Shown in pieces: positions 1-64,000 of a DNA stretch of 64,000 bases. The number at the start of each line of letters is the position of its first letter. Position 1 is the first letter of the stretch. Both the position numbers and the translations under genes were made by a program. The notes beneath the pieces are model-generated. The model saw only the letters and a program-made list of their open reading frames with translations. It did not search any database and was not told the DNA's origin. The DNA is from Chryseobacterium oryzae. GTDB taxonomy: Bacteria > Bacteroidota > Bacteroidia > Flavobacteriales > Weeksellaceae. The stretch is taken from the NCBI RefSeq assembly GCF_022811665.1, contig NZ_CP094529.1:1798001-1862000 (forward strand), read 5' to 3'.

Positions 1-343
1 CATTGGTTTCTCTCGCGATAAATTTTGTACTTGGAAAAAGCTTTATGAATAACGATAAATAAGCATTAACTTCCCCGAATCCTGAAAAAACTATCTGTGG
101 TTTTCTTTTGTATATTTCTTTCAAAATAGGCTTCAGAGAATGACGTATTCTTTCGGTATCTATATCTATAATTTCAACATCTTCTTTTACTAAATTCAGA
201 TAACCGCCTTCTTTCCTGAGAAGGAGAATTTTAGGATCGAAAAGATCTCTTGACAAATGATTGGCAATGGTGGTGACAATTCTTTCTGCACCTCCGGTTT
301 CCAAATCTGGCAAAATAAATATGATGGAAATCTTCTTTTTCAT
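1..343 (-). CDS. Glycosyltransferase family 4, N-terminal part (runs off the window)
   Basis: Partial gene: only the first 114 codons lie in the window. The translation begins MKKKISIIFILPDLETGGAE, which has the N-terminal beta strand and the GGAERI motif seen at the start of GT-B retaining glycosyltransferases (GT4 type) that build polysaccharide or lipopolysaccharide. A long alternating alpha/beta pattern follows, as expected for a Rossmann-like half. The nucleotide-sugar-binding C-terminal half is outside the window, so substrate and linkage cannot be judged. The start ATG follows directly on the recQ terminator, so this is a separate transcription unit from recQ. The family call is fairly safe; the specific role is unknown. 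Confidence 0.8.
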   Translation of the reverse strand, partial: MKKKISIIFILPDLETGGAERIVTTIANHLSRDLFDPKILLLRKEGGYLNLVKEDVEIIDIDTERIRHSLKPILKEIYKRKPQIVFSGFGEVNAYLSLFIKLFPSTKFIARETN

Positions 344-346
344 AAT

Positions 347-374
347 AAAAAACCTTACCCAAAACGGGATAAGG
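347..374 (-). terminator. Rho-independent terminator of recQ
   Basis: On the minus strand CCTTA-T-CCC pairs with GGGTAAGG across a short loop, with one bulged T, and is followed by six T. It begins a few bases after the recQ stop and ends just before the glycosyltransferase start. Confidence 0.75.
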
Positions 375-381
375 CTGTATT

Positions 382-2586
382 CTAATTGGCTACGTCGCTA
401 ATAAACTTAATTCTGAGCATTCTTACTTCTTCATCCGAAAGTTCGTCTCCAAACTCATCTAACAAAACTTTCATATTGTCGCTTTCAGATTCCCGCATAA
501 ATTCCATGAAATCGTCTACGATATCTTCATCAAAATTATCTTCAATGTAATAATCAATATTCAATTTAGTACCCTGATACACAATACGTTCCATTTCTTT
601 CAAAAGTTCACTTATGGAAAGATTTTTGGCTCTTGCAATATCTTCAAGATCAATTTTTTTATCCGTATTCTGAATAATGAAAACTTTATGGCTGGATTTA
701 TTCGCAACCTGCTTCAGAACCATGTCCTGAGTACGTTCTATATTGTTATCTTCAACATATTTCGCAATAAAATCGGCAAATTCTTTACCGTATTTTTTAG
801 CTTTACCCTCACCTACGCCGTATATTTTCGCGATTTCTTCTACTGTAACGGGATACTGAACGGTCATATCCTCCAAACTCGGATCCATAAACACCGTGTA
901 AGGCGGAATTTCGTGCTTTTTGGCAATTTTCTTTCTTAAATCTTTCAGAAGTGCAAAAAGATTTTGGTCTAAACCTCCACCAGACTGCATCTGAACCTGA
1001 TCGCTTTCTGCTTTTGTCTGAGATAAATCGAACTCCCTATCTTCTGCAATTTGAAAAGGTTCTTTAAAATTACCATTCAAAACCTGTTTTCCCTTTTCGG
1101 AAATTTTTAGCACACCGTAGGTTTCTATATCTTTATTTAAAAAATTCTGAACAGTTGCCTGTCTTAAAATTGTTTTCCAATAATTATCTTTCTCATTTTT
1201 CCCGAAACCAAAGAATGAACTCTGCTCTAATTTATACGACTTTGTAACAGCATTTTCTTTCCCGACAATAACAGAAATTAAATCTTTGGATTTGAATTTT
1301 TCTTTTGTATCATCTATAAGTTCAAGAACCCGTTTTAAATCTCCGGTAGCATCTTTCAATTTTGGAGGATTGGAAGAATTATCGCACATATTGGCTCCAT
1401 CACCATGCACAGGATCAAACTGTTCACCAAAATAATATAAAATATATTGCCTTCTGCTCATGGAAGTTTCGGCATAACCAACTACTTCGTTAAGAAGCTG
1501 CAAACCGATTTCTCTTTCGGAAACAGGTTTTTGAGCAAGAAATTTTTCAAGTTTTTCAATATCTTTAGGATCATAGAAAGCCAAACAGTAACCTTCTCCG
1601 CCATCTCGACCTGCACGACCCGTTTCCTGATAATAACTCTCCAAAGATTTTGGAAAATCGTAATGAATTACAAAACGTACATCCGGCTTATCTATCCCCA
1701 TTCCGAATGCTATTGTTGCAACAATAACATCGGCTTCTTCCATAAGGAACTTGTCCTGATTGGCAACCCTTACTTTTTGGTCCAGACCCGCATGATAAGG
1801 AAGTGCATTAATGCCGTTTACCTGCAGAAGCTGTGCAAACTCTTCCACTTTTCTTCTGCTGAGACAATAAACAATCCCCGATTTTCCTTTATTTTTATTG
1901 ATGAATTTTACAATTTCCTTATCAATATTTACTTTCGGTTTTACTTCATAAAACAAATTGGGTCTGTTGAAGCTTTCTTTAAAAACCATTGCATTAGTCA
2001 TCCCTAGAGTTTTCTGAATATCATCCTGAACTTTAGGAGTTGCCGTTGCGGTTAAAGCAATAACAGGCACATCTGCTATTTTATCGATAATAGATTTTAA
2101 ATTTCGGTATTCCGGGCGGAAATCGTGTCCCCATTCTGAAATACAGTGTGCTTCGTCTATGGCAAAAAAAGATATTTTTACATCTTTTAAAAAATCCACA
2201 TAATCTTCTTTAATTAAAGATTCCGGAGCTACATATAAAAGTTTGGTTTTTCCAGATTTAATATCATCAAAAACCTGCTTGGTCTGAGTTTTGTTGAGAG
2301 AAGAGTTAAGAACATGCGCAACGCCGTTTTCTGAAGACAATCCGTTAACTGCATCCACCTGATTTTTCATCAGGGCAATTAATGGGGAAACAACAATCGC
2401 TGTACCTTCCGATATAAGAGCCGGAAGTTGGTAACAAAGCGATTTTCCTCCACCAGTAGGCATTAGCACAAAAATATCTTTACCTTCCTGAAGATTACTG
2501 ATGATTTCTTCCTGCTGTCCTTTGAAGGTTGAAAACCCAAAGTATTTTTTCAATTCGCCCGATAAATTGGCTTTTTTTGCACTCAT
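382..2586 (-). CDS. recQ: ATP-dependent DNA helicase RecQ
   Basis: Superfamily 2 3'-5' DNA helicase that acts in recombinational repair and restart of stalled forks. The 734-residue protein has the Walker A motif GGGKSLCYQ near residue 46, the DEAH box near residue 145, helicase motifs V and VI (TGRAGRDG), an RQC region, and an HRDC domain around residues 550-625. An acidic C-terminal extension follows. Length fits the flavobacterial family, which is longer than the E. coli enzyme (about 610). The zinc-binding cysteines usual in the RQC region are mostly missing: the segment after YYFGE has only one Cys. The ATG is preceded by a good promoter. It is divergent from kdsD. Confidence 0.95.
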
Positions 2587-2618
2587 CTAATTTTGTATTG
2601 CTAAATTTGCATCTAATT

Positions 2619-2647
2619 CAAAGTTATAAAAATTTTAGTTAAAACAA
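2619..2647 (-). promoter_or_regulatory. Bacteroidota-type promoter of recQ
   Basis: On the minus strand TTG is followed after 18 bases by TAACTTTG, matching the TTG / TAnnTTTG consensus of the Bacteroidota housekeeping sigma factor. The -7 box ends 32 bases before the recQ ATG. Confidence 0.65.
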
Positions 2648-2731
2648 AAGCAATAGAATTTTTAAGACCTTTATTTATATATTTTACAAATTAAGAACTT
2701 TGATATTCTATACATTAATTTTCAATGAAAA

Positions 2732-3691
2732 ATGGAAAGAGACAAGATCATTTCAATTGCAACAAGTACACTTTCGATAGAAATTTCAGAACTGGAAAAA
2801 CTTAAACAGAGAATAGGTGACGAATTTGTAAAAGCCGTAGAAATTATTCATTCAGCAAAAGGAAAATTAATTGTAGTAGGCATCGGAAAATCTGCCCATG
2901 TGGGAAATAAAATTGTTGCTACACTCAATTCCACCGGAACTCCTGCACAGTTTTTACACGCTTCGGAAGCAATACACGGAGATTTAGGCGTTATCCAAAA
3001 ACAAGATGTCGTTCTATGTATTTCCAATTCCGGAAATTCTCCTGAAATTGTTAACCTTGTAACCTATCTTAAAGATTATTCTTCCGCTTTAATAGGAATG
3101 ACGGGTAACAGAAAAAGCAAATTGGCAGAATTTTCTGACGTAATATTAGATACGCACGTAGATGTTGAAGCCTGTCCTATACAATTGGCACCAACAAGTT
3201 CTACCACAAACCAAATGGCTTTGGGAGATGCATTGGCAATCTGTCTGATGGAATGGAATCATTTTAAAGAAAATGATTTTGCAAAATTTCATCCGGGTGG
3301 CAGTTTGGGTAAAAATTTAACCGCCAGAGTGGAACAGTTTGTATCTTCGCAAAAACCTCAGGTAAGCCAGGAATCTTCCATAAAAGAGGTAATTATTTCC
3401 ATTAGTGCTTCAAGCCACGGAATTACAGTGGTTACCGACCACGAAGAAATTATTGGAGTTATTACCGATGGAGATTTACGAAGAATGCTTCTAAATGGAG
3501 ATGATATTTCTAAAGTTTTGGCAAAAGACATTATGTCTGTAAACCCTAAAACAATCGAAAAAGATGCTTTGGCAAAAGATGCTATGAAAATCCTAAAAAA
3601 CAACAATATAGGACAACTCATTGTTACTGAAAACAGCAAGTATTTTGGGATTATCGATTTGCATAAACTGTTGGATGAAGGAATTAATTAA
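2732..3691 (+). CDS. kdsD: Arabinose-5-phosphate isomerase (KpsF/GutQ family)
   Basis: Interconverts ribulose 5-phosphate and arabinose 5-phosphate, the first committed step to Kdo of the lipopolysaccharide core; cytoplasmic. The 319-residue protein has an N-terminal SIS sugar-isomerase domain (about residues 35-170, with GIGKSAHVGNKI and SNSGNSPEI, and the HPGGSLGKNL signature near residue 190). A pair of CBS domains follows (about 205-319), which is the classic full-length architecture. The ATG at 2732 is chosen because the upstream ATG at 2725 is in another frame. It lies head-to-tail with tatC, with about 110 bases between them, and is divergent from recQ. Confidence 0.93.
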   Translation: MERDKIISIATSTLSIEISELEKLKQRIGDEFVKAVEIIHSAKGKLIVVGIGKSAHVGNKIVATLNSTGTPAQFLHASEAIHGDLGVIQKQDVVLCISNSGNSPEIVNLVTYLKDYSSALIGMTGNRKSKLAEFSDVILDTHVDVEACPIQLAPTSSTTNQMALGDALAICLMEWNHFKENDFAKFHPGGSLGKNLTARVEQFVSSQKPQVSQESSIKEVIISISASSHGITVVTDHEEIIGVITDGDLRRMLLNGDDISKVLAKDIMSVNPKTIEKDALAKDAMKILKNNNIGQLIVTENSKYFGIIDLHKLLDEGIN

Positions 3692-3778
3692 ATGTTAACT
3701 GCTTTCTTAAAAATCTCAGAAAACATATCAGAATTTGTAGAGATAAAGGATTAAACTTCTTTTACTGAAACTTTTTCC

Positions 3779-3786
3779 TAAATTTG
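3779..3786 (+). promoter_or_regulatory. -7 box (TAAATTTG) ahead of tatC
   Basis: An exact TAnnTTTG match ends 19 bases before the GTG start of tatC. I see no TTG at the usual upstream distance, so this is a moderate call. Confidence 0.4.
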
Positions 3787-3805
3787 AATCTTTAAAAAAT
3801 TACCC

Positions 3806-4630
3806 GTGAGTGAAGAAAAAGAAATGTCTTTTTTTGGACATATTGGCGAACTGAGAGGGCATCTTATCCGAGCTATCATTGCAATAGTAATTGCTGCATT
3901 TGTAGTAGGTTTTAATATTAACTGGATTATGGACCACATCTTTTTTGGTCCTACAAGAAACGATTTTCCTACTTTCAAGCTTGTAAACGATTTTTCAAGA
4001 TGGATTCTTGGGAGCGACAGCATTACTTTACCCGAAGAATTTCCTGTGCGTGTGCAAAGGTTATATCAGCAGTTTAATGTAATGATGGCGGTTTCTATTT
4101 TTGGAGGTTTGGTTATTGCATTTCCTTATATTGTTTGGGAACTTTGGAGATTTATAAGTCCGGCACTGCATCCCAACGAAAGAAAAAACTCAATCTTTAT
4201 TATTAATGCCGTCTGGATTCTTTTCATGACCGGAGTTTTATGCGGATACTTCCTTATTTTGCCTTTTGCTGTAAATTTTGGGGTGATTTTTAAAATATCG
4301 GATATTATCATTCCCCTGTATGATTTAAGCGATTATACTACTCTTTTTTTACAGGTGGTTTTAGGTATGGGAGTTGTTTTTCTGTTTCCTATCGTTATTT
4401 ATTTTCTTACCAGCATAGGAATTCTTACTCCAAAATTTATGAAAACATACAGAAGACATGCAATTGTACTTATTATGATTGTTGCAGCAATTATTACTCC
4501 TGCAGATGTTTTAAGTATGATTATGGCAGCGTTGCCACTATTGTTTTTATATGAATTCAGTATTATTATGTGTTCTTACACCTATAAAAAAACACTTAAA
4601 CGAGAAATGGGTTTAGAAAAAATGAAATAA
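3806..4630 (+). CDS. tatC: Twin-arginine translocase subunit TatC
   Basis: Integral inner-membrane receptor of the Tat pathway, which exports folded proteins with twin-arginine signals. The protein is 274 residues with about six membrane segments. The cytoplasmic N-terminus has the family pattern MSFFGHIGELRGHLIRAI, and the conserved region ending in FRFISPALHPNER-like residues is near position 120. The start codon is GTG at 3806; it places the conserved FGHIGELR about eight residues in, as in homologues. No tatA or tatB is next to it. It sits downstream of kdsD and is followed by a strong terminator. Confidence 0.95.
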   Translation: MSEEKEMSFFGHIGELRGHLIRAIIAIVIAAFVVGFNINWIMDHIFFGPTRNDFPTFKLVNDFSRWILGSDSITLPEEFPVRVQRLYQQFNVMMAVSIFGGLVIAFPYIVWELWRFISPALHPNERKNSIFIINAVWILFMTGVLCGYFLILPFAVNFGVIFKISDIIIPLYDLSDYTTLFLQVVLGMGVVFLFPIVIYFLTSIGILTPKFMKTYRRHAIVLIMIVAAIITPADVLSMIMAALPLLFLYEFSIIMCSYTYKKTLKREMGLEKMK

Positions 4631-4717
4631 GCTAAAATATAATTCAATTCCGTTTACAAAGACACTTATTTTTAAATATCATTCATTACAGATATTCAAA
4701 AATATTTATATGATATC

Positions 4718-4753
4718 AATCCGTTACACTTCATTGTTGTAACGGATTTTTTT
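4718..4753 (+). terminator. Rho-independent terminator after tatC
   Basis: AATCCGTTACA pairs perfectly with TGTAACGGATT around a 7-base loop and is followed by a run of T. It ends the kdsD-tatC direction of transcription. Confidence 0.85.
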
Positions 4754-4838
4754 AGTTTAAATCTTATCATTAAAACGCCTAAAGTCATCCTGAAATACAG
4801 GATTTATTAAATTTCAGAATTTGTTGAATAATATTCTT

Positions 4839-4846
4839 TATTTTTG
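4839..4846 (+). promoter_or_regulatory. -7 box (TATTTTTG) ahead of the M1 peptidase
   Basis: An exact TAnnTTTG match lies 22 bases upstream of the ATG. Two overlapping TTG triplets lie 12-15 bases further up, which is closer than usual. Confidence 0.4.
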
Positions 4847-4868
4847 AATATCATTTATAAAATTTAAG

Positions 4869-6518
4869 ATGAAAATAATTTCGTTGGCACTTTTATTCTG
4901 TTCAACTTTACATTTTGGGCAACTTTTTAATCATGATAAAACGTTCACAAAACAGGATACTTTAAAAGGATCTAACACAGAATACAGAAATTTTTGGGAT
5001 GTAAAAAGGTATGATCTGTCTATTGAGCCTGAATTTGAAAAGAAAAGCATTTCAGGAACTAATAAAATCAGTTTTGAAATTACCAAAGATATTTCCAATC
5101 CTATATTTCAGATAGATTTGCAGCAACCCTTAGTTGTTCATGCAGTACAATGCAGTTTTCCGACTTCTAAAGCTTTTAAAAGAGACGGCGATTTTATTTT
5201 TATTTCTTCTAACAAAGATTTCAAAAAAGGAGAAAGATTCTCAATAGAAATTTCTTATTCCGGAGAGCCTATTATTGCTAAAAATGCACCTTGGGACGGC
5301 GGATGGATTTTCACTAAAGATGAAAAAGGAAATCCTTGGATGAGTGTTGCAGACGAAGGAATTGGTGCTTCTGTCTGGCTTCCTGTAAAAGATATTTGGA
5401 GCGATGAGCCAGATGAAGGAATGACCATGAACATCATTACCAAAATGGGATTGGTCGGCGTCGGTAACGGAAGACTGATAGACAAAAAAGTAGCAATTGG
5501 AAATTCTATTGGAGATAACAGAACGGTCTGGACTTGGGAAGTAAAAAATACCATTAATCCTTATTCTATTATCCCGAGTATCGGAAAATATGTCAATTTT
5601 AAAGATACTTATGACGGCGAAAAAGGAAAGCTGGATTTAGATTATTGGGTAATTGACTATAATTTAGAAAAAGCAAAAAAACAGTTTCAGCAGGTAAAAC
5701 CTATGTTGAAATCTTTCGAATATTGGTTCGGTCCGTATCCTTTTTATGAAGATTCTTACAAGTTGGTAGAAACGCCGTATTTAGGGATGGAACACCAAAG
5801 CAATATTGCTTACGGTAATGGTTACGCAAACGGTTATTTAGGAACAGATCTTTCGGGAACCGGAGTGGGGCTTAATTGGGATTACATTATTATTCATGAA
5901 AGCGGACACGAATGGTTTGCCAATAATATTACGGCAACCGACAAAGCAGATATGTGGATTCATGAAGCTTTTACCATGTATTCTGAAGTTTTGTTTACTG
6001 AAAGTTTTATGGATAAAAAGTCTGCTGATATTTATGCCCAAGGGCTTCAAAAAAATATAGAAAACGACATTCCGCTTATTGGGAAATATGGTGTAAATAA
6101 TGAAGGAAGCAGCGATATTTACAATAAAGGAGCAAGTTTAATCCACACCATAAGACAGGTCATTAACAATGATGAAAAGTTTAGACAAATTCTTAGAGGA
6201 TTAAACAAAGATTTCTACCATAAAAATATTACTACACAACAGGTTGAACGATATATTTCTGAAAAATCGGGTATCGATTTTTCTACGGTATTCAATCAAT
6301 ATTTAAGAACTACAAAAGTTCCGGTCTTAGAATATGTACAAACAGGTAATAAACTGAAATTCCGTTATACGAATACAGTAAAAGGCTTAAAGCTTCCCAT
6401 TAGAATTGATAATCAAACAATTAACCCGACAGAAGATTGGCAGACTGTAAAGCTTTCCAACTCAAATGCAGTGGAATTCAACAGAAATTATTATATCAAA
6501 TATAAAACGGCTAATTAA
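4869..6518 (+). CDS. Secreted M1-family zinc metallopeptidase
   Basis: Aminopeptidase-like zinc protease of the gluzincin M1 family, probably periplasmic or outer-surface. A signal peptide (MKIISLALLFCSTLHFGQ) is followed by the N-terminal beta domain. The substrate-binding motif GMEHQS replaces the canonical GAMEN, as in many bacterial M1 enzymes. The zinc site is HESGH at residues 343-347, with the third ligand Glu at 366, giving the HExxH-x18-E spacing of the family. At 549 residues it lacks the large C-terminal helical domain of the classical 850-900-residue enzymes. It is monocistronic, with a terminator on each side. The specific peptide substrate is unknown. Confidence 0.88.
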   Translation: MKIISLALLFCSTLHFGQLFNHDKTFTKQDTLKGSNTEYRNFWDVKRYDLSIEPEFEKKSISGTNKISFEITKDISNPIFQIDLQQPLVVHAVQCSFPTSKAFKRDGDFIFISSNKDFKKGERFSIEISYSGEPIIAKNAPWDGGWIFTKDEKGNPWMSVADEGIGASVWLPVKDIWSDEPDEGMTMNIITKMGLVGVGNGRLIDKKVAIGNSIGDNRTVWTWEVKNTINPYSIIPSIGKYVNFKDTYDGEKGKLDLDYWVIDYNLEKAKKQFQQVKPMLKSFEYWFGPYPFYEDSYKLVETPYLGMEHQSNIAYGNGYANGYLGTDLSGTGVGLNWDYIIIHESGHEWFANNITATDKADMWIHEAFTMYSEVLFTESFMDKKSADIYAQGLQKNIENDIPLIGKYGVNNEGSSDIYNKGASLIHTIRQVINNDEKFRQILRGLNKDFYHKNITTQQVERYISEKSGIDFSTVFNQYLRTTKVPVLEYVQTGNKLKFRYTNTVKGLKLPIRIDNQTINPTEDWQTVKLSNSNAVEFNRNYYIKYKTAN

Positions 6519-6548
6519 GAGCCACTTAAAACTATACTTACTCAGTAA

Positions 6549-6583
6549 AAATTAAAAAGTCGGAAGAAAAATCCTTCCGACTT
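6549..6583 (-). terminator. Terminator of the blaI-blaR1-GLPGLI operon
   Basis: AAGTCGGAAG pairs with CTTCCGACTT. On the minus strand it is followed by a T-rich tail, so it serves the operon ending at 6619. It also lies between the two convergent genes and may stop both. Confidence 0.7.
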
Positions 6584-6618
6584 CCACAGGAAAATCCCTG
6601 TACTTTACTACTTCAAAA

Positions 6619-7518
6619 TTATTTATATAAATCTGGTTCTATAAAATTATTATTCTTTTTAAAACTCTCTCTTAGGTTTTTTTCGATTTCCCTAAAAACT
6701 TGGTTTGGATCTGAAATCTCTCTACCATCTGCAGATTTGGATTTAAAAATAACCTTATTATTACCATCCGAATTCTTCATCATCATTTCCCGCATATTTT
6801 TAGTAGGATCGTTTACGTAGTTTTTCCATACTTTTTTAAATTGCTTTTCATTGGTTTCGATTTCTTTACCACCCATCCCGAACAATTGAATCCCTGCCGG
6901 AAGATCCTGCTCCTGAGTTTTTACGGTTTGAAAAGTTTTATTACCCACCAAAGTCATCGAGTGAGAACCTGTTTTATCTTCAATTTTCACAATTAAACCG
7001 GGAAGACCGTAAAATTTATAAGGTCCGTCCTGAAAAGGGATGTCTGTAGAAAACCAAGCAACCCATTCTCTTCCGCCAAAATTGGTAGTTGCTTTTTGAG
7101 CATTATATTCTCCTATTTTCTGCTTATCCTGCAATATTTTCCATTCTGGTTTCTGGTCTTCTTCAACTTTGTAGGTATCTGAAGAAACTTTTAAGTAGAT
7201 AAACGTTTTAAAATCCGGATACTGCTTTGTTACTTTATACCCTACTACGCCACCTTTTTCGGTTCTTTTAATGGTGAAATTTCCGGAAGAAACTTTCATT
7301 TGCTTTTCCAGTTCCGCTTTTGTGGTAGAATCTGAAATATATTTGTCTTGACTATAATAACTGGATCCGTTTTTATCAATATCCAAAAGCATCATTTCTT
7401 TTTTTACATCCGCTTTATTGGTAGAATCCGGGATAAATTTATACTCGTAAAAAAAACGATTTTGTGCAAAGCTGAAAAAACCGCTTATTATCATTAAAAA
7501 GGCAATAATTTTTCTCAT
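6619..7518 (-). CDS. GLPGLI family secreted protein
   Basis: Member of a Bacteroidota-only family (GLPGLI, Porphyromonas type) of unknown function, exported through a signal peptide (MRKIIAFLMIISGFFSFAQ). The hallmark is present as YGLPGLIVKIED near residue 170, with GGREWVAWFSTDIPF just before it, the usual family context. The protein is 299 residues, normal for the family. It is the last gene of an operon with a BlaI-type repressor and an M56 membrane protease, 70 bases after the latter. This suggests that it is made in response to whatever the M56 protein senses at the envelope. No catalytic motif is visible. Confidence 0.85.
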   Translation of the reverse strand: MRKIIAFLMIISGFFSFAQNRFFYEYKFIPDSTNKADVKKEMMLLDIDKNGSSYYSQDKYISDSTTKAELEKQMKVSSGNFTIKRTEKGGVVGYKVTKQYPDFKTFIYLKVSSDTYKVEEDQKPEWKILQDKQKIGEYNAQKATTNFGGREWVAWFSTDIPFQDGPYKFYGLPGLIVKIEDKTGSHSMTLVGNKTFQTVKTQEQDLPAGIQLFGMGGKEIETNEKQFKKVWKNYVNDPTKNMREMMMKNSDGNNKVIFKSKSADGREISDPNQVFREIEKNLRESFKKNNNFIEPDLYK

Positions 7519-7588
7519 TATTGGGTTTTGTTTAATTTAGTTCTATTAGTTTTTTTCATTTAGAATAAATGATACTGTATTTTGAAAG

Positions 7589-9595
7589 CTATTTTTTCTT
7601 CAATTTAATATGAATCTCTCCTGCTTGCTTTCCATCAACCTTTGTTTTATTAACATTCATAGATTCTATATCTTTAGGATTAATATTCTGCATTTCTTCT
7701 TTTGATATAGGATTTCCATCGACAAAATATTTAATATTTTCATCAGAATTAGCTTTAATCATCTCTGCAGCAGTAGTTTTGAAAACCGTGCCACGAGAAA
7801 GAATTGGAGCATTTGGTGGAATTGGAGGATTTGGAGTTTCTGTATATTTCGTTGTTGCAGTATATTTTACTTTAGAATCGTATGCATTCACAGAAATCAT
7901 CCATGGATTTCCCTGCAAATCTTTTTGTTGCTTTTTAATATCGCGTAACTTTTCTTCAACTTTAGCTCGCTCTTTTGCAAGTTTTTCTAGTTTTCGAAGT
8001 TCTTTTTTAGAAAGGTTTCCTTTGCCATTTATAATTTCATTATTCAAATTACTAAGTTCATTAAATAAAAATTTACCGCCAAGATCTTTATCCAAATCAA
8101 GTCTTTTAACACTTGGGAAACTACTTTTACTATCTCTACTCTGTATATAAATATTATTAGTTTTACCAAGCTTTTCTTTAAAATCTGAAGAATTAAACTT
8201 ATCTCTTAAAAATTTTAATACTTTGGCATCAACATTCAAATCTTTAAAAACTTTTGCATCAAAAATTTTATCGAAATCTTTTTCCTCTCCATTTACGGTT
8301 ACTTTATAATTGTCTCCGTCCGGAAAAATTCTTTTAATCTCTACTTTATCAACATTAAATTTGGGACTAATTGCTGCAATATTATTTCTAATATCTTCTA
8401 CCCTTTTCATATCCATATCGAATAATTTGTCTTTATCGACAATTTTATCCATTTCTCGGGTAAGACTTTTAAGTTCTTTTGCTTTTAGCTCAAACTCATA
8501 GCTATTCTCACCCTTTTCTTTGGCAATTTTTTTAAGTTCTGCAGATTTTTCTTTGGATTTTTCGCTTAGTGTTTTTAGTTTTTCAGATTGTATTTTCAGT
8601 TTTTCATTGGCATTAGAAATTTTATCCTGCTGCAATTGTACTATCTGCTCAACTTCATTTTTGGGTGATAAAGTGTCTTTTTTTATTTCGGAAACAGCTT
8701 TATCGATTTCGATATTGGTTTCCTTAATTTCTTTATTTTTTGCATTTACCATATAAGCAAAGGCAACAGTAAAAAGCACAGGTAGGGCAAATATTCTTCG
8801 CGCATAACCGAATTTTGTTTTGGGTTTTTGTAACATTTTAAGTCTTTTTTTAAGGTTTGAACTAAGAAACGGACTTGTAGCAGGCAACTGTGTTCCGGAA
8901 AAGTGGCTTGCTAAAAGCATCTGCGCAAATGCTTTGGTATCCGATTGTTTAACGGCTTTTTTATCAGCCAGATATTCGTGTATAAGATTGATTTCTTTTT
9001 TAATGATGTGGAAGAAAGGGTTAAACCAAAAAACTGAAGTTATAATTTCCACAATAATTTTGTCGACAGAATGTTTCTGTTCAATATGAACCATTTCGTG
9101 CTTCAGAATCTGTTTTCCTACTTCAGAGTTCAGCGTAATGGTGTTTTTCCAAAAAAGATTTTTGAAATAAGAAAATGGTGCTTCCGAAAGATTGGTCTGA
9201 TAGAAATTAACTCCTTCAAAACTTTCTTTCTGAAACTGTGTTTTCAGTTGTTGTATTCTGAAAATTCCGTAAAGAAATTTCCCTAAAAAATAGAAAGAAA
9301 CCACTCCCAGAGCTGAAAAAATAATTTTAAGATAAATGTAGTCATTGTTTATAGTATTTTCTTGGTTAATATTCTGAAACTGACTGAGTAATAAAAACAG
9401 ATTCTTACTTACTTCAATGGTAAAATCTTCTACTTTTATTAAAGGCAGCAAAATGGAGATTCCCATAGCCGAAAGAAGATAAAACCTATTGTAATGATGA
9501 AACGTCTTGTCTTTTAAAGACAACTGATAATAGAGAAACATTACACCGGAGCATAAAATTACTTTACCTAAATAAAAAAATACAGCTTCCATCAT
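7589..9595 (-). CDS. BlaR1-like M56 membrane metallopeptidase with plug-like C-terminus
   Basis: Membrane sensor-protease of the BlaR1/MecR1 class, expected to inactivate the partner repressor encoded just upstream. Hydrophobic segments occupy about residues 1-25, 38-55 and 88-112. The zinc site HEMVH is at 166-170, followed by the EYLADKKAV-type family motif, and a further membrane span lies near 268-285. The penicillin-binding domain of true BlaR1 is absent. In its place there is a long charged coiled-coil region (about 290-580) and a C-terminal segment (YFVDGNPISKEEMQNINPKD and onward) resembling the plug domain of TonB-dependent receptors. The ATG overlaps the blaI stop in a TAATG junction, so translation is coupled. 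The signal sensed is unknown. Confidence 0.85.
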   Translation of the reverse strand: MMEAVFFYLGKVILCSGVMFLYYQLSLKDKTFHHYNRFYLLSAMGISILLPLIKVEDFTIEVSKNLFLLLSQFQNINQENTINNDYIYLKIIFSALGVVSFYFLGKFLYGIFRIQQLKTQFQKESFEGVNFYQTNLSEAPFSYFKNLFWKNTITLNSEVGKQILKHEMVHIEQKHSVDKIIVEIITSVFWFNPFFHIIKKEINLIHEYLADKKAVKQSDTKAFAQMLLASHFSGTQLPATSPFLSSNLKKRLKMLQKPKTKFGYARRIFALPVLFTVAFAYMVNAKNKEIKETNIEIDKAVSEIKKDTLSPKNEVEQIVQLQQDKISNANEKLKIQSEKLKTLSEKSKEKSAELKKIAKEKGENSYEFELKAKELKSLTREMDKIVDKDKLFDMDMKRVEDIRNNIAAISPKFNVDKVEIKRIFPDGDNYKVTVNGEEKDFDKIFDAKVFKDLNVDAKVLKFLRDKFNSSDFKEKLGKTNNIYIQSRDSKSSFPSVKRLDLDKDLGGKFLFNELSNLNNEIINGKGNLSKKELRKLEKLAKERAKVEEKLRDIKKQQKDLQGNPWMISVNAYDSKVKYTATTKYTETPNPPIPPNAPILSRGTVFKTTAAEMIKANSDENIKYFVDGNPISKEEMQNINPKDIESMNVNKTKVDGKQAGEIHIKLKKK

Positions 9596-9960
9596 TAATC
9601 TTTATTTTTTAGTTCGTTAAGCAGCATCTCCAGATCTTCTACGCTCATTTCATTTTTTTCTACCAAAAAAGACACGGCACTTTTGTAAGATCCTTTGAAA
9701 TAATTTTTCACAAGATTTTTCATGGTTTTACCAGAATATTGTTCCTTCGTTATTAAAGGGTAATACTGATGTTGTCGCCCAAAAACTTCATAATCAACAA
9801 AATCTTTTTCCTTCAAAACTTTAAGAATCGTAGAAACCGTATTGGTATGAGGTTTTGGTTCCGGAAAAAGATCCAGTACATCTTTAAGGAAACCTTTCTG
9901 TAATTTCCATAAAAACTGCATTACCTGTTCTTCTGCTTTGGTTAAAGTGTGTATTTTCAT
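9595..9960 (-). CDS. BlaI/MecI/CopY family transcriptional repressor
   Basis: Winged-helix repressor of 121 residues, the usual length. The N-terminal LTKAEEQVMQFLWKL pattern, the recognition helix region (TNTVSTILKVLKEK) and the following wing (FGRQHQYYP) are typical. The C-terminal helices (about 85-120) would form the dimer that the M56 protease disrupts. It is the first gene of the operon and probably autoregulatory: a TACAnnTGTA operator overlaps the -7 box of its own promoter about 165 bases upstream. Which ligand releases it is not visible. A role in beta-lactam response is possible but not supported here, because no beta-lactamase gene is adjacent. Confidence 0.9.
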   Translation of the reverse strand: MKIHTLTKAEEQVMQFLWKLQKGFLKDVLDLFPEPKPHTNTVSTILKVLKEKDFVDYEVFGRQHQYYPLITKEQYSGKTMKNLVKNYFKGSYKSAVSFLVEKNEMSVEDLEMLLNELKNKD

Positions 9961-10124
9961 AATTTTATTTCAATCTAAATGGTAGAAACATCTACTTTTT
10001 CATTATATAAAAAGCATTTAACTTTTTACTGTTTTAAACTACGATCTGCATTGGTACAGATTTTAGTTTTCCGACAATTATTTTCAAACTTCACTTTGAA
10101 AAACTATCACTAATGAATTAGTTA

Positions 10125-10170
10125 TACAAATGTAGAAATTATTTCTAATCATACAACTATTTTTATAGTT
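10125..10170 (-). promoter_or_regulatory. blaI operon promoter with nested operator palindromes
   Basis: On the minus strand a TTG (10154-10156), 19 bases and TACATTTG (10127-10134) form a consensus promoter. The -7 box lies inside TACAAATGTA (10125-10134), which fits the TACANNTGTA operator of BlaI/MecI/CopY repressors. The spacer holds the perfect palindrome TAGAAAT-T-ATTTCTA (10133-10147). The -33 region lies in AACTAT-TTTT-ATAGTT (10155-10170). A weaker repeat, GTAGA-AACA-TCTAC, lies at 9982-9995 in the leader. Transcription would begin near 10121, giving a leader of about 160 bases. Confidence 0.65.
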
Positions 10171-10380
10171 ATAAACTGTTAAATTATATAACACCTTGAA
10201 AATAAAACAATTAAATTAAAATTGAATATCAAATCTAACTGATTACCAATCTCAAGTTATCAGTAAAAGTTAAATAAATGGAGAAAATCCCTAAAAATTG
10301 TTAAATTATATTAAATAAAATCGAAATGAATAGGCATAAAATGAGAAAATATATTTATTTTAGTGCTTTAAAAATTACTC

Positions 10381-10947
10381 ATGAAAAGATATACGTTATT
10401 TTCTGTATTATTGTTATTAATATTTAATGTTGCAGCCGCACAGTCTTCATCTGTTTTTGGAGCTGTTTCGGAAGCAAAATCTAAAATTGAAAACACTGTT
10501 CCTGTTGTTTTAGAACATCTTAAAAAAATAAGTGAAGCACAAGGCGACAATTCTATTTATACCAATGGAAAACAAGCTCTGAAAAAAGAATATGAAACCT
10601 TATCTGCAGAATTTGATCTCTACAAAGGCAATATGGCAAGCTGTATTGTAAACAAAAAAAACTCTACAAAATGTATGAACTATCATACATTATACTTTAG
10701 AAATACTTTGGGAAATTATAATAACTACATTAATTACATCACCAAAAAAAATGGTTACCTTGGAGTAGAAGATGAATCTGTAAAAAAAGATTTTAAACCA
10801 ACAGAGATTGCTACAAAAGTAGATTCAGATTTCTTAGCAGCTTCCAAAGCCATGAAAAAACTTAAAAGCAACAGCAAATCTTCTTATTTTGAGCAGGTAA
10901 AATCTGATGATTTTAAATTGGCACCTTTCGACACGCTCGTTAAATAA
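10381..10947 (+). CDS. Secreted protein of unknown function
   Basis: I do not recognise the family. The 188-residue protein starts with a clear signal peptide (MKRYTLFSVLLLLIFNVAAAQ, cleavage after AQ). The mature part is helical and lysine-rich, with two cysteines (CIVNKKNSTKC) about nine residues apart near position 100, which could form a disulfide in the periplasm. No membrane segment or catalytic motif is visible after the signal. The 420-base gap upstream holds the blaI promoter on the other strand, and the gene is followed by its own terminator, so it is monocistronic. Codon use matches the neighbours. Confidence 0.75.
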   Translation: MKRYTLFSVLLLLIFNVAAAQSSSVFGAVSEAKSKIENTVPVVLEHLKKISEAQGDNSIYTNGKQALKKEYETLSAEFDLYKGNMASCIVNKKNSTKCMNYHTLYFRNTLGNYNNYINYITKKNGYLGVEDESVKKDFKPTEIATKVDSDFLAASKAMKKLKSNSKSSYFEQVKSDDFKLAPFDTLVK

Positions 10948-10968
10948 AAGATACTTTATCTAAATATT

Positions 10969-10996
10969 AATCCGGCTTAATGCCGGATTTTTTTGT
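10969..10996 (+). terminator. Rho-independent terminator
   Basis: AATCCGGC pairs with GCCGGATT around a short loop, followed by a run of T. It ends the secreted-protein gene at 10947. Confidence 0.85.
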
Positions 10997-11094
10997 TTTT
11001 ACCTAAGTTTGAGATAAGGATTTATAAAACGCAAAGCTAAACAATAGGTTAAATTTTTGATTTATATATGTTTAAGATAAACCATGACGTATAA

Positions 11095-11134
11095 CTTAGC
11101 AAAGTAATACAAAACTTTGTGTTATTTTGCTAAG
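11095..11134. repeat. Long imperfect inverted repeat (19-bp arms, 2-base loop)
   Basis: CTTAGCAAAGTAATACAAA and its near-exact reverse complement (17 of 19 bases) are separated by only two bases. It has no T tail. It lies in the 394-base gap before gcvP, which also has scattered pieces of the same kind (CGCAAAG, CTTTGCG). This looks like a dispersed intergenic repeat of flavobacterial type. Apart from this and the two terminators I see nothing else in the gap. Confidence 0.55.
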
Positions 11135-11279
11135 CAAAGTGCCTTTGTATAGCTCAAAAGCATTTCAAGAAGTAAACTTATCTTTGTTTTTCTTTGCGAT
11201 AAAATAATTAATATCTGAATATCAGAACTATTTAAATATTTCTTATCCGAACTCAGGTTGAATTAGCCATTTTATTAAA

Positions 11280-11318
11280 CAAAAAAATTGGGAATGCACA
11301 TTCTGTACATTCCCCAAA
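11280..11318 (-). terminator. Terminator of gcvP
   Basis: On the minus strand TTGGGGAATGTAC pairs with GTGCATTCCCAA and is followed by a run of T. It begins just after the gcvP stop. Confidence 0.8.
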
Positions 11319-11341
11319 ATATATTATTGAAAAAATTTCAA

Positions 11342-14200
11342 TTACATATAAGCTTCAATAGGTTCGCAAGTACAAACCAAATTTCTGTCGCCATAAGCTT
11401 CATCAATTCTTGAAACCGAAGCGAAGAATTTATGATCTCTTACCCAATCCAACGGGTAAGCTGCTTTTTCTCTAGAATAAGGCTTATCCCAAGAATCTGA
11501 AACAACAATTTGTTCCGTATGAGGAGCATTTTTCAACACATTATTCGCAGGATCTGCTTCTCCATTGGCAATCTCATCAATTTCATGCTTAATGGAAATT
11601 AAAGCTTCCGCAAAACGGTCAATTTCTGCTTTACTTTCAGATTCTGTTGGCTCTATCATTAATGTTCCGGCAACCGGGAAAGAAACTGTAGGAGCGTGGA
11701 ATCCGTAATCCATTAATCTCTTTGCAACATCAGCAACCTCAATTCCTAGAGATTTAAACTGTCTGAAATCTACAATACATTCGTGTGCTACTCTTCCGTT
11801 TGCATTAGAATATAGAATCGGGAAATGTTCTGCCAAAACTTCTTTTAAATAGTTGGCATTCAAAATTGCATGTTCGGTAGCTTTTTTCAATCCTGCTGTA
11901 CCCAACATTTTAATGTATGCGTAAGAAATATTTAGAATTAAACCAGAACCGTAAGGTGCAGCCGAAATTCCTTCGATAGCTTCTTTAGAACCTACATTAA
12001 TATTGGCATTGGTTGGAAGAAATGGAACCAAGTGTTTTGCTACACAAATAGGACCAACTCCAGGACCTCCACCACCATGAGGAATGGCAAAAGTTTTATG
12101 AAGATTTAAATGACAAACATCTGCACCAATATTTCCCGGACTGGTATAACCTACCTGTGCATTCATATTAGCTCCGTCCATATAAACCTGACCTCCATGC
12201 TCATGAACTAAAGAAGTAATTTCTTTAATGTTGGCATCAAAAAATCCGTAAGTAGAAGGATAAGTAATCATTACACAAGCAAGATTTTCAGAATGCTGCT
12301 CTGTTTTAGCTTTCAAGTCTTCGAAATCTATTTCCCCGTTTTCAAGGTTTTTAACAACAACAATTTTCATTCCTGCCATTGCTGCAGATGCAGGATTGGT
12401 TCCGTGTGCAGACTGAGGAATTAAAACAACATTTCTGTGACCTTCACCTCTCGAAATATGATACTCTCTAATTACCATTAAACCTGCATACTCTCCTTGA
12501 GCTCCGGAATTCGGCTGTAAAGAAGTTCCTGCAAAGCCTGTAATTTCTGCAAGATCCTTTTCCAATTCATGAATCATTTCCTGATAACCTTTAGCCTGTT
12601 CTACAGGAACAAAAGGATGTACACTTCCCCAGTTATCCCAAGAAAGCGGAAGCATTTCTGTAGCTGCATTCAACTTCATTGTACAAGAACCAAGAGAAAT
12701 CATAGAATGTGTTAAAGACAGGTCTTTTCTTTCCAAACGCTTGATATAGCGCATTAATTCGGTTTCTGTATGGTATCTGTTGAATACTTCTTCTGTAAGA
12801 ATTTCATCTTTTCTTAAAATATCCGACGGAATGCTGAATTCTTCTTTTAATTCTAATTTGAAAGCCTGCTTATCTTTAAACTGGGCAAAAGAAGTCATAA
12901 GATAATTCAGTTTTTCTAGCGTAGTACTTTCATTAAGAGCAATACTTACCACGCCTTCTGTGAAATAATTGAGATTGATTTTATGATCTTTCATCATTCT
13001 CATCAATTTCGATTTTTCATCTTCATTCATCAGGATTTTTACAGTATCAAAAACAGGTTCTTCCACTGTGTTATATCCTAAAGCTTTTAAACCGTTATTT
13101 AAAGCATTTGTTTTAAAATGTATTTGGTCTGCAATATAATTTAATCCTTTCGGACCATGATAAACTGCATACATCCCTGCCATAACAGCCAATAAAACCT
13201 GTGCTGTACAGATATTAGAAGTCGCTCTTTCTCTTTTTATATGCTGTTCTCTTGTCTGAAGTGCCATTCTTAAAGCACGTTTGCCGTAAGCATCCTGAGA
13301 AACACCAATAATTCTTCCCGGTATATCTCTTTTGTAATCTTCTTTACAAGCGAAAAATGCTGCGTGAGGACCACCGTATCCCATAGGAATTCCGAATCTC
13401 TGCGTAGTTCCTACAGCACAATCTGCTCCCATAGAAGCAGGTGATTTTAATTTAACCAATGCCATCGGATCACAAGCTACAACAACCTGAAGATCTAATT
13501 TCTTGTATTCTGTAATATTTTCTGTATAATCTAAAACAATTCCGTTCTTACCAGGATACTGCAATAGAACACCATAATAAGATTCATCAAAAGAATGGTT
13601 ACTGTGATCTCCAACTACGATTTCTATACCTAAACCTTCTGCTTTAGTTTTAAGAACAGATACTGTTTGAGGCAACACCAAATCTGATACAAAAAATTTG
13701 TTGGCATCCGATTTTTTCTGATCTTTCGTTCTGTTGTTAAAAAACATGTGCATAGCTTCTGCAGAAGCTGTAGCTTCATCTAAAAGTGATGCGTTTGCTA
13801 AGCCAAAACCGGTAAGATCGCATACAACAGTCTGGAAATTAAGGAGAGCTTCTAATCTTCCCTGAGCAATTTCAGCCTGATAAGGAGTGTACGCAGTGTA
13901 CCAACTTGGGTTTTCGAAGATGTTTCTCTGAATTGCCGATGGAAGCAGCGTATTGTAATATCCAAATCCTATATAGCTCGTAAACTCTGTATTTTTAGAA
14001 GCTAATTCTTTAGAATGATTCAGCATTTCGTATTCGGAAAGCGGCTCCGAAATCTGAAGATCTTTTTCTAAACGGATAGATGTTGGGATAGTTTGAGAAA
14101 TAAGTTCCTCGATATTCGAAACGCCAATTTTCTCCATCATTGCCTGCTTATCTGCTTCATTCATGGAAATGTGACGGCTCACAAACTGTTCTGTATTCAT
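11342..14200 (-). CDS. gcvP: Glycine dehydrogenase (decarboxylating), P protein
   Basis: PLP-dependent P subunit of the glycine cleavage system. It decarboxylates glycine and passes the aminomethyl group to the lipoyl-H protein. This is the fused long form with both halves (N-terminal non-catalytic and C-terminal catalytic), 952 residues from the chosen ATG at 14200. An upstream in-frame ATG at 14254 would add 18 residues that do not look conserved. The conserved start is MNTEQFVSRHISMNEADK. The PLP lysine lies in NLHKTFAIPHGGGGPG, and the C-terminal half carries SLGSCTMKLNAATEM. gcvT and gcvH are not adjacent. The cofactor links it functionally to lipA at 36925. Confidence 0.97.
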   Translation of the reverse strand: MNTEQFVSRHISMNEADKQAMMEKIGVSNIEELISQTIPTSIRLEKDLQISEPLSEYEMLNHSKELASKNTEFTSYIGFGYYNTLLPSAIQRNIFENPSWYTAYTPYQAEIAQGRLEALLNFQTVVCDLTGFGLANASLLDEATASAEAMHMFFNNRTKDQKKSDANKFFVSDLVLPQTVSVLKTKAEGLGIEIVVGDHSNHSFDESYYGVLLQYPGKNGIVLDYTENITEYKKLDLQVVVACDPMALVKLKSPASMGADCAVGTTQRFGIPMGYGGPHAAFFACKEDYKRDIPGRIIGVSQDAYGKRALRMALQTREQHIKRERATSNICTAQVLLAVMAGMYAVYHGPKGLNYIADQIHFKTNALNNGLKALGYNTVEEPVFDTVKILMNEDEKSKLMRMMKDHKINLNYFTEGVVSIALNESTTLEKLNYLMTSFAQFKDKQAFKLELKEEFSIPSDILRKDEILTEEVFNRYHTETELMRYIKRLERKDLSLTHSMISLGSCTMKLNAATEMLPLSWDNWGSVHPFVPVEQAKGYQEMIHELEKDLAEITGFAGTSLQPNSGAQGEYAGLMVIREYHISRGEGHRNVVLIPQSAHGTNPASAAMAGMKIVVVKNLENGEIDFEDLKAKTEQHSENLACVMITYPSTYGFFDANIKEITSLVHEHGGQVYMDGANMNAQVGYTSPGNIGADVCHLNLHKTFAIPHGGGGPGVGPICVAKHLVPFLPTNANINVGSKEAIEGISAAPYGSGLILNISYAYIKMLGTAGLKKATEHAILNANYLKEVLAEHFPILYSNANGRVAHECIVDFRQFKSLGIEVADVAKRLMDYGFHAPTVSFPVAGTLMIEPTESESKAEIDRFAEALISIKHEIDEIANGEADPANNVLKNAPHTEQIVVSDSWDKPYSREKAAYPLDWVRDHKFFASVSRIDEAYGDRNLVCTCEPIEAYM

Positions 14201-14399
14201 TTTTATATTAGATTTTGTTTGTAAAAAAGATTCGTAAAAATACGATTTTTTCAAAGATTGTGCAACAGTCGTTCACATAATGAAAATAACAAATACTATT
14301 GTTTAAAATCTAAATTTTCCTACAAACAAGCAATCTTTAAAACAATCTCCTATTTAAAGTTAAAATTCAAAAAAATTAATTATATTTATTCTAAATTAA

Positions 14400-14407
14400 T
14401 ATATTTG
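14400..14407 (+). promoter_or_regulatory. -7 box (TATATTTG) four bases before a small ORF
   Basis: An exact TAnnTTTG match is followed by only four bases and then ATG, so a transcript would begin at or very near the start codon. No TTG is seen at the usual distance. Confidence 0.4.
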
Positions 14408-14411
14408 CAAT

Positions 14412-14564
14412 ATGAATGCAATAATTCCTTTTAAAGTTCCGCCATTGGTTCCCATATTTTCTTCAGCAGGCCAAGAAATGCTATGTGAGAAAAAGTCTTG
14501 TTGTAAAAAATTCAAAAAAGGTAAAAGGTGTAAGAAATGCCCTGGAAGAAAGAAATTGGCATAA
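14412..14564 (+). CDS. Small Cys/Lys-rich protein (50 residues)
   Basis: Too short for ordinary gene calls, but it has a clear coding look. The hydrophobic/proline N-terminus MNAIIPFKVPPLVPIFSSAG is followed by a tail with five cysteines in the pattern C-x4-CC-x8-C-x2-C, surrounded by lysine and arginine (CCKKFKKGKRCKKCPGRKK). Such Cys pairs in a basic context suggest a zinc-binding or nucleic-acid-binding mini-protein; this is inference. Similar CCKKFKKGKRCKKCP-like small proteins are, to my recollection, widespread in flavobacteria. It is convergent with the J-domain gene, 11 bases apart. A shorter start at the internal ATG (14478) is possible. Confidence 0.6.
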   Translation: MNAIIPFKVPPLVPIFSSAGQEMLCEKKSCCKKFKKGKRCKKCPGRKKLA

Positions 14565-14575
14565 AAAATATCTAC

Positions 14576-15223
14576 TTACAGTAAACTGTTGATTAAAAAA
14601 TACAACGCCAAAGCCAAAAGCAAAATAGCCAATATTATTTTTACTATTTTTGGCTGACCGTGAGGGTTTATCGCTGTTTTTGGCTGCGATTTGAACAAAT
14701 CTTCGGCCTTATCTATAATTCTTTCTTTATTACTTTCAAAAACTTCGGTAATAGTAATACCCTGCACCACCGTTTTATGTAAAAGTGAGTTAGTTGCGTG
14801 CAGCAAAATCTGAAATTTACCGTCTTTAAACTCAGTTATTCTAAAAATTCTTTCCCCGTAAGCTTTTTCAAGACCAAAAGGCAAAACTTTTACCACATCT
14901 GCGTTCTGAGTCTGCCATGTAATGATGATTTCTTCACCCTTTTTAGCATGAACTTTATTAGAACTGAAGCTTTTGATGGATGGCGGAGTATTATATCTGA
15001 ACGTTTTTTGATGACTATCCAAGTTTTCGTCGTAGGTTTTTCTTTTGCTTTTATCACTCAGCATTTCATACGCTTCCTGAATTTCTCTAAATCGGTTTGC
15101 AAAGAAATCATCATTATCATTTTTATCCGGATGATATTTTAATGAAAGTTTTCTGTACGATTTTTTGATGTCTTCTTCTGAAGCATCCCGAGAAATTCCA
15201 AGAAAATAATAGTAATCTTTCAT
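14576..15223 (-). CDS. Membrane-anchored J-domain (DnaJ-like) protein
   Basis: Co-chaperone that should stimulate DnaK through its N-terminal J domain (about residues 1-66; HPD at the YHPDKND stretch, QEAYEMLSD in helix IV). The middle (about 80-165) is a beta-rich Ig-like region ([19 protein letters not shown]), and a single membrane segment ends the protein ([20 protein letters not shown]). The domain order places the J domain in the cytoplasm as a tail-anchored protein. The ATG at 15223 is chosen, since the in-frame TTG at 15235 lies inside a TATTTTTG promoter-like box. It lacks the Gly/Phe and zinc-finger parts of true DnaJ, so it is a specialised J-protein. Confidence 0.85.
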
Positions 15224-15379
15224 AGACTGCTGCAAAAATAAGGATTTGATTTTTTATTTTGAGAAAACAGTTCAGTAATTAAATAACCATTTTTTAAAGT
15301 TTCAAAAAATCTATTATTAATAGTAAAAAGATCACTTTATATTATGTTGGATTTTAAATATCACATTGTTCAAATAAAA

Positions 15380-15420
15380 AACAGCTATACGAAAAACGTA
15401 AGCTGTCTTTTATTTTTTTT
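15380..15420. terminator. Bidirectional terminator-like hairpin
   Basis: ACAGCT-A-TACG pairs with CGTA-AGCTGT around AAAAA, with T runs on both strands. It lies in a 733-base gap (15224-15956) between the divergently oriented J-protein and AraC-type genes, where no recognised gene ends. A second hairpin lies at 15434-15467. Confidence 0.5.
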
Positions 15421-15433
15421 CAAGAAAATTTAA

Positions 15434-15467
15434 AACCGACACGAAACAATATAATTTCGCATCGGTT
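15434..15467. repeat. Hairpin in gene-free stretch
   Basis: AACCGA-CACGAAA pairs with TTTCGCA-TCGGTT across an 8-base loop, next to the hairpin at 15380. The rest of the 733-base gap is A+T-rich, with one TATCTTTG box at 15705-15712 on the plus strand; I see no other signal there. Confidence 0.4.
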
Positions 15468-15956
15468 ATTGCATTTGTGTTTTATTATATATACTGTGTT
15501 TTTTTTAGGGCTATTAATACAAATATTTTTTATAGTTGAATAAGCTTTACAGGTTTAGCAATAATAGCTTTTTAATTCACTTTGTTTCTTAATCATAGAT
15601 AAATGCAACTTGTTTCAACAATACTTCAGTACAAAAATCTCCTCGTTAGTAACCTTAATTCTCTTTTCTATAAAAAAATATTACACCATAATCATTTGGA
15701 TTTATATCTTTGTGAGTAAGTAGGGATAAAGAATATTTGATCACAAAAATTATATGAAAACAATAACCATATAACCCCTAAATATTTTTCACAAACAATA
15801 AATTACAAATCTTTTCATTAAGTATGGAGCAAATATAAATCGATTTACAATTACAAATAAACCATAAACCAAAGAATTACAGTAAATAGTTTAGAATTAA
15901 TAGTTATCACATTTTCAATAACTTACACAAATCAATTACTATAAATAACTTATACA

Positions 15957-16928
15957 ATGATAAATTCTAGAGACAGAGACGAAAAAATAGTACAGCTGAA
16001 AGAGAAATTAGCAAAAACATATGTGTGGATGATGACGTTTCTTTTATTGGTAATTGCTATTTATAGTTGGCTCTTTCTGAAGAATAATTTTGTAGGCTAT
16101 TACATGCTTTTTGGGAGCATAACCATTTCTGTCTTGTGGCTTTTCTTTAAAGACAAGTTTGAAATTCATAAAATTGTTAAGATCTATTTAATTTTTGGAC
16201 CTCTTTACAATATATTAATGATGTTCTTATTTTGGACTAATTCTATTGTTAGTTTTGTCTGGCTAATTCCTGTTCCTCTTATAGCTTATATATTCTTTTC
16301 CAAAAAATATATATTTTATTACAGCATTTATTCTGTTGTTTTAATTGTAATAGTATCAATTTTTGCAAAGAACTTCTCTACTTATAATTTAAAGCTTCCT
16401 TTATCAATTATTAGAGTAGGCGATTTGCTTCTGCTTTTATCAAACATTGCAATTATTACTCATTTATTAATTTTCAACGATAAAATCAGAAAGTTACAGG
16501 CTGTAGCAGAATATAAAGAACGAGAGAAAATTGATGTTTTAAATTCTTTTGATAGTAAAGAAATAAAACAGTATAGCGATTTATTCGACAGAATAGATGA
16601 TTTGATGAAGACTGAACAAATCTTTAAAGATCCCAACTTTAATATTTCTTCTTTATGTACAACTCTAAATGTTAGTACAAGCTATATTTCTAGAGCAATA
16701 AGATATAAGGAATATCCTAACTTTAATAGCTACATCAATAAACTTAGAATAGATTATGTGGTTGATTTATTGAACACTACAGATTTGGAGAAAGTTACGC
16801 TGTTATATATTTATACTGAAGCCGGATATAAAACGCAATCTACTTTTAACAGGGTTTTTAAAGAAATAAAAGGAGTTACCCCATCCGAATTCATTCAAAA
16901 AATGAAAGTAGTTGAAGATGAAAAATAA
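15957..16928 (+). CDS. Membrane-bound AraC-type transcriptional regulator
   Basis: 323-residue protein with about six hydrophobic segments in residues 20-175 and a cytoplasmic AraC/XylS helix-turn-helix domain at about 225-315 (ISSLCTTLNVSTSYISRAIR, then AGYKTQSTFNRVFKEIKGVT, the two HTH signatures). Such integral-membrane AraC regulators are common in flavobacteria and are thought to sense membrane or extracytoplasmic signals. The conserved family end GVTPSEFIQKM is present. It has a long upstream region (over 700 bases) and its own terminator-like hairpin, so it stands alone. The target genes and ligand are unknown. Confidence 0.85.
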   Translation: MINSRDRDEKIVQLKEKLAKTYVWMMTFLLLVIAIYSWLFLKNNFVGYYMLFGSITISVLWLFFKDKFEIHKIVKIYLIFGPLYNILMMFLFWTNSIVSFVWLIPVPLIAYIFFSKKYIFYYSIYSVVLIVIVSIFAKNFSTYNLKLPLSIIRVGDLLLLLSNIAIITHLLIFNDKIRKLQAVAEYKEREKIDVLNSFDSKEIKQYSDLFDRIDDLMKTEQIFKDPNFNISSLCTTLNVSTSYISRAIRYKEYPNFNSYINKLRIDYVVDLLNTTDLEKVTLLYIYTEAGYKTQSTFNRVFKEIKGVTPSEFIQKMKVVEDEK

Positions 16929-16949
16929 TTATTTTTCCATTTACAATAA

Positions 16950-16986
16950 ATTCGGCTCGGAAAACTTTGCTTTCCGAGCCGATTTA
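16950..16986. terminator. G+C-rich hairpin between convergent genes
   Basis: TCGGCTCGGAAA pairs perfectly with TTTCCGAGCCGA around a 7-base loop. It lies between the AraC-type gene and the small membrane-protein gene on the other strand, and probably ends both. T tails are short. Confidence 0.65.
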
Positions 16987-17010
16987 CAATTTCAATAAGA
17001 CTCCTGAAGA

Positions 17011-17280
17011 TTATGCCTCTACAAAATTTTCTTTTCTATCGTCTCTTCGGCAACATTTAGAAGCAAATTCATGCTTGAATTTACCTTTCAACTGCTGATA
17101 ATCTTCATCACTCATTTCTCTGATTTTGTCTGCCAAACCAAATGGCGATTTCTCTTTAATGCCATATTCTTCGAAAACACCTTTCAAAAATCTTTTTCTC
17201 CGAATAGCTTTTTTGGCAACCACAGCAATTCCTGCTACTGCAAGTGCTCCAAGAGCACCTTTTAATACTGAATTTTTCAT
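17011..17280 (-). CDS. Small membrane protein downstream of ECF sigma factor
   Basis: Not recognised. 89 residues: one hydrophobic N-terminal helix (VLKGALGALAVAGIAVVAKK) followed by a basic stretch and a soluble tail. The tail contains EMSDEDYQQLKGKFKHEF and a CC pair. The tail resembles the end of the neighbouring 117-residue protein (GMSAEEKEKFKEIWKQRC), so both may be related adaptors. It lies third in the same-direction row sigma-membrane protein-this gene, with 82 bases before it. By context it could be part of an envelope-stress switch; that is inference. Confidence 0.7.
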   Translation of the reverse strand: MKNSVLKGALGALAVAGIAVVAKKAIRRKRFLKGVFEEYGIKEKSPFGLADKIREMSDEDYQQLKGKFKHEFASKCCRRDDRKENFVEA

Positions 17281-17362
17281 TTTTTTTAAATTTTAAATTT
17301 TACTACTTTTTTATAAAGACGAATGAACATCAATTTTACTTTTACTACTTCTTAAAATTGTA

Positions 17363-17716
17363 TCAATCGTTATTTTTATTAAAAAAACCTCCAGAACATC
17401 TTTGTTTCCATATTTCTTTGAACTTTTCTTTTTCTTCAGCAGACATTCCTTCCATTCTGTGCTCGAAATGTTTGGCTCTTATTTGCTTCATGCCTTGACC
17501 AAATTTACCGTGAAAACCTCCAAAAAGAATTTTACTTAAAACAAGAATTCCCATCGCCTGCCAAAATCCTATGGTTTTAACACCTAAAATTTCGGGTAAA
17601 AGACAATTCCAAAGCAACATTACGATCCATGAAATCAGTAAGAAAATAACCGGCGGACAAAGTATTATACAAAACCACCAACCTTTATTATATTTATATT
17701 TGTTTCTCATTTCCAT
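17363..17716 (-). CDS. Membrane protein coupled to ECF sigma factor
   Basis: 117 residues with two membrane helices (about 13-38 and 48-68), then a basic cytoplasmic tail with GMSAEEKEKFKEIWKQRC and a Gly-rich end. It starts one base after the sigma-factor stop, so the two are translationally coupled. This position is the usual one for an anti-sigma factor. No recognised anti-sigma domain (zinc ASD or FecR type) is visible, however. The role as sigma partner is inferred from location only. The ATG at 17716 gives MEMRNK; a start two codons later is equally possible. Confidence 0.72.
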   Translation of the reverse strand: MEMRNKYKYNKGWWFCIILCPPVIFLLISWIVMLLWNCLLPEILGVKTIGFWQAMGILVLSKILFGGFHGKFGQGMKQIRAKHFEHRMEGMSAEEKEKFKEIWKQRCSGGFFNKNND

Positions 17717-17717
17717 T

Positions 17718-18296
17718 TTAATTTTTTAAATCCTCATATAATCTTCTCAATCGGTTTCTCAAATGTTTTACCGCGTAATTTTTTCTACTGATGATGGTTT
17801 TAATATTATCTCCCTGTTCATCTGCAATCTGCTGTAAAGTTTTATCATTGAGTTCGTTTTCTATATAGACCAATCTTTGTTTTTCTGGCAATTCATCCAA
17901 AGCATCAAAAAGTTTTTTCCATATTTCGTCCTGAAACATTTTTATTTCCGGACCGGCACTCTCATCCATCAGCAAAATATCTTTAATAGAAAACTCGCCG
18001 TCTTCATCTTCGTAAACAAAATCTTCAAGATTTTCTGTTTTCTTTTTTCTGTATTTATCGGTTATTTTATTAGCTGTAACTCTATACAGCCAACCACCAA
18101 TATTTACTATTTCAGAAAGATTGGTAAGACTGCTGAACTGATACCATACTTCCTGAAGAATATCTTCTGCATCTTCCGTATTTTTTACTTTTGGACGAAT
18201 ATAAGACATCAGTTTCCCACCGTAACTAAGTACGGTCTGAGAAATAATGTTTTCCTTTTCGTTCTGTGGCATTGATATTTTTTCGACAATCTCCAT
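17718..18296 (-). CDS. RNA polymerase sigma-70 factor, ECF subfamily
   Basis: 192-residue alternative sigma factor. Region 2 is about residues 22-95 (NTEDAEDILQEVWYQF and GGWLYRVTANKITDKYR, the DNA-melting segment). Region 4 is about 130-185 (LPEKQRLVYIENELNDKTLQ, then the HTH). The linker is acidic, with a DEDGEFSIKD stretch. It heads a row of three genes with two small membrane proteins that have no relatives I recognise. I see no consensus housekeeping promoter just ahead of it, so autoregulation from its own type of promoter is possible. Confidence 0.9.
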   Translation of the reverse strand: MEIVEKISMPQNEKENIISQTVLSYGGKLMSYIRPKVKNTEDAEDILQEVWYQFSSLTNLSEIVNIGGWLYRVTANKITDKYRKKKTENLEDFVYEDEDGEFSIKDILLMDESAGPEIKMFQDEIWKKLFDALDELPEKQRLVYIENELNDKTLQQIADEQGDNIKTIISRKNYAVKHLRNRLRRLYEDLKN

Positions 18297-18378
18297 ATTG
18301 CTATGACGATTATTGTTTTGCTTTTACTTTATTAATTTAATTTTTTTTTAGGCTGAATCTTCAATCGCTTTGTCACAA

Positions 18379-18410
18379 ATAAAAAACAGGAAATCTGGTG
18401 ATTTCCTGCC
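18379..18410 (-). terminator. Terminator of the 18429-18815 gene
   Basis: On the minus strand GGCAGGAAATC pairs with GATTTCCTG around ACCA, then six T. It begins about 20 bases after the stop codon. Confidence 0.8.
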
Positions 18411-18428
18411 TAAATATTCTTTTAATTT

Positions 18429-18815
18429 TTATCTGTAAATAACTACATTATCTTTTTTCAGCTGATATCCATATTTTTTATACGGAACCAAAATATAATT
18501 ACCTTTCTTCCAGATTTTGCCCTTTCCTATTCTGTATAAAATAATACTTCCAGATTCCTGATTTGGAAGAAAAACCTCTGCTTTCTTTTTATTGGAACTG
18601 AAAATAACAGGAGTAAAAGAAGTAGATGTACTCTTTGGATTAACCTCAGTAAGTTTGATTTTTTGATCAAAAAGTTTTACACAATCATTTTTTACCTGAG
18701 AATAGGTATAACCTGCAGAACCAATACAGCCATGCTTATCTTTATCATTCCCCACCATCTGAGAAAATGCCATTGAAGTACAAAACAAAGCGAAAGAAAC
18801 AATTATCTTTTTCAT
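18429..18815 (-). CDS. Small secreted protein with GCxxSAGY-type motif
   Basis: 128 residues with a signal peptide (MKKIIVSFALFCTSMAFSQ). The mature N-terminus has DKHGCIGSAGYTYSQVKNDC, a Gly-Cys...Tyr...Cys pattern that I have seen in small secreted proteins of several phyla but cannot assign to a function. The two cysteines could form a disulfide. The C-terminal half is beta-strand rich and basic. It is a single gene with its own terminator, upstream of the sigma-factor operon and downstream of the hydrolase gene on the same strand. Function is unknown. Confidence 0.75.
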   Translation of the reverse strand: MKKIIVSFALFCTSMAFSQMVGNDKDKHGCIGSAGYTYSQVKNDCVKLFDQKIKLTEVNPKSTSTSFTPVIFSSNKKKAEVFLPNQESGSIILYRIGKGKIWKKGNYILVPYKKYGYQLKKDNVVIYR

Positions 18816-18992
18816 ATTTTTAAATTTAAAATTTTTCTAAAATTATTTGAGTTTTTTCAATTTCAGATGATAAGAAAATTCTTACGAATCATTCATAATA
18901 TCCTTACTTGAAACTGACTATAAATTTAATGCAAAAAAATAATTTTAGCAATAAAGTAAACCTTGAAATCAACAATTACGCCAATTTTTTAA

Positions 18993-19790
18993 TTATAAAT
19001 TTTCAATTGCTTTCAAAATCTCATTTTTATCTTTGGTTTTCATTCCCTGCAGATGTTCTCCCGAAAATTCCAAAAACTGCTTAGGTTCCGGAGCATTGTT
19101 ATAAATAAGCTGTCCATGTTCAAACGGAACAGAAGAGTCATTCTTGCTGTAAATAAAAAGCTTTGGAAGCCCCTGTAAAGATTTAATATCTTCTTTCGCA
19201 GAATACGGAGAAATAATAACTTTCTGTATAAATTCTTTATATTCTGGCTTATATTTAATCGCAATATCTGTAAAAGACGACATCCCTCCGTCTAATATTA
19301 ATCCTGATATTTTAGACTGATTATCTTTAGCCAAATGTGTTGCCACCTGCGATCCTAAAGATGCCCCATAAATATAAATTTTGCTGTCGCTTATCTCTTT
19401 TTTAGACAAAAGATAATCAAACATTTTCTGTGCATCTTCTGCAACATTTTTATGGGTAGGTTTACCGGTAGATTTTCCGTATCCTCTTACATCCACCATT
19501 ACTACCTGAAAACCGTCTTCAACCAGTGGTTTTGTCATGTATTGATAGGTAGACACATTTCCGTTGGCTCCATGAAAAAATAATATGGTCTTTTTAACTG
19601 AATTAGATTCCGGCTTCAAAACAATTGCGGTAATGGTATCATTTTCCACTGGCAGACTAAGATTTTCAACTTTTTTAAACTCTAACTTTTGCATTTTTTT
19701 GTCTGGCTGATAGAATTTATCATCCATTTGAGCTTTGGATAACGTTGATGAAAAGGCTAATAACAAAGAGAAAAATATTGTTTTTTTCAT
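18993..19790 (-). CDS. Secreted alpha/beta hydrolase
   Basis: Serine hydrolase of the alpha/beta fold, probably periplasmic. The ATG at 19790 gives a clean signal peptide (MKKTIFFSLLLAFSSTLSKA) and 265 residues; an upstream in-frame start at 19874 would bury the signal, so it is rejected. Visible motifs are the oxyanion region LFFHGANGNVSTY, the nucleophile elbow GASLGS (Ser in the middle), the acid in YSKNDSSVPF and the His in SGEHLQ, giving a full catalytic triad. It resembles the family of BAAT/abhydrolase-12-like enzymes and prolyl-oligopeptidase-related proteins (DUF, FrsA-like). The substrate is unknown. Confidence 0.85.
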   Translation of the reverse strand: MKKTIFFSLLLAFSSTLSKAQMDDKFYQPDKKMQKLEFKKVENLSLPVENDTITAIVLKPESNSVKKTILFFHGANGNVSTYQYMTKPLVEDGFQVVMVDVRGYGKSTGKPTHKNVAEDAQKMFDYLLSKKEISDSKIYIYGASLGSQVATHLAKDNQSKISGLILDGGMSSFTDIAIKYKPEYKEFIQKVIISPYSAKEDIKSLQGLPKLFIYSKNDSSVPFEHGQLIYNNAPEPKQFLEFSGEHLQGMKTKDKNEILKAIENL

Positions 19791-19953
19791 TATAGTATGA
19801 ATTATTTTATGCCTCAAAAATAGTATTTTAATTACTTTGAAAAAAATTTTATAATACTGAATTGTTGAAATCAATACTTTGTGTAATAAATCTTTCGTAT
19901 ATTAAAATACCCAAGATTAATTTTCAAAATATTAACATCATACTATAATAACT

Positions 19954-19984
19954 AAAAAACTGCATTACTGCAGTTTTTTTTAAT
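19954..19984. terminator. Bidirectional terminator between hutU and the hydrolase
   Basis: AAAAAACTGCA pairs with TGCAGTTTTTT around TTAC, with T runs on both strands. On the minus strand it ends hutU transcription. Confidence 0.8.
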
Positions 19985-19987
19985 ATT

Positions 19988-20040
19988 AAATAAGTATAAC
20001 ATTTAATCCTTATTTGTCCAATAAATAAGTGTAACTTTTA
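19988..20040. repeat. Short direct repeat downstream of hutU
   Basis: AAATAAGTATAACATTTA and AAATAAGTGTAACTTTTA (16 of 18 bases equal) are 35 bases apart, just beyond the hutU stop. Origin and role are unknown; it could be a trace of an insertion or simply A+T-rich similarity. Confidence 0.3.
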
Positions 20041-20052
20041 TGTTCGCAATAT

Positions 20053-22038
20053 TTAAAACAAACTTTCATCCACAAAATTCGGTAACGTCACTTTCAGATT
20101 GGGTTCGGCATCCATTGCACGTTGGATGGCGAAAACAGCGCCTTCGTTTCTTGCCCAGCTTCGTCGGGAAATTCCGTTGTTCACATCCCAGAAGAGCATT
20201 GATTTTAAACGTCTGTCGGCATCATCGCTACCATCCAAAAGCATCCCGAAGCCGCCATTGATGACCTCTCCCCAGCCAACGCCGCCGCCATTGTGAATGC
20301 TCACCCAAGTTGCGCCACGGAAACTGTCGCCAATCACATTCTGAATTGCCATATCTGCCGTAAATCTGGAGCCGTCATAGATATTGGAAGTCTCACGGTA
20401 CGGCGAATCTGTCCCCGAAACATCGTGATGGTCTCTACCCAAAACTACGGCACCGATTTTTCCATTTTTGATGGCTTTGTTGAAGGCTTCTGCAATTTTC
20501 ATTCGGCCTTCTGCATCGGCATAGAGAATTCTTGCCTGCGAGCCAACTACTAATTTGTTTTCCTGCGCCCCTTTAATCCATTGGATGTTGTCTTTCATCT
20601 GCTGTTGGATTTCCTTTGGCGAAGTTTTAATCATTTCCTCTAAAACTTGGCAGGCGATGTCATCGGTTTTTTGCAAATCTTCCGGTTTTCCGCTTGTGCA
20701 CACCCAACGGAAAGGACCGAAACCATAATCAAAACACATCGGTCCCATAATATCCTGAACATAAGATGGATATTTGAATTCTCTTCCCAAGCTCGGATTG
20801 GGGTTCATTACATCAGCTCCGGCTCGCGAGGCTTCCAGTAAGAACGCATTTCCATAATCGAAGAAATAGGTTCCTTTTGCTGTGTGTTTGTTGATGGCTG
20901 CAGCATGTCTTCTCAACGTTTCCTGAACTTTTTCTTTGAATAACTCAGGATTTTCTGCCATCATTGTATTCGATTCTTCAAAACTTTGCCCAACCGGATA
21001 ATAACCGCCCGCCCAGGGATTGTGAAGCGAGGTTTGGTCTGAACCGATGTCAATTCTCAAGTTTTCTTCATCAAATTTTTCCCAGACTTCAACAATATTT
21101 CCGAGATAGGCCAAAGAAACTGTTTCCTTATTTTGCTGAGCTTTTCTTACTCTCTCTACCAATTCATCCGGATTTTCGTGGATTTCGTTCACCCATTTCT
21201 GGTCGTGACGGATTTTGGTGATTTTTGGATTCACTTCTGCAATCACCGTTACACAACCTGCAATATTACCGGCTTTTGGCTGAGCTCCGGACATTCCGCC
21301 CAGACCAGAAGTTACAAATAATCCGCCTTTTGGTTCTTTATTGATTTTTCTGAAAGCGTTGAGAACCGTAATCGTCGTTCCGTGAACAATACCTTGCGGA
21401 CCGATGTACATATAGCTTCCCGCCGTCATTTGCCCATACTGAGTCACCCCCAAGGCATTGAATTTTTCCCAATCATCCGGTTTGGAATAATTCGGAATCA
21501 TCATTCCGTTGGTTACAACCACTCTTGGTGCATCTTTATGAGAAGGAAACAAGCCCATCGGATGACCGGAATACATTGTCAAAGTCTGTTCGTCCGTCAT
21601 TTCAGAGAGATACTTCATCGTCAGAAGATATTGCGCCCAGTTGCTGAAAACCGCTCCGTTTCCGCCATAGGTAATCAGCTCGTGCGGATGTTGTGCCACA
21701 GCATAATCCAGATTATTCTGAATCATCAGCATAATGGCTTTCGCCTGTTCAGATTTTCCGGGATACTCTGCAATATCTCTGGCTTTCATCTCGTAATCCG
21801 GACGGAATCGGTACATATAAATTCTTCCGTATTTCTCTAATTCTTCTTTAAATTCCGGCAATAATTCTGCGTGGAATTTCGGTTCGAAATACCGTAAAGC
21901 ATTTTTAAGCGCAAGTTTTTTCTCTTCTTCCGTTAAAATCTCTTTACGTTTAGGAGCGTGGTTGATGTTGTTATCGTATGGTTTCGGCTGCGGTAACTCG
22001 GAGGGAATCCCTTGTTGTATTTGCTCTTTAAAAGTCAT
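20053..22038 (-). CDS. hutU: Urocanate hydratase
   Basis: Converts urocanate to imidazolone propionate, the second step of histidine degradation, with tightly bound NAD+. The 661-residue protein is the long form (the common bacterial form is about 555). It has the NAD-binding GLGGMSGAQPKAG motif near residue 245, the MTAGSYMYIGPQGIVHGT block, the conserved GFGPFRWVCTSG with the active-site cysteine, and the SIHNGGGVGWGEVINGGFG C-terminal signature. No hutH, hutI or hutG lies nearby, so the pathway is split or incomplete here. The gene is clearly richer in G+C than its neighbours, especially in its 3' part, which may mean transfer or strong codon selection. Confidence 0.97.
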   Translation of the reverse strand: MTFKEQIQQGIPSELPQPKPYDNNINHAPKRKEILTEEEKKLALKNALRYFEPKFHAELLPEFKEELEKYGRIYMYRFRPDYEMKARDIAEYPGKSEQAKAIMLMIQNNLDYAVAQHPHELITYGGNGAVFSNWAQYLLTMKYLSEMTDEQTLTMYSGHPMGLFPSHKDAPRVVVTNGMMIPNYSKPDDWEKFNALGVTQYGQMTAGSYMYIGPQGIVHGTTITVLNAFRKINKEPKGGLFVTSGLGGMSGAQPKAGNIAGCVTVIAEVNPKITKIRHDQKWVNEIHENPDELVERVRKAQQNKETVSLAYLGNIVEVWEKFDEENLRIDIGSDQTSLHNPWAGGYYPVGQSFEESNTMMAENPELFKEKVQETLRRHAAAINKHTAKGTYFFDYGNAFLLEASRAGADVMNPNPSLGREFKYPSYVQDIMGPMCFDYGFGPFRWVCTSGKPEDLQKTDDIACQVLEEMIKTSPKEIQQQMKDNIQWIKGAQENKLVVGSQARILYADAEGRMKIAEAFNKAIKNGKIGAVVLGRDHHDVSGTDSPYRETSNIYDGSRFTADMAIQNVIGDSFRGATWVSIHNGGGVGWGEVINGGFGMLLDGSDDADRRLKSMLFWDVNNGISRRSWARNEGAVFAIQRAMDAEPNLKVTLPNFVDESLF

Positions 22039-22235
22039 GATATTGGGTAATCTTCTTTAATTTAAGGTTGAAATTACAATTGAAAAATCAAGTTTTTAAA
22101 GATATAAAGAAAAATTTACCCGTGAAACAGACTGCAATAGATGTTCAGAGCAAGAAATGAAAAATATTTTGAGATTATTTACGTGTTTTTAGGATAAATT
22201 TTATTGAAACTATTAAAAAAACAAAGCAAGTTGTT

Positions 22236-22243
22236 TATATTTG
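22236..22243 (+). promoter_or_regulatory. -7 box (TATATTTG) ahead of the RDD protein
   Basis: An exact TAnnTTTG match ends 45 bases before the chosen ATG at 22289. The nearest TTG is 29 bases upstream, which is further than usual. Confidence 0.35.
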
Positions 22244-22288
22244 GCACTTCACAATAAGGAGATAAAATCTATGTAATATTTGCAGGTT

Positions 22289-22948
22289 ATGGAAGAAAAA
22301 TTTATTGTTTATTATGCCGGAGACAGAAAAGGACCTTTTACAATTAAAGAATTAAAGCAATTTAAAATACAGAGGTATGATCTTATTTGGCAGGAAAATA
22401 CTTCTACCTGGATTGAAGCCCATAAAGTTGAAGCTCTGAAAAGTCTTTTTGATGATTTTTTACCCGCTCCAAGAAAAGAAAATTTGCCAGAAGTTGATAA
22501 AAGAGCAATGTACAGCAATTCCAATGTCGGTAATATTGAATTTCTTTCTAACCGTACTGTAAAAATCTACTATCCCAATTATATTGTGCATTATCGTTAT
22601 GCAAGCTTTATAGAAAGGCTGTTAGCGAGAATTATTGATATTTTCATCATTATTATTCCTGCTGCAATTATTCCTATTTTACCGGCTTGGCTGTATTTTT
22701 CTCTCATGCATTGCAGTACAGACCAACAGACTTTGGGACAAAAAGTTTTCAATATTAAACTGGAAAGTGCAGACGGAAAAAAAGTAACTTTCGGACAGTC
22801 TACCGGTAGATTTTTTGCCAATATACTTAATGCTCTTACTTTTCTTATTGGATATCTGATGTTTTTCTTCAACAGTAAAAATCAGTGTCTACACGATATG
22901 CTTGCGGATACCATTGTAGTCTCTGAAATTGGGAGGGAAAAGAGATAA
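22289..22948 (+). CDS. GYF-2 and RDD domain membrane protein
   Basis: 219 residues from the ATG at 22289; the in-frame TTG at 22280 is less likely. The N-terminus (about 1-50) is a GYF-2 domain (YYAGDRKGPFTIKELKQF, then IWQENTSTWIEA), a proline-peptide-binding fold. The C-terminal half (about 95-215) is an RDD domain with two or three membrane helices (ERLLARIIDIFIIIIP, then DQQTLGQKVFNIKL and the conserved RFFANILNALTFLIGY). The end, CLHDMLADTIVV, is the RDD hallmark. Domain fusions of this kind are common in flavobacteria and their function is not established. It is convergent with the lipocalin gene. Confidence 0.85.
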   Translation: MEEKFIVYYAGDRKGPFTIKELKQFKIQRYDLIWQENTSTWIEAHKVEALKSLFDDFLPAPRKENLPEVDKRAMYSNSNVGNIEFLSNRTVKIYYPNYIVHYRYASFIERLLARIIDIFIIIIPAAIIPILPAWLYFSLMHCSTDQQTLGQKVFNIKLESADGKKVTFGQSTGRFFANILNALTFLIGYLMFFFNSKNQCLHDMLADTIVVSEIGREKR

Positions 22949-22970
22949 CAAGAATATAAATATCATTTTA

Positions 22971-23516
22971 TCAGGCTTTATCGTGCTTCACCCAAATTAA
23001 ATCATCTGTATTATATCCTAACTTTTGGGCTTTGGCAATAAATCTCTGTTTGAAACTTTCGGGAATTTCGGTGGTTCGGGATAAAATCCAAATGTATTTT
23101 GTATTATTTCCTACCACTAAAGCATATTGATAATTTTCGTCAATATCAATAACATTGTATCCAGACCAAATAGGTTTAAAAAACGAAACTTTAAGTCTTG
23201 CTTCGGATTTATCATTAACAAATTTTGCTTCTCCTATAGATTCTTTCCATTGTTTTTTCACATAATCGTAGCCTCGATTCTGAACTTTAATGGTTCCATC
23301 CGGATTTAGAGAATAAGAAGCGGTAACATTATCCAGATTTTTCTCGAATTTATAATCGAATCTAGCAATTTCGTACCATTTGCCGAGATATTGATCGGAA
23401 TTAAAATTTTTAACAGCTACAGCTCCCTTGGGAATTCCTACTGAACAAGAATTCAGAATCACAAATCCTAAAACACCTAAAGAAATCGGAATGGCAATTT
23501 TTTTAAAGCTTTTCAT
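22971..23516 (-). CDS. blc: Outer-membrane lipocalin (Blc type)
   Basis: 181-residue lipoprotein of the bacterial lipocalin family, which binds fatty acids or lysophospholipids at the outer membrane. The signal peptide ends in the lipobox LNSC (Cys near position 24). The diagnostic lipocalin motif GxW appears as YLGKWYEIARFD, followed by NVTASYSLNPDGTIKVQNRG, and a late conserved block YKYIWILSRT-like (TKYIWILSRT). It is convergent with the RDD gene, only 22 bases apart, and I see no terminator between them. The call is strong; the ligand is unknown. Confidence 0.9.
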   Translation of the reverse strand: MKSFKKIAIPISLGVLGFVILNSCSVGIPKGAVAVKNFNSDQYLGKWYEIARFDYKFEKNLDNVTASYSLNPDGTIKVQNRGYDYVKKQWKESIGEAKFVNDKSEARLKVSFFKPIWSGYNVIDIDENYQYALVVGNNTKYIWILSRTTEIPESFKQRFIAKAQKLGYNTDDLIWVKHDKA

Positions 23517-23603
23517 AATATTTTGTTTATGATATATGAAAATTCAAAAACAATGCCCAAAATAGCCTTTTAGAACTGATTTCGATTTAAAAATTTAGAA
23601 TTT

Positions 23604-24338
23604 TTACGCAAAAACTCTCAGAAACTGATCTTTAAAACTTCCTGAAATTTCAATCTCTGTTTGATCGGAAAGTGTTGCGGTTCCGCTTTTGTGATACGAT
23701 TTCACAAAATTGGTATTGATGATATGAGAACGGTGAACCCTTACGAAAGGCTTTTCCAGCAAATCATCAAAATGCTTCAGAAAACGGCACACCATTTTCC
23801 TGGAACCGTCCGTAAGATAGACCTGCGTGAAATTTCCATCTGCCTGAAGTCTCATAATATCTTCCGTTTTCACGACATCAAAACCTTGGAGAGTAGGCAG
23901 AATCAGCTGTTGCTTTTCGGGCTTTAATTTTAGATTTTCGAGGAGAATTTTATTTCGGTTGAGCTCTTCTTTATTCTGAATGCTGTCTGCTGCTTTATTT
24001 ACCGCCAAAATCAGCTCCTGAATGTCTATCGGTTTTAAAATATAATAGCTCGCAGATTTATTTAAAGCCTGAAGAGAATACTGTGAAAATGCGGTAATGA
24101 AAATAGTTTCATAGGAGAAATCTTTGGTAGCTTCCAATACATCAAAAGCATTTCCGTAAGGCATTTCAACATCAAGAAAAACCAGTTGCGGCTGTTTTTG
24201 GGCAATCATGGGAACAGCTTCTTTAATATTTTCCGCTTCACCCAAAATTTCAATCTGCGGACAGTATTTTGTGACATAACTCCGGAGAACTTCTCTTGCA
24301 ATAAGTTCGTCATCTACGATTACGGCTTTTATTTTCAT
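23604..24338 (-). CDS. LytTR response regulator
   Basis: 244-residue cytoplasmic response regulator, partner of the histidine kinase encoded just upstream (42 bases between). The receiver domain (residues 1-120) has the acidic pair DD at 9-10, the phospho-acceptor Asp at 56 (LVFLDVEMP) and the switch Lys in YILKPID. A LytTR DNA-binding domain follows (about 140-242; IMRLQADGNFTQVYLTDG, FVRVHRSHIINTNFV). LytTR proteins bind pairs of short direct repeats about two helix turns apart. Such a pair lies in front of the kinase gene and another lies at 44832, so this protein is the best candidate to control those promoters. Confidence 0.93.
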   Translation of the reverse strand: MKIKAVIVDDELIAREVLRSYVTKYCPQIEILGEAENIKEAVPMIAQKQPQLVFLDVEMPYGNAFDVLEATKDFSYETIFITAFSQYSLQALNKSASYYILKPIDIQELILAVNKAADSIQNKEELNRNKILLENLKLKPEKQQLILPTLQGFDVVKTEDIMRLQADGNFTQVYLTDGSRKMVCRFLKHFDDLLEKPFVRVHRSHIINTNFVKSYHKSGTATLSDQTEIEISGSFKDQFLRVFA

Positions 24339-24380
24339 TCTGTAAGTTTGGTTTAAAGTTTAACCTTTTTAAATTAAAAT

Positions 24381-26162
24381 CTAGTTTGATAATTTATAAG
24401 TTATTTCAACAAAAACACCTTGTGAATCTATCTTATCCGTGATTTTGCATTCTATATTTTGTTTGTACAAATCATTCAACAGCGCAATTCTCTCCAAAGT
24501 ATTTTTCATTCCGCGGCCTTTTCGGGTTTTCTGATGTTCTGTTTTTTGCTTTTTGCTTTCTTCAATGCCGATTCCGTTGTCTTCAATGGTAATTTTCAGG
24601 CTTTCTGAAGATTTTTCGAATTTTAATTTTAAAAAACCTTTAGTTGTTCGGTATCTTAAGCCGTGCCAAACCGCATTTTCCATAAAAGGCTGCACCAGCA
24701 TTCCGGGAACTTTCAGGTTTTGAGTGTTTAAATTTTCATCAACTTCAATTTCGTAATCAAATTTGTCGGCGAAGCGGGTTTTTTCTAAAGCTAAGTAATT
24801 TTCCAGCAAATCTAATTCCTGCTGAAAAGGAATAAAATCATCCGCAGAATTTTCCATCACGCCACGCATCAGTTTTGAAAATTTGGTTAAATATTGGTTG
24901 GCTTCCAATTCATTATTCGTTGCTATAAAATGGTTTACGGAGTTTAAGCTGTTAAATATAAAATGCGGATTCATCTCACGGCGAAGCGATTGTAAAGCAA
25001 TTTTTTTGTTTTTAACCTGAACTTTTTTCAAGGTCCTGAAAATGAAAAAAATTAAGCCTATTAAAATAATTAAAGCTCCAATCAAGCTATAATTGAATAG
25101 ATTTTTTTTGCGGATAAGCTCGTCTTTTAATTTTTTTTCCTGCTCAAGCTGTTCAATTTTCTGTTCGGTATCTTCCAGAATTTTTTCATCTACCAGACTT
25201 TTGTCTTTAGAAACCAGGGCGGGTAATTTTCCCAGAAAATCTCGGTATAAACCTATGGATTCATCAATATTTTTAGAAACCTGATACAAGCTGTCGAGCT
25301 TTTTTACACTTTTCTGAGCTTCCAGAGTGTGACCTTTTTCAAGGGCAATTCCGTAAGATTTTTTCAATAAATTAATAGCTTCTTTAGGGTCATCTTTCTT
25401 GATGTAAATGTCTGCAAGCTCCTGAATTTGCTCTACCTGCTTTTTTGAATTTTCTTTTACGAAGTCTTCTTTCAAAACCTTTTTTTTGACTTCAATTGCT
25501 TTGTCAAAATTTTTATTTTCAACGTAAAGGTCTGCTAATTTCTGATTAATCGCTATTGCCTGCAAAGGGGCTTCCTCTTTAGAGATTTTATAGGCTGTAT
25601 TAAGGTTTTCTTCTGCCTTAGGAACATTATTCTGTTCAATATTTATGTCTGCCATCTGGCTGTATCCTGCAGCAAGATCTTCTTTATTATTCTCTTTTTC
25701 GCTGATGACAAGATTGTTCTTTATCGCCAAAGCTTTTTGCACGGTTGAAGGAGCAGAAACTCTGGATGCATCATTAGAATTCATCGTTTTCGCTGCTTTG
25801 GAATATCCTATTTTTGATGCAGTTTCGTAATTGGACACGGCATCTTTAAGCTTATTCTGGCTTTCCTGGGATTGGGCGAGCTTTCTCGTGGCTTTTTCTA
25901 AATTCTTTTTGTCATTGATCTTTTCGTAAAGGTTTTTCGACTTTAAAAAATACTCTTCACTTTTGGCAAAATTTCCGTTTTTCAGATAAGTTTCTGCAAT
26001 ATTATAGTAAGAATCGGCTTCTGCAGATTCGTCTTTAGAATCCACTGCTTTTTTGAGCTTTGAAGATTCTGCCACAATTTCTTTTGTGTTCGCACTCTGC
26101 GAATAGAGACAACCCGCAGAAAGCAAAAAAGAAAACAGCAAAAAAGTCCTGAACAAATTCAT
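24381..26162 (-). CDS. TPR-containing sensor histidine kinase (LytS/YehU type)
   Basis: 593-residue membrane sensor. A signal peptide (MNLFRTFLLFSFLLSAGCLYSQ) precedes an extracytoplasmic tetratricopeptide region (about 30-300), a short coiled coil, one membrane segment (about 356-376), and a His_kinase domain. The phospho-acceptor is H400 in MNPHFIFNSLNSVNHF, the N box is NAVWHGLRY near 496, and the G boxes are EDNGIGIEES and GRGMKNTLERI. It forms a two-gene operon with the LytTR regulator. Its -7 box TATCTTTG lies only four bases from the ATG, so the transcript appears leaderless. A pair of direct repeats sits 40-70 bases upstream of the start. Confidence 0.92.
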   Translation of the reverse strand: MNLFRTFLLFSFLLSAGCLYSQSANTKEIVAESSKLKKAVDSKDESAEADSYYNIAETYLKNGNFAKSEEYFLKSKNLYEKINDKKNLEKATRKLAQSQESQNKLKDAVSNYETASKIGYSKAAKTMNSNDASRVSAPSTVQKALAIKNNLVISEKENNKEDLAAGYSQMADINIEQNNVPKAEENLNTAYKISKEEAPLQAIAINQKLADLYVENKNFDKAIEVKKKVLKEDFVKENSKKQVEQIQELADIYIKKDDPKEAINLLKKSYGIALEKGHTLEAQKSVKKLDSLYQVSKNIDESIGLYRDFLGKLPALVSKDKSLVDEKILEDTEQKIEQLEQEKKLKDELIRKKNLFNYSLIGALIILIGLIFFIFRTLKKVQVKNKKIALQSLRREMNPHFIFNSLNSVNHFIATNNELEANQYLTKFSKLMRGVMENSADDFIPFQQELDLLENYLALEKTRFADKFDYEIEVDENLNTQNLKVPGMLVQPFMENAVWHGLRYRTTKGFLKLKFEKSSESLKITIEDNGIGIEESKKQKTEHQKTRKGRGMKNTLERIALLNDLYKQNIECKITDKIDSQGVFVEITYKLSN

Positions 26163-26166
26163 AAAA

Positions 26167-26174
26167 CAAAGATA
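26167..26174 (-). promoter_or_regulatory. -7 box (TATCTTTG) of the kinase-regulator operon
   Basis: Exact TAnnTTTG match on the minus strand, four bases before the ATG. There is no TTG at the normal distance; instead a direct repeat begins 27 bases upstream, as expected of an activator-dependent promoter. Confidence 0.6.
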
Positions 26175-26201
26175 TACATATAATTGATGTGCAGAAAATG
26201 A

Positions 26202-26232
26202 TTCACCAAGTGAAAAGTTTGCTTCACCAAGT
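26202..26232. promoter_or_regulatory. Direct-repeat operator A (candidate LytTR site)
   Basis: TTCACCAAGT occurs at 26202-26211 and, identically, at 26223-26232, an exact 21-bp period, that is two helix turns. It lies between the divergent kinase and SIMPL-like genes. A weaker third copy, GCCACTAAGT, lies at 26256-26265. The same pair is found at 44832-44862. Confidence 0.65.
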
Positions 26233-26260
26233 TTAAGGTAATATACTTTTGGTAAGCCAC

Positions 26261-26268
26261 TAAGTTTG
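26261..26268 (+). promoter_or_regulatory. -7 box (TAAGTTTG) of the SIMPL-like gene
   Basis: Exact TAnnTTTG match 28 bases from the edge of operator A and 25 bases before the ATG. A second match, TACTTTTG at 26244-26251, is closer to the operator and is the less likely choice by comparison with the other two promoters of the set. Confidence 0.5.
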
Positions 26269-26293
26269 CTTCATAATTTAAAAATTAATCGTT

Positions 26294-27259
26294 ATGAAAA
26301 AGCTTATTCTATCATCTTTAGTTTCATTGTCGTCATTTGTTTTTGGGCAAGTTTCAGGAAATATTAATTATCAAAACCAACAGAACAGCCAATACCAGTT
26401 TAGATATCCTGATTATAACATCAATATAGGTTCTCCGTCGTCAAATGATATTTTTGTTAATATTAAAGGTTTGGCAAACGTAAAAGCAGATCAATACGTT
26501 GCTATTTTCAGTTTAACACAGGTTGCAGAAACCGCAGAAGAGGTTAACCATTTGATTGATAAGCGGATTAATTCTTCAATTGCTCAGATTAAACTTTTAA
26601 AAGGGATAGACACTTTTACAGACATGATATCATTTGTTCCTGTATACAATTATGAGGTAGAAAATAAAATATTTAGTAAAAAAACGTACAATGAAGTTCC
26701 TAAAGGATTTGAATTAAAGAAGAATCTCCATATAAAATTTTCGGATCCTACAAAGCTTAACGAATTAATTATGATACTTTCTAAAAATGAAATTTATGAT
26801 TTGGTAAGAGTAGATTACTTTGCAAATAACCTTGAAGCAGTAAAAAAAGAATTAATGAATAAAGCAAAACTTTCTTTGCAGGAAAAAATTAAAAATTATG
26901 AATTGATGATTGGCGAAACTTTTACAAATTCTGCTAAAAGCTTGAGCGATGGCTATAAGATTGTTCTTCCTGTAGAAATGTACAAATCTTATGAGGCTTA
27001 CAACAGTTCGTCTTTTTCATTTACCAAATCGGCTAATGTGAATCAGGTAAATAAATCTACTACAATGTTTTATCAGCCAATAATGGATAAGGAATTTGAT
27101 TTTGTGATTAATCCTACCATTTTAGAACCAGTAATTCAGATTATGTACGAAGTGAAAATCTTGATAACTAAAGAGAAAAAACAAGAATCTAAAGACAATA
27201 AAAATTATATTCTGATTACGCCTAACGGAGAAATGAAAGATTTGAATATTGTTAAATAG
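26294..27259 (+). CDS. Secreted SIMPL-like (DUF541) domain protein
   Basis: 321 residues with a signal peptide (MKKLILSSLVSLSSFVFGQ). The region from about 45 to 290 has the pattern of the SIMPL/DUF541 family: an opening strand NDIFVNIKGLANVKADQYVA, a helix ETAEEVNHLIDKRI, and a repeated strand-helix layout ending in VIQIMYEVKILITK. SIMPL proteins are periplasmic or surface proteins of unsettled role. It is divergent from the kinase-regulator operon and shares its operator region. The same operator is found in front of the DUF4139-vWA operon. A terminator follows the stop. Confidence 0.72.
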   Translation: MKKLILSSLVSLSSFVFGQVSGNINYQNQQNSQYQFRYPDYNINIGSPSSNDIFVNIKGLANVKADQYVAIFSLTQVAETAEEVNHLIDKRINSSIAQIKLLKGIDTFTDMISFVPVYNYEVENKIFSKKTYNEVPKGFELKKNLHIKFSDPTKLNELIMILSKNEIYDLVRVDYFANNLEAVKKELMNKAKLSLQEKIKNYELMIGETFTNSAKSLSDGYKIVLPVEMYKSYEAYNSSSFSFTKSANVNQVNKSTTMFYQPIMDKEFDFVINPTILEPVIQIMYEVKILITKEKKQESKDNKNYILITPNGEMKDLNIVK

Positions 27260-27271
27260 ATGATTAAAACT

Positions 27272-27310
27272 AAAAAACCGTCTTGAAATACTCTTCAAAA
27301 CGGTTTTTTA
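27272..27310. terminator. Bidirectional terminator
   Basis: AAAACCGT and ACGGTTTT, with inner TTGAA/TTCAA pairing, form a hairpin with T runs on both sides, between the convergent SIMPL-like and hmuS genes. Confidence 0.75.
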
Positions 27311-27328
27311 CAATATTTAATCTAAATT

Positions 27329-28351
27329 TTATAAACCTGCCACCAAATCTTTCCACTCCTGAAGTTCGGGAACGCCAGGTTTTCTTTTTCCGAAAAGCTG
27401 AACGATAAATTCTCCATCTTTATTAAAGACCTCAACTGCAGTAACTTCTCCATCTTCAGTAGGTTTTTTCACAATCCACGCTTCTGCAATTTTGGTAACG
27501 TCCAGATGAAGATTAAAATCCGGATCCATCACGTTAAACCATTGCTGATGCCATAGAGTTTTTTTCACATTCCCTGTATGAATCTGTATAATTCCTCTGT
27601 TTCCTACAAAAACCATGATAGGAAACTGTTTTTCTGAAGCATCTTCAAGCAGATTAACCACTTTAGAAGGCTCTATTTTTATGGCAAAACCTTCAGGAGC
27701 CAGTCTTAAAGCCTGTGTTCTGTTTACTCCGAATTTTCTGGTCATCATAAAGAAATCATGGGTATCTTTAAGGTTTGTCCAAGCATTTTGGAATCCTTCT
27801 TTATCAATTTCAGAATCGGCTTTTTCAGGAGCTTTTGATGCAACAGATTCAAATTCTGGCTTAATATTTTGATCTTCTGCTGAAAACTGTTCTACCAAAG
27901 CCTGAAAAGCTTCTTCATTGCTATCTTTTGTAAGGTAAATTTTATGCAACGCCAAACCATCTTTCCCGAAAAACTGAATGCTCTTTTTATCTCCTTCTAC
28001 AACTGCAACTGCAAATTTCCAGTGATTAAGGAAAATTCTAAGATCAATATCCTCACCCACAAAAAGCTGAGCATGAGGGCTGCTGAAATCACCATTCTGG
28101 TAAATTCCTTTTCTTTCGTGCACACATTCATCATTTCTCGTGAGTGCCATTACTTTTCCTAATTTTTCTACTTCTGTTAAGATATTGGCAAATTCCGGCT
28201 TCAATACCGTAACTCCCTCACCTACATTGGTTAACAGTAATTCTGCTTCGCTTACCCCAAGCTGATCTGCTGCATTTCTTATTCTTACATGTGGGTTTTC
28301 TGCTTTTAGAGCTTCCCATTTTTCTTTCAGTTCGTTTACTAATGTGCTCAT
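27329..28351 (-). CDS. hmuS: Hemin-degrading / hemin transport factor
   Basis: Cytoplasmic heme-handling protein of the HmuS/ChuS/HemS family, which binds imported heme and either carries or degrades it. The 340-residue length and the two homologous halves (about 20-165 and 190-335) are typical. Each half carries the family turn: MALTRNDECVHERKGIYQNG in the first and QLFGKRKPGVPELQEW at the end of the second. It is the last gene of the heme operon, six bases after the methyltransferase gene, and ends at a strong terminator. Heme-cleaving activity is not certain from sequence; a carrier role is equally compatible. Confidence 0.9.
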   Translation of the reverse strand: MSTLVNELKEKWEALKAENPHVRIRNAADQLGVSEAELLLTNVGEGVTVLKPEFANILTEVEKLGKVMALTRNDECVHERKGIYQNGDFSSPHAQLFVGEDIDLRIFLNHWKFAVAVVEGDKKSIQFFGKDGLALHKIYLTKDSNEEAFQALVEQFSAEDQNIKPEFESVASKAPEKADSEIDKEGFQNAWTNLKDTHDFFMMTRKFGVNRTQALRLAPEGFAIKIEPSKVVNLLEDASEKQFPIMVFVGNRGIIQIHTGNVKKTLWHQQWFNVMDPDFNLHLDVTKIAEAWIVKKPTEDGEVTAVEVFNKDGEFIVQLFGKRKPGVPELQEWKDLVAGL

Positions 28352-28357
28352 TTTTAC

Positions 28358-29008
28358 TTATTTATTTATGGTTAAAACTGTGTATTTTCTTTTGATAAAT
28401 TCTTCTCCGGTTTTGCTTTTTATTTCTTCTTCTTTTTCGGAGATTTTCATTCGTTTGAAATGGCTTTCAGAAATCAACTGTTCCATTTCATCATTATTGT
28501 AAAGCTTAAAATTATAGGACGTAAAAGGTAATTTCTCCATGAAATTTCTTTGCCCAAATGTGAGAACAAATGTTCCGTTATCTTTAAGGATTCTGTAAAT
28601 TCCGTTTAAAAAATTCACTGGGTTTTCCCAGAAGTAAACAGTGTTTACGGTAAAAATTTTGTCGAAAGTTTTATCCTCAAACGGAAGTATTTCTCCTTCA
28701 TATAAAACAAATTCAGCCTTATCTTGAAAGTTTGTATTGTTTTTTTCTGCTTCAACATGCATTGTTTCAGAAATATCAATACCTATATACCTTAGATTTT
28801 CTGCTCTCGCCAAAAGGTTTTCTACGTGTCTGCCATTGCCATGTCCGATTTCCAGAATATGGTTGCCATCTTCAATCGACAAAGCTTTTATGCTTTCTAA
28901 CGTCATCCCGAGATTGGTTTCATTCATCATTTCTCCAATCTCAATACCTTTCTCACCTTGCGGATTTGCAAGATTCTGTGCCAATATTTTCAGTTCGTTC
29001 TGTTCCAT
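28358..29008 (-). CDS. Class I SAM-dependent methyltransferase in the heme operon
   Basis: 216 residues. SAM-binding motif I is HILEIGHGNGRHVENLL near residue 50, the acidic motif II is GIDISETM, and the motif-IV-like FDKIFTVNTVYFWENP is near 120. This is the methyltransferase-11/25 type with a small-molecule substrate. The start follows the hmuV stop directly, with no gap, and hmuS begins six bases after its stop, so it is embedded in the heme operon. Its substrate is unknown. A role in heme breakdown or in modifying a heme product is an inference from position only; it could also be a passenger. Confidence 0.85.
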   Translation of the reverse strand: MEQNELKILAQNLANPQGEKGIEIGEMMNETNLGMTLESIKALSIEDGNHILEIGHGNGRHVENLLARAENLRYIGIDISETMHVEAEKNNTNFQDKAEFVLYEGEILPFEDKTFDKIFTVNTVYFWENPVNFLNGIYRILKDNGTFVLTFGQRNFMEKLPFTSYNFKLYNNDEMEQLISESHFKRMKISEKEEEIKSKTGEEFIKRKYTVLTINK

Positions 29009-29782
29009 TTATCCAAAAACAATCATTGGGTTATCATTTACGGGATGTTTGCAAATTGTACAAGGAAAATGATATGCTGCCGAAATATTTTCTTCGGTAA
29101 AAACTTCCTTTGGTGTTCCGTATTTTGCAACTTTCCCTCCTTTCATCAGCAAAATTTTATCTGCAAACTGGGCTGCAAGATTCAGATCATGAAGCACCAC
29201 TATGGCAGAATTCGCTTTTTGAGTAAATTTTTTAATGATCTCTAATGCTCTGTACTGATGCTTAATGTCTAAATTATTAAGAGGTTCATCCAAAAAAACC
29301 AATTTGTGAGCGATTTCATTTTTCATCTGTGCCATGACTCTCGAAATATGTACCCGTTGCTTTTCGCCTCCCGACAAAGAATTATAATCTCTCTCTTTTA
29401 GATGAATAATTTCCGTTTCCAGCATCAGTTCATTTACTGCTTCTACATCATTTTTGTGCGGTTGAGCATCAAAATAAGGATAGCGTCCCATCATTACCAC
29501 ATCTTTTACCTGTAAAGGAATTTCGGCAGAGTTATGCTGGGAGAATTTAGACTTATGTTTCGAAATTTCTCTCAAATCCCAATCGGCAATCGGCTTATTT
29601 TTGAATATAATTTTGTCTTTTTCTGCTTTCATTTCATTGGCAAGAATGCTGAGAAGACTAGACTTCCCTGCTCCGTTTGGACCTACTATGGCTAAAAATT
29701 CTCCATATTCTACCGAGACGTTTACCGCATTGAGAATATGAAAATCTTTATGCTTATAATTAATATGATCTGCCTTAATCAT
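29009..29782 (-). CDS. hmuV: Heme ABC transporter ATP-binding protein
   Basis: ATPase of the heme importer, on the cytoplasmic face. The 257 residues contain Walker A GPNGAGKSSLL near residue 36, the ABC signature LSGGEKQRVHISR near 138, Walker B KLVFLDEPLNNLD and the H-loop VVLHDLNLAAQFA. The sequence fits the HmuV/FecE group of iron-siderophore and heme ATPases. Its ATG overlaps the stop of hmuU by one base (TAATG), indicating translational coupling. Confidence 0.94.
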   Translation of the reverse strand: MIKADHINYKHKDFHILNAVNVSVEYGEFLAIVGPNGAGKSSLLSILANEMKAEKDKIIFKNKPIADWDLREISKHKSKFSQHNSAEIPLQVKDVVMMGRYPYFDAQPHKNDVEAVNELMLETEIIHLKERDYNSLSGGEKQRVHISRVMAQMKNEIAHKLVFLDEPLNNLDIKHQYRALEIIKKFTQKANSAIVVLHDLNLAAQFADKILLMKGGKVAKYGTPKEVFTEENISAAYHFPCTICKHPVNDNPMIVFG

Positions 29783-30822
29783 TACAGTGTTTTTCTGAAT
29801 TTAATTAAAATAGCGATGAAAACAGGACCTCCCATTAATGCCGTTAAAATTCCTATTGGCAATTCTGAAGGGGCAACTATACTTCTGCTTACTGTATCTG
29901 CCGACAAAAGCAATATACTTCCCAAAACTGCCGATAACGGAAGTATGAAAACATAATTAGATTTAAACAAAAGCCTAAGAATATAAGGGGCAATTAAACC
30001 TACAAAGCCAATAGTTCCTGAAAATGCTACACAAGTTCCTATCATGAGTGCTGTGGTAAGAACTATTTGCTTTTTCAGTCTTTCTACATTAATACCCAAA
30101 TGTTCTGCATCTTTTTCGCCCAACATCATTGCATTCAAAGCCTTTCCTTTCGGTAATAAAATGAGATAGGAAACTATAAGAACAACAGTAAGGATGAGAT
30201 TTTTCGTCCATGTTGCTGCCGCAAGACTTCCCATATTCCAAAAAGTAAGATCTCTCAGCTGCTCATCTTTGGCGATATAAATTAAGAATCCAGTAATAGA
30301 GAATCCTATTGCGGTAATGGCAACCCCACTTAGTAACATCATTACAACATTGGTTTTTCCTTCGCTAGTAGAAATCCTGTATACCAGAAGCATTGCTAAT
30401 AATGCTCCCACAAATGCAGAAATTCCTACTAGAGAAAACTGAACTGCTTCCGGCAAATATTCTTTAAAATAACTGCCTAAAACAATTGCTATTGCTGCAA
30501 GTAATGTTGCTCCGGAGGTTAACCCTATTAAATCTCCGGTTGCCAAAGGATTTTTGAACATTCCCTGAAGACTTGTTCCAGATACTGCAAGAAGGCTCCC
30601 CACCAAAACAGCCATCACAATTCTGGCACTTCTCACTTCCCAAATTACATATCGGTCGCTTAAAGAGACATCTGTACTACCCGCCAATATTTTTTGCAGG
30701 ATGATGAATGGTGAATTTCCTCCGAAATCGTAAACACCAATATTAAGAGAGCCTATTGCAAGTAGAACCAGCAATAGAAAACTCAAAAAGAGATAAAAAT
30801 ATAATTTACTTTGTGCTTTCAA
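29782..30822 (-). CDS. hmuU: Heme ABC transporter permease (FecCD family)
   Basis: 346-residue integral membrane protein with about ten helices, BtuC/FecCD fold. Family signatures visible are SLAVSGTSLQGMFKNPLATGDLIG-type (AVSGTSLQGMFKNPLA near residue 82), LLSGVAITAIGFSI, FWNMGSLAAATW and GFVGLIAPYILRLLF. It moves heme from the periplasmic binding protein into the cell. The start overlaps the end of the hmuT gene by 17 bases, and the stop overlaps hmuV. Confidence 0.94.
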   Translation of the reverse strand: MKAQSKLYFYLFLSFLLLVLLAIGSLNIGVYDFGGNSPFIILQKILAGSTDVSLSDRYVIWEVRSARIVMAVLVGSLLAVSGTSLQGMFKNPLATGDLIGLTSGATLLAAIAIVLGSYFKEYLPEAVQFSLVGISAFVGALLAMLLVYRISTSEGKTNVVMMLLSGVAITAIGFSITGFLIYIAKDEQLRDLTFWNMGSLAAATWTKNLILTVVLIVSYLILLPKGKALNAMMLGEKDAEHLGINVERLKKQIVLTTALMIGTCVAFSGTIGFVGLIAPYILRLLFKSNYVFILPLSAVLGSILLLSADTVSRSIVAPSELPIGILTALMGGPVFIAILIKFRKTL

Positions 30823-31684
30823 CTAAAAGTTTATTTAATGCTACCGCTGCTTCACCTAATCTTGGTCCGAATGACGAAACCAAACCACCGTCCATTGCAA
30901 TAATTTTCTTATTCTTACCTGCATTTGTCTGCAAAACTCCCGGCATTTTCAGCACTCCTTCATTTCCGCCTGCACCTTGCAAACCAGAAGAAAAGAAGAA
31001 TAATACATCCGGATTGGCTTTTACAACAGCTTCAGGTGTAAGAGGTTTAAAATCTTCAAAATCTTTTACTGCATTTTCTCCGCCTGCAATTTCTATTAAT
31101 GAGGCCATAGGAGTATTTTTACCAGAAACCATCATCATATTTCCTCTTGCATAAATAAAGAGCACTTTAGGCTTTTTTGCAATGGGCTGAATCTGTTTTA
31201 AATCTGCATCTATTTTATCATTAAGTTTTTGATAATCTGTATTTCCTAATGCTTTTGCTACTTCTTCAATCAGCTTTTTGGTTCCGTCTACCGTATATTC
31301 CTGCTTAAAAAGTTCTGTTTTAATTCCGGAAGATTTCATTTTACCTAAAAGTTCAGGATTAATGTCTTTATCTGAAGCCAAAATTAAAGTTGGGTTTACT
31401 GCCATAATTGGCTCAATCGTCATAGATCTTACGTGTCCTAAATCTTTGGAAGTAGATTTCAGCGATTCGGGATAGGTACTGGTAACATCGTTTCCTACAA
31501 TTTCATTTTCGTGTCCCAGAGCACTAACAATTTCTGTAATTCCGCCACTTAGAGAAACAATTTTCTGATTAGATTTCGGAGTTTCCGAAGCAATTTCTGT
31601 TTTATTTTCTGCCTGATTCTGATTTTCTTTTTTACAAGAATAAACTACAGCCAATAAAGATGCTGCAAGAATTATTTTTTTCAT
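30806..31684 (-). CDS. hmuT: Periplasmic heme-binding lipoprotein
   Basis: 292-residue substrate-binding protein of the heme ABC importer. The signal peptide ends in the lipobox VYSC at about residue 17, so it is a lipoprotein. The two-lobe fold is shown by QKIVSLSGGITEIVSALGHE at the start, SMTIEPIMAVNPTLILASDK in the middle and NPDVLFFFSSGLQGAGG in the second lobe. This is the BtuF/FhuD/HmuT type. It starts 13 bases after the HmuY gene. Confidence 0.92.
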   Translation of the reverse strand: MKKIILAASLLAVVYSCKKENQNQAENKTEIASETPKSNQKIVSLSGGITEIVSALGHENEIVGNDVTSTYPESLKSTSKDLGHVRSMTIEPIMAVNPTLILASDKDINPELLGKMKSSGIKTELFKQEYTVDGTKKLIEEVAKALGNTDYQKLNDKIDADLKQIQPIAKKPKVLFIYARGNMMMVSGKNTPMASLIEIAGGENAVKDFEDFKPLTPEAVVKANPDVLFFFSSGLQGAGGNEGVLKMPGVLQTNAGKNKKIIAMDGGLVSSFGPRLGEAAVALNKLLVESTK

Positions 31685-31697
31685 TTTTACTATATTT

Positions 31698-32783
31698 TTA
31701 TAAAGGTTGATATTCGAATTGAGGATAACCGCGTTCTCCCAAAGTATTGGTTATTCGTGTAAATTTTAATTTAAAATAAAATCCGTCTGCATCTTTTATA
31801 ACATAAAAACGATCTCCATACACTTCCAGACCATTGGCTCCTACAGGGTTTCTCCAGTTTCCGCCAATAACTCTCTGGTCGTTATAAACCAGTTTTGAAG
31901 GATCTATATTTTCTGCCTTAAAATTATTATACGCTTCTGTTCCCGATGTCTGTGCTGCTACTTTAACTTCATAAGCTCCCACTCCACCAACATTATTATT
32001 TAAAACAAAATCTGCATAAACATAACTTCCTGCATTGAAAATTATATTGGTAAATACTGTGAAACACAAATCCCACTGTTTTTTCTCAGGCTGAATAAAT
32101 ACTTCTTTATCCTTTGTAAGACTTACAAAATTGTAATTGTATGAAGGATTTTTTTCTACCAGCAATTCTTTATGAGTTGTATCATTCAGTTTGGCATATT
32201 TTATTTTGTACCCCGAAGAATTTCTTACAATCTGAACTTTCATCCAACCCCGGGAATCTCCACCAGTAGCTACAGAACCAACTGCAACGCTTCCAGTGTA
32301 AATTTCTTTACCCATATTTACAAGATAAACAGCATTTTGTCCTTCGTTTTCTTTTATACCTTCTATTGCTGTATAGCCCGTTGGGAAATTTCCTTTTACA
32401 TCATCTATATAATGTTCGTTATCCGGATTGAAACTTCCTACCTGAACCAGTTGCATTAAAGCCGAAACATCCGACTGAGTAACAAGATCAATATTATTGG
32501 CACCTTCAATTTTAGCTGCCGCCATCATTATGGATGAGTTGAGGATTACTTTAAAATCGTTTCCGGTATATAAAGCAAGATCCCAATCGGTACGTTTGGT
32601 AAGAATTTCTTTTCCTTTGCTTAAATCGAACCATATTTGGTTAGGCTGCGTTGCTCCTCCAACATGCGGACTTACAACAGAACCCTGAACCGGTGCAACA
32701 GGCACAGGATCTTCATTATCGTTTATGCAGGAATGAGAAATAAAGGACGTTCCCAAAATGAACGCAAACAGTATTTTTTTCAT
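31698..32783 (-). CDS. hmuY: HmuY family heme-binding lipoprotein
   Basis: 361-residue surface lipoprotein (signal with lipobox SHSC near residue 19) of the HmuY family. In Porphyromonas such proteins take heme from host proteins and hand it to the TonB receptor. The family pattern is seen twice: IWFDLSKGKEILTKRTDWDL and, in the second half, FIQPEKKQWDLCFTVFTNII. The final block, NTLGERGYPQFEYQPL, is also typical. It lies directly downstream of the receptor gene (58 bases) and upstream of hmuT. Whether the heme ligands are the two His of the classical protein cannot be told here. Confidence 0.9.
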   Translation of the reverse strand: MKKILFAFILGTSFISHSCINDNEDPVPVAPVQGSVVSPHVGGATQPNQIWFDLSKGKEILTKRTDWDLALYTGNDFKVILNSSIMMAAAKIEGANNIDLVTQSDVSALMQLVQVGSFNPDNEHYIDDVKGNFPTGYTAIEGIKENEGQNAVYLVNMGKEIYTGSVAVGSVATGGDSRGWMKVQIVRNSSGYKIKYAKLNDTTHKELLVEKNPSYNYNFVSLTKDKEVFIQPEKKQWDLCFTVFTNIIFNAGSYVYADFVLNNNVGGVGAYEVKVAAQTSGTEAYNNFKAENIDPSKLVYNDQRVIGGNWRNPVGANGLEVYGDRFYVIKDADGFYFKLKFTRITNTLGERGYPQFEYQPL

Positions 32784-32841
32784 ATCTAAATTTTATTTTT
32801 CTTGTTGATGTATAATCTTACAGATTTCTATGCTTCAAAAT

Positions 32842-34977
32842 TTAAAACTGATAATTGAGTCTCGCGAAATAGCTTCTTCCATAGAACAAATTTTGTGATC
32901 CTGTTCCGGAATTGTGTGCACCACCGGAAATCACCGTATTTCTTACATCAGAAACATCAAAAATGTTTTTAACGCCAAGACTTACCTCTAAATGATTATT
33001 AAAAAATGGCTGACTCACCGTAAAATTCATCATATTAAATGCCCCTATTTCTCCCAAAACATACTCTGGCGTTTGACCAGGATTTTCTAATGCTTTCTGC
33101 GTAAACTGTTTTTGCACACCTGTATATTTATAGTAGAGCGCGAAAAGCGTTTTCACTTTTGGAAGGGTATAATTTGCAGAGAAATTGGCTTCTGTATAAA
33201 AGTTGTAATTTTCTGGTGAATTCATATTGCCCGTTGTAAGACTTTGCGAAATACCCATCACTGAAACCTCACCATTGAATGAAAGCTGATCTTTTCTCAC
33301 ACTGAAACCTCCTCCAAAAAGCAAAGAATTATAATTATTGACATTCAGAAATGTGTATTTTAGCGGACTGTTGCTTATAATAACACTTTCAATTCTGCCT
33401 TTCACATCCAGATACATTGCCGAAATACTGATATTGGTTCTCCATGCATGGGTTTTAGAATTGCTGAAATCATAAAACAAACCTAAAGAATAGCCCGTTT
33501 CAGGCTTAAGATTTTCATTTCCTCTGATGTCGTGGTTGTTATCTACTACAAAAGTGTAGAGTTCATCGTAGACAGGAAATCTGTTTGAAGATCCAAAAAC
33601 AGCCCTAAAATCCGATTTTTCCGATGGATTAAATCTTGCCGTAAATGAATAATTATATTGAGAATCGAATTTATCGCTCAGTGCTAATCTCACACCGGGA
33701 CGAAAGGAAATTTGGTTGTTTACTTTCCATTCAGCAGAAAGAAAATTGGCATAATTAAAAATAGATCTGTTGATATTAATTCCGTTATTGTTAAATGCAA
33801 ATGTTTCAGATCCGGCAAAACCACTGGTACGATCTAATTCGTAACCCAACTGAAAATCTATTTTTTCGTTATCCAGAAAATTACTGAACATTCCTCTTGA
33901 ATAGAATACCTTAGATTCATAGAATAATTTTTTATCTTCTTCAGACAACGTTTTTCTGTTGGGAATATCGTAAACAAAGTCCTGAGATTTTCGTTCCTGA
34001 CTCTGATATGAAAAATCTCCCAAATAATTAATTCTAGAACCTATTTTTGTCTGAATATTAAACTGATGAATCCATCTTGTAGTAAAATAATTCCTATCGT
34101 TTGCAATATAGGTACGGTTACCATTTCCTAAAGGTAAATCTTCAATTACGCGGTTATAAAAGTTAATATTTTCGTTGAGAAAATTCGATTTTAAAAAGAA
34201 TGAAGTATTATTTTTAGAATATCTTACGGCTGCATTAGCTGTAATCTGGTCTTTTGGCAACCAATTATAACCTCTTTTTTTATCATTGTTATCGCTAAAA
34301 TATTTGTAACCTTCTAGTTCGCCCTTATATCCCTGAAAATCGTTACGGTTGACATCTGCTGTAAGAGACCAATTTTCTGAGATCCTGAAACCCAGATTAA
34401 GGTTCTGAATATGGCGACCGTTTCCTTTCTTATACCAATCATAATCTTTACCAACGGTTTCCTCCTGCAATGAAACCAAAGCAGAAACTTTCTTAGAATA
34501 ATTTTTCTTAGTAATTATATTAATAACTCCCGCAACAGCATTATTACCGTACTCTACACCCATCGCCCCTTTTACGATTTCAATTCTTTCGATGTTGTTT
34601 ACGTTAATTTTACTTAAGTCAACCTGATTTCCCATACCCTGATCGCTTACTACAGGAATATTGTCGATTAAAACTTTAGTGTAAGCTCCTCCAAGTCCCA
34701 TGATTTTAGCATTAGAATCTCCACTCCCACTATTAGGTTCAATAAGGATATTAAGATTTTGGCTTAAAACTTCAGATGCGGTTGTTGCAGCCATATTTTT
34801 AATCTGTTGCGCATCAATCACTTCAACTTTATAAATTGATTTATTAATAGACTGCTGCTTATACTGACCGGTGATAACCACCTCATCTATTTTTGAGAAC
34901 TGTAAAGAGTCTTTATTCTGAGCTTTTATCCAAAAAACAGCAGACAATAAACCAACAGACAATACCTTCCTATTCAT
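32842..34977 (-). CDS. TonB-dependent heme/hemoglobin receptor
   Basis: 711-residue outer-membrane receptor with a signal peptide (ends near AQN), a plug domain (about 30-150, with IDEVVITGQYKQQSINKSIY, VLIDNIPVV, and GVEYGNNAVAGVINIITKK) and a 22-strand barrel with the C-terminal aromatic end YFARLNYQF. It is the first gene of the heme operon and gives the substrate gate for HmuYTUV. The promoter at 35003 shares a dyad with the divergent HmuY-like gene. The heme specificity is inferred from the operon, since receptor sequence alone does not distinguish heme from siderophores reliably. Confidence 0.92.
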   Translation of the reverse strand: MNRKVLSVGLLSAVFWIKAQNKDSLQFSKIDEVVITGQYKQQSINKSIYKVEVIDAQQIKNMAATTASEVLSQNLNILIEPNSGSGDSNAKIMGLGGAYTKVLIDNIPVVSDQGMGNQVDLSKINVNNIERIEIVKGAMGVEYGNNAVAGVINIITKKNYSKKVSALVSLQEETVGKDYDWYKKGNGRHIQNLNLGFRISENWSLTADVNRNDFQGYKGELEGYKYFSDNNDKKRGYNWLPKDQITANAAVRYSKNNTSFFLKSNFLNENINFYNRVIEDLPLGNGNRTYIANDRNYFTTRWIHQFNIQTKIGSRINYLGDFSYQSQERKSQDFVYDIPNRKTLSEEDKKLFYESKVFYSRGMFSNFLDNEKIDFQLGYELDRTSGFAGSETFAFNNNGININRSIFNYANFLSAEWKVNNQISFRPGVRLALSDKFDSQYNYSFTARFNPSEKSDFRAVFGSSNRFPVYDELYTFVVDNNHDIRGNENLKPETGYSLGLFYDFSNSKTHAWRTNISISAMYLDVKGRIESVIISNSPLKYTFLNVNNYNSLLFGGGFSVRKDQLSFNGEVSVMGISQSLTTGNMNSPENYNFYTEANFSANYTLPKVKTLFALYYKYTGVQKQFTQKALENPGQTPEYVLGEIGAFNMMNFTVSQPFFNNHLEVSLGVKNIFDVSDVRNTVISGGAHNSGTGSQNLFYGRSYFARLNYQF

Positions 34978-34995
34978 TACCTAAATAATTTTCAG

Positions 34996-35003
34996 CAAAT
35001 ATA
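34996..35003 (-). promoter_or_regulatory. -7 box (TATATTTG) of the heme operon
   Basis: Exact TAnnTTTG match on the minus strand, 18 bases before the receptor ATG. The half-site ATTTAGAAT lies directly upstream of it, in the spacer. Confidence 0.55.
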
Positions 35004-35010
35004 TAATTTT

Positions 35011-35060
35011 ATTTAGAATGAATAAAAATTAATTATTACTTTTGTGGAATAATTCTAAAT
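35011..35060. promoter_or_regulatory. Inverted-repeat half-sites ATTTAGAAT / ATTCTAAAT (candidate iron box)
   Basis: Perfect 9-base inverted repeats lie at 35011-35019 and 35052-35060, 32 bases apart. Each is next to one of the two divergent heme promoters. The right-hand site also has GGAAT-A-ATTC symmetry. This is a plausible Fur-type control region; I infer the regulator from context. Confidence 0.45.
35037..35044 (+). promoter_or_regulatory. -7 box (TACTTTTG) of the HmuY-like type IX cargo gene
   Basis: Exact TAnnTTTG match, 34 bases before the ATG. The half-site ATTCTAAAT lies at the expected start of transcription, a typical repressor position. Confidence 0.5.
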
Positions 35061-35078
35061 AAATTTAAATAATAAATT

Positions 35079-36377
35079 ATGAAAACAAAGCTACTTTTAG
35101 CAGCAGGACTTATTTTAGGCATTCAGCAGGTAAACTTTGCACAGACAGATGCAAATGGTTACACCACAGTAAATATGTCTATGGGCAACGGTTATCAAAA
35201 CAGAGTCTTTTTCGATTTATCTTCTAATACAAGCATTTCTCAGGCAGCAGATACTTGGGATATTGCATTTTACAGAAATAATGCAATGGATAAGGGAATA
35301 AAAATTAACGATGCCAAAAATGTAACCGTTTATCAGACTTCTGCTACTCCTTCGTCTTTCGATACGGTATTACCTTCGCAAAAATCTTCTTGGGGAAGTC
35401 CTATTTATAACCCAGATCAAACAACAAGGATTCAGGACGGGGTTTTCGATTCTGCAACACTAATTCCTGCAGGACCTATGAATTTTGGCTGGGGAACCTA
35501 CGACGTGGCAACTCATAAAGTATTGGGACAGGTGGTTTTTGTACTCGATTATGGTAATGAAAATTATTATAAATTCTTCATCAACGAATTTTCTGGGGGA
35601 TATACATTTAAGTATGCCCAATGGAACGGTACTTCTTGGAATGCAACCCAAACCAAAACACTAGCCAATGGTACAGATGATGCTTTCTTCAATTACTTTT
35701 CCTTTACAACAGGTGATAAAGTGAATAATCTTGAGCCACAGAAAACCAATTGGGATTTTATGTTCACCAGATACTACACAAATTATACTTATCCGGGTGG
35801 AGCAATGATGTATAAAATGGCGGGAGTTATTCAGAATCCAAGTATCTCAATAGCGAAAGTACAGCCAGAAACACAAGCTACTTCAACAGCAACATTACCT
35901 GCATCGACATCTTTTTCAAATATTATTACCAGTGTTGGTCATTCTTGGAAACCTGCTACTGGAGCACCTTACTCTGATGTTGTATATTATGTAAAACAGG
36001 GGTCAGACTATTACAGAATGTATTTTATAACAAACGAAGGTACTGCTACGGGAAATATGTATTTTAAATATAAAAATATTACTTCTACATTAGGTGTAAA
36101 AGAAATTGGTAAAGCAGCAAACTTTGGAATTTATCCAAATCCTACAACCGCTGACAAAAAAGTAACTGTTCTCTTTGATGTAAAAGAAAAATCTGACAGC
36201 AAAGGAAATATTGAAGTATTCGATATGAATGGCAGAAAAGTTTACAGTGCCGAACTTACCAACAATACAGGCTTTTATAAGCAGGATATCAGTTTATCTC
36301 ATCTTACATCAGGAAATTATTTAGTTAAAATTACTTATGCAGGAAAAACCGAAACCAAAAAACTGATTGTTAAGTAA
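35079..36377 (+). CDS. HmuY-like protein with type IX secretion sorting domain
   Basis: 432 residues. A signal peptide (ends NFAQ) is followed by two HmuY-like halves: the pattern VFFDLSSNTSISQAADTWDI appears early and NNLEPQKTNWDFMFTRYY appears mid-protein. The C-terminal ~80 residues are a type A sorting domain (FGIYPNPTTADKKVTVLF, DMNGRKVY, and the end GNYLVKITYAGKTETKKLIV). The protein should therefore cross the outer membrane by the type IX system and be released or held at the surface as a heme-capturing factor. It is divergent from the heme operon, with which it shares the control region. A paralogue in the operon is a lipoprotein instead. Confidence 0.88.
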   Translation: MKTKLLLAAGLILGIQQVNFAQTDANGYTTVNMSMGNGYQNRVFFDLSSNTSISQAADTWDIAFYRNNAMDKGIKINDAKNVTVYQTSATPSSFDTVLPSQKSSWGSPIYNPDQTTRIQDGVFDSATLIPAGPMNFGWGTYDVATHKVLGQVVFVLDYGNENYYKFFINEFSGGYTFKYAQWNGTSWNATQTKTLANGTDDAFFNYFSFTTGDKVNNLEPQKTNWDFMFTRYYTNYTYPGGAMMYKMAGVIQNPSISIAKVQPETQATSTATLPASTSFSNIITSVGHSWKPATGAPYSDVVYYVKQGSDYYRMYFITNEGTATGNMYFKYKNITSTLGVKEIGKAANFGIYPNPTTADKKVTVLFDVKEKSDSKGNIEVFDMNGRKVYSAELTNNTGFYKQDISLSHLTSGNYLVKITYAGKTETKKLIVK

Positions 36378-36435
36378 CATCATCTCTTACACAAATAACA
36401 AACTCTTAATATTAGTACTTTCTATTTTTTCTAAG

Positions 36436-36475
36436 AAAGGCAGATTCAAACCACTGAATCTGCCTTTTATTTTTA
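36436..36475. terminator. Bidirectional terminator
   Basis: AAAGGCAGATTCA pairs with TGAATCTGCCTTT around a short loop, with T runs after it. It lies between two convergent genes and slightly overlaps the stop of the ABM gene. Confidence 0.8.
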
Positions 36476-36763
36476 ATAAATCTTAAATCCTTTATATACC
36501 TGTGTACTTTCTTCTAGAATTGAAGAAATATTTTTTCTGAAATCCACGAGATGCTCAACACTGTCATGAATATGATGATGTTCTTTGCTTTCCCAAAGCT
36601 CAATAAGGAAAAAAGTTCCTTTATTTACAGAATCTTCAATTAAATCATACTGAAGACATCCACTTTCTTTTCTTGTTGCATATACCAGTTTCTGAAAAAG
36701 CTCAACAGCTTCCATCAAATGATTTTCTTTAATTCTGAAAAGTGCAACGATATGTAAATTCAT
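36473..36763 (-). CDS. Putative quinol monooxygenase (ABM domain)
   Basis: 96 residues of the antibiotic-biosynthesis-monooxygenase fold (YgiN type), a dimeric ferredoxin-like barrel. Patterns seen: the strand LHIVALFRIKE, a helix with LFQKLVYATRKESGCLQYDL (the conserved Arg-Glu-x-Gly-Cys core) and FFLIELWESKEHHHIHDSVEH. Family members oxidise quinols or act in stress. The same fold also includes heme-degrading IsdG proteins. A link to the adjacent heme locus is possible but IsdG-specific residues are not evident. It is a single gene. Confidence 0.82.
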   Translation of the reverse strand: MNLHIVALFRIKENHLMEAVELFQKLVYATRKESGCLQYDLIEDSVNKGTFFLIELWESKEHHHIHDSVEHLVDFRKNISSILEESTQVYKGFKIY

Positions 36764-36874
36764 ATTTTATTTTTTTGAAATATAAATGTATAAAAATTTT
36801 CCTCTGAAAAAAGGGCTTAAATAATTAATTCAGCCAAAATTCAAAACTGTAATCTGTTTCATCAATACGAGTAT

Positions 36875-36907
36875 TTGATGGTTTCGATAAAAAAATCACT
36901 AACTTTG
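36875..36907 (+). promoter_or_regulatory. Bacteroidota-type promoter of lipA
   Basis: TTG (36875-36877), 22 bases, TAACTTTG (36900-36907), then 17 bases to the ATG. Both elements match the consensus. Confidence 0.65.
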
Positions 36908-36924
36908 AAGTTCAATTTTTAGAA

Positions 36925-37791
36925 ATGGAGAATTTAGTTCAGGATACAACCGTTCAGAAACCGAAATGGATTAGAGTAAAACTTCCTACCGGTAAAAATT
37001 ACCGAGAACTTAGAACTTTAGTAGATAAGTATAAACTCAATACCATTTGCCAGAGCGGAAGCTGTCCTAATATGGGAGAATGTTGGGGTGAAGGTACAGC
37101 AACTTTTATGATATTAGGAAATATATGTACAAGAAGCTGTGGATTTTGCGGTGTAAAAACGGGAAAACCTCTTGATGTAAATTGGGATGAGCCCGAAAAA
37201 GTGGCAAGATCCATCAAACTCATGAAAATAAAACATGCTGTTTTAACTTCCGTAGACAGAGACGATTTAAAAGACATGGGTTCTATTCTCTGGGCAGAAA
37301 CTGTAAATGCTGTAAGAAGAATTTCTCCAGGAACTACAATGGAAACTCTTATACCAGATTTCCAAGGAATTACAAAACATATCGACAGACTTGTGGATGT
37401 GGCACCCGAAGTAATTTCCCATAACATGGAAACGGTTAAAAGATTAACACGCGAGGTGAGAATCCAAGCTAAATATGAAAGAAGTCTGGAGGTTTTAAGA
37501 TATTTGAAAGAAGCTGGACAAAGACGTACCAAAACCGGAGTTATGCTTGGTTTAGGAGAAACAAAAGATGAAGTTTTTCAGACCATTGAAGATATTAGAA
37601 ATGCCAATGTAGACGTAATTACACTTGGACAATATCTGCAGCCAACCAAAAAGCATCTTCCTGTAAAAAAATTCATTACTCCTGAAGAATTTGATGAGTT
37701 TGGGGATTTTGCAAGAAATTTAGGTTTCAGACATGTAGAAAGTTCTCCACTCGTAAGAAGTTCTTATCACGCAGAAAAACATATACATTAA
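36925..37791 (+). CDS. lipA: Lipoyl synthase
   Basis: Radical SAM enzyme that inserts two sulfurs into octanoyl chains on lipoyl-dependent proteins such as GcvH and the 2-oxoacid dehydrogenases. All cluster ligands are present: the auxiliary cluster cysteines C42, C47 and C53 ([12 protein letters not shown]) and the radical SAM motif C68-x3-C72-x2-C75 (CTRSCGFC). The C-terminal Arg-Ser-Ser-Tyr is present as [10 protein letters not shown], the conserved serine ligand region. The length is 288 residues, normal. It has its own promoter and terminator. Its target in this window would be the glycine cleavage pathway. Confidence 0.97.
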
Positions 37792-37795
37792 AACT

Positions 37796-37829
37796 TAAAA
37801 ATCGCTTCTTTTATGAAGCGATTTTTTTA
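37796..37829 (+). terminator. Terminator after lipA
   Basis: AAATCGCTTC pairs with GAAGCGATTT around TTTTAT and is followed by seven T, immediately after the lipA stop. Confidence 0.85.
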
Positions 37830-37850
37830 TAAATAAATTTCCTAATCAAA

Positions 37851-38705
37851 CTAAACCTCTACTCTACTCAAATGTTTCTTTTTGAATGCAGATGGAGTTT
37901 CTCCAATATATTTTTTAAATAATTTATTGAAATAAGAAAGACTTTCAAAACCCACATGAAAGCAGACGTCTGTTATAGATTCATTCTGAAGAAGCAGTAA
38001 TTTTGCCTGATTGATTCTGTAATTATTTACAAAATCTGTAAACGTCATGTTCGTTTGTTTCTTGAAATAACGACAAAAAGCAGGTGTACTGAGATTTACG
38101 TCTTCTGCAATTACATTTACATTGGGATTTTTATCATAATTTTCGTGGATATAATCATAAATAGTTCCCATTCTTATTTTATCATTAAAGAACCATTTCA
38201 CTCTTGTATCTTCTGTGTTCAACTCTTTACAATCGTTACTTTTCGAAAGAATTTGTAAAATTTCTATTAAACTCATAAAAGAGTTAAAAGAATCTTCATT
38301 TTTAATTTGAAGAAGCTTTTTTACAACCATTTCTTTGGTTTCTCCGAAGAATGATAAGCCGAGATAAGAACGTTCCAACAATTCTTTAATACCTTGAAAT
38401 TCTGGAACAGGCATTATTACTTCATGAAAAAAATTTTCTCTCATCTGTAAAACAAGCTGTTTGCATTCGGTCTGAATTTTATAATCGAAATTAAGATGCG
38501 GAACATTAGAACCAATCAGCAACAGATCACTTTCTTCAAAATCAGAAATATTTTTTCCGACATGCCGAATTCCTTTCGATGCTTCCACATAAACCAATTC
38601 TATTTCGGGATGATAATGCCAGAAGAAACAATCCTTCAAAGAAGGCGAAAACAATTTAAAAGATTGATTATCTTCAAAATAAATTTCTTCTTTCTGAATT
38701 TTCAT
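37851..38705 (-). CDS. AraC family regulator with cupin-like sensor domain
   Basis: 284 residues. The N-terminal part (about 1-140) is a cupin-like ligand domain (FFWHYHPEIELVYVEASKGI and ESDLLLIGSNVPHLNF). The C-terminal part (about 185-282) has the two AraC helix-turn-helix motifs (VNVIAEDVNLSTPAFCRYFK and ITDVCFHVGFESLSYFNKLF) and the ending GETPSAFKKKH. It is divergent from the MFS transporter gene, so it likely controls that gene and itself. A consensus promoter lies 28 bases upstream of the ATG. The ligand is unknown. Confidence 0.9.
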   Translation of the reverse strand: MKIQKEEIYFEDNQSFKLFSPSLKDCFFWHYHPEIELVYVEASKGIRHVGKNISDFEESDLLLIGSNVPHLNFDYKIQTECKQLVLQMRENFFHEVIMPVPEFQGIKELLERSYLGLSFFGETKEMVVKKLLQIKNEDSFNSFMSLIEILQILSKSNDCKELNTEDTRVKWFFNDKIRMGTIYDYIHENYDKNPNVNVIAEDVNLSTPAFCRYFKKQTNMTFTDFVNNYRINQAKLLLLQNESITDVCFHVGFESLSYFNKLFKKYIGETPSAFKKKHLSRVEV

Positions 38706-38733
38706 TTTGTTCTCTTTTGATTAATATTATATT

Positions 38734-38765
38734 CAAAAATAATTAAAAAAGTTAATACAGAGCAA
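38734..38765 (-). promoter_or_regulatory. Promoter of the AraC-type regulator at 37851
   Basis: On the minus strand TTG (38763-38765), 21 bases and TATTTTTG (38734-38741) match the Bacteroidota consensus. The -7 box is 28 bases from the ATG. Confidence 0.6.
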
Positions 38766-38797
38766 ACAATTATCATTTCAGTTAAAGTGAGAATAAT

Positions 38798-38813
38798 AAA
38801 TTCTTTAGAATTT
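38798..38813. promoter_or_regulatory. Perfect palindrome AAATTCT-TT-AGAATTT in divergent promoter region
   Basis: A 16-base perfect palindrome about 60 bases upstream of the MFS gene. It contains TTTAGAAT, the same half-site seen in the heme region, so either an AraC partner site or an iron box is possible. Confidence 0.4.
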
Positions 38814-38872
38814 TGCATCTTAAAAAGTAAAATATCATTTTTACTAAAAAATAGGTTTTAAAATATTTTCAG

Positions 38873-40054
38873 ATGCAGATTGATAAAAGAATAATTCCGC
38901 TCGCAATTGGCGGTTTGGGAATAGGTACGACAGAATTTACCATCATGGGACTGTTGCCCGATGTAGCAAAAAGTCTGCATATAACGATTCCGGAAGCAGG
39001 TCATCTCATTTCTGCTTATGCTTTTGGAGTAGTTGTTGGTGCACCGCTATTAATAGGATATTCGGTAAAACATCCTCCGAAAAAGGTTTTAATAGCACTT
39101 ATGATTATTTTTACATTATTCAATGCTTTATCTGCGATTGCTCCGGATTACGGAACGATGATGGTTATCCGATTTTTATCAGGACTTCCACACGGTGCAT
39201 TTTTTGGGGTAGGAACCGTTGTTGCAACAAGAATGGCAGCCAAAGGTAAAGAAGCTTTCAATATTTCTCTAATGTTTACAGGTCTTACTATTGCCAATTT
39301 GGCAATGGTTCCTTTGGTTACTTATATTGGGCACGAATTTCACTGGCGGTGGTATTTTGCTATCGTTGCCGTAATTGGGCTTTTCACTTTATTATTCCTG
39401 AAATTATGGTTGCCCGCAATGGATGCGAATCAGGACACCCATTTCAAAAAAGAAATTAAGTTTCTTCAGAGAAAGCAGACATGGTTCGTTCTTGCCATTA
39501 CAGCGATAGGTTTTGGTGGTCTTTTTACATGGTTCAGTTATATCACGCCTTTAATGACGGTCGTTTCAGGAATTTCTCAAAGCAATATGGCGTATGTAAT
39601 GATTCTTGCCGGTGCAGGTATGGTAGTTGGAAATCTTGTGGGCGGTTATTTATCGGATCGATTAAGTCCGGAAAAAACATGCATTATTCTTCTCGCATTA
39701 ATGATGACAGCTTTATTAGGAGTGTTTTTATTTTCAGAATATCAAAACATTTCTTTAGTTCTTACATTTATCTGTGGTACACTATCCATGTCTGTTGCAC
39801 CTCCTATTAATATCATGATGATGAAGGCTGCTCCAAATAGTGAAATGATGGCGGCTGCTTTTATGCAGGCTGCTTTTAATATCGCCAATGCAATGGGAGC
39901 ATTTTTAGGCGGAATCCCTTTAGATCAGGGTTTATCTTACAACTACGCATCTTTAGTAGGCGTTTTTATGACATTAATTGGATTGATGATCAGTATAAGA
40001 TACTTTTACAAATACAGCTCTCAGAAGTCATTAGAAGAGAACGTAATGATGTAA
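38873..40054 (+). CDS. MFS transporter, DHA1/AraJ type
   Basis: 393-residue inner-membrane transporter with 12 membrane helices, from the arabinose-efflux-like AraJ group of the drug/H+ antiporter family. The diagnostic starts are IGGLGIGTTEFTIMGLLPDV and YAFGVVVGAPLL; the loop after helix 2 has the motif-A-like KHPPKKVLIAL, and motif C-like residues (LPHGAFFGVGTVVATRM) follow. These proteins export sugars or small toxic compounds. It is divergent from an AraC regulator which probably controls it. Confidence 0.9.
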   Translation: MQIDKRIIPLAIGGLGIGTTEFTIMGLLPDVAKSLHITIPEAGHLISAYAFGVVVGAPLLIGYSVKHPPKKVLIALMIIFTLFNALSAIAPDYGTMMVIRFLSGLPHGAFFGVGTVVATRMAAKGKEAFNISLMFTGLTIANLAMVPLVTYIGHEFHWRWYFAIVAVIGLFTLLFLKLWLPAMDANQDTHFKKEIKFLQRKQTWFVLAITAIGFGGLFTWFSYITPLMTVVSGISQSNMAYVMILAGAGMVVGNLVGGYLSDRLSPEKTCIILLALMMTALLGVFLFSEYQNISLVLTFICGTLSMSVAPPINIMMMKAAPNSEMMAAAFMQAAFNIANAMGAFLGGIPLDQGLSYNYASLVGVFMTLIGLMISIRYFYKYSSQKSLEENVMM

Positions 40055-40071
40055 TTTCATTGGTTTTAATC

Positions 40072-40112
40072 TAAAAAAAACAACAGCCGATTTAATATCT
40101 GAATCGGCTGAT
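40072..40112 (-). terminator. Terminator of the SpoIIAA-like gene
   Basis: CAGCCGATT pairs with AATCGGCTG. On the minus strand it is followed by a T-rich run, beyond the stop at 40148. It may also stop the convergent MFS transcript. Confidence 0.65.
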
Positions 40113-40147
40113 TTATGATGTATGAAGAAATATTAGAAACCTTTAAT

Positions 40148-40528
40148 TTAACTCTGAACTTCATTACCGTTTTGGCACCAAAACAGAGCATTATAAAGGT
40201 TTTCTTTAGGAAAAGATTTGAATTCTCCAGGCATTAAAACGCTAAATATTTCAGTAAAATTTTGTACTCCGGATTTATCTGTTACAATCGCTGCACGATT
40301 CCATTTAGAAAGATTTTTTATACCAAGTAAAACATCCTGAAACCAAGCTCCTGCGGTAAAGTTTTCTAAATCTGTATCTAAATACATAAGATAATTGAGT
40401 TCATCGAACTGTTCTACTTTCTTTTTAACACGCGGAATAACAACATTTTCGAAATCTTCTTTGGTAATCTCTCCACTTGCACAGAATGCGGCAACATTTT
40501 CTGGGGTATCATTAATAATTGTGATCAT
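40148..40528 (-). CDS. SpoIIAA-like (STAS-related) small protein
   Basis: 126 residues with the layout of the SpoIIAA-like family (STAS/SEC14 fold): ITIINDTPENVAAFCASGEI at the start, then LMYLDTDLENFTAGAWFQDV and WNRAAIVTDKSGVQNFTEIF. These proteins occur with stress and biofilm genes, but their role is not settled. It is cytoplasmic, with no signal or membrane segment. It is divergent from the FAD oxidoreductase gene, and a perfect 14-bp inverted repeat sits midway between the two starts. Confidence 0.78.
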   Translation of the reverse strand: MITIINDTPENVAAFCASGEITKEDFENVVIPRVKKKVEQFDELNYLMYLDTDLENFTAGAWFQDVLLGIKNLSKWNRAAIVTDKSGVQNFTEIFSVLMPGEFKSFPKENLYNALFWCQNGNEVQS

Positions 40529-40563
40529 ATATTTTAATTTTTATTGGTGTTTGTGTGATGAAT

Positions 40564-40621
40564 TTATCAATAATTAAACCATATCGAAAAATTGCGACAG
40601 TTAAGGCTTAATTATTGATAA
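40564..40621. promoter_or_regulatory. Perfect 14-bp inverted repeat between divergent genes
   Basis: TTATCAATAATTAA (40564-40577) and TTAATTATTGATAA (40608-40621), with a 30-base spacer. The centre of the dyad is within ten bases of the midpoint between the two divergent start codons. This is the position expected of a shared operator. Confidence 0.5.
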
Positions 40622-40642
40622 GTTTTTGAAAAATAAATTTTT

Positions 40643-41848
40643 ATGGATCTGAAATCTAATGAACCTTTTTGGCTGATTAAAAATGGATTGATTTCTTCTT
40701 ATCCGTCCTTGAAATCTGACGAAGAATGTGATGTTCTGATTATAGGAGGCGGAATTACAGGAAGTCTTATCGCCCATCAAATGATAAAAGACGGACACAA
40801 AACTATTCTCATCGATAAAAGAGAAATTTGCAACGGAAGTACTTCTGCAACAACCTCCATGCTTCAATATGAAATTGATACTCCTTTATACGAATTAATG
40901 GAATTGATCGGCGAAAAAGGAGCAGTAGAAAGTTACAAAGCCTGTTCTAAATCTATAGATGAATTGGAAAAACTCACCAAAGAAATAAAATCCAGAGCAG
41001 GCTTCAAAAGAAAACAATCCCTTTATTTTGCAAGTAAAAAGAAAGATGCGGTATGGCTGGAAAAGGAATTTGAAGTCAGAAAAAAAGCAGGTTTTGAAGT
41101 TTCTTGGCTGGATAGTAAAGATGTAGAAGAAAAATTCAGTTTTCAGAATACATATGGAGGAATTTTATCTAAACAGGGTGCAAGTATTGATGCTTTTAAA
41201 TTCGCCCATGAACTCCTCAGATTTAATGAAAAGAAAGGACTTAAAATATTCGACAAAACCGAAATGAAATCGGTGAAATATCTGCGAGATTACAATTTGG
41301 CTTTAACGACAACAGGACACAATATTAAGGCAAAAAAAATAATTTATTGTGTTGGTTATGAAAGCAGTACAATGATTAAAGAGCATTTTGTAGATTTAAA
41401 AAGCACGTATGCCATTGTGTCTGAAATAGATCAGGATAAATTTAAAAATATTGAAAGTACCTTAGTCTGGAATACCGATGATCCTTATATTTATATGCGA
41501 ACTACCGACGATAACAGATTATTGATTGGTGGTGGCGATGAAGATTTTTCTGATCCTAAAAAAAGAGATTCTCTTATTGACAAAAAAGAAAAAGAAATCT
41601 TACGTGTTCTGAAAAAAATAAAACCCGATTATCCTTTTTACACCGATTTTGTCTGGACAGGAACTTTTGGAGAAACAAAAGACGGACTTCCTTACATCGG
41701 AACGCACGATAACTTTAAAAACTCTTATTTTGTTTTAGGTTTTGGCGGAAACGGAATTACTTTTTCTGTTACCGGAATGGAAATGGCTTCTGCCTATCTT
41801 AAAGATAAAAAACATCCACTTACAGAATATTTCAGATTTGGAAGATAG
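40643..41848 (+). CDS. FAD-dependent oxidoreductase (DAO family)
   Basis: 401-residue flavoprotein of the D-amino-acid-oxidase/glycine-oxidase fold. The dinucleotide-binding motif VLIIGGGITGSLIAHQ is near residue 30, followed by the conserved acidic end of strand 2 (TILIDKREI). The flavin contact SATTSMLQYEID is near 70, the substrate domain follows, and the C-terminal FAD motif is GLPYIGTHDNFKNSYFVLGF with GGNGITFS. The reaction (amine or amino-acid oxidation) is inferred from the family; the substrate is unknown. It is a single gene, and a perfect G+C-rich hairpin follows it. Confidence 0.88.
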   Translation: MDLKSNEPFWLIKNGLISSYPSLKSDEECDVLIIGGGITGSLIAHQMIKDGHKTILIDKREICNGSTSATTSMLQYEIDTPLYELMELIGEKGAVESYKACSKSIDELEKLTKEIKSRAGFKRKQSLYFASKKKDAVWLEKEFEVRKKAGFEVSWLDSKDVEEKFSFQNTYGGILSKQGASIDAFKFAHELLRFNEKKGLKIFDKTEMKSVKYLRDYNLALTTTGHNIKAKKIIYCVGYESSTMIKEHFVDLKSTYAIVSEIDQDKFKNIESTLVWNTDDPYIYMRTTDDNRLLIGGGDEDFSDPKKRDSLIDKKEKEILRVLKKIKPDYPFYTDFVWTGTFGETKDGLPYIGTHDNFKNSYFVLGFGGNGITFSVTGMEMASAYLKDKKHPLTEYFRFGR

Positions 41849-41872
41849 TTTACTTTATTATTTCATCTTGTA

Positions 41873-41907
41873 AATTATCGGGCACGGCAAAGCCGTGCCC
41901 GATAATT
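41873..41907. repeat. Perfect 16-bp G+C-rich hairpin at gene ends
   Basis: AATTATCGGGCACGGC and its exact reverse complement around an AAA loop, between the convergent oxidoreductase and vWA genes. It has no T tail on either strand, so it is more a stable palindromic repeat element than a classic terminator. Confidence 0.6.
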
Positions 41908-41923
41908 AAGAAATATTTTCTTA

Positions 41924-43117
41924 TCAGAAACTGTAACCATTTTTCTTTGCAATTTCTTCAATAGATTTTTCTATTGCTTTTCCCAAATCATCCTGATCCG
42001 AATTACCCCGTTTTTTAACTTCAGAATTAATAAAATCTTGTCGTTTTTTAGCTAAAACTTCAATTTCTCGTTGAATTTTTTCTCTATCGGCTGATTTTTG
42101 AGAAATAATATTTGTAATTTCTGCTATTGTTTTTCCTTTCAGTTCCGCAGGTAAATCTTCTTCTTTGAGAGTTGAAATATAAGACTGATCTTTTTCTACC
42201 TTATCAACCAAATCCCAATGATCGTTTTTGTAAGCATTTTTCTTAGATTTGCTTACTGTTCTTTCTACAGCATTAGAGGCCGATAAAGATTTTGCATTCG
42301 AATCCTGCAACATCTGTTTATTTTTCATCTCATAGCCTTTGTTTCCGTAAGAAATATAAGTATCATTAAGCAAACCGTTGCACTCATAAATTTTCTCATC
42401 AAAAGGAGTTTTAATAAAGATGACTTTCTCGTTACTGTCGATATTGAAATATTTTCCTTCACCCAAAACAGAACCATTTTGCCATAATGCCTTAATTCCC
42501 TCTTCCTTTCTGCCACAGAAAATCGTATTGGTATAGATATTTTTATTTTTTGCCTGATTAACAGCATCTTTATAATTAATTCTACCTTGGTTAAACGGTT
42601 CATTTCCGGCTATATAAATGAGTTTCATGCTTTTTTCATTGGCATCCCAATTCAAATTTTCAGATGCATCTCGAATTACCGCTCCACAATATTCGTTTCC
42701 CCCATTGGTTTGTAAGGCGAAGAGTTTTTCCGAAATCAAATCTAAATCCTGCGTAAGCGGAGTCACCTGTCTTATGTAATTTTCGTCCTGCAATCCATCG
42801 TTTCCATATTCATACAGTGCAATTTCCACTTCGGGAGCTTTTCCGTTATACTTTAAAGTTGTTAAAGTGTTTACAATATTCCAAAGTCGGGATTTTGCCT
42901 GTTCGATAAGTCCGTCCATACTATTGGAAGTATCCAGAAGTAAAGCAACCTGAATTTTATTTTCCTTATAAACTGAATGCTTTGGATGAAATGAAACATT
43001 TTTTTGAATTATTATTGAGTCTTCTATTTTTCCGCTGTTGAAATTTTTAAAAATTTCTCCTGTCCCGATAAAAACAACGGAAGTTGCAGCTAATGCTATA
43101 AATTTTATTGTGTTCAT
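41924..43117 (-). CDS. Secreted von Willebrand factor A domain protein
   Basis: 397 residues from the ATG at 43117, giving a hydrophobic signal/anchor (MNTIKFIALAATSVVFIG); the upstream in-frame start at 43174 is rejected because it would bury the signal. The vWA domain (about 55-240) has the metal-ion-dependent adhesion motif DTSNS (VALLLDTSNSMDGLIEQ) and typical strands. The C-terminal part (about 300-395) is a charged helical region with KREKIQREIEVLAKKRQ-like pattern. It lies downstream of the DUF4139 gene, 59 bases away, in one operon. It is extracytoplasmic; partner and ligand are unknown. Confidence 0.85.
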   Translation of the reverse strand: MNTIKFIALAATSVVFIGTGEIFKNFNSGKIEDSIIIQKNVSFHPKHSVYKENKIQVALLLDTSNSMDGLIEQAKSRLWNIVNTLTTLKYNGKAPEVEIALYEYGNDGLQDENYIRQVTPLTQDLDLISEKLFALQTNGGNEYCGAVIRDASENLNWDANEKSMKLIYIAGNEPFNQGRINYKDAVNQAKNKNIYTNTIFCGRKEEGIKALWQNGSVLGEGKYFNIDSNEKVIFIKTPFDEKIYECNGLLNDTYISYGNKGYEMKNKQMLQDSNAKSLSASNAVERTVSKSKKNAYKNDHWDLVDKVEKDQSYISTLKEEDLPAELKGKTIAEITNIISQKSADREKIQREIEVLAKKRQDFINSEVKKRGNSDQDDLGKAIEKSIEEIAKKNGYSF

Positions 43118-43176
43118 AATGATTCTTTTTATTAATATTTTTGATGAATTTTCAATTGAAACCAATATCTGCACTC

Positions 43177-44772
43177 CTATCGACTGTAATATTGAATCTG
43201 CATTTCTTTCGGATATTTTATCTCATAAGAAAAACTGATTTTTTCGGTAGTTCCGCTGTTTATTTTTCTATTCCAAAGAATGCTTCCTGTTTTATCATCA
43301 TACAACCCATCTCCGAGATTTAAAGTTTTAACGGTAATTTTCTGATTTTCACTTAGCGGAATTTGGTCTAAAATTTCGAGTTCAATATTTTCTTTAGTAT
43401 TGTTTCTTACAGATATTTCGTAAGCTTCGGTTTCAAACTTATTGGAGCTGAAAGATTTTTGAGCAGTCTTGTCCTCCAATTTATTTCGTTTTAGCACAAT
43501 TCTTTCATCAACACCGAGAGAAATAGGAAATTCATCCTTTACATAATTACTTGTAATGTTGGTTTTCCCGATATAATTGTCTTCAAAATAAATATTTGCT
43601 TCACCGGAAATAAGGTTTAAATTCTGCCAGTTTTTCACAAATGCCATTAAGAATACCTGATTGTTTATCTTCGGAACTGTGTGATATTTATATGTAGATT
43701 CCACATTTTTTTTATCTAAAATGACATATTGTTCTTTTTCCTGACTCAGAATGGTTTGGCTGTAATTCAATTCATACAAAATATTCATCTGACTGTCTGA
43801 AACGGTTGCCACAGGAATCTCACTAGGTGTTGCAACTTCAGCTCTCATCTGATAAGAATTGGATATATCGGCTGCCATTTTCTTAGTATATCCCAACTTT
43901 ACGTCTTCATTATTATATGCTCTATATTCTGCAACATACAATGGAGATAAAATAGGCCGGTTTTGGTTGTAAGAAAGTCTGTAAGTAGAAACAAAAAGCT
44001 TAATATTACTCCAATCCTGACCGGTTTTTTGGTAAATTTTACCTTTATAGACAATTTCTAACGGTTTTTTAGTAGATAAAGCTCGCAAATCATACGATGG
44101 AACCCAACCTGCATTAGAAACAATATAACTTAGTCCGAGATTCAGATTCATTTCATTTTCTGCAAGAATCTCAAGAATCAATTCTTTTCTGTTGGTATTT
44201 TTATGAGTCTGTTCTTCAGAAAACTGATTGTTGATTTTGGTAATACTTTCATCCAAAACAGATTTTTTTTCGTTAAGTTCAAAAACCAGATTATCTATTT
44301 CCAGCATTCTTTTTCTGTAAAATTCAGTCAGTTTTATAAGCTGTTCCTGAGGCGTAGATTTATCATTGGTAGAAACTTTAAGATTATCTTGAATGATGTT
44401 TTGTTCACCAGTAAGATTTTTAATCTGAATAGCAAGCAAATTTACCTGTCTTTGCAATTTTTTTCTTTCATCGTCGAGTTTTTTTTCGCTCTCTGTAAGT
44501 TCATCGTTTTTAAGATAGTTGCTTTGCGGTGTAATGGATAGAAGTGTTGTATTTTTTTCCAGATTTATTTTGTAGGTATTTTCGTCCAGATCATTAGGAA
44601 GATTAAAAATAGTAACAGTATTTCTACCTTTTTTAAGATTTACATTGGTGGTTCCAAAAACTTTGGCACCTTGCAGAAATACAGTTGCCTGTTTTACCTC
44701 AATTTCTTTTTTAATTTCCTGAGATTTCAAAAATAAAACCGCAAAAACGAGTATGAGAGAATAGATTTTCAT
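43177..44772 (-). CDS. DUF4139 / MuiA-like coiled-coil secreted protein
   Basis: 531 residues, exported by a signal peptide (MKIYSLILVFAVLFLKSQ). The N-terminal DUF4140-type domain (about 20-75; VKQATVFLQGAKVFG) is followed by a long coiled coil (about 85-195) and the C-terminal DUF4139 beta domain (about 205-530; LSYIVSNAGWVPSYDLRALS, then YEIKYPKEMQIQ). This is the architecture of the mucoidy-inhibitor-A family, of unknown biochemical role. It is the first gene of a two-gene operon with the vWA protein. An operator matching the one ahead of the kinase and SIMPL-like genes lies 60-90 bases upstream. Confidence 0.85.
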   Translation of the reverse strand: MKIYSLILVFAVLFLKSQEIKKEIEVKQATVFLQGAKVFGTTNVNLKKGRNTVTIFNLPNDLDENTYKINLEKNTTLLSITPQSNYLKNDELTESEKKLDDERKKLQRQVNLLAIQIKNLTGEQNIIQDNLKVSTNDKSTPQEQLIKLTEFYRKRMLEIDNLVFELNEKKSVLDESITKINNQFSEEQTHKNTNRKELILEILAENEMNLNLGLSYIVSNAGWVPSYDLRALSTKKPLEIVYKGKIYQKTGQDWSNIKLFVSTYRLSYNQNRPILSPLYVAEYRAYNNEDVKLGYTKKMAADISNSYQMRAEVATPSEIPVATVSDSQMNILYELNYSQTILSQEKEQYVILDKKNVESTYKYHTVPKINNQVFLMAFVKNWQNLNLISGEANIYFEDNYIGKTNITSNYVKDEFPISLGVDERIVLKRNKLEDKTAQKSFSSNKFETEAYEISVRNNTKENIELEILDQIPLSENQKITVKTLNLGDGLYDDKTGSILWNRKINSGTTEKISFSYEIKYPKEMQIQYYSR

Positions 44773-44796
44773 TGTTTATTATTTAAAGTTCTAGAG

Positions 44797-44804
44797 TAAA
44801 ATTA
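44797..44804 (-). promoter_or_regulatory. -7-like box (TAATTTTA) of the DUF4139-vWA operon
   Basis: Seven of eight consensus positions on the minus strand, 27 bases from operator B. The spacing equals that of the other two promoters of the candidate regulon. Confidence 0.4.
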
Positions 44805-44831
44805 CCCTGAAATAACAATGAATCTCTTCAG

Positions 44832-44862
44832 ACTTGGTAAACTGCCATTTTCACTTGGTGAA
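44832..44862. promoter_or_regulatory. Direct-repeat operator B (candidate LytTR site)
   Basis: On the plus strand ACTTGGTAAA (44832-44841) and ACTTGGTGAA (44853-44862) are 21 bp apart, matching the reverse complement of operator A (TTCACCAAGT pair). The TTTTCACTTGGTGAA core is shared with the 26202-26232 site. Seen in the direction of the DUF4139 gene, the distance to the ATG (59 bases) is nearly the same as for the SIMPL-like gene (61). Confidence 0.65.
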
Positions 44863-45059
44863 ATTTAAACTAACCTGAATTCTTATAACTGTTTTAAAAA
44901 TATTCTCAAAAAATGAATACAATTTTTCTTAAAATGTTTTTACAAGATGATTTTTATCTATTTCAATTCTCAAAAAAAATTGAAACTAGTTGAGAAAAAA
45001 TGCTCTTAAATGAAAAAAACTTCACGACCTTTACATGCTGTAACCATTTTATAATTTTT

Positions 45060-45932
45060 ATGAAAAATATTCTTGTTGCGATTTTCGTTGTAGGGTTTTC
45101 CGTCTTAAATGCACAAAACTTTAAGCCATATCAGTTTTACAATAAAAAAGGAAAAGCAGTGAAAGCAGAGAAAATGATTAAAAATCTGGCAGATCACGAT
45201 GTCGTTTTCTTTGGTGAGTTTCATAATAATTCAATCGTACATTGGCTTCAGCTGAAAGTTACCCAAGCTATGTACGAAAAAAAGAACAAAGAAATTACGC
45301 TGGGTGCTGAAATGTTCGAAAGGGATAATCAACCACAGATTAACCAATATTTAGCCGGAAAAATTGATGCGAAAAACCTGAAAGATTCTGTTCGTTTATG
45401 GAATAATTACAACACCGATTACCAACCTCTTTTGAATTTTGCCAAAGATAAAAACCTGAATTTCATTGCCACCAATGTACCCAGAAAATATGCTTCCCAA
45501 ACAGCCAAAGAAGGTTTAGAATCTCTCAATAAACTGTCCCAAAAAGAAAAATCTTATATCGCAGAATTGCCCATAGAAGTAAGTTTAGAAACTCCGGGGT
45601 ATCCCGAAATGAAAAAAATGATGGGAGACCATGCAGAAGGAACCAAAGTAATGAATTTTATTTCTGCACAAGCTATAAAAGATGCTACAATGGCAGAATC
45701 TATCATGCGAAATTTACAGCCGGGTAAAACTTTCATTCACTTTAACGGTAATTTTCACACTAAGGAATTTGGCGGTATTTACTGGTATTTAAAAAAGAAA
45801 AATCCCAACCTTAAAATAGCGGTTATCTCAGTTTTCGAAACGGAAAACCCAGAATTAAAGATACCTGAAAAAGATTACTTCCCAACAGATTATAATTTAG
45901 TTATCCCAAGTGATATGACAAAGACTTACTAA
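45060..45932 (+). CDS. ChaN-like heme-binding/iron-regulated protein
   Basis: 290 residues from the ATG at 45060, which begins a clean signal peptide (MKNILVAIFVVGFSVLNAQ); the in-frame start at 45000 adds an unlikely leader and is rejected. The mature part has the ChaN/EreA-like fold with the conserved VVFFGEFHNNSIVHWLQL and LGAEMFERDNQPQINQYL, and a late FIHFNGNFHTKEFGG. ChaN-type proteins bind heme or cleave small substrates at the envelope. The conserved Glu/His residues of the motif are present. It precedes a secreted deformylase-like gene by 68 bases. Confidence 0.82.
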   Translation: MKNILVAIFVVGFSVLNAQNFKPYQFYNKKGKAVKAEKMIKNLADHDVVFFGEFHNNSIVHWLQLKVTQAMYEKKNKEITLGAEMFERDNQPQINQYLAGKIDAKNLKDSVRLWNNYNTDYQPLLNFAKDKNLNFIATNVPRKYASQTAKEGLESLNKLSQKEKSYIAELPIEVSLETPGYPEMKKMMGDHAEGTKVMNFISAQAIKDATMAESIMRNLQPGKTFIHFNGNFHTKEFGGIYWYLKKKNPNLKIAVISVFETENPELKIPEKDYFPTDYNLVIPSDMTKTY

Positions 45933-46000
45933 AAATTCTATAAATTTTAATTTTTAAAAAATATTCTACTTACAAATCTGAATTTGCTCCATAATTTAAA

Positions 46001-46630
46001 ATGAAAAAAAGCCTATTATTTTTTATTGCATTCACTACTTTTTTCCAGGCACAGAAACTATCGAGAGATGAAATTAAGCTCATTAATGAAGGCGATCTTC
46101 ATTTGGCGTTACCCATTTATCAGTCTACAGACGAACTTCAGCATCGAACTTTGCTTGCAGTTTCCCAAGAAATAGATCCTTTGGATAAAAATACTGCGGT
46201 TCTCGTAGACAGAATGAAACTTGCACTACTTTCTACCGATGGCGGTGTAGGAATTGCCGCTCCACAAGTCGGAATTAACAGAAAAGTAATTTGGGTACAG
46301 CGTTTTGATAAACCTAACGAACCTTTAGAATATTTTATCAACCCAATTATCACCTGGAAATCTGAATTGCAGAATCTCGGGCCGGAAGGAGATTTATCGA
46401 TTCCTGAGTTTAGAGATTTATTTTATAGAAGTAAAGTCATTCAGCTTGAATATGTAGATCTACAAGGTAAAAAACATACAGAAATTGTTGAAGGCTTTAC
46501 AGCAGTCATTTTTCAGCACGAAATCGACCATCTTTTCGGAATTTTAATTTCAGACAAAAAAAAGAAACAAGAAAATGATGAATATCTTAAAGTGGATGCC
46601 TTTAAAAAGAGTGATTCTCTCGGAAGATAA
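46001..46630 (+). CDS. Exported peptide-deformylase-like protein with altered metal ligand
   Basis: 209 residues. A clear signal peptide (MKKSLLFFIAFTTFFQAQ) precedes a peptide deformylase fold. Motif 1 is intact (GVGIAAPQ, 82-89), and motif 3 HEIDH (173-177) holds both His ligands and the catalytic Glu. Motif 2, normally EGCLS with the third metal ligand Cys, reads EGDLS here: the Cys is Asp131. True Def removes formyl from new proteins in the cytoplasm; an exported copy cannot do that. A different metalloamidase role, or a decoy, is inferred. A housekeeping def gene must exist elsewhere. Confidence 0.85.
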   Translation: MKKSLLFFIAFTTFFQAQKLSRDEIKLINEGDLHLALPIYQSTDELQHRTLLAVSQEIDPLDKNTAVLVDRMKLALLSTDGGVGIAAPQVGINRKVIWVQRFDKPNEPLEYFINPIITWKSELQNLGPEGDLSIPEFRDLFYRSKVIQLEYVDLQGKKHTEIVEGFTAVIFQHEIDHLFGILISDKKKKQENDEYLKVDAFKKSDSLGR

Positions 46631-46865
46631 TTCTGCATGGTGTTTAAGATTCATGCGTTCATTCATATTAAATTATATATAACAAAAAGTTCTAAAGTTT
46701 CATGTTTTGAAAGGCAAAATTGTAGTGCAAAATGATTATTTAATCTTCCGTAATTTCGCTATTTCTTAAAAAAACACGACATTTGTACACTCAAAATTCA
46801 TGGTTGTGAAGCATTACAAAAATGATGAATTCACCATCTGAAATTTAAATTTTAAAATTCTACCA

Positions 46866-49265
46866 ATGAAAATATCAGGTAACTGGCTGAAAGACTACAT
46901 TAAAACAGATTTAAAAACCGAAAAAATAGGAGAATTTCTTACCGATATCGGTCTTGAAGTAGAAGGAATTGATAAGTTTGAAAGCATAAAAGGAAGTCTT
47001 GAAGGCATCGTTGTAGGAAAAGTTTTGACGTGTGAGAAACATCCGAATGCAGATAAATTAAATAAAACAACAGTAGACGTAGGAAACGGAAAAATCCTGA
47101 ACATTGTTTGTGGTGCACCAAATGTTGCAGAAGGACAAACAGTTCCGGTAGCTGTAGTAGGAACTAAAATTTATGCGAAAGACGGTAGCTTTTTCGAAAT
47201 TAAAGAAGCAAAAATAAGAGGTGAAGTTTCTCAGGGAATGATCTGTGCTGAAGACGAATTAGGTTTAAGCAACGACCACGGCGGAATTATGGTTTTGGAC
47301 GAAAGCAAATATGAAGTCGGAAAAAACTTTGCCGATTATTTTGAACTCTCCAATGATGAAGTTTTCGAAATTGGTTTAACGCCGAACAGAACAGATGCCA
47401 TGTCTCATTATGGTGTAGCAAGAGATTTGCATGCATATCTATCTACCAATCAGCAGAAATCTGAGTTTGAAAAACTTTCAAGTGTTTCTTTAAACAACGA
47501 AGGGTCTCACAATTTCAGTCTCGAAGTAGAAAATACAGAACTTACCCCAAGATATATCGGTGCTGTAATTAATGATGTAAAAGTTACAGATTCACCCGAC
47601 TGGCTGAAAAACAGACTGAAAGCTATTGGATTGAGTCCTATTAATAATATTGTAGACATTACCAATTATATTCTTCATGGTTTGGGACAGCCGCTTCATG
47701 CTTTTGATGCAGATAAAATTGCCGATCAGAAAATAAAAGTTGGAACCGTTGCAGAAGGAACAAAATTCACCACATTAGACGGTGTTGAAAGAACGTTGAA
47801 CGGTTCTGAAATCATCATCAAAGACGGCAAAGATACTCCATTATGTATTGCCGGAGTTTTCGGTGGACTAAATTCAGGAGTTTCTAATGAAACAAAAACT
47901 ATTTTCTTAGAAAGTGTCTATTTTAATCCGGTAGCCATAAGAAAGGCAGCAAAAGCTCATGGTCTAAATACAGATGCATCTTTCAGATTCGAAAGAGGTG
48001 TAGATCCTAATATCACAAGAACTGCCATTACACACGCTATCAAAATGATTGAAGATTTGGCAGAAGGAAAACTTACAGGAGAACTGCTTGAAGAATATCC
48101 TAAAAAAATTGAAGATCATTATATCATTCTTAGATTCTCAAAAATAGAGCAGATATTAGGAACAAAAATTCACAGAGAAAAAGTGAAAGAAATTCTAAAA
48201 GCTCTTGAAATTCAGGTTCTAAATGAAATTCAGAATGGCTTTGAGATTTCGGTTCCTGCATACAGAGCAGATGTTACCCGAGAAATTGATGTGATTGAAG
48301 AAATTCTTAGAATTTACGGTTATAATAAGATAGACGCTCCTCAGAAAATATCGTTCACTCCTGTAAAATTGAGTAAAAACGATCAGGATGAATTAGAAAA
48401 TTCTTGGGCAAGAACTTTACAGAGTTTAGGTTTTAATGAAGTTATGAACAACTCTCTTACTTCTGTAAAAGACGAAACAGATGCGGTAAAACTTCTTAAT
48501 CCTTTAAGCGGAGATTTGGCATTTATGAGAAAATCTTTACTCGAAGGGCTTTTACAGAATGCTGCCTATAACATCAACAGAAAGAGCCAAGATATTAAGT
48601 TTTTTGAATTCGGAAAAATCTATCATAAAAAAGAAAAATACGAAGAAAGAAAACAACTGGCTGTTTTAGTTTCTGGAAGAAATGTTGCCGAAAACTGGTT
48701 GCAGCCTAAATCTGCTACCAATTTTTATCATCTTAAATCTTTTGTAAAAGTACTTCTAGAAAGACTTTCTATAGATTATAAAGAAGTTGCGTTATCTGAT
48801 GATAGATTTTCGGATGCTATTGCTTACGAATGCAACGGTAAAACTTTGGTAAGAATAGGAAAAGTTTCTGCCCAACTTCTGAAAGATGCAGATATTAATC
48901 AGGAGTGTTTCTATGCAGAAATAGAACTGGAATTCGCTCAGCAACTGCGTTCAGACAATCAGCTTATATTTAGAGATATTCCAAAATTCAATAAAATAAG
49001 AAGAGATTTGGCATTGTTGATTGATAAGAATATTACTTACGAAGAATTATTTCAGTCTGCAAAGAAAAACAAATCGCCTTTCATTAAAAACATCAACCTT
49101 TTCGATGTATACGAAGGCAAAAATTTACCTGAAGGTAAAAAATCTTACGCAATGAGTTTTGAACTTTTAAATGAAGAAAAAACTTTAGAAGATAAAGAAA
49201 TTACCCATGTAATGGACTCTTTAATTAAAACTTTCCAGAAAGAATTCAGTGCAGAATTAAGATAA
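46866..49265 (+). CDS. pheT: Phenylalanyl-tRNA synthetase, beta subunit
   Basis: 799-residue beta subunit of the heterotetrameric PheRS, which charges tRNA-Phe. Domain order is standard: an N-terminal tRNA-binding (EMAP-like) domain (about 40-150), B3/B4 editing domain (about 210-370), B5 domain (about 410-480), catalytic-like core (about 490-680), and FDX-ACB anticodon-binding domain (about 705-799; FRDIPKFNKIRRDLALLIDK). The alpha-subunit gene is not adjacent, as is common in flavobacteria. Its terminator is clear. The call is certain. Confidence 0.98.
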   Translation: MKISGNWLKDYIKTDLKTEKIGEFLTDIGLEVEGIDKFESIKGSLEGIVVGKVLTCEKHPNADKLNKTTVDVGNGKILNIVCGAPNVAEGQTVPVAVVGTKIYAKDGSFFEIKEAKIRGEVSQGMICAEDELGLSNDHGGIMVLDESKYEVGKNFADYFELSNDEVFEIGLTPNRTDAMSHYGVARDLHAYLSTNQQKSEFEKLSSVSLNNEGSHNFSLEVENTELTPRYIGAVINDVKVTDSPDWLKNRLKAIGLSPINNIVDITNYILHGLGQPLHAFDADKIADQKIKVGTVAEGTKFTTLDGVERTLNGSEIIIKDGKDTPLCIAGVFGGLNSGVSNETKTIFLESVYFNPVAIRKAAKAHGLNTDASFRFERGVDPNITRTAITHAIKMIEDLAEGKLTGELLEEYPKKIEDHYIILRFSKIEQILGTKIHREKVKEILKALEIQVLNEIQNGFEISVPAYRADVTREIDVIEEILRIYGYNKIDAPQKISFTPVKLSKNDQDELENSWARTLQSLGFNEVMNNSLTSVKDETDAVKLLNPLSGDLAFMRKSLLEGLLQNAAYNINRKSQDIKFFEFGKIYHKKEKYEERKQLAVLVSGRNVAENWLQPKSATNFYHLKSFVKVLLERLSIDYKEVALSDDRFSDAIAYECNGKTLVRIGKVSAQLLKDADINQECFYAEIELEFAQQLRSDNQLIFRDIPKFNKIRRDLALLIDKNITYEELFQSAKKNKSPFIKNINLFDVYEGKNLPEGKKSYAMSFELLNEEKTLEDKEITHVMDSLIKTFQKEFSAELR

Positions 49266-49284
49266 AACAATATATTTTTCATAT

Positions 49285-49311
49285 AAAAACGGGCTTTTGT
49301 CCGTTTTTTTC
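49285..49311 (+). terminator. Terminator after pheT
   Basis: AAAACGG...CCGTTTTTTT hairpin directly after the pheT stop, ahead of the sigma-factor gene. Confidence 0.75.
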
Positions 49312-49348
49312 ATTTTAAAAGCATAATTTTAAGTTTTTAGGTTTACAT

Positions 49349-49912
49349 ATGAAAAACGAACAGCTATTTCCACTTATCCAAAAGGCAATAGAAAAAGATC
49401 AAAAGGCACAAACGCAGCTCATTAATATTTTTTGGGTAGATGTTTTTTCTTTTGTGATGAAGAAAGTACAGGACGAAAATGATGCAGACGAAATTACTGT
49501 AAATGTATTTTCTAAAGTCTTGTCTAAACTGGATATGTTTGATGCTCATTTTCAATTCAAAACCTGGATATTAACGATTGCCCAAAACACTATTATTGAT
49601 TTCTGGAGAAGAAAATCCAGAGAAAACCAAAATACAACGGAAAATCTGGAAGAAGTAAAAAATCAGTTTGCCAAATCCCCTGAAGAACTGATGATATCGG
49701 AAGAGGAACAGAAAAAAATCATTAAAACTATAGAATCTTTAGACTCAAATTATCGGGATATTATCCGTTTGAGATTTTTTGAAGAAAAAAGTATTAAAGA
49801 AATCGCCGAAGAATTGGGAATTTCTGTAGCCAATACCAAAGTCCGTGTAATGAGAGCCAAAAAAGTACTCGCAGAACTACTGAAAAATAACGGTTTGGGA
49901 GATCACAGCTGA
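49349..49912 (+). CDS. RNA polymerase sigma-70 factor, ECF subfamily
   Basis: 187-residue ECF sigma factor. Region 2 (about residues 20-90) shows ENDADEITVNVFSKVLSKL and KTWILTIAQNTIIDFWRR. Region 4 (about 120-180) shows SLDSNYRDIIRLRFFEEKSI and the helix-turn-helix KEIAEELGISVANTKVRVMR. No anti-sigma gene follows; the next gene is convergent, six bases away. A -7-like box (TAGGTTTA) lies three bases before the ATG. The target genes are unknown. Confidence 0.9.
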   Translation: MKNEQLFPLIQKAIEKDQKAQTQLINIFWVDVFSFVMKKVQDENDADEITVNVFSKVLSKLDMFDAHFQFKTWILTIAQNTIIDFWRRKSRENQNTTENLEEVKNQFAKSPEELMISEEEQKKIIKTIESLDSNYRDIIRLRFFEEKSIKEIAEELGISVANTKVRVMRAKKVLAELLKNNGLGDHS

Positions 49913-49918
49913 AAGAGA

Positions 49919-50326
49919 TTACCCAACCAAATCCAAAAGTGTTTTTTCTTCCAAGATTTTAAGCGAAGCATCCCTTACTTCAATTAAAACATCGTGCAAA
50001 CCGCAATGATCTTCTGTGCAGTTTTCACATTTTTCGTAAAAATTAAGACTTACACAAGGCAGTAAGGCGATAGGACCATTCACCAGTCTTATAATTTTAG
50101 CCAAATTAACTTCTCCCGGATTTTCTCTGAAGAAATATCCCCCGCCTTTCCCTTTTTTACTGTCTAAAATTTCTGCTTTTTTAAGCTGAAGAAGTATATT
50201 CTCTAAAAATTTTAGCGGAATTTTTTTGTTTTCCGCAATTTCAGAAATAAGAACAGGACCTTCATTTCTCTTTTCTACAAGATACGAAAGTGCTTTAAAG
50301 GCATATTGAGATTTTTTTGAAAGCAT
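49919..50326 (-). CDS. Rrf2 family transcriptional regulator
   Basis: 135 residues. An N-terminal winged-helix domain (MLSKKSQYAFKALSYLVEKR, the recognition region KIPLKFLENILLQLKKA) is followed by a wing (SKKGKGGGYFFRE) and a C-terminal Cys-rich loop (CVSLNFYEKCENCTEDHCGL, four cysteines). Rrf2 proteins use such cysteines to hold an iron-sulfur cluster or to sense redox/cysteine. The number and order resemble the Bacteroidota form rather than IscR. It is a single gene, convergent with the sigma-factor gene, and its -7 box TATTTTTG lies five bases from the ATG. Confidence 0.9.
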   Translation of the reverse strand: MLSKKSQYAFKALSYLVEKRNEGPVLISEIAENKKIPLKFLENILLQLKKAEILDSKKGKGGGYFFRENPGEVNLAKIIRLVNGPIALLPCVSLNFYEKCENCTEDHCGLHDVLIEVRDASLKILEEKTLLDLVG

Positions 50327-50331
50327 TACAG

Positions 50332-50339
50332 CAAAAATA
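50332..50339 (-). promoter_or_regulatory. -7 box (TATTTTTG) five bases before the Rrf2 ATG
   Basis: Exact TAnnTTTG match on the minus strand, directly against the start codon, which implies a leaderless or near-leaderless transcript. Confidence 0.45.
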
Positions 50340-50404
50340 ATAAAAAGTTAGGATATTTTACAGTTTCAGAACTTTAACTGCAATAGGTCTTCTTTATAAA
50401 ATAT

Positions 50405-50412
50405 TATCTTTG
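50405..50412 (+). promoter_or_regulatory. -7 box (TATCTTTG) four bases before the DUF4268 ATG
   Basis: Exact match with the same box and spacing as at the kinase gene (TATCTTTG-N4-ATG), divergent from the Rrf2 gene. Confidence 0.5.
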
Positions 50413-50416
50413 TATT

Positions 50417-50845
50417 ATGTTCAGTAAGCAGGAAGCCCAACAGTTAAAAAAAGAATTTTGGATCGCATTTGGAAAATCGTTTCCAAGAAAATGGATTTTA
50501 TATGACACGAAGATTAAAGATTTCTCGTTCAAATTTTATGCAGATAAAAAGAAAGCAGAAGTTTCTATAGACATAGAAATGAAAGATGAAATTTTCCGAA
50601 ATGCTTATTATGAGAAAATCTGGTCTTTAGAGGATATACTTAAAGATTTTGTAGGAGATTTTTTTAAAGACGAATACTATACATTAGAAAACGGAAAAGT
50701 AATTAGCCGGATTTGGGTAGAAAAACATGATGTTTCTGTTTTCAATAAAAATACATGGCAGGAAATTTTCGAATTTTTCGTTGAAAAAATGGACGGTTTC
50801 GAACGGTTTTATTATGAATATGAAGACTTTATAAAAGATGTATAA
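50417..50845 (+). CDS. DUF4268 domain protein
   Basis: 142 residues. It matches the DUF4268 family, common in flavobacteria, in length and in pattern: FWIAFGKSFPRKWILYDTKI and FSFKFYADKKKAEVSIDIEM at the start, and ISRIWVEKHDVSVFNKNTWQ in the second half. The fold is restriction-endonuclease-like in some predictions; no catalytic signature is obvious here. The function is unknown. It is divergent from the Rrf2 gene and followed by a shared terminator. Confidence 0.78.
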   Translation: MFSKQEAQQLKKEFWIAFGKSFPRKWILYDTKIKDFSFKFYADKKKAEVSIDIEMKDEIFRNAYYEKIWSLEDILKDFVGDFFKDEYYTLENGKVISRIWVEKHDVSVFNKNTWQEIFEFFVEKMDGFERFYYEYEDFIKDV

Positions 50846-50887
50846 ATTTCATCAAATAAAAAAAGATTTGAAAATTTAAACCATCAT

Positions 50888-50922
50888 AAAAAAAGACATC
50901 TGCAAAAGCAGATGTCTTTTTT
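50888..50922. terminator. Bidirectional terminator
   Basis: AAAAAGACATCTGC pairs with GCAGATGTCTTTTT around AAAA, with T runs on both strands, between the DUF4268 and YceI genes. Confidence 0.85.
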
Positions 50923-50942
50923 CAGTGAAAATATCAACTGAA

Positions 50943-51620
50943 TTATTTTTTACCAGCTTTAACATCAACGTTAATCTCGATATCTTTGCTGATCATCCAT
51001 TCTGCTGGATCAGTTTCATCTGTTCCGAATTTAATACCCCAATCTGCACGGTTTACAGTAAACATAGCTTTAAGAGAAGCAGAATTTTCTACAATTTCTA
51101 CTTTTGCAGGGAATGTTACATTCATTGTTTTACCTAATAATGTAAGATTTCCGCTGATTGTTTTGTTTGCTCCTTCTACAGCTTTTGTAGCACCTGCTGC
51201 TAAATCTTCAACTTTGGTAATTTTAAAGTCTGCAGTAGGAAATTTTTCAACATCAAAGAAATCTGCATTTTTAAGGTGAGCTTCAAGCTCTGTATATTTT
51301 TTGTCTTTTTCGGTTACAGATGCAGGATCTACTTTTAAAGATTTCATATCGATTACAAATTCACCGGAAGCCAGATTATTTTCTGCTACAGTAAGCTCTC
51401 CTGTACTTACATTAAGAGTTCCCCAACGTGGTGCAAAACCTCCTTTGTGGAAGGCTTTCCAGTCTACTTTAGATGCCGCAGCGTCTACTGCAAAAACATC
51501 ACCGCTTTTTTCTGCTACTGTCTGCTCCTGAGATGTTGTTGCATTTTCTGCTTTTTTATCGCCACAAGATGACAAAAGCAAACCTAATCCTGCTAAAGCA
51601 ATTACTCCAAATTTTTTCAT
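50943..51620 (-). CDS. YceI-like lipoprotein
   Basis: 225-residue lipoprotein (lipobox LSSC, near residue 19) of the YceI family, which binds long-chain polyprenols or quinone-like lipids in a beta barrel. Signatures: AASKVDWKAFHKGGFAPRWG, ASGEFVIDMKSLKV, FPTADFKITKV and GNLTLLGKTMNVTFPAKV. The barrel core matches the family well. Acidic linkers after the Cys are usual in flavobacterial lipoproteins. It is a single gene. The gap upstream (296 bases to the gldG end) holds only a terminator and A+T-rich sequence. Confidence 0.9.
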   Translation of the reverse strand: MKKFGVIALAGLGLLLSSCGDKKAENATTSQEQTVAEKSGDVFAVDAAASKVDWKAFHKGGFAPRWGTLNVSTGELTVAENNLASGEFVIDMKSLKVDPASVTEKDKKYTELEAHLKNADFFDVEKFPTADFKITKVEDLAAGATKAVEGANKTISGNLTLLGKTMNVTFPAKVEIVENSASLKAMFTVNRADWGIKFGTDETDPAEWMISKDIEINVDVKAGKK

Positions 51621-51877
51621 TTTTTAAAATTTTAATTTATTATTGAATATTTTTTGTTCATTTTATTTTGCAAACCTCCGAAAATTTATTCTTGAACTCA
51701 TTGACTTAGGATAAGATTTTTCATTTACTGAATTTTATGATATATAAATTCCATTTAAGAAAAGAACAGTTCATTCTGTGGGTTTTCGTGTTCAATGATA
51801 CAAAAAAGTTTTGTTTTGAAAAAAAAACAGACTTCCATTTATAAAATTTTAACAATTTAAAATATGCTTTTTGAACA

Positions 51878-51912
51878 AAAAAAAGAGAAACCTCACAGTA
51901 TCTCTTTTTTAT
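51878..51912. terminator. Terminator of gldFG
   Basis: AAAAAAAAGAGA pairs with TCTCTTTTTT across a 12-base loop, a few bases after the gldG stop, with T runs on both strands. Confidence 0.7.
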
Positions 51913-51916
51913 TATT

Positions 51917-53584
51917 TTAACCAAACTTTTTCTTTCTCAACCAGAAGAATAATCCTCCCAAAAGACCAATAATCGCTAATGGCAGAAGCAAATTAAGATA
52001 TTGCCATTTTGATCGTTCTTCGCTTATTCTGTGTCGGTCTAGAAGTCGTTCCTCAATATTTCGGTTTCTGAGATCCATAATATTGCTGTCATCCAAAAGA
52101 TAATCTAATGAATTTCGAAGAAACTGTTCATTACCAAACTGCTCGTCGGTTAACATATCTACACCCAAAGGCAAAGGTTGCCCTTTAATCACTTTATTTC
52201 TACCGACATCTCCATCTGCAATAACAATCATTTTATTTTCCGGACTTGTAGCTTTGAATCCCGGATAAGATTTTCTTTCGATTCTTGATGCATAAGCAGA
52301 ACTGAATTTCCCTTCCAAAGCAACCGCAAAAATCTTCGGAGTACTTGGCTTTTCCATTTGCCCAAGGCTGTCTACACTTGCAATTTCTTTCAGCTCAACA
52401 TAGTTGGGAACCTGCTTTAATAAAGTTCTTTCACTGGATTCAAACAAAACATGGGTTTTAAACTTTCTTCCACCCAAAGTATCTATTGATGTTGGAAATT
52501 CCAGTTTTACAGGATTAATATTTTTCGTAATCGGATGGTCATGTTCTGCAATTCCCAAAGGAAAATACGGCCACGGAAGATTTGTATATTGTGCATTTCC
52601 TCCTACTTCACCGGTAACCAGTTTTAAAAGTGCATATTTTTTCACATCTTTTACCAGAGCCGGATTGATTCTTAAACCATAATTAAAGAAAAAATCGGTC
52701 ATATTGATATCCACAGGGAAAGGCATTACTTTTTTGGATCTTGTTAAAGTATCCATTTCAGCATTTACTGCATCGATCATCCAAAGCGTTTTTCCACCGT
52801 TCATAATAAACTGATCCAAAATAACTTTTTCACCGTCTGTAAAAGCTTTTCTAGGCTTGGCAATTACTAAGGCATCCATTTTTTTCAAAAGAGGAAGATC
52901 TGCCAAAGTTAATTCTACATTATTTTTTGGAACAACAGGACCTGCATCGTAATTTTCTAAGGCAAGATGCATAAATCCTTCGAATTCTCTTGGACCCAAC
53001 TCATCCTGATTTACGAGAATACCAACTTTTTTTCTTTTATTTTCTGAAACAGATTTTATATTTGAAACCAGATTGTATTCTAAATTTTCTATAGATTTTC
53101 TAAGCTGTTCGTCTGCGTTAATATTTGCCTGTTCTACCACCAAAGGTATAGAAACACCTTTTCTATTGTATTTTATGACAGCATACGGAAAAAGACGAAT
53201 CTGGGTAACTTTACCATCCTGAACATCGGGAAGAATAGAAGGCTGCATTCCCATCGCCATTAAAGTATCCTGAGACATTTTGGTTTTGATGGGATCTATA
53301 AACTTATAATCTATTTTAGGATTAATTTTTCTGAATTCTTCCAGCATAAATTTTGTCTCGCTCTGAAGCTGCTTAAAACTTGCCGGAAAATCTCCTTCCA
53401 GATAAACCTCAACAGTTAAAGGTTTCTTTACAGATTCTAAAACCTTTACTGTACTTTCTGAAAGTGTATATCTTTTCTCTTTTGTTAAATCTAATCGTAT
53501 TCCGGAAAACATCATGATTATTGCCAAAGGCAAAATAATGATAAGTAAAATTCCGAATGGAGATTTCAAGTTGATCTTCTTCAT
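51917..53584 (-). CDS. gldG: Gliding motility ABC-type protein GldG
   Basis: 555 residues. One membrane helix at the N-terminus (ILLIIILPLAIIMMFSGI) and one at the C-terminus (LNLLLPLAIIGLLGGLFFWL) surround a large periplasmic domain of the DUF4350/GldG-type ABC substrate-binding-like fold. Visible are VEVYLEGDFPASFKQLQSET, VGILVNQDELGPREFEGF and VIKGQPLPLGVDMLTDEQFG. It acts with GldF and the GldA ATPase, which is not in the window, in gliding motility. It begins four bases after gldF. Confidence 0.93.
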   Translation of the reverse strand: MKKINLKSPFGILLIIILPLAIIMMFSGIRLDLTKEKRYTLSESTVKVLESVKKPLTVEVYLEGDFPASFKQLQSETKFMLEEFRKINPKIDYKFIDPIKTKMSQDTLMAMGMQPSILPDVQDGKVTQIRLFPYAVIKYNRKGVSIPLVVEQANINADEQLRKSIENLEYNLVSNIKSVSENKRKKVGILVNQDELGPREFEGFMHLALENYDAGPVVPKNNVELTLADLPLLKKMDALVIAKPRKAFTDGEKVILDQFIMNGGKTLWMIDAVNAEMDTLTRSKKVMPFPVDINMTDFFFNYGLRINPALVKDVKKYALLKLVTGEVGGNAQYTNLPWPYFPLGIAEHDHPITKNINPVKLEFPTSIDTLGGRKFKTHVLFESSERTLLKQVPNYVELKEIASVDSLGQMEKPSTPKIFAVALEGKFSSAYASRIERKSYPGFKATSPENKMIVIADGDVGRNKVIKGQPLPLGVDMLTDEQFGNEQFLRNSLDYLLDDSNIMDLRNRNIEERLLDRHRISEERSKWQYLNLLLPLAIIGLLGGLFFWLRKKKFG

Positions 53585-53588
53585 GCTC

Positions 53589-54317
53589 TTACTTCTTTTT
53601 GGTAATAAAATGATTAGACAAAGCTAAGCTCAAACCGATGACAAAAACGAAATATGCAACATCTCTGAAATCAATTAAACCGCGTGTAAATGCTAAAAAA
53701 TGACTGTAAAACCCAAGGTTCTGCAAGATATAATCTGCTCCACCCAAAAGTTTGTAGCTGGCTAACTGCTCAATTCCGAAATACATAATGAAGCACATAA
53801 AAACTCCAAGCAAATAAGCCATAATCTGGTTTTGTGAAAGAGAAGATGCTAAAATTCCTACTCCTGCAAATGCTGCAATAAGAATAATGAGCCCAAAATA
53901 ACTTCCTAAAGTCATACCGCTGTCGATATTTCCTTCCGGAACACCGAGAACAAATACCGTATAATAATAAATTACCGATGGAATAAGACATAAAATTCCG
54001 ACGATCCATACCGAGAAAAACTTCCCAAAAACCAAATCGGAAATTTTGATAGGTTGAGAAAAAAGCCAGTTTAATGTTCCCGTCTGTTGTTCTTCCGCAA
54101 AAGTTTTCATAGATAATGCAGGGATGATGAACATCAAAAGCCACGGAACCAAAACGAAGTAACTCTGCAACGAAGCCAGACCAATATCGAAAATATTAGA
54201 ATCATTTTCGAAAAAAAACAAAAACAGTGTAGTAATCAGACTGAAAGCTGCAATGATTACCCATGCGCTCCAGTTACCGAAATAACTCCAAAGTTCTTTT
54301 TTTAAAATTGCAATCAT
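53589..54317 (-). CDS. gldF: Gliding motility ABC permease GldF
   Basis: 242-residue integral membrane protein of the ABC-2 permease type with six helices. It has the standard GldF start MIAILKKELWSYFGNWSAWV, the FAEEQQTGTLNWLFSQPIKI core and the conserved FMCFIMYFGIEQLASYKLLGG region. It forms the channel part of the Gld transporter with GldG (next gene, four-base gap) and GldA. Gliding also needs the type IX system, in line with the sorting domains seen elsewhere in the window. Confidence 0.93.
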   Translation of the reverse strand: MIAILKKELWSYFGNWSAWVIIAAFSLITTLFLFFFENDSNIFDIGLASLQSYFVLVPWLLMFIIPALSMKTFAEEQQTGTLNWLFSQPIKISDLVFGKFFSVWIVGILCLIPSVIYYYTVFVLGVPEGNIDSGMTLGSYFGLIILIAAFAGVGILASSLSQNQIMAYLLGVFMCFIMYFGIEQLASYKLLGGADYILQNLGFYSHFLAFTRGLIDFRDVAYFVFVIGLSLALSNHFITKKK

Positions 54318-54384
54318 GTAATATTCAAAAGTTTTAGAAGGTAAATAGATGGTTACAGCTCCTCATTTACCGTAATATCTGTTA

Positions 54385-54936
54385 TTAATTTTTATTTTTT
54401 CCTTTATTCACCAATTTTACAGTCATCATAATAAGAAATACCAAAACGAAAAATCCTGTAATTAATTGCCACCAATATTCAATTACCTGAGATTTTAATA
54501 TTACCGTAAAAACCACTAAGAACAAAATAAAAGTAGCAACTTCATTTGCCTGTCTTAGTTTTAAGTTGGGTGTCTGTAGAGTATTTCCGTTCAAAGCAAC
54601 TATTTGTTTTACTTTTTTCCAGCACCAGTAATGGTAAATGGCAAGTCCGATCAAAAAAGTGAGCTTAAGATGAAACCAAGGCATTTTCATCAGACCAAAA
54701 TTCAGAAAAATCATTGTAAGACCGCAAACCGTCATGATTATCCCTGCAGGAACGGTGATAATATTCCAAAGTCTCCGAGCCATAAAAGCATACTGTTCTC
54801 TAAGGATTTTCTTTTTTTCGTCCTGAAATGCATCTGTATCTTTATAGTAAACAAAAATTCTTACGAGGTAAAAAATCCCCGCAAAATAACTTACCATAAA
54901 AACAATATGCAATGCTTTGATGATGATATACAACAT
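54385..54936 (-). CDS. hemJ: Protoporphyrinogen IX oxidase HemJ (CopD-like)
   Basis: 183 residues with four to five membrane helices. It has the HemJ pattern: the opening YIIIKALHIVFMVSYFAGIF with the key His near residue 10, the FMARRLWNIITVPAGI segment and the helix WFHLKLTFLIGLAIYHYWCW. HemJ catalyses the penultimate step of heme synthesis, often with a c/b-type heme of its own. It is a single gene by spacing (54989 upstream). Length and helix order match the family (about 140-190). Confidence 0.85.
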   Translation of the reverse strand: MLYIIIKALHIVFMVSYFAGIFYLVRIFVYYKDTDAFQDEKKKILREQYAFMARRLWNIITVPAGIIMTVCGLTMIFLNFGLMKMPWFHLKLTFLIGLAIYHYWCWKKVKQIVALNGNTLQTPNLKLRQANEVATFILFLVVFTVILKSQVIEYWWQLITGFFVLVFLIMMTVKLVNKGKNKN

Positions 54937-54952
54937 CCTCTAAATTTGTGTG

Positions 54953-54960
54953 CAAATATA
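54953..54960 (-). promoter_or_regulatory. -7 box (TATATTTG) of hemJ
   Basis: Exact TAnnTTTG match on the minus strand, 16 bases before the ATG. Confidence 0.45.
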
Positions 54961-54988
54961 ACGATTTTGCAGATGATGAGTTTAAAAA

Positions 54989-55429
54989 TTATTTTGTAAA
55001 AGAAAGACTATCAACTTTTTTCCCTTTATCGTATTTCTTAATGTATTTCAGATTTCCTTGCTCATCATAATACTTCCAGTCTCCGAAATAATACCAGTGG
55101 CGTTCATTTGTGGAAATATCTACTTTAGAGATTCCTTTTTCCATTATTTTTCCGTTTGGATGATGCACTTTTGTTTTGGTAACATTATTTCGAGTTACAT
55201 CTTTTTGGTATAGTTTGTTTTGATAAATTGTTTTCCAAACTCCAATTTTTTCACCATTTCTATATCTTCCGGACGCTGTCATTTCTCCCTCTATTGCAGG
55301 ATAATGCTCAACCCATTTCCCGTGTCTTTGCTGGGCTTTTCCCGGAATTTTGATGTACTGATTTATTTTTTGATTGCAAGAAAACAAACAGATCAGCATA
55401 AATGCAGATAAAATTTTATGAATTTTCAT
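54989..55429 (-). CDS. MORN-repeat (YwqK-like) lipoprotein
   Basis: 146 residues with a lipobox (FSCN, Cys near residue 18). At least three MORN-variant units follow: HGKWVEHYPAIEGEMTASGR, YRNGEKIGVWKTIYQNKL and WKYYDEQGNLKYIKKYDKGK. Such repeats appear in YwqK-type proteins of flavobacteria, of unknown role, often surface exposed. Its promoter (55473-55505) contains the same TACAAATGTA decamer as the blaI operator. It is a single gene, downstream of the arsC-like gene. Confidence 0.78.
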   Translation of the reverse strand: MKIHKILSAFMLICLFSCNQKINQYIKIPGKAQQRHGKWVEHYPAIEGEMTASGRYRNGEKIGVWKTIYQNKLYQKDVTRNNVTKTKVHHPNGKIMEKGISKVDISTNERHWYYFGDWKYYDEQGNLKYIKKYDKGKKVDSLSFTK

Positions 55430-55472
55430 CAGTTAATATTTTTAGTAAAAATAGAAAAATAATATTATTCTA

Positions 55473-55505
55473 CAAATGTAGAACATTAGAATTATAAAAA
55501 AACAA
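55473..55505 (-). promoter_or_regulatory. Promoter of the MORN lipoprotein, overlapping a BlaI-like operator
   Basis: On the minus strand TTG, 22 bases, TACATTTG (55473-55480). The box lies in CTACAAATGTAG (55470-55481), a perfect palindrome that matches the TACANNTGTA operator form and the site at 10125-10134. Confidence 0.5.
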
Positions 55506-55530
55506 CTCCTTTTTTAAAGAGCTGTTTTTA
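55493..55530 (-). terminator. Terminator of the dNK-arsC operon
   Basis: On the minus strand AACAGCTC pairs with GAGTTGTT, followed by T7, just beyond the arsC-like stop. It partly overlaps the promoter region of the MORN gene. Confidence 0.65.
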
Positions 55531-55556
55531 AATATTTTGAATTGAATTATCTATAA

Positions 55557-55904
55557 TTAACCTTCAATAAAGAACTTTACATTTTCTACCGGTCTGCCAA
55601 TCATTGCCACAGAACCTTTAATAAGAATAGGTCTTTGGATAAGAGAAGGGTTTTCTGCCAAAATTTCTAACCATTCGTCTTCAGAAAATTCTTTACCTGC
55701 ATATTTTTCAAGATAAAGCTTTTCATTTTTACGAACCATATTTTCTACTGGCTGATTGAGTTTTTTGAGAATTGTTTTAAGCTCCAGAACGGTTAAAGGA
55801 TCTTTCACAATATCAATAATTTCAAACTGAACACCATTTTCATCCAAATATTCTAAAACAGCATTGGATTTGGAGCAGTTACTGTTGTGTAAGACCTTTA
55901 TCAT
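55557..55904 (-). CDS. ArsC/Spx-family thiol reductase
   Basis: 115 residues of the ArsC-type thioredoxin fold. The first strand-loop has the catalytic Cys in HNSNCSKSNAVLEYL, and the later signature NPSLIQRPILI holds the substrate/oxyanion-binding Arg. Family members reduce arsenate with glutathione-like thiols; others act as Spx-like partners of RNA polymerase. No ars regulator or efflux gene is nearby, so arsenic resistance as the main role is uncertain. It is co-transcribed with the deoxynucleoside kinase gene (12-base gap), and ends at its own terminator. Confidence 0.82.
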   Translation of the reverse strand: MIKVLHNSNCSKSNAVLEYLDENGVQFEIIDIVKDPLTVLELKTILKKLNQPVENMVRKNEKLYLEKYAGKEFSEDEWLEILAENPSLIQRPILIKGSVAMIGRPVENVKFFIEG

Positions 55905-55916
55905 AATATACTAGAT

Positions 55917-56531
55917 TTAAAATAATCCGTTGAGTTCCGCATCTATTTTCTCGAGAATAAAACCAAAATCTTCAGGTTTTTCTACAAAGTCCAGATCATC
56001 TACTTCAATAATCAGAAGTTTGCCTTCGGTATAGTTAGAAATCCATTTCTCGTATTTTTGGTTGAGTTTAGATAAATATTCTATGCTGATAGAAGCTTCA
56101 TACTCTCTTCCTCTTTTATAGATTTTTTTTACAAGATTAGGAACATCAGACTTAAGGTAAATAAGCAAATCGGGTGCCGAAACAAAAGTTTTCATTAAAT
56201 CGAAAAGCGAAGCATAATTGCTGAAATCTCTGTCTGAAAGAAGTTTCATATCATTAAGATTTTCTGCAAAAATATGAGCGTCTTCATAAATTGTACGATC
56301 CTGAATAATATTTTTTCCGCTCTCGCGAATTTCTTTTACCTGACGGAATCTGCTTCCCAAAAAATAAATCTGTAAAGCAAAACTCCACTTATTCATATCT
56401 GCATAAAAATCTTCCAGATAAGGATTATGATCTACGTCTTCGAACTGTGCATCCCAACCGTAATGTTTAGAAAGCATGGTAGTAAGTGTGGTTTTTCCGG
56501 CTCCAATGTTACCTGTAACAGCAATGTGCAT
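55917..56531 (-). CDS. Deoxynucleoside kinase
   Basis: 204 residues of the dCK/dGK/dNK family of salvage kinases. P-loop GNIGAGKTT (7-15), the DVDHNPYLEDFY substrate region, the nucleoside-binding FLGSRFRQVKEI, and the Glu-Arg-Ser-like DRTIYEDAHIFAEN block are seen. It phosphorylates deoxynucleosides from the salvage pathway; the preferred base cannot be told. It lies between a conserved secreted protein gene (24 bases upstream) and the arsC-like gene, in an apparent three-gene unit. Confidence 0.92.
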   Translation of the reverse strand: MHIAVTGNIGAGKTTLTTMLSKHYGWDAQFEDVDHNPYLEDFYADMNKWSFALQIYFLGSRFRQVKEIRESGKNIIQDRTIYEDAHIFAENLNDMKLLSDRDFSNYASLFDLMKTFVSAPDLLIYLKSDVPNLVKKIYKRGREYEASISIEYLSKLNQKYEKWISNYTEGKLLIIEVDDLDFVEKPEDFGFILEKIDAELNGLF

Positions 56532-56555
56532 ATTTTTGTATGAAGTTTTTTCTAA

Positions 56556-57479
56556 TTAAATACCCAAAGATTCTACTCTGGAAATTTCATCTATTATTTT
56601 TATAATATCTCCTTTTTCAGATTTTTCTTTTTCCAGCCTTTCTATCTCTTTCTGCAATTCTATTTTTTTCTTTTCCAGTTGTTCAAGAGTTTTTTCCGGC
56701 TTCAATTTCCGAAGATTTTCAAGAGTGTAAAGATAGAGTTTGTTGCCTTTTACTTCAAAATAAGCCAAAGAGTTTTTATCCACAATCTGCGTTGCAGGAT
56801 CCTCAAATAATTTCGAAAGTTCTTTATCCTGAACATAGGTAAAAACAGCGGTATTGGTAATCACCATAATATTTTCGTTTTCTCTGCGAAATCTTTTTGC
56901 GTTAACAACAGGCGCTTCAAATAGTTTTTCGAACTTTAAACTGAAAACACGAAATGTATCCTTAGATAAAATATAAACCTTACTTTCATAAACAAGTAAA
57001 TCTATGAGATCATCTACATTTACACTATAAGGAAAAGAATTGATGGTGGTATCGTTTCTGAAATTATACTGCAGCATTCTCTTTGTACTTTCATCGAGTA
57101 CCCAAACCTGCTGAAGATCTTCTGCATAGGCATGTTTCACAAAACCGAATTTCTGTTTAAAATCTAATTTCTGAATTTCGTTAAGATTCTGGTCTACAAA
57201 TTTCATTTCCTGAGCATTTTCAGAAAAAAGTGCAACGCTGAGAGGATTCTGCACTCCCTGAACTTTGAAAGGAACGGTAAACATCATTTTACCCAACTGT
57301 TTCCCGAGAGAATCGTATTTGGTAAAACTAAAATCTTTGTTTTTGTACAAATAGATGCTTCCGTAATCATCGGCAAACATATCTCTAACTTCGCTGAGTT
57401 TCAAGCTGTCGAAAGGCAAAACTTTCTGAGCCGAAACGGAACAGAAAAAAAGAATAAGTAAAAATGATAATATTCTCAA
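56556..57479 (-). CDS. Conserved secreted protein with C-terminal coiled coil
   Basis: 307 residues. The best start is the TTG at 57479, because it opens a clean signal peptide (LRILSFLLILFFCSVSAQ, read as M first); no in-frame ATG lies nearby. The middle (about 25-240) is beta-strand rich with repeated short motifs (VLPFDSLKLSEVRDMF, KLLQYNFRND-like), a propeller-like look. The end (about 255-300) is a charged coiled coil (EKTLEQLEKKKIELQKEIER). I do not recognise a function. It is the first gene of the unit with the deoxynucleoside kinase. Confidence 0.7.
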   Translation of the reverse strand: MRILSFLLILFFCSVSAQKVLPFDSLKLSEVRDMFADDYGSIYLYKNKDFSFTKYDSLGKQLGKMMFTVPFKVQGVQNPLSVALFSENAQEMKFVDQNLNEIQKLDFKQKFGFVKHAYAEDLQQVWVLDESTKRMLQYNFRNDTTINSFPYSVNVDDLIDLLVYESKVYILSKDTFRVFSLKFEKLFEAPVVNAKRFRRENENIMVITNTAVFTYVQDKELSKLFEDPATQIVDKNSLAYFEVKGNKLYLYTLENLRKLKPEKTLEQLEKKKIELQKEIERLEKEKSEKGDIIKIIDEISRVESLGI

Positions 57480-57493
57480 ATCTTCTTTAATAA

Positions 57494-57520
57494 GATAGCG
57501 TCCCGAAAAGGAACGCTACC
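57494..57520 (-). terminator. Hairpin downstream of the glutaminyl cyclase gene
   Basis: GGTAGCGT-TCC pairs with GG-GACGCTATC around TTTTC. It has no strong T tail but lies between the cyclase stop and the next start, so it may end transcription or act as a leader hairpin. Confidence 0.45.
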
Positions 57521-57567
57521 AATTTACATTTTTTATTTATTGTAATAAAATTCTGAAGGTTTTTTAA

Positions 57568-58593
57568 CTACTTTAAAGCAACTTCATAAATTTTAGACCA
57601 ATTTTTACCGGTAACCAGCATATTATCTCCTTTAAAGGCAATACCGTTCAGTACATGTTCAGAATCTACATCTGTGAAAGGATCTGCCAATTTAGAAAAA
57701 TCGAACTTACCTACAACTTCTCCGTTTGCAGGATTTATTTTCAGAATAATTGGTTTATGCCACACATTAGCGTAAATAAATCCTTTGTAATATTCTAACT
57801 CGTTTAGCTGATCGTAAACACTTGTATTTCCCGCTACCGAAATGTATCTTACCAATTTAGATGGATTATTAACATCCAGAAAATAAAGATTTTTGGAACC
57901 ATCTGAAGCAATAAGGTTTTTGCCGTCATAAGTAAGTCCCCATCCTTCTCCTAAAACACTTGGATAATCGAATTCTGACAATAATTTCAAAGTTTTCTTA
58001 TCATAAACAAATCCTTTTTTGTTTTTCCATGTAAGCTGATAAACTTTGTCTCCCGCAATGGTACTTCCTTCAGAGAAAACATCTTCAGGCTGTTTGGTGC
58101 TTAAAACCGGAGTTGTATTTCCCAACTGATAAGTAAGAATTTGTGAAGAACCATTTTGCCCGTCGCTTTCATAGATGGTATTTCCGTCTAACTGAAAACC
58201 CTGTACAAAATTTTTAGGATCATGAGGATATTCTGCAACAACTTCATAATTAAGCGTAGTTTCCGGAGATTTGCTGTAAACATTGATGGTTGCATCCTGA
58301 TACAATGTTTCCCCACCTTTTGTTTTCACATTAAACGTAACCGCATTATCACCTAATGTAAAATACTTGGGATCAATTACAAGATTGTTCGTTTCTTTTT
58401 CTCCAAAACTTATGGTAATACTTTCTGCATTATCTATAACTTCTTGCGGCAAAGTAAGTTTATCGCCAAAATGATATCCTTTCTGCTCCATTCCTGTATT
58501 ATAGTCTGCAAGAGAAGTGAGGATTTTTTCGTCATTTTTACAAGAAACAATCAGTAATAATGCTGCAAAACCTGCTATTAATTTATTTTTCAT
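57568..58593 (-). CDS. Glutaminyl-peptide cyclotransferase-like lipoprotein
   Basis: 341 residues from the ATG at 58593, where a lipoprotein signal begins (MKNKLIAGFAALLLIVSC); the in-frame TTG/ATG further up is rejected. The domain is a five-bladed propeller of the glutamine cyclotransferase type (PF05096). Motifs: PHDPKNFVQGFQLDGNTIYE near residue 130, LGEGWGLTYDGKNLIASDGS and the late DVDSEHVLNGIAFKGDNMLV. These enzymes form N-terminal pyroglutamate on exported proteins, a common feature of Bacteroidota periplasm. A -7 box (58615-58622) gives it its own promoter. Confidence 0.88.
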   Translation of the reverse strand: MKNKLIAGFAALLLIVSCKNDEKILTSLADYNTGMEQKGYHFGDKLTLPQEVIDNAESITISFGEKETNNLVIDPKYFTLGDNAVTFNVKTKGGETLYQDATINVYSKSPETTLNYEVVAEYPHDPKNFVQGFQLDGNTIYESDGQNGSSQILTYQLGNTTPVLSTKQPEDVFSEGSTIAGDKVYQLTWKNKKGFVYDKKTLKLLSEFDYPSVLGEGWGLTYDGKNLIASDGSKNLYFLDVNNPSKLVRYISVAGNTSVYDQLNELEYYKGFIYANVWHKPIILKINPANGEVVGKFDFSKLADPFTDVDSEHVLNGIAFKGDNMLVTGKNWSKIYEVALK

Positions 58594-58614
58594 TGTTTTT
58601 ATCGAAATTTTTTT

Positions 58615-58622
58615 CAAAAATA
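58615..58622 (-). promoter_or_regulatory. -7 box (TATTTTTG) of the glutaminyl cyclase gene
   Basis: Exact TAnnTTTG match on the minus strand, 21 bases before the ATG at 58593. Confidence 0.4.
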
Positions 58623-58629
58623 ACAAAAT

Positions 58630-59010
58630 TTATTCCTCTCTGCTAATTTCTTGTACAGATTCGCCAAACTGAAGGATATATCCGTTGTTATCGTAAATGG
58701 CAAATTCTCTCATTCCCCAATCGAAAACTTCGAGTTCATAACAAATTTTTGCTGTAAACTTCAAAGAATCCCAAAAAGACTGAATATTTTCAATATTAAA
58801 ATAAAAAGATCCGGAAAAACATATTTCCCTTTTCTTTTCATGAGAATTGGGCAAAGAAATCATGATTTGAATTTCATCTTTCTCCAAAACAGCCCAATTC
58901 CAATCTGAATTTTGGTTTTTTAAAGAAAATTTCAAAACATGAGTATAAAACTGAATCGTTTCTTCAAATTTTTCAGTCCACAATACCGGAGTTAAAGAAT
59001 TTACTTTCAT
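58630..59010 (-). CDS. VOC superfamily (glyoxalase-like) protein
   Basis: 126 residues from the ATG at 59010; a start at 59052 would overlap the antiporter gene by 32 bases. One VOC module: strand VNSLTPVLWTEKFEETIQFY, then LEKDEIQIMISLPNS and GMREFAIYDNNGYILQFGES, with the usual Glu/His metal ligands partly visible (Glu in the last strand). It could be a glyoxalase, a dioxygenase, or an antibiotic-binding protein. It is ten bases downstream of the antiporter stop, so in the same operon. Confidence 0.8.
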   Translation of the reverse strand: MKVNSLTPVLWTEKFEETIQFYTHVLKFSLKNQNSDWNWAVLEKDEIQIMISLPNSHEKKREICFSGSFYFNIENIQSFWDSLKFTAKICYELEVFDWGMREFAIYDNNGYILQFGESVQEISREE

Positions 59011-59020
59011 TCTCAGTTCA

Positions 59021-60631
59021 TTAATGGGTAAATCCTGTAATTTTAGCTTCATCAAAATCGAGCTGCATTTCTATACCCCGTAAGACTTGATCATCAAATA
59101 TTTTTTCGCGTTTCATTCTATGAAGTTCGTTTCTCTGTGCCTGAATTACCTGACGAAGAACATCCTTACTCTCATGAAGAGAGGAAGAGAAATTTTCCGT
59201 AGAAGCCATGCATTGCGTTTTATCTGCCATCATCATCATTTCATTTTCAAGTTTACGTTTTTGATGACGAACCAAGCTGTTGGTTTCTATTAACTGAGTA
59301 TAATCGTTCTCTAATGTATGTAAAGCCGTTTCTTTAAGCTTTCTCCAAAGTATAACTTCTTGTTTTTCCTCCGGAATATCGCTTTGTACATCTTTAATTT
59401 TTAAAAGTTTTAAAATAGGTGAAAGCATTAAGCCTTGTCCCACCAAAGTAATAAGAATGATAACAAAAGTGACAAAAAGGATAATATTTCTATGTGGAAA
59501 AGCCTCACCATTCGGTAAAAAAGCCGGAATTGAAAGTGCTGCAGCCAAAGAAACTACCCCTCTCATTGCCGCAAAACTAATGATAAAAGGTTCCCGCCAA
59601 TCTGGTTTTGGAAACTTCAGTCTATAATCTTTCGAACACAGCCAAGGCAGATAAGCCACTGCATAACTGTAAAAAATTCTGGTAAAAACTATTGCTCCTC
59701 CGATAACAACACTATAGATAATACCTTCAGAAATCGTATAATCTTTCATTCCCGCTACAACCACCGGTAATTCTAGTCCGATAAGGATAAAAATAATGGT
59801 ATTCATTAGGAAAATAAGAACATTCCAGACATTTCCTGCCTGAATTCTCGTGGTATGACTCATATAACAGTGAGAATTATATGACATTAACAACCCACCT
59901 GCAACAACCGATAAAACACCGGAAAAATGGAAATGTTCTGCACCTACATACATTATATACGGTACAATAAGAGTAATAACTGTATCTATATTAGAATTAG
60001 AAGGAATGTATCTTAGAAAAAATCCAAAAACAAAACCGCAAGCAATACCAACTGCTACTCCACCAACTGCCATCATAAAGAAGTCTTTAGCAGCATCAGC
60101 AAAGATAAACTGTCCAGAAATAACTGCCGCCAAAGCAAATTTAAAAACAATTAAACTCGAAGCATCGTTAATTAAACTTTCCCCTTCTAACACACTGGTA
60201 ATTTTTTTTGGAATTTTCATGTGCTTCAGTACAGAAGTTGCCGCTACAGCATCTGGCGGAGAATTTACTCCTCCTAAAAGAAATCCCATCGCCACAGTAA
60301 GTCCCGGTATAATTGATGATGACAGATAAGCTACGACGATGGAGGTAAGAAAAACCAATCCAAATGCCATAGAAAAAATCTGCTTTTTCCATTTCCGAAA
60401 ATCCTGCCAAGAAGTAAACCATGCCGCTTCAAATAAAATGGGAGGAAGAAAAATAAGAAAAACCAAATCTGGCTCTATTTCGATATGTGGCATACCGGGA
60501 ACTAAACTTATTAAAAGCCCTGCAATAACCAAAAATATAGGATATGCAACTTTAAGCTTTTGCCCGATCATTACCAAAATCATCACCGCCAACAATACTA
60601 CAATGGATAAAATGACATAATTGTGAATCAT
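59021..60631 (-). CDS. Na+/H+ antiporter, CPA1 family
   Basis: 536 residues with about 12 membrane helices and a cytoplasmic tail. The ion-binding motif is EGESLINDASSLIVFKFAL near residue 145 (Asn-Asp pair). Other conserved segments are FLPPILFEAAWFTSWQDFRK near 65 and RGVVSLAAALSIPAFLP around 355. The end (about 430-536) is helical and charged. It exchanges Na+ (or K+) for H+ across the inner membrane, for salt and pH balance. Followed by a VOC protein in the same direction. Confidence 0.9.
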   Translation of the reverse strand: MIHNYVILSIVVLLAVMILVMIGQKLKVAYPIFLVIAGLLISLVPGMPHIEIEPDLVFLIFLPPILFEAAWFTSWQDFRKWKKQIFSMAFGLVFLTSIVVAYLSSSIIPGLTVAMGFLLGGVNSPPDAVAATSVLKHMKIPKKITSVLEGESLINDASSLIVFKFALAAVISGQFIFADAAKDFFMMAVGGVAVGIACGFVFGFFLRYIPSNSNIDTVITLIVPYIMYVGAEHFHFSGVLSVVAGGLLMSYNSHCYMSHTTRIQAGNVWNVLIFLMNTIIFILIGLELPVVVAGMKDYTISEGIIYSVVIGGAIVFTRIFYSYAVAYLPWLCSKDYRLKFPKPDWREPFIISFAAMRGVVSLAAALSIPAFLPNGEAFPHRNIILFVTFVIILITLVGQGLMLSPILKLLKIKDVQSDIPEEKQEVILWRKLKETALHTLENDYTQLIETNSLVRHQKRKLENEMMMMADKTQCMASTENFSSSLHESKDVLRQVIQAQRNELHRMKREKIFDDQVLRGIEMQLDFDEAKITGFTH

Positions 60632-60717
60632 TCGTTTTTTATGTATTAAGTTAAAAAAATAATTAAGAATTTATTATAAAGCTCTGCTTATAAAGACCGA
60701 ATAAAAGTATTTTTACT

Positions 60718-61392
60718 TTAATTTTTTGTAAAAGGTATATTATTATAAAAACCAATCTGTATTTGCCCGCGGTTTTTATTTTCCTGAATTTGGTTCATAT
60801 AACCGGCTTCAATACGCATGTTTTTATTAATCACAAAGCCAACTGCTCCATAAACGCGGTTTCTATCGAAAACAGGGCTGTTGAAATGCAGGAAAATCTC
60901 ATTATATGCCGAAGCATACCATGTTTTAGGCAACATTTCTTTATTGTTAATGGGAATATTAATCCCAAGCAAATAACGGAACCTCATTCTGAAATCATCC
61001 TGTAAAAAACGCTCTTCTAAACGATAACGATGCTGAAGAAAAACTCTTCCGAATTTTTGTTTTGTAATATATTGCTGAAATAGTCTATGCTCAATATTTT
61101 CGGATTTTTCTCCATTGATGTAGGGTTTACTCAAAACAAAACCATATCCTACCAAGACATTATTATTATTCTCAGTAAGATCGTACCCAATCCCAGTACG
61201 TATTAATAATTGTTCTAAATCTGTTCCTGCATCGAAATTTCTGTACTGAATTTCATTATGAAAATTAAATCTATCACTAATTTTATTATTTCCGAAATAC
61301 ATATACCAAGCTCCCAATTCGTTTTTCTGTGCAAAAACTGAAATACTCAAGAAACATAATACAACAACAATTACTCTGCGATAAGCCTTCAT
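60718..61392 (-). CDS. DUF2490 outer-membrane-like protein
   Basis: 224 residues. A signal peptide (MKAYRRVIVVVLCFLSISVFAQ) is followed by a beta-barrel-like pattern with alternating strands. The DUF2490 features are ELGAWYMYFGNNKISDRFNF at the start, RLEERFLQDDFRMRFRYLLG in the middle and IEAGYMNQIQENKNRGQIQI at the end. The family has no known function but is a common predicted small outer-membrane barrel in this phylum. It is a single gene with a -7 box at 61425-61432, 32 bases from the start. Confidence 0.82.
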   Translation of the reverse strand: MKAYRRVIVVVLCFLSISVFAQKNELGAWYMYFGNNKISDRFNFHNEIQYRNFDAGTDLEQLLIRTGIGYDLTENNNNVLVGYGFVLSKPYINGEKSENIEHRLFQQYITKQKFGRVFLQHRYRLEERFLQDDFRMRFRYLLGINIPINNKEMLPKTWYASAYNEIFLHFNSPVFDRNRVYGAVGFVINKNMRIEAGYMNQIQENKNRGQIQIGFYNNIPFTKN

Positions 61393-61424
61393 ATTTAATA
61401 ATTTAAAATAACTATCATTAATTA

Positions 61425-61432
61425 CAAAATTA
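61425..61432 (-). promoter_or_regulatory. -7 box (TAATTTTG) of the DUF2490 gene
   Basis: Exact TAnnTTTG match on the minus strand, 32 bases before the ATG at 61392. Confidence 0.4.
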
Positions 61433-61481
61433 ATAATAATTATCTATCAATCAAAATATAAATTTCAGACTTTATTTAACT

Positions 61482-61508
61482 AAAAAAACCGGCAATAACC
61501 GGTTTATA
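61482..61508 (-). terminator. Terminator of the VOC/PhnB-like gene
   Basis: AAACCGG...CCGGTTT hairpin directly after the stop at 61512, with a T run on the minus strand. Confidence 0.7.
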
Positions 61509-61511
61509 ATT

Positions 61512-61955
61512 TTAAGGATGTTGTTGCATTTTTTCAGGATCATCATAATTAACCATCCATTGGATTCCAAATTTGTCTGTAAACATTCCAAAATAAGCTC
61601 CCCAAAAAGTGTCTTGCAAAGGCATGGTTACAATTCCTTCATCCGAAAGACCTTCAAAAAGCCTGTTTGCTTCCCCCTTAGATTCTGCATTAATAGAAAT
61701 CGCATAGTTATTTCCTTCTTTAAAAGGATAATCTCCCATAATATCGCTTCCCATCAACATGGTTTCTTTAGAAATCGGTAAACAAACATGCATAATTCTG
61801 TTTTTATCTTCTTCCGGTAATTTTTTACCGTCTGATGCAGGCATTTCGCCGAAAGTTCCCATGTATGGAATTTCTCCGCCAAAAACTGACTGATAAAATT
61901 CAAAAGCCTGTCTGCAGTTTCCATTGAAAGTAATATATACATTTACTGTTGCCAT
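61512..61955 (-). CDS. PhnB/YjdN-like VOC protein
   Basis: 147 residues of the VOC fold in the PhnB/YjdN group. Marks: VNVYITFNGNCRQAFEFYQS at the start, FGGEIPYMGTFGEMP, the DIMGDYPFKEGNNYAISINA strand and QDTFWGAYFGMFTDKFGIQW near the end. It probably binds a small molecule in a cup formed by the beta sheets; the reaction is unknown. It is in a row with a second VOC gene (62002) but about 45 bases apart, and has its own terminator. Confidence 0.82.
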   Translation of the reverse strand: MATVNVYITFNGNCRQAFEFYQSVFGGEIPYMGTFGEMPASDGKKLPEEDKNRIMHVCLPISKETMLMGSDIMGDYPFKEGNNYAISINAESKGEANRLFEGLSDEGIVTMPLQDTFWGAYFGMFTDKFGIQWMVNYDDPEKMQQHP

Positions 61956-62001
61956 AGTTTATTACTGTTTAAATGTTTTTAGATTAAAATTTACAATATT
62001 T

Positions 62002-62373
62002 CTATCTGTGCTGGTCTATAAGAATCATATTTCCGTCGGGATCTTTAAGATAAATATGTTCCGGTCCAGAAGAGTTTTCGTCTGCTTCTTTTTGCAATTC
62101 TACTTTATTATTTTTCAAATGTTTCTGAATTTCTCTTACATCATCAAAAATTTCCAAGTTTTGCGCATTTTCATCCCAACCCGGATTGAAAGTGAGCATA
62201 TTCCCATCAAACATTGCCTGAAAAAGCCCGATAAGTGTGGTTCCGTTCTTCATTATAAGATAGTTTTGCTCTACGCTTCCACCCATTTCTTTAAAGCCGA
62301 GTATTTCATAAAACTCTTTAGATTTCAAGAGGTCTTTCACACTCAAACTAATAGAAAATGCACCTAATTTCAT
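62002..62373 (-). CDS. VOC superfamily protein (glyoxalase type)
   Basis: 123 residues, a single VOC module: AFSISLSVKDLLKSKEFYEI at the start, a middle strand LIMKNGTTLIGLFQAMFDGN and the end GPEHIYLKDPDGNMILIDQH. The ending DPDGNMILI is the common VOC signature. It is third in the row of VOC genes in this part of the window. The substrate is unknown. It begins five bases after the end of a frameshifted gene. Confidence 0.8.
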   Translation of the reverse strand: MKLGAFSISLSVKDLLKSKEFYEILGFKEMGGSVEQNYLIMKNGTTLIGLFQAMFDGNMLTFNPGWDENAQNLEIFDDVREIQKHLKNNKVELQKEADENSSGPEHIYLKDPDGNMILIDQHR

Positions 62374-62377
62374 ATTC

Positions 62378-62852
62378 TTACTGATTTTTAAGTTTAGTTT
62401 TAAGATTTAAATCTCCATCATAACTCTTCCAGTTTCCCACTAAATCAATAGTCTGATTTTCGATTTTTTCGGTTGCATTATTCCAGCGAAAGGCAAAGGT
62501 GAATTTACCGGAGAAAACACCAGAATGTTTTCCTTTATTTTCTTCTGCCAATTCGTAATTTCCGAACACTAATCCTCTTTTTCTACCGTCTTTATATTGG
62601 GGTAATGGTAAACTTACCTTCAAATTTTGTATAATTTAAATCTACCAAAGAGTAGCCGGAAACAAAATATTCCTGATCGTTTTTCTTATTCTGTTCCGAA
62701 ATAGTAATTTTCAACTTAATCGGCTGGTTTTTGTTGCCAATTGTACCTATGTAAGGATTAGAATTATTCTGCCAAACATTGGAAATATTCGGCATTTGGG
62801 AAAATAGGAACTGAGCAATGAACAGTAATAAAAGAAATATTTTCCTCTTCAT
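62378..62852 (-). pseudogene. Secreted protein gene broken by a frameshift
   Basis: The first part (62592-62852) has a signal peptide (MKRKIFLLLLFIAQFLFSQ) and runs to LNYTKFEGKFTITPI. The second (62378-62623), in another frame, continues in the same style: KVSLPLPQYKDGRKRGLVFG to the end. Together they would give about 160 residues of one secreted protein. The break is near 62610-62623. No canonical slippery heptamer for a -1 shift in the needed direction is present, so this is a pseudogene, a sequencing error, or a single-base deletion. No function is recognised. Confidence 0.7.
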
Positions 62853-62867
62853 AAAATTACTGTAAAA

Positions 62868-63323
62868 TTACACTCCAAATTGACTTAAATGATGATTGAG
62901 ATGTTTCGCAAGCATATTATTCCATTCTTTTGACGATAATCTGCCGAAAGAGAAAGATTCTTTATCTTCAAACGCTGTAGCTCCCAATTGTTGGGTTTTT
63001 TGGATATATCCAATCAGTCTTTTCTTTTCATCATCAAAATTCTTTCTCTCTTTAATTATAAATTGGGGAGCGGTCGGAGAATCTTTCGTATAAGATTTTT
63101 CGCTTACAACCTTAGATTTCACAAAAGTTTTCAGTATAAATTTAGCAACTGTACCCGGCTTTTTATGTTTTTCGGGTTCGTAGATCATTTCGTAGGATAC
63201 ACAACAATGTGCCAACATCTGGTCGACAGTCATTCTCCCCCACAACCCATGAGTATCTTCAATTAAATTATTGATTCTGTTGATATAATTCTGTGCATCT
63301 TTTGCATCGAATACATTTTCCAT
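62868..63323 (-). CDS. DUF1569 (DinB-like) protein
   Basis: 151 residues of the DUF1569 family, a four-helix DinB-like fold. The conserved segments are HGLWGRMTVDQMLAHCCVSY near 25-45 and HLNHHLSQFGV at the end; these His residues fit the metal-binding triad of the fold. Family members are often annotated as metal-dependent hydrolases/thiol transferases without proof. A -7 box (63344-63351) lies 20 bases upstream. It is a single gene. Confidence 0.8.
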   Translation of the reverse strand: MENVFDAKDAQNYINRINNLIEDTHGLWGRMTVDQMLAHCCVSYEMIYEPEKHKKPGTVAKFILKTFVKSKVVSEKSYTKDSPTAPQFIIKERKNFDDEKKRLIGYIQKTQQLGATAFEDKESFSFGRLSSKEWNNMLAKHLNHHLSQFGV

Positions 63324-63343
63324 GATAATTTACTCTTTTATAA

Positions 63344-63351
63344 CAAATATA
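63344..63351 (-). promoter_or_regulatory. -7 box (TATATTTG) of the DUF1569 gene
   Basis: Exact TAnnTTTG match on the minus strand, 20 bases before the ATG. Confidence 0.4.
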
Positions 63352-63423
63352 TCAGTTTTTTTTCTTGTGTGAAATATCAGAATGATTTCAGTTTAAGAAA
63401 AAATATTTCTTATGATTAAGACA

Positions 63424-63458
63424 CAAAAAATAGGAGCAGAATTTCTCCCGCTCCTATT
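63424..63458 (-). terminator. Terminator of the type IX cargo gene
   Basis: On the minus strand ATAGGAGC pairs with GCTCCTAT and is followed by six T, beyond the stop at 63486. Confidence 0.8.
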
Positions 63459-63485
63459 ATAATATTCAAAAAGAATGTTTAAAAA

Positions 63486-64000
63486 TTATTTCTTGATTGC
63501 TTTTACAGTTTGCTTAGTACCGTCATTCATATGAAGAACAACCAAATACATTCCAGCATTCAATTCGCTTAACTGAAGATTAGCTGTTGGTTTTTCGAAA
63601 GATTTCACCAATCTTCCAGCAACATCCATCACAGAAATAGATTTTATATTTTTAATGTCTGAAATATTCAATACATCAGTAAACGGGTTTGGATATACTT
63701 TAATATCGTTTTTAGTCTTAACAACTTCTGATGTTGATAAACTCGCATCATAAGCAGAAACTTTGAAAGTTCCGTTGTTAGTAGCACTGTAATTCCAAAC
63801 TCCAATTAAGAGTGTTTCTCCAGGAGTAATAGAATTAGCAGATGTTAAACTAAGTTTAGAAAACGATCCATCGTCTGAGCTATCGTCATCACAACCAATT
63901 TCTACGAGAGATCCACACGATCCGGAATATACTCCAAGAACTGTATCGGTAACTGAAGATCCTGCATCTGAATTTGTTTCTATAGTAATACTACCACTTG
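63486..64000 (-). CDS. Type IX secretion cargo, C-terminal part (runs off the window)
   Basis: Only the last 171 codons lie here; the reading frame stays open to the window edge. The last ~75 residues are a type A sorting domain (VYPNPFTDVLNIS, SVMDVAGRLVKSF, then AGMYLVVLHMNDGTKQTVKA). Before it lies a beta domain with YSGSCGSLVEIGCDDDSSDD and TPGETLLIGVWNYSATNNGT, the pattern of secreted Bacteroidota domains related to pre-peptidase C-terminal modules. The catalytic or binding part is upstream of the window, so the function cannot be told. Internal TTG/ATG codons at 63671 and onward are not real starts. Confidence 0.85.
   Translation of the reverse strand, partial: SGSITIETNSDAGSSVTDTVLGVYSGSCGSLVEIGCDDDSSDDGSFSKLSLTSANSITPGETLLIGVWNYSATNNGTFKVSAYDASLSTSEVVKTKNDIKVYPNPFTDVLNISDIKNIKSISVMDVAGRLVKSFEKPTANLQLSELNAGMYLVVLHMNDGTKQTVKAIKK

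Follow-up and report, generated by a model that had tools for sequence, protein, structure and literature searches.

Two-component systems of the LytS/LytTR type, among them BtsSR, YpdAB and AgrCA, pair a PF06580 kinase with a receiver-LytTR response regulator, and direct repeats upstream of the promoter are described for AgrA in the relevant part of PMC4227749. In Pseudomonas aeruginosa, muiA is under the control of SbrI, and both SbrI and MuiA are raised by osmotic shock and D-cycloserine according to the passages of PMC10418997 that deal with them. The window analysed here (the whole 64-kb stretch of DNA, C1:1798001-1862000 of a 3.24 Mb genome) carries a kinase/regulator pair of the LytS/LytTR type together with SIMPL, DUF4139 and vWA genes, and the same kind of tandem repeat lies ahead of the SIMPL gene and of the DUF4139-vWA operon:

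23604-24338, minus strand: LytTR response regulator, receiver and LytTR DNA-binding domain (PF00072 5.7e-16, PF04397 1.7e-11)
24381-26162, minus strand: sensor histidine kinase (PF06580 6.4e-22, TPR_12 4.5e-19, HATPase_c 1.9e-4, the last under that model's own cut-off)
26202-26232, plus strand: tandem 21-bp-period LytTR-type site in the divergent kinase/SIMPL gap, ahead of the SIMPL gene
26261-26268, plus strand: -7-like box TAAGTTTG
26294-27259, plus strand: SIMPL/DUF541 protein, signal peptide by eye (PF04402 2.4e-9)
41924-43117, minus strand: vWA protein, second gene of the operon (PF00092 7.8e-8, scored on the longer ORF from 43174)
43177-44772, minus strand: DUF4140-DUF4139 protein, signal peptide by eye (PF13598 9e-48, PF13600 1e-14)
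44797-44804, minus strand: -7-like box TAATTTTA
44832-44862, minus strand: tandem 21-bp-period LytTR-type site ahead of the DUF4139-vWA operon

The halves of the repeat before the DUF4139-vWA operon, ACTTGGTAAA (44832-44841) and ACTTGGTGAA (44853-44862), have a period of 21 bp and read on the minus strand as TTCACCAAGTGAAAA-N6-TTTACCAAGT; the 26202-26232 site reads on the plus strand as TTCACCAAGTGAAAA-N6-TTCACCAAGT. The letters confirm the earlier note on this DNA, which had taken the one for the reverse complement of the other with the same 21-bp period. In full the sites are TTCACCAAGTGAAAATGGCAGTTTACCAAGT (44832-44862, minus strand) and TTCACCAAGTGAAAAGTTTGCTTCACCAAGT (26202-26232, plus strand); they have GAAAA after the first repeat in common and agree over the first 15-base block and most of the second. 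Two further claims of that note, a -7-like box 27 bases from the site and nearly equal distances to the ATG, also held: the box starts 27 bases past the site at the DUF4139 promoter and 28 at the SIMPL promoter, with similar spacing in relatives, and the site lies 59 bases from the ATG of the DUF4139 gene and 61 from that of the SIMPL gene. Over the whole 3.24 Mb genome the strict pattern (gap 10-12) has two matches against no reversed-pattern control, so that these two sites, one before each operon, are the only exact pairs; by chance about 6.5e-5 would be expected per genome from base composition. At up to three mismatches there are four matches (the two added ones weaker) versus one reversed-pattern control.

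Both domains of the response regulator score over their cut-offs, and the protein is predicted to bind both 21-bp-period sites. By eye the kinase starts with a signal peptide and crosses the membrane in a single helix at about residues 355-377, the TPR region lying between the two, and its H-box (His_kinase) reads NPHFIFNSLN; among the 16 Pfam matches examined there was no multi-spanning LytS-type membrane sensor domain. The SIMPL protein resembles other members of the SIMPL/DUF541 family, such as YggE and BP26, in having the domain over the Pfam cut-off (PF04402, 38.2 bits against 25.2). The DUF4139 protein falls in the mucoidy inhibitor MuiA family (249 bits for NCBIfam TIGR02231, whose cut-off is 112.6) and is thereby itself the protein listed in the earlier note as 'MuiA-like coiled-coil'. 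The vWA protein (PF00092, 33.2 bits against 23.8; no NCBIfam model matched) has a hydrophobic N-terminus by eye and, in the alignment, a DxSxS motif (DTSNS; DTSSS in L197) that is presumably of the MIDAS type; its start had been placed at GTG 43174, and by eye ATG 43117 is more probable. The label 'envelope' for these proteins is suggested by signal peptides read by eye and by family names. A structure model of the DUF4139 protein (mean pLDDT 70.5, pTM 0.51) gave TM-scores of at most 0.30 among the best 50 of 466 matches in a fold search of the PDB, from which no conclusion was drawn, and that of the vWA protein (mean pLDDT 52.4, pTM 0.36) was not used. Sequence searches of solved structures returned no match for the DUF4139 protein and none for the vWA protein; for a second SIMPL protein, found in relatives, they returned eight matches to designed or other helical-repeat proteins, which were taken as spurious.

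The place of the site before DUF4139 is fixed. In all 30 orthologue loci compared, which take in that of the genome itself, the start is preceded at a distance of 59-66 bases (mostly 59-60) by a site with at most two mismatches; for two loci the alignment was used to project where the gene starts. Similarly, 58 of 60 named loci (at least 60% identity; this set overlaps with the orthologue genomes) have a site with at most three mismatches within 140 bases of DUF4139, the exceptions being L201, with no site in that distance, and L205, with a site farther upstream. Chryseobacterium accounts for 55 of the 71 named loci with relatives of the DUF4139 protein. The site was found in 0 of 11 distant named DUF4139 loci (about 29-34% identity), and the upstream loci of 20 paralogues (26-30% identical, part of those found), taken whole and on both strands, contained none at up to three mismatches. 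In one genome, G072, a rhodanese gene lies between the site and DUF4139.

Across 133 distinct site contexts, selected with the motif itself so that half-site conservation is there by construction, (G/C)AAA follows the first half-site and is itself followed by variable bases; the 6-base spacer differs between copies and between species. A TAATTTTA-like box starts 27 bases past the site, its eight columns being 74-88% conserved. The exact form TAnnTTTG occurs within 50 bases in 22 of the 133 contexts, with 17 of the boxes at 27-28, compared with 2.4% of random 50-mers. The left half-site can also be read as a palindrome (TTCAC-CAA-GTGAA), and the idea that this forms a second, kinase-directed operator was dropped because GAA is no commoner next to the kinase (39/74) than elsewhere (105/136).

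Within the genus, 148 genomes were searched for the motif at up to two mismatches and for orthologues of the kinase, accepted at E up to 1e-150; the motif matched in 141 and the kinase was present in 139. Counted by hand, every one of the 139 kinase-bearing genomes has at least one match and 134 have at least two; in the five with a single match (G087, G029, G089, G109 and G143) this adjoins the kinase gene. Seven of the nine kinase-less genomes have no match, the others being G051, with one match carrying two mismatches, and G063 (75% complete), with three. Fisher's p was 1e-10 for any match and 2e-9 for two or more, values that serve only as a guide given that the genomes share ancestry. At this threshold the motif is not fully specific, and its background was counted with reversed-pattern controls: by our own count about 59 genomes out of 148 have a control match, and 10 have at least two.

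DUF4139 orthologues (at least 73% identity in the best piece) were present, again by hand count, in 71 of the 148 genomes, all of them kinase-bearing (71/139 versus 0/9; Fisher p 0.003, with shared ancestry among the genomes). In the order-wide draw the vWA gene was found in 25 genus genomes, each with the kinase or the regulator; the 11 genus genomes listed without it comprised five without the kinase and six with it (6/31 kinase-bearing genomes). The 26294-type SIMPL gene was found in only some relatives' clusters. The earlier note had named co-occurrence in related genomes as a test, and its claim passes that test: the motif accompanies the kinase in 139 of 139 genomes and DUF4139 occurs only with the kinase. 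Gene content nevertheless varies by species, and there is no fixed five-gene set since DUF4139 is missing from about half of the kinase genomes and vWA or SIMPL from some.

Beyond the genus, a regulator orthologue (E up to 1e-80) was found in 47 of 197 family genomes and 5 of 33 genera. Among the 147 family genomes outside the genus, a site with no or one mismatch is present in four of the five that bear the regulator and in one of the 142 others (G154, one mismatch, genome 83% complete); two-mismatch matches looked no commoner there than controls and were left out of these counts. The order in G176 is a leftward kinase, then rightward a site with SIMPL, a site with DUF4139, and vWA, and a Frigoriflavimonas locus, L197, is among the named loci; G181 and G211 have the same context minus DUF4139, G150 has a site before DUF4139 with the kinase and regulator genes on another contig, and G224 has regulator, kinase and vWA with a diverged repeat only.

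The vWA protein (E up to 1e-30) extends to 53 of 346 order genomes and 18 of 104 genera, and in all 20 loci taken outside the family (from 27 matches) its gene lies beside a kinase/regulator pair, with kinase and regulator identities of 31-54% and 34-67%. A recognisable 21-bp repeat is present in 16 of these 20: ten are motif-type, with a site at up to three mismatches and all 14 matches inside the cluster, and six have a diverged tandem repeat, for example TTYACTCA, at exactly 21 bp; L232, L233, L234 and L242 have no repeat at the thresholds used. A pattern for the distant motif matched 5 of 22 loci versus 0.05 expected from shuffles in its first form, a misfit to the Chryseobacterium form, and when corrected matched 17 of 22 at up to one mismatch and 9 of 22 exactly. 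The exact degenerate repeat occurs 10 times in 17.7 kb of kinase-to-vWA sequence (22 loci) versus three times in 750 kb made up of sequence elsewhere and the opposite strand; when the period was varied from 16 to 30, ten matches fell at 21, one at 23 and none elsewhere. Judged by these loci, the kinase-vWA core predates the genus. A correlation between regulator and vWA divergence (Mantel r 0.96) was set aside as evidence because shared ancestry alone would give it.

A survey of 18 relatives (20 stretches) and the named loci revealed a usual gene order: regulator and kinase pointing left, in many cases followed by a lipocalin gene; next a site with a gene that varies, coding for SIMPL, an amidohydrolase or, as a pair, two unassigned proteins; and finally a site with a second SIMPL gene of 224 aa, often a site with DUF4139, then vWA, one or more of these genes being missing at some loci. 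The 224-aa SIMPL is apparently absent here: it has no tblastn match in the 64-kb window at 1e-3, and the other SIMPL gene (C1:25479) gave none at 1e-5. In the 70 genomes with both genes on one contig, the DUF4139-kinase distance has a median of 4.4 kb, and the 18.8 kb found here is the largest of the 70, the next being 9.6 kb. Given this distance and the contiguous clusters usual in relatives, the separation is derived; since the genes usually form one cluster in relatives, the 18-kb gap is, by this comparison, a split ancestral cluster and not the recruitment of a new target. Relatives have DAO-F5-MFS-AraC-LipA beside vWA, an order that is preserved here but inverted. A single inversion does not explain all of the split, as the ECF-sigma gene found after LipA in relatives is at 49349 here, and the cause was left as 'rearrangement'.

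At least two other genomes have a SIMPL-vWA operon split from the kinase, with 209 kb of one contig between the sites in G053 and about 2.0 Mb, in one contig's coordinates, in G142; in both the separated operon retains an exact site, and no DUF4139 match is among the matches listed. That the site is kept even at a distance from the regulator gene is, in our view, the best sequence evidence for the predicted control in trans.

Both repeats are very probably operators of one two-component system that controls SIMPL, MuiA/DUF4139 and vWA by activation. A single regulon should have a candidate operator before each target, retained at orthologues and co-occurring with the regulator, and all of these were found; the proposal of the earlier note, that one kinase/LytTR pair controls SIMPL, DUF4139 (MuiA) and vWA, gains support from the co-occurrence, the fixed site and the usual contiguity. 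A signal would act on the exported TPR sensor region of the kinase (24381-26162), which would phosphorylate the neighbouring LytTR regulator (23604-24338). A regulator dimer would then place one LytTR domain on each TTYACCAAGT half-site, two helical turns apart and just upstream of the -33 region (with the TAATTTTA box taken as the -7 element, the site would span about -39 to -69), where it could contact RNA polymerase and activate promoters with a Bacteroidetes-type -7 box 27-28 bases downstream. The targets, all predicted to be exported, would be one or two SIMPL proteins, the MuiA-family DUF4139 protein and the vWA protein; in the ancestor their genes would have formed one cluster, from which rearrangement would have moved the DUF4139-vWA operon 18.6 kb off, in opposite orientation, with its site kept.

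We consider it improbable that the same regulator, at the same sites, instead represses its targets (or does both) until a signal releases them. Sequence alone is silent on the sign of control, but the position of the site favours activation: it lies upstream of the promoter and ends 27-28 bases before the -7-like box, a typical activator place, and the direct repeats of AgrA likewise lie upstream, with the promoter-proximal ones centred near -60 in the portion of PMC4227749 that describes them. That the sites are bound by some other regulator, such as a further LytTR protein of the genome, and that the kinase pair is a bystander seems less probable still. These genomes do contain other response-regulator-like stretches, with many first-look candidates; against this, the motif co-occurs with the 23604-26162 kinase/regulator pair, the 74 kinase-proximal sites are all close to the kinase start, at about 15-60 bp, and the site sequence differs where the regulator diverges, with LytTR domains reading HRSHIIN or HKSHIIN versus HKSYLVN and similar in genomes with differing sites. 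A chance resemblance, or a mobile repeat present before the two genes by accident, would fit the match between the copies over the first 15-base block and most of the second; with 6.5e-5 exact pairs expected per genome, a position kept in 30 of 30 orthologues and a 6-base spacer that varies between copies and species, we regard it as vanishingly improbable.

As to the role of the proposed regulon, an envelope-stress or surface-maintenance response is most likely, on the grounds that the targets appear to be exported and that Pseudomonas muiA is reported to respond to osmotic shock and D-cycloserine. A service to surface polysaccharide, adhesion or nutrient sensing is nevertheless quite possible, though it is the less favoured reading: in Pseudomonas MuiA was named as an inhibitor of mucoidy that affects alginate production, and in some species the first target slot holds an amidohydrolase or two unassigned proteins, but the finding that osmotic shock and D-cycloserine raise both SbrI and MuiA favours envelope stress (PMC10418997, in the passages on these proteins). 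The envelope-stress reading could be extended, as a rather doubtful suggestion, to a form of Flavobacteriales envelope surveillance in which the TPR region would sense a periplasmic SIMPL/MuiA/vWA assembly or its substrate and the LytTR regulator would resupply it, a feedback loop that could survive break-up of the cluster.

Compared with described systems, the kinase differs from BtsS, reported as a 7-transmembrane receptor (PMC10653868), in having a TPR sensor and, by eye, one membrane helix. The regulator is neither a BtsR equivalog (101 bits against an NCBIfam cut-off of 246) nor a LytR equivalog (87.9 bits against 375), and unlike in LytS/LytTR-type systems the predicted targets are SIMPL, MuiA and vWA. 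As with SbrI-muiA of P. aeruginosa, a MuiA-family gene would here be under a dedicated regulator, control being predicted in our case; there, however, an ECF sigma/anti-sigma pair is involved and here a LytTR two-component system, and the passages of PMC10418997 on SbrI-muiA mention no SIMPL or vWA partner. Unlike other SIMPL/DUF541 proteins, the one in the window is tied by site and neighbourhood to kinase/regulator, DUF4139 and vWA genes. A regulon joining a kinase/LytTR pair to SIMPL, MuiA and vWA was described in none of the matches listed from open-licence PMC, which holds few subscription-journal papers. Pfam classes SIMPL and DUF4139 among the proteins or domains whose function is unknown, and the conserved putative operator ties them, with vWA, to one sensor and so provides a testable handle on all three proteins. 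It also yields an operator map for the two-component system across Chryseobacterium and its relatives, in which the clusters already split in nature can serve as tests of control in trans. The system is of a known kind, a LytTR two-component system, and what sets it apart from the systems in the open-licence papers listed is the combination of predicted targets.

The block that carries the separated DUF4139-vWA operon is flanked in the window by genes for haem uptake and haem binding, and an ECF-sigma gene lies nearby:

27329-34977, haem uptake set, comprising HemS/ChuX, an ABC transporter with FecCD and a binding protein, HmuY and a TonB receptor
45000-45932, homologue of the ChaN haem-binding family, on the other flank of the block
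49349-49912, ECF-sigma gene

The position of the haem uptake set and the ChaN-family homologue on the flanks of the block suggests that a larger rearrangement took place here. In relatives the ECF-sigma gene follows the lipoyl synthase gene and is near vWA, whereas in the window it sits across the DUF4139 operon, on the opposite side.

A second DUF4139 gene group, with identities of about 25–33%, is widespread in the genus (loci L087-L106, including G000:C1:11264-12820 of the C. oryzae genome itself); all 20 of the upstream regions examined for this group lacked the site. DUF4139 genes of 60% identity that do have the site were present on two metagenome-assembled contigs (L204 and L205), with no kinase found within the stretches examined; in genome G150, where the site precedes DUF4139, the kinase is on a different contig. 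The DUF4139 match was fragmented in two relatives (G038 and G118), with in-frame TGA reported; the kinase was split into two pieces in G113 and, among the matches listed, was represented only by its C-terminal part in G127.

The first target slot, which follows the kinase-proximal site, was occupied by interchangeable genes across loci L035, L043, L045, L048, L049, L050, L051 and L053 as well as the named loci. This slot may hold a two-protein pair of about 191 and 383 amino acids, which had no match in Pfam or NCBIfam; a SnoaL-domain amidohydrolase; or SIMPL.
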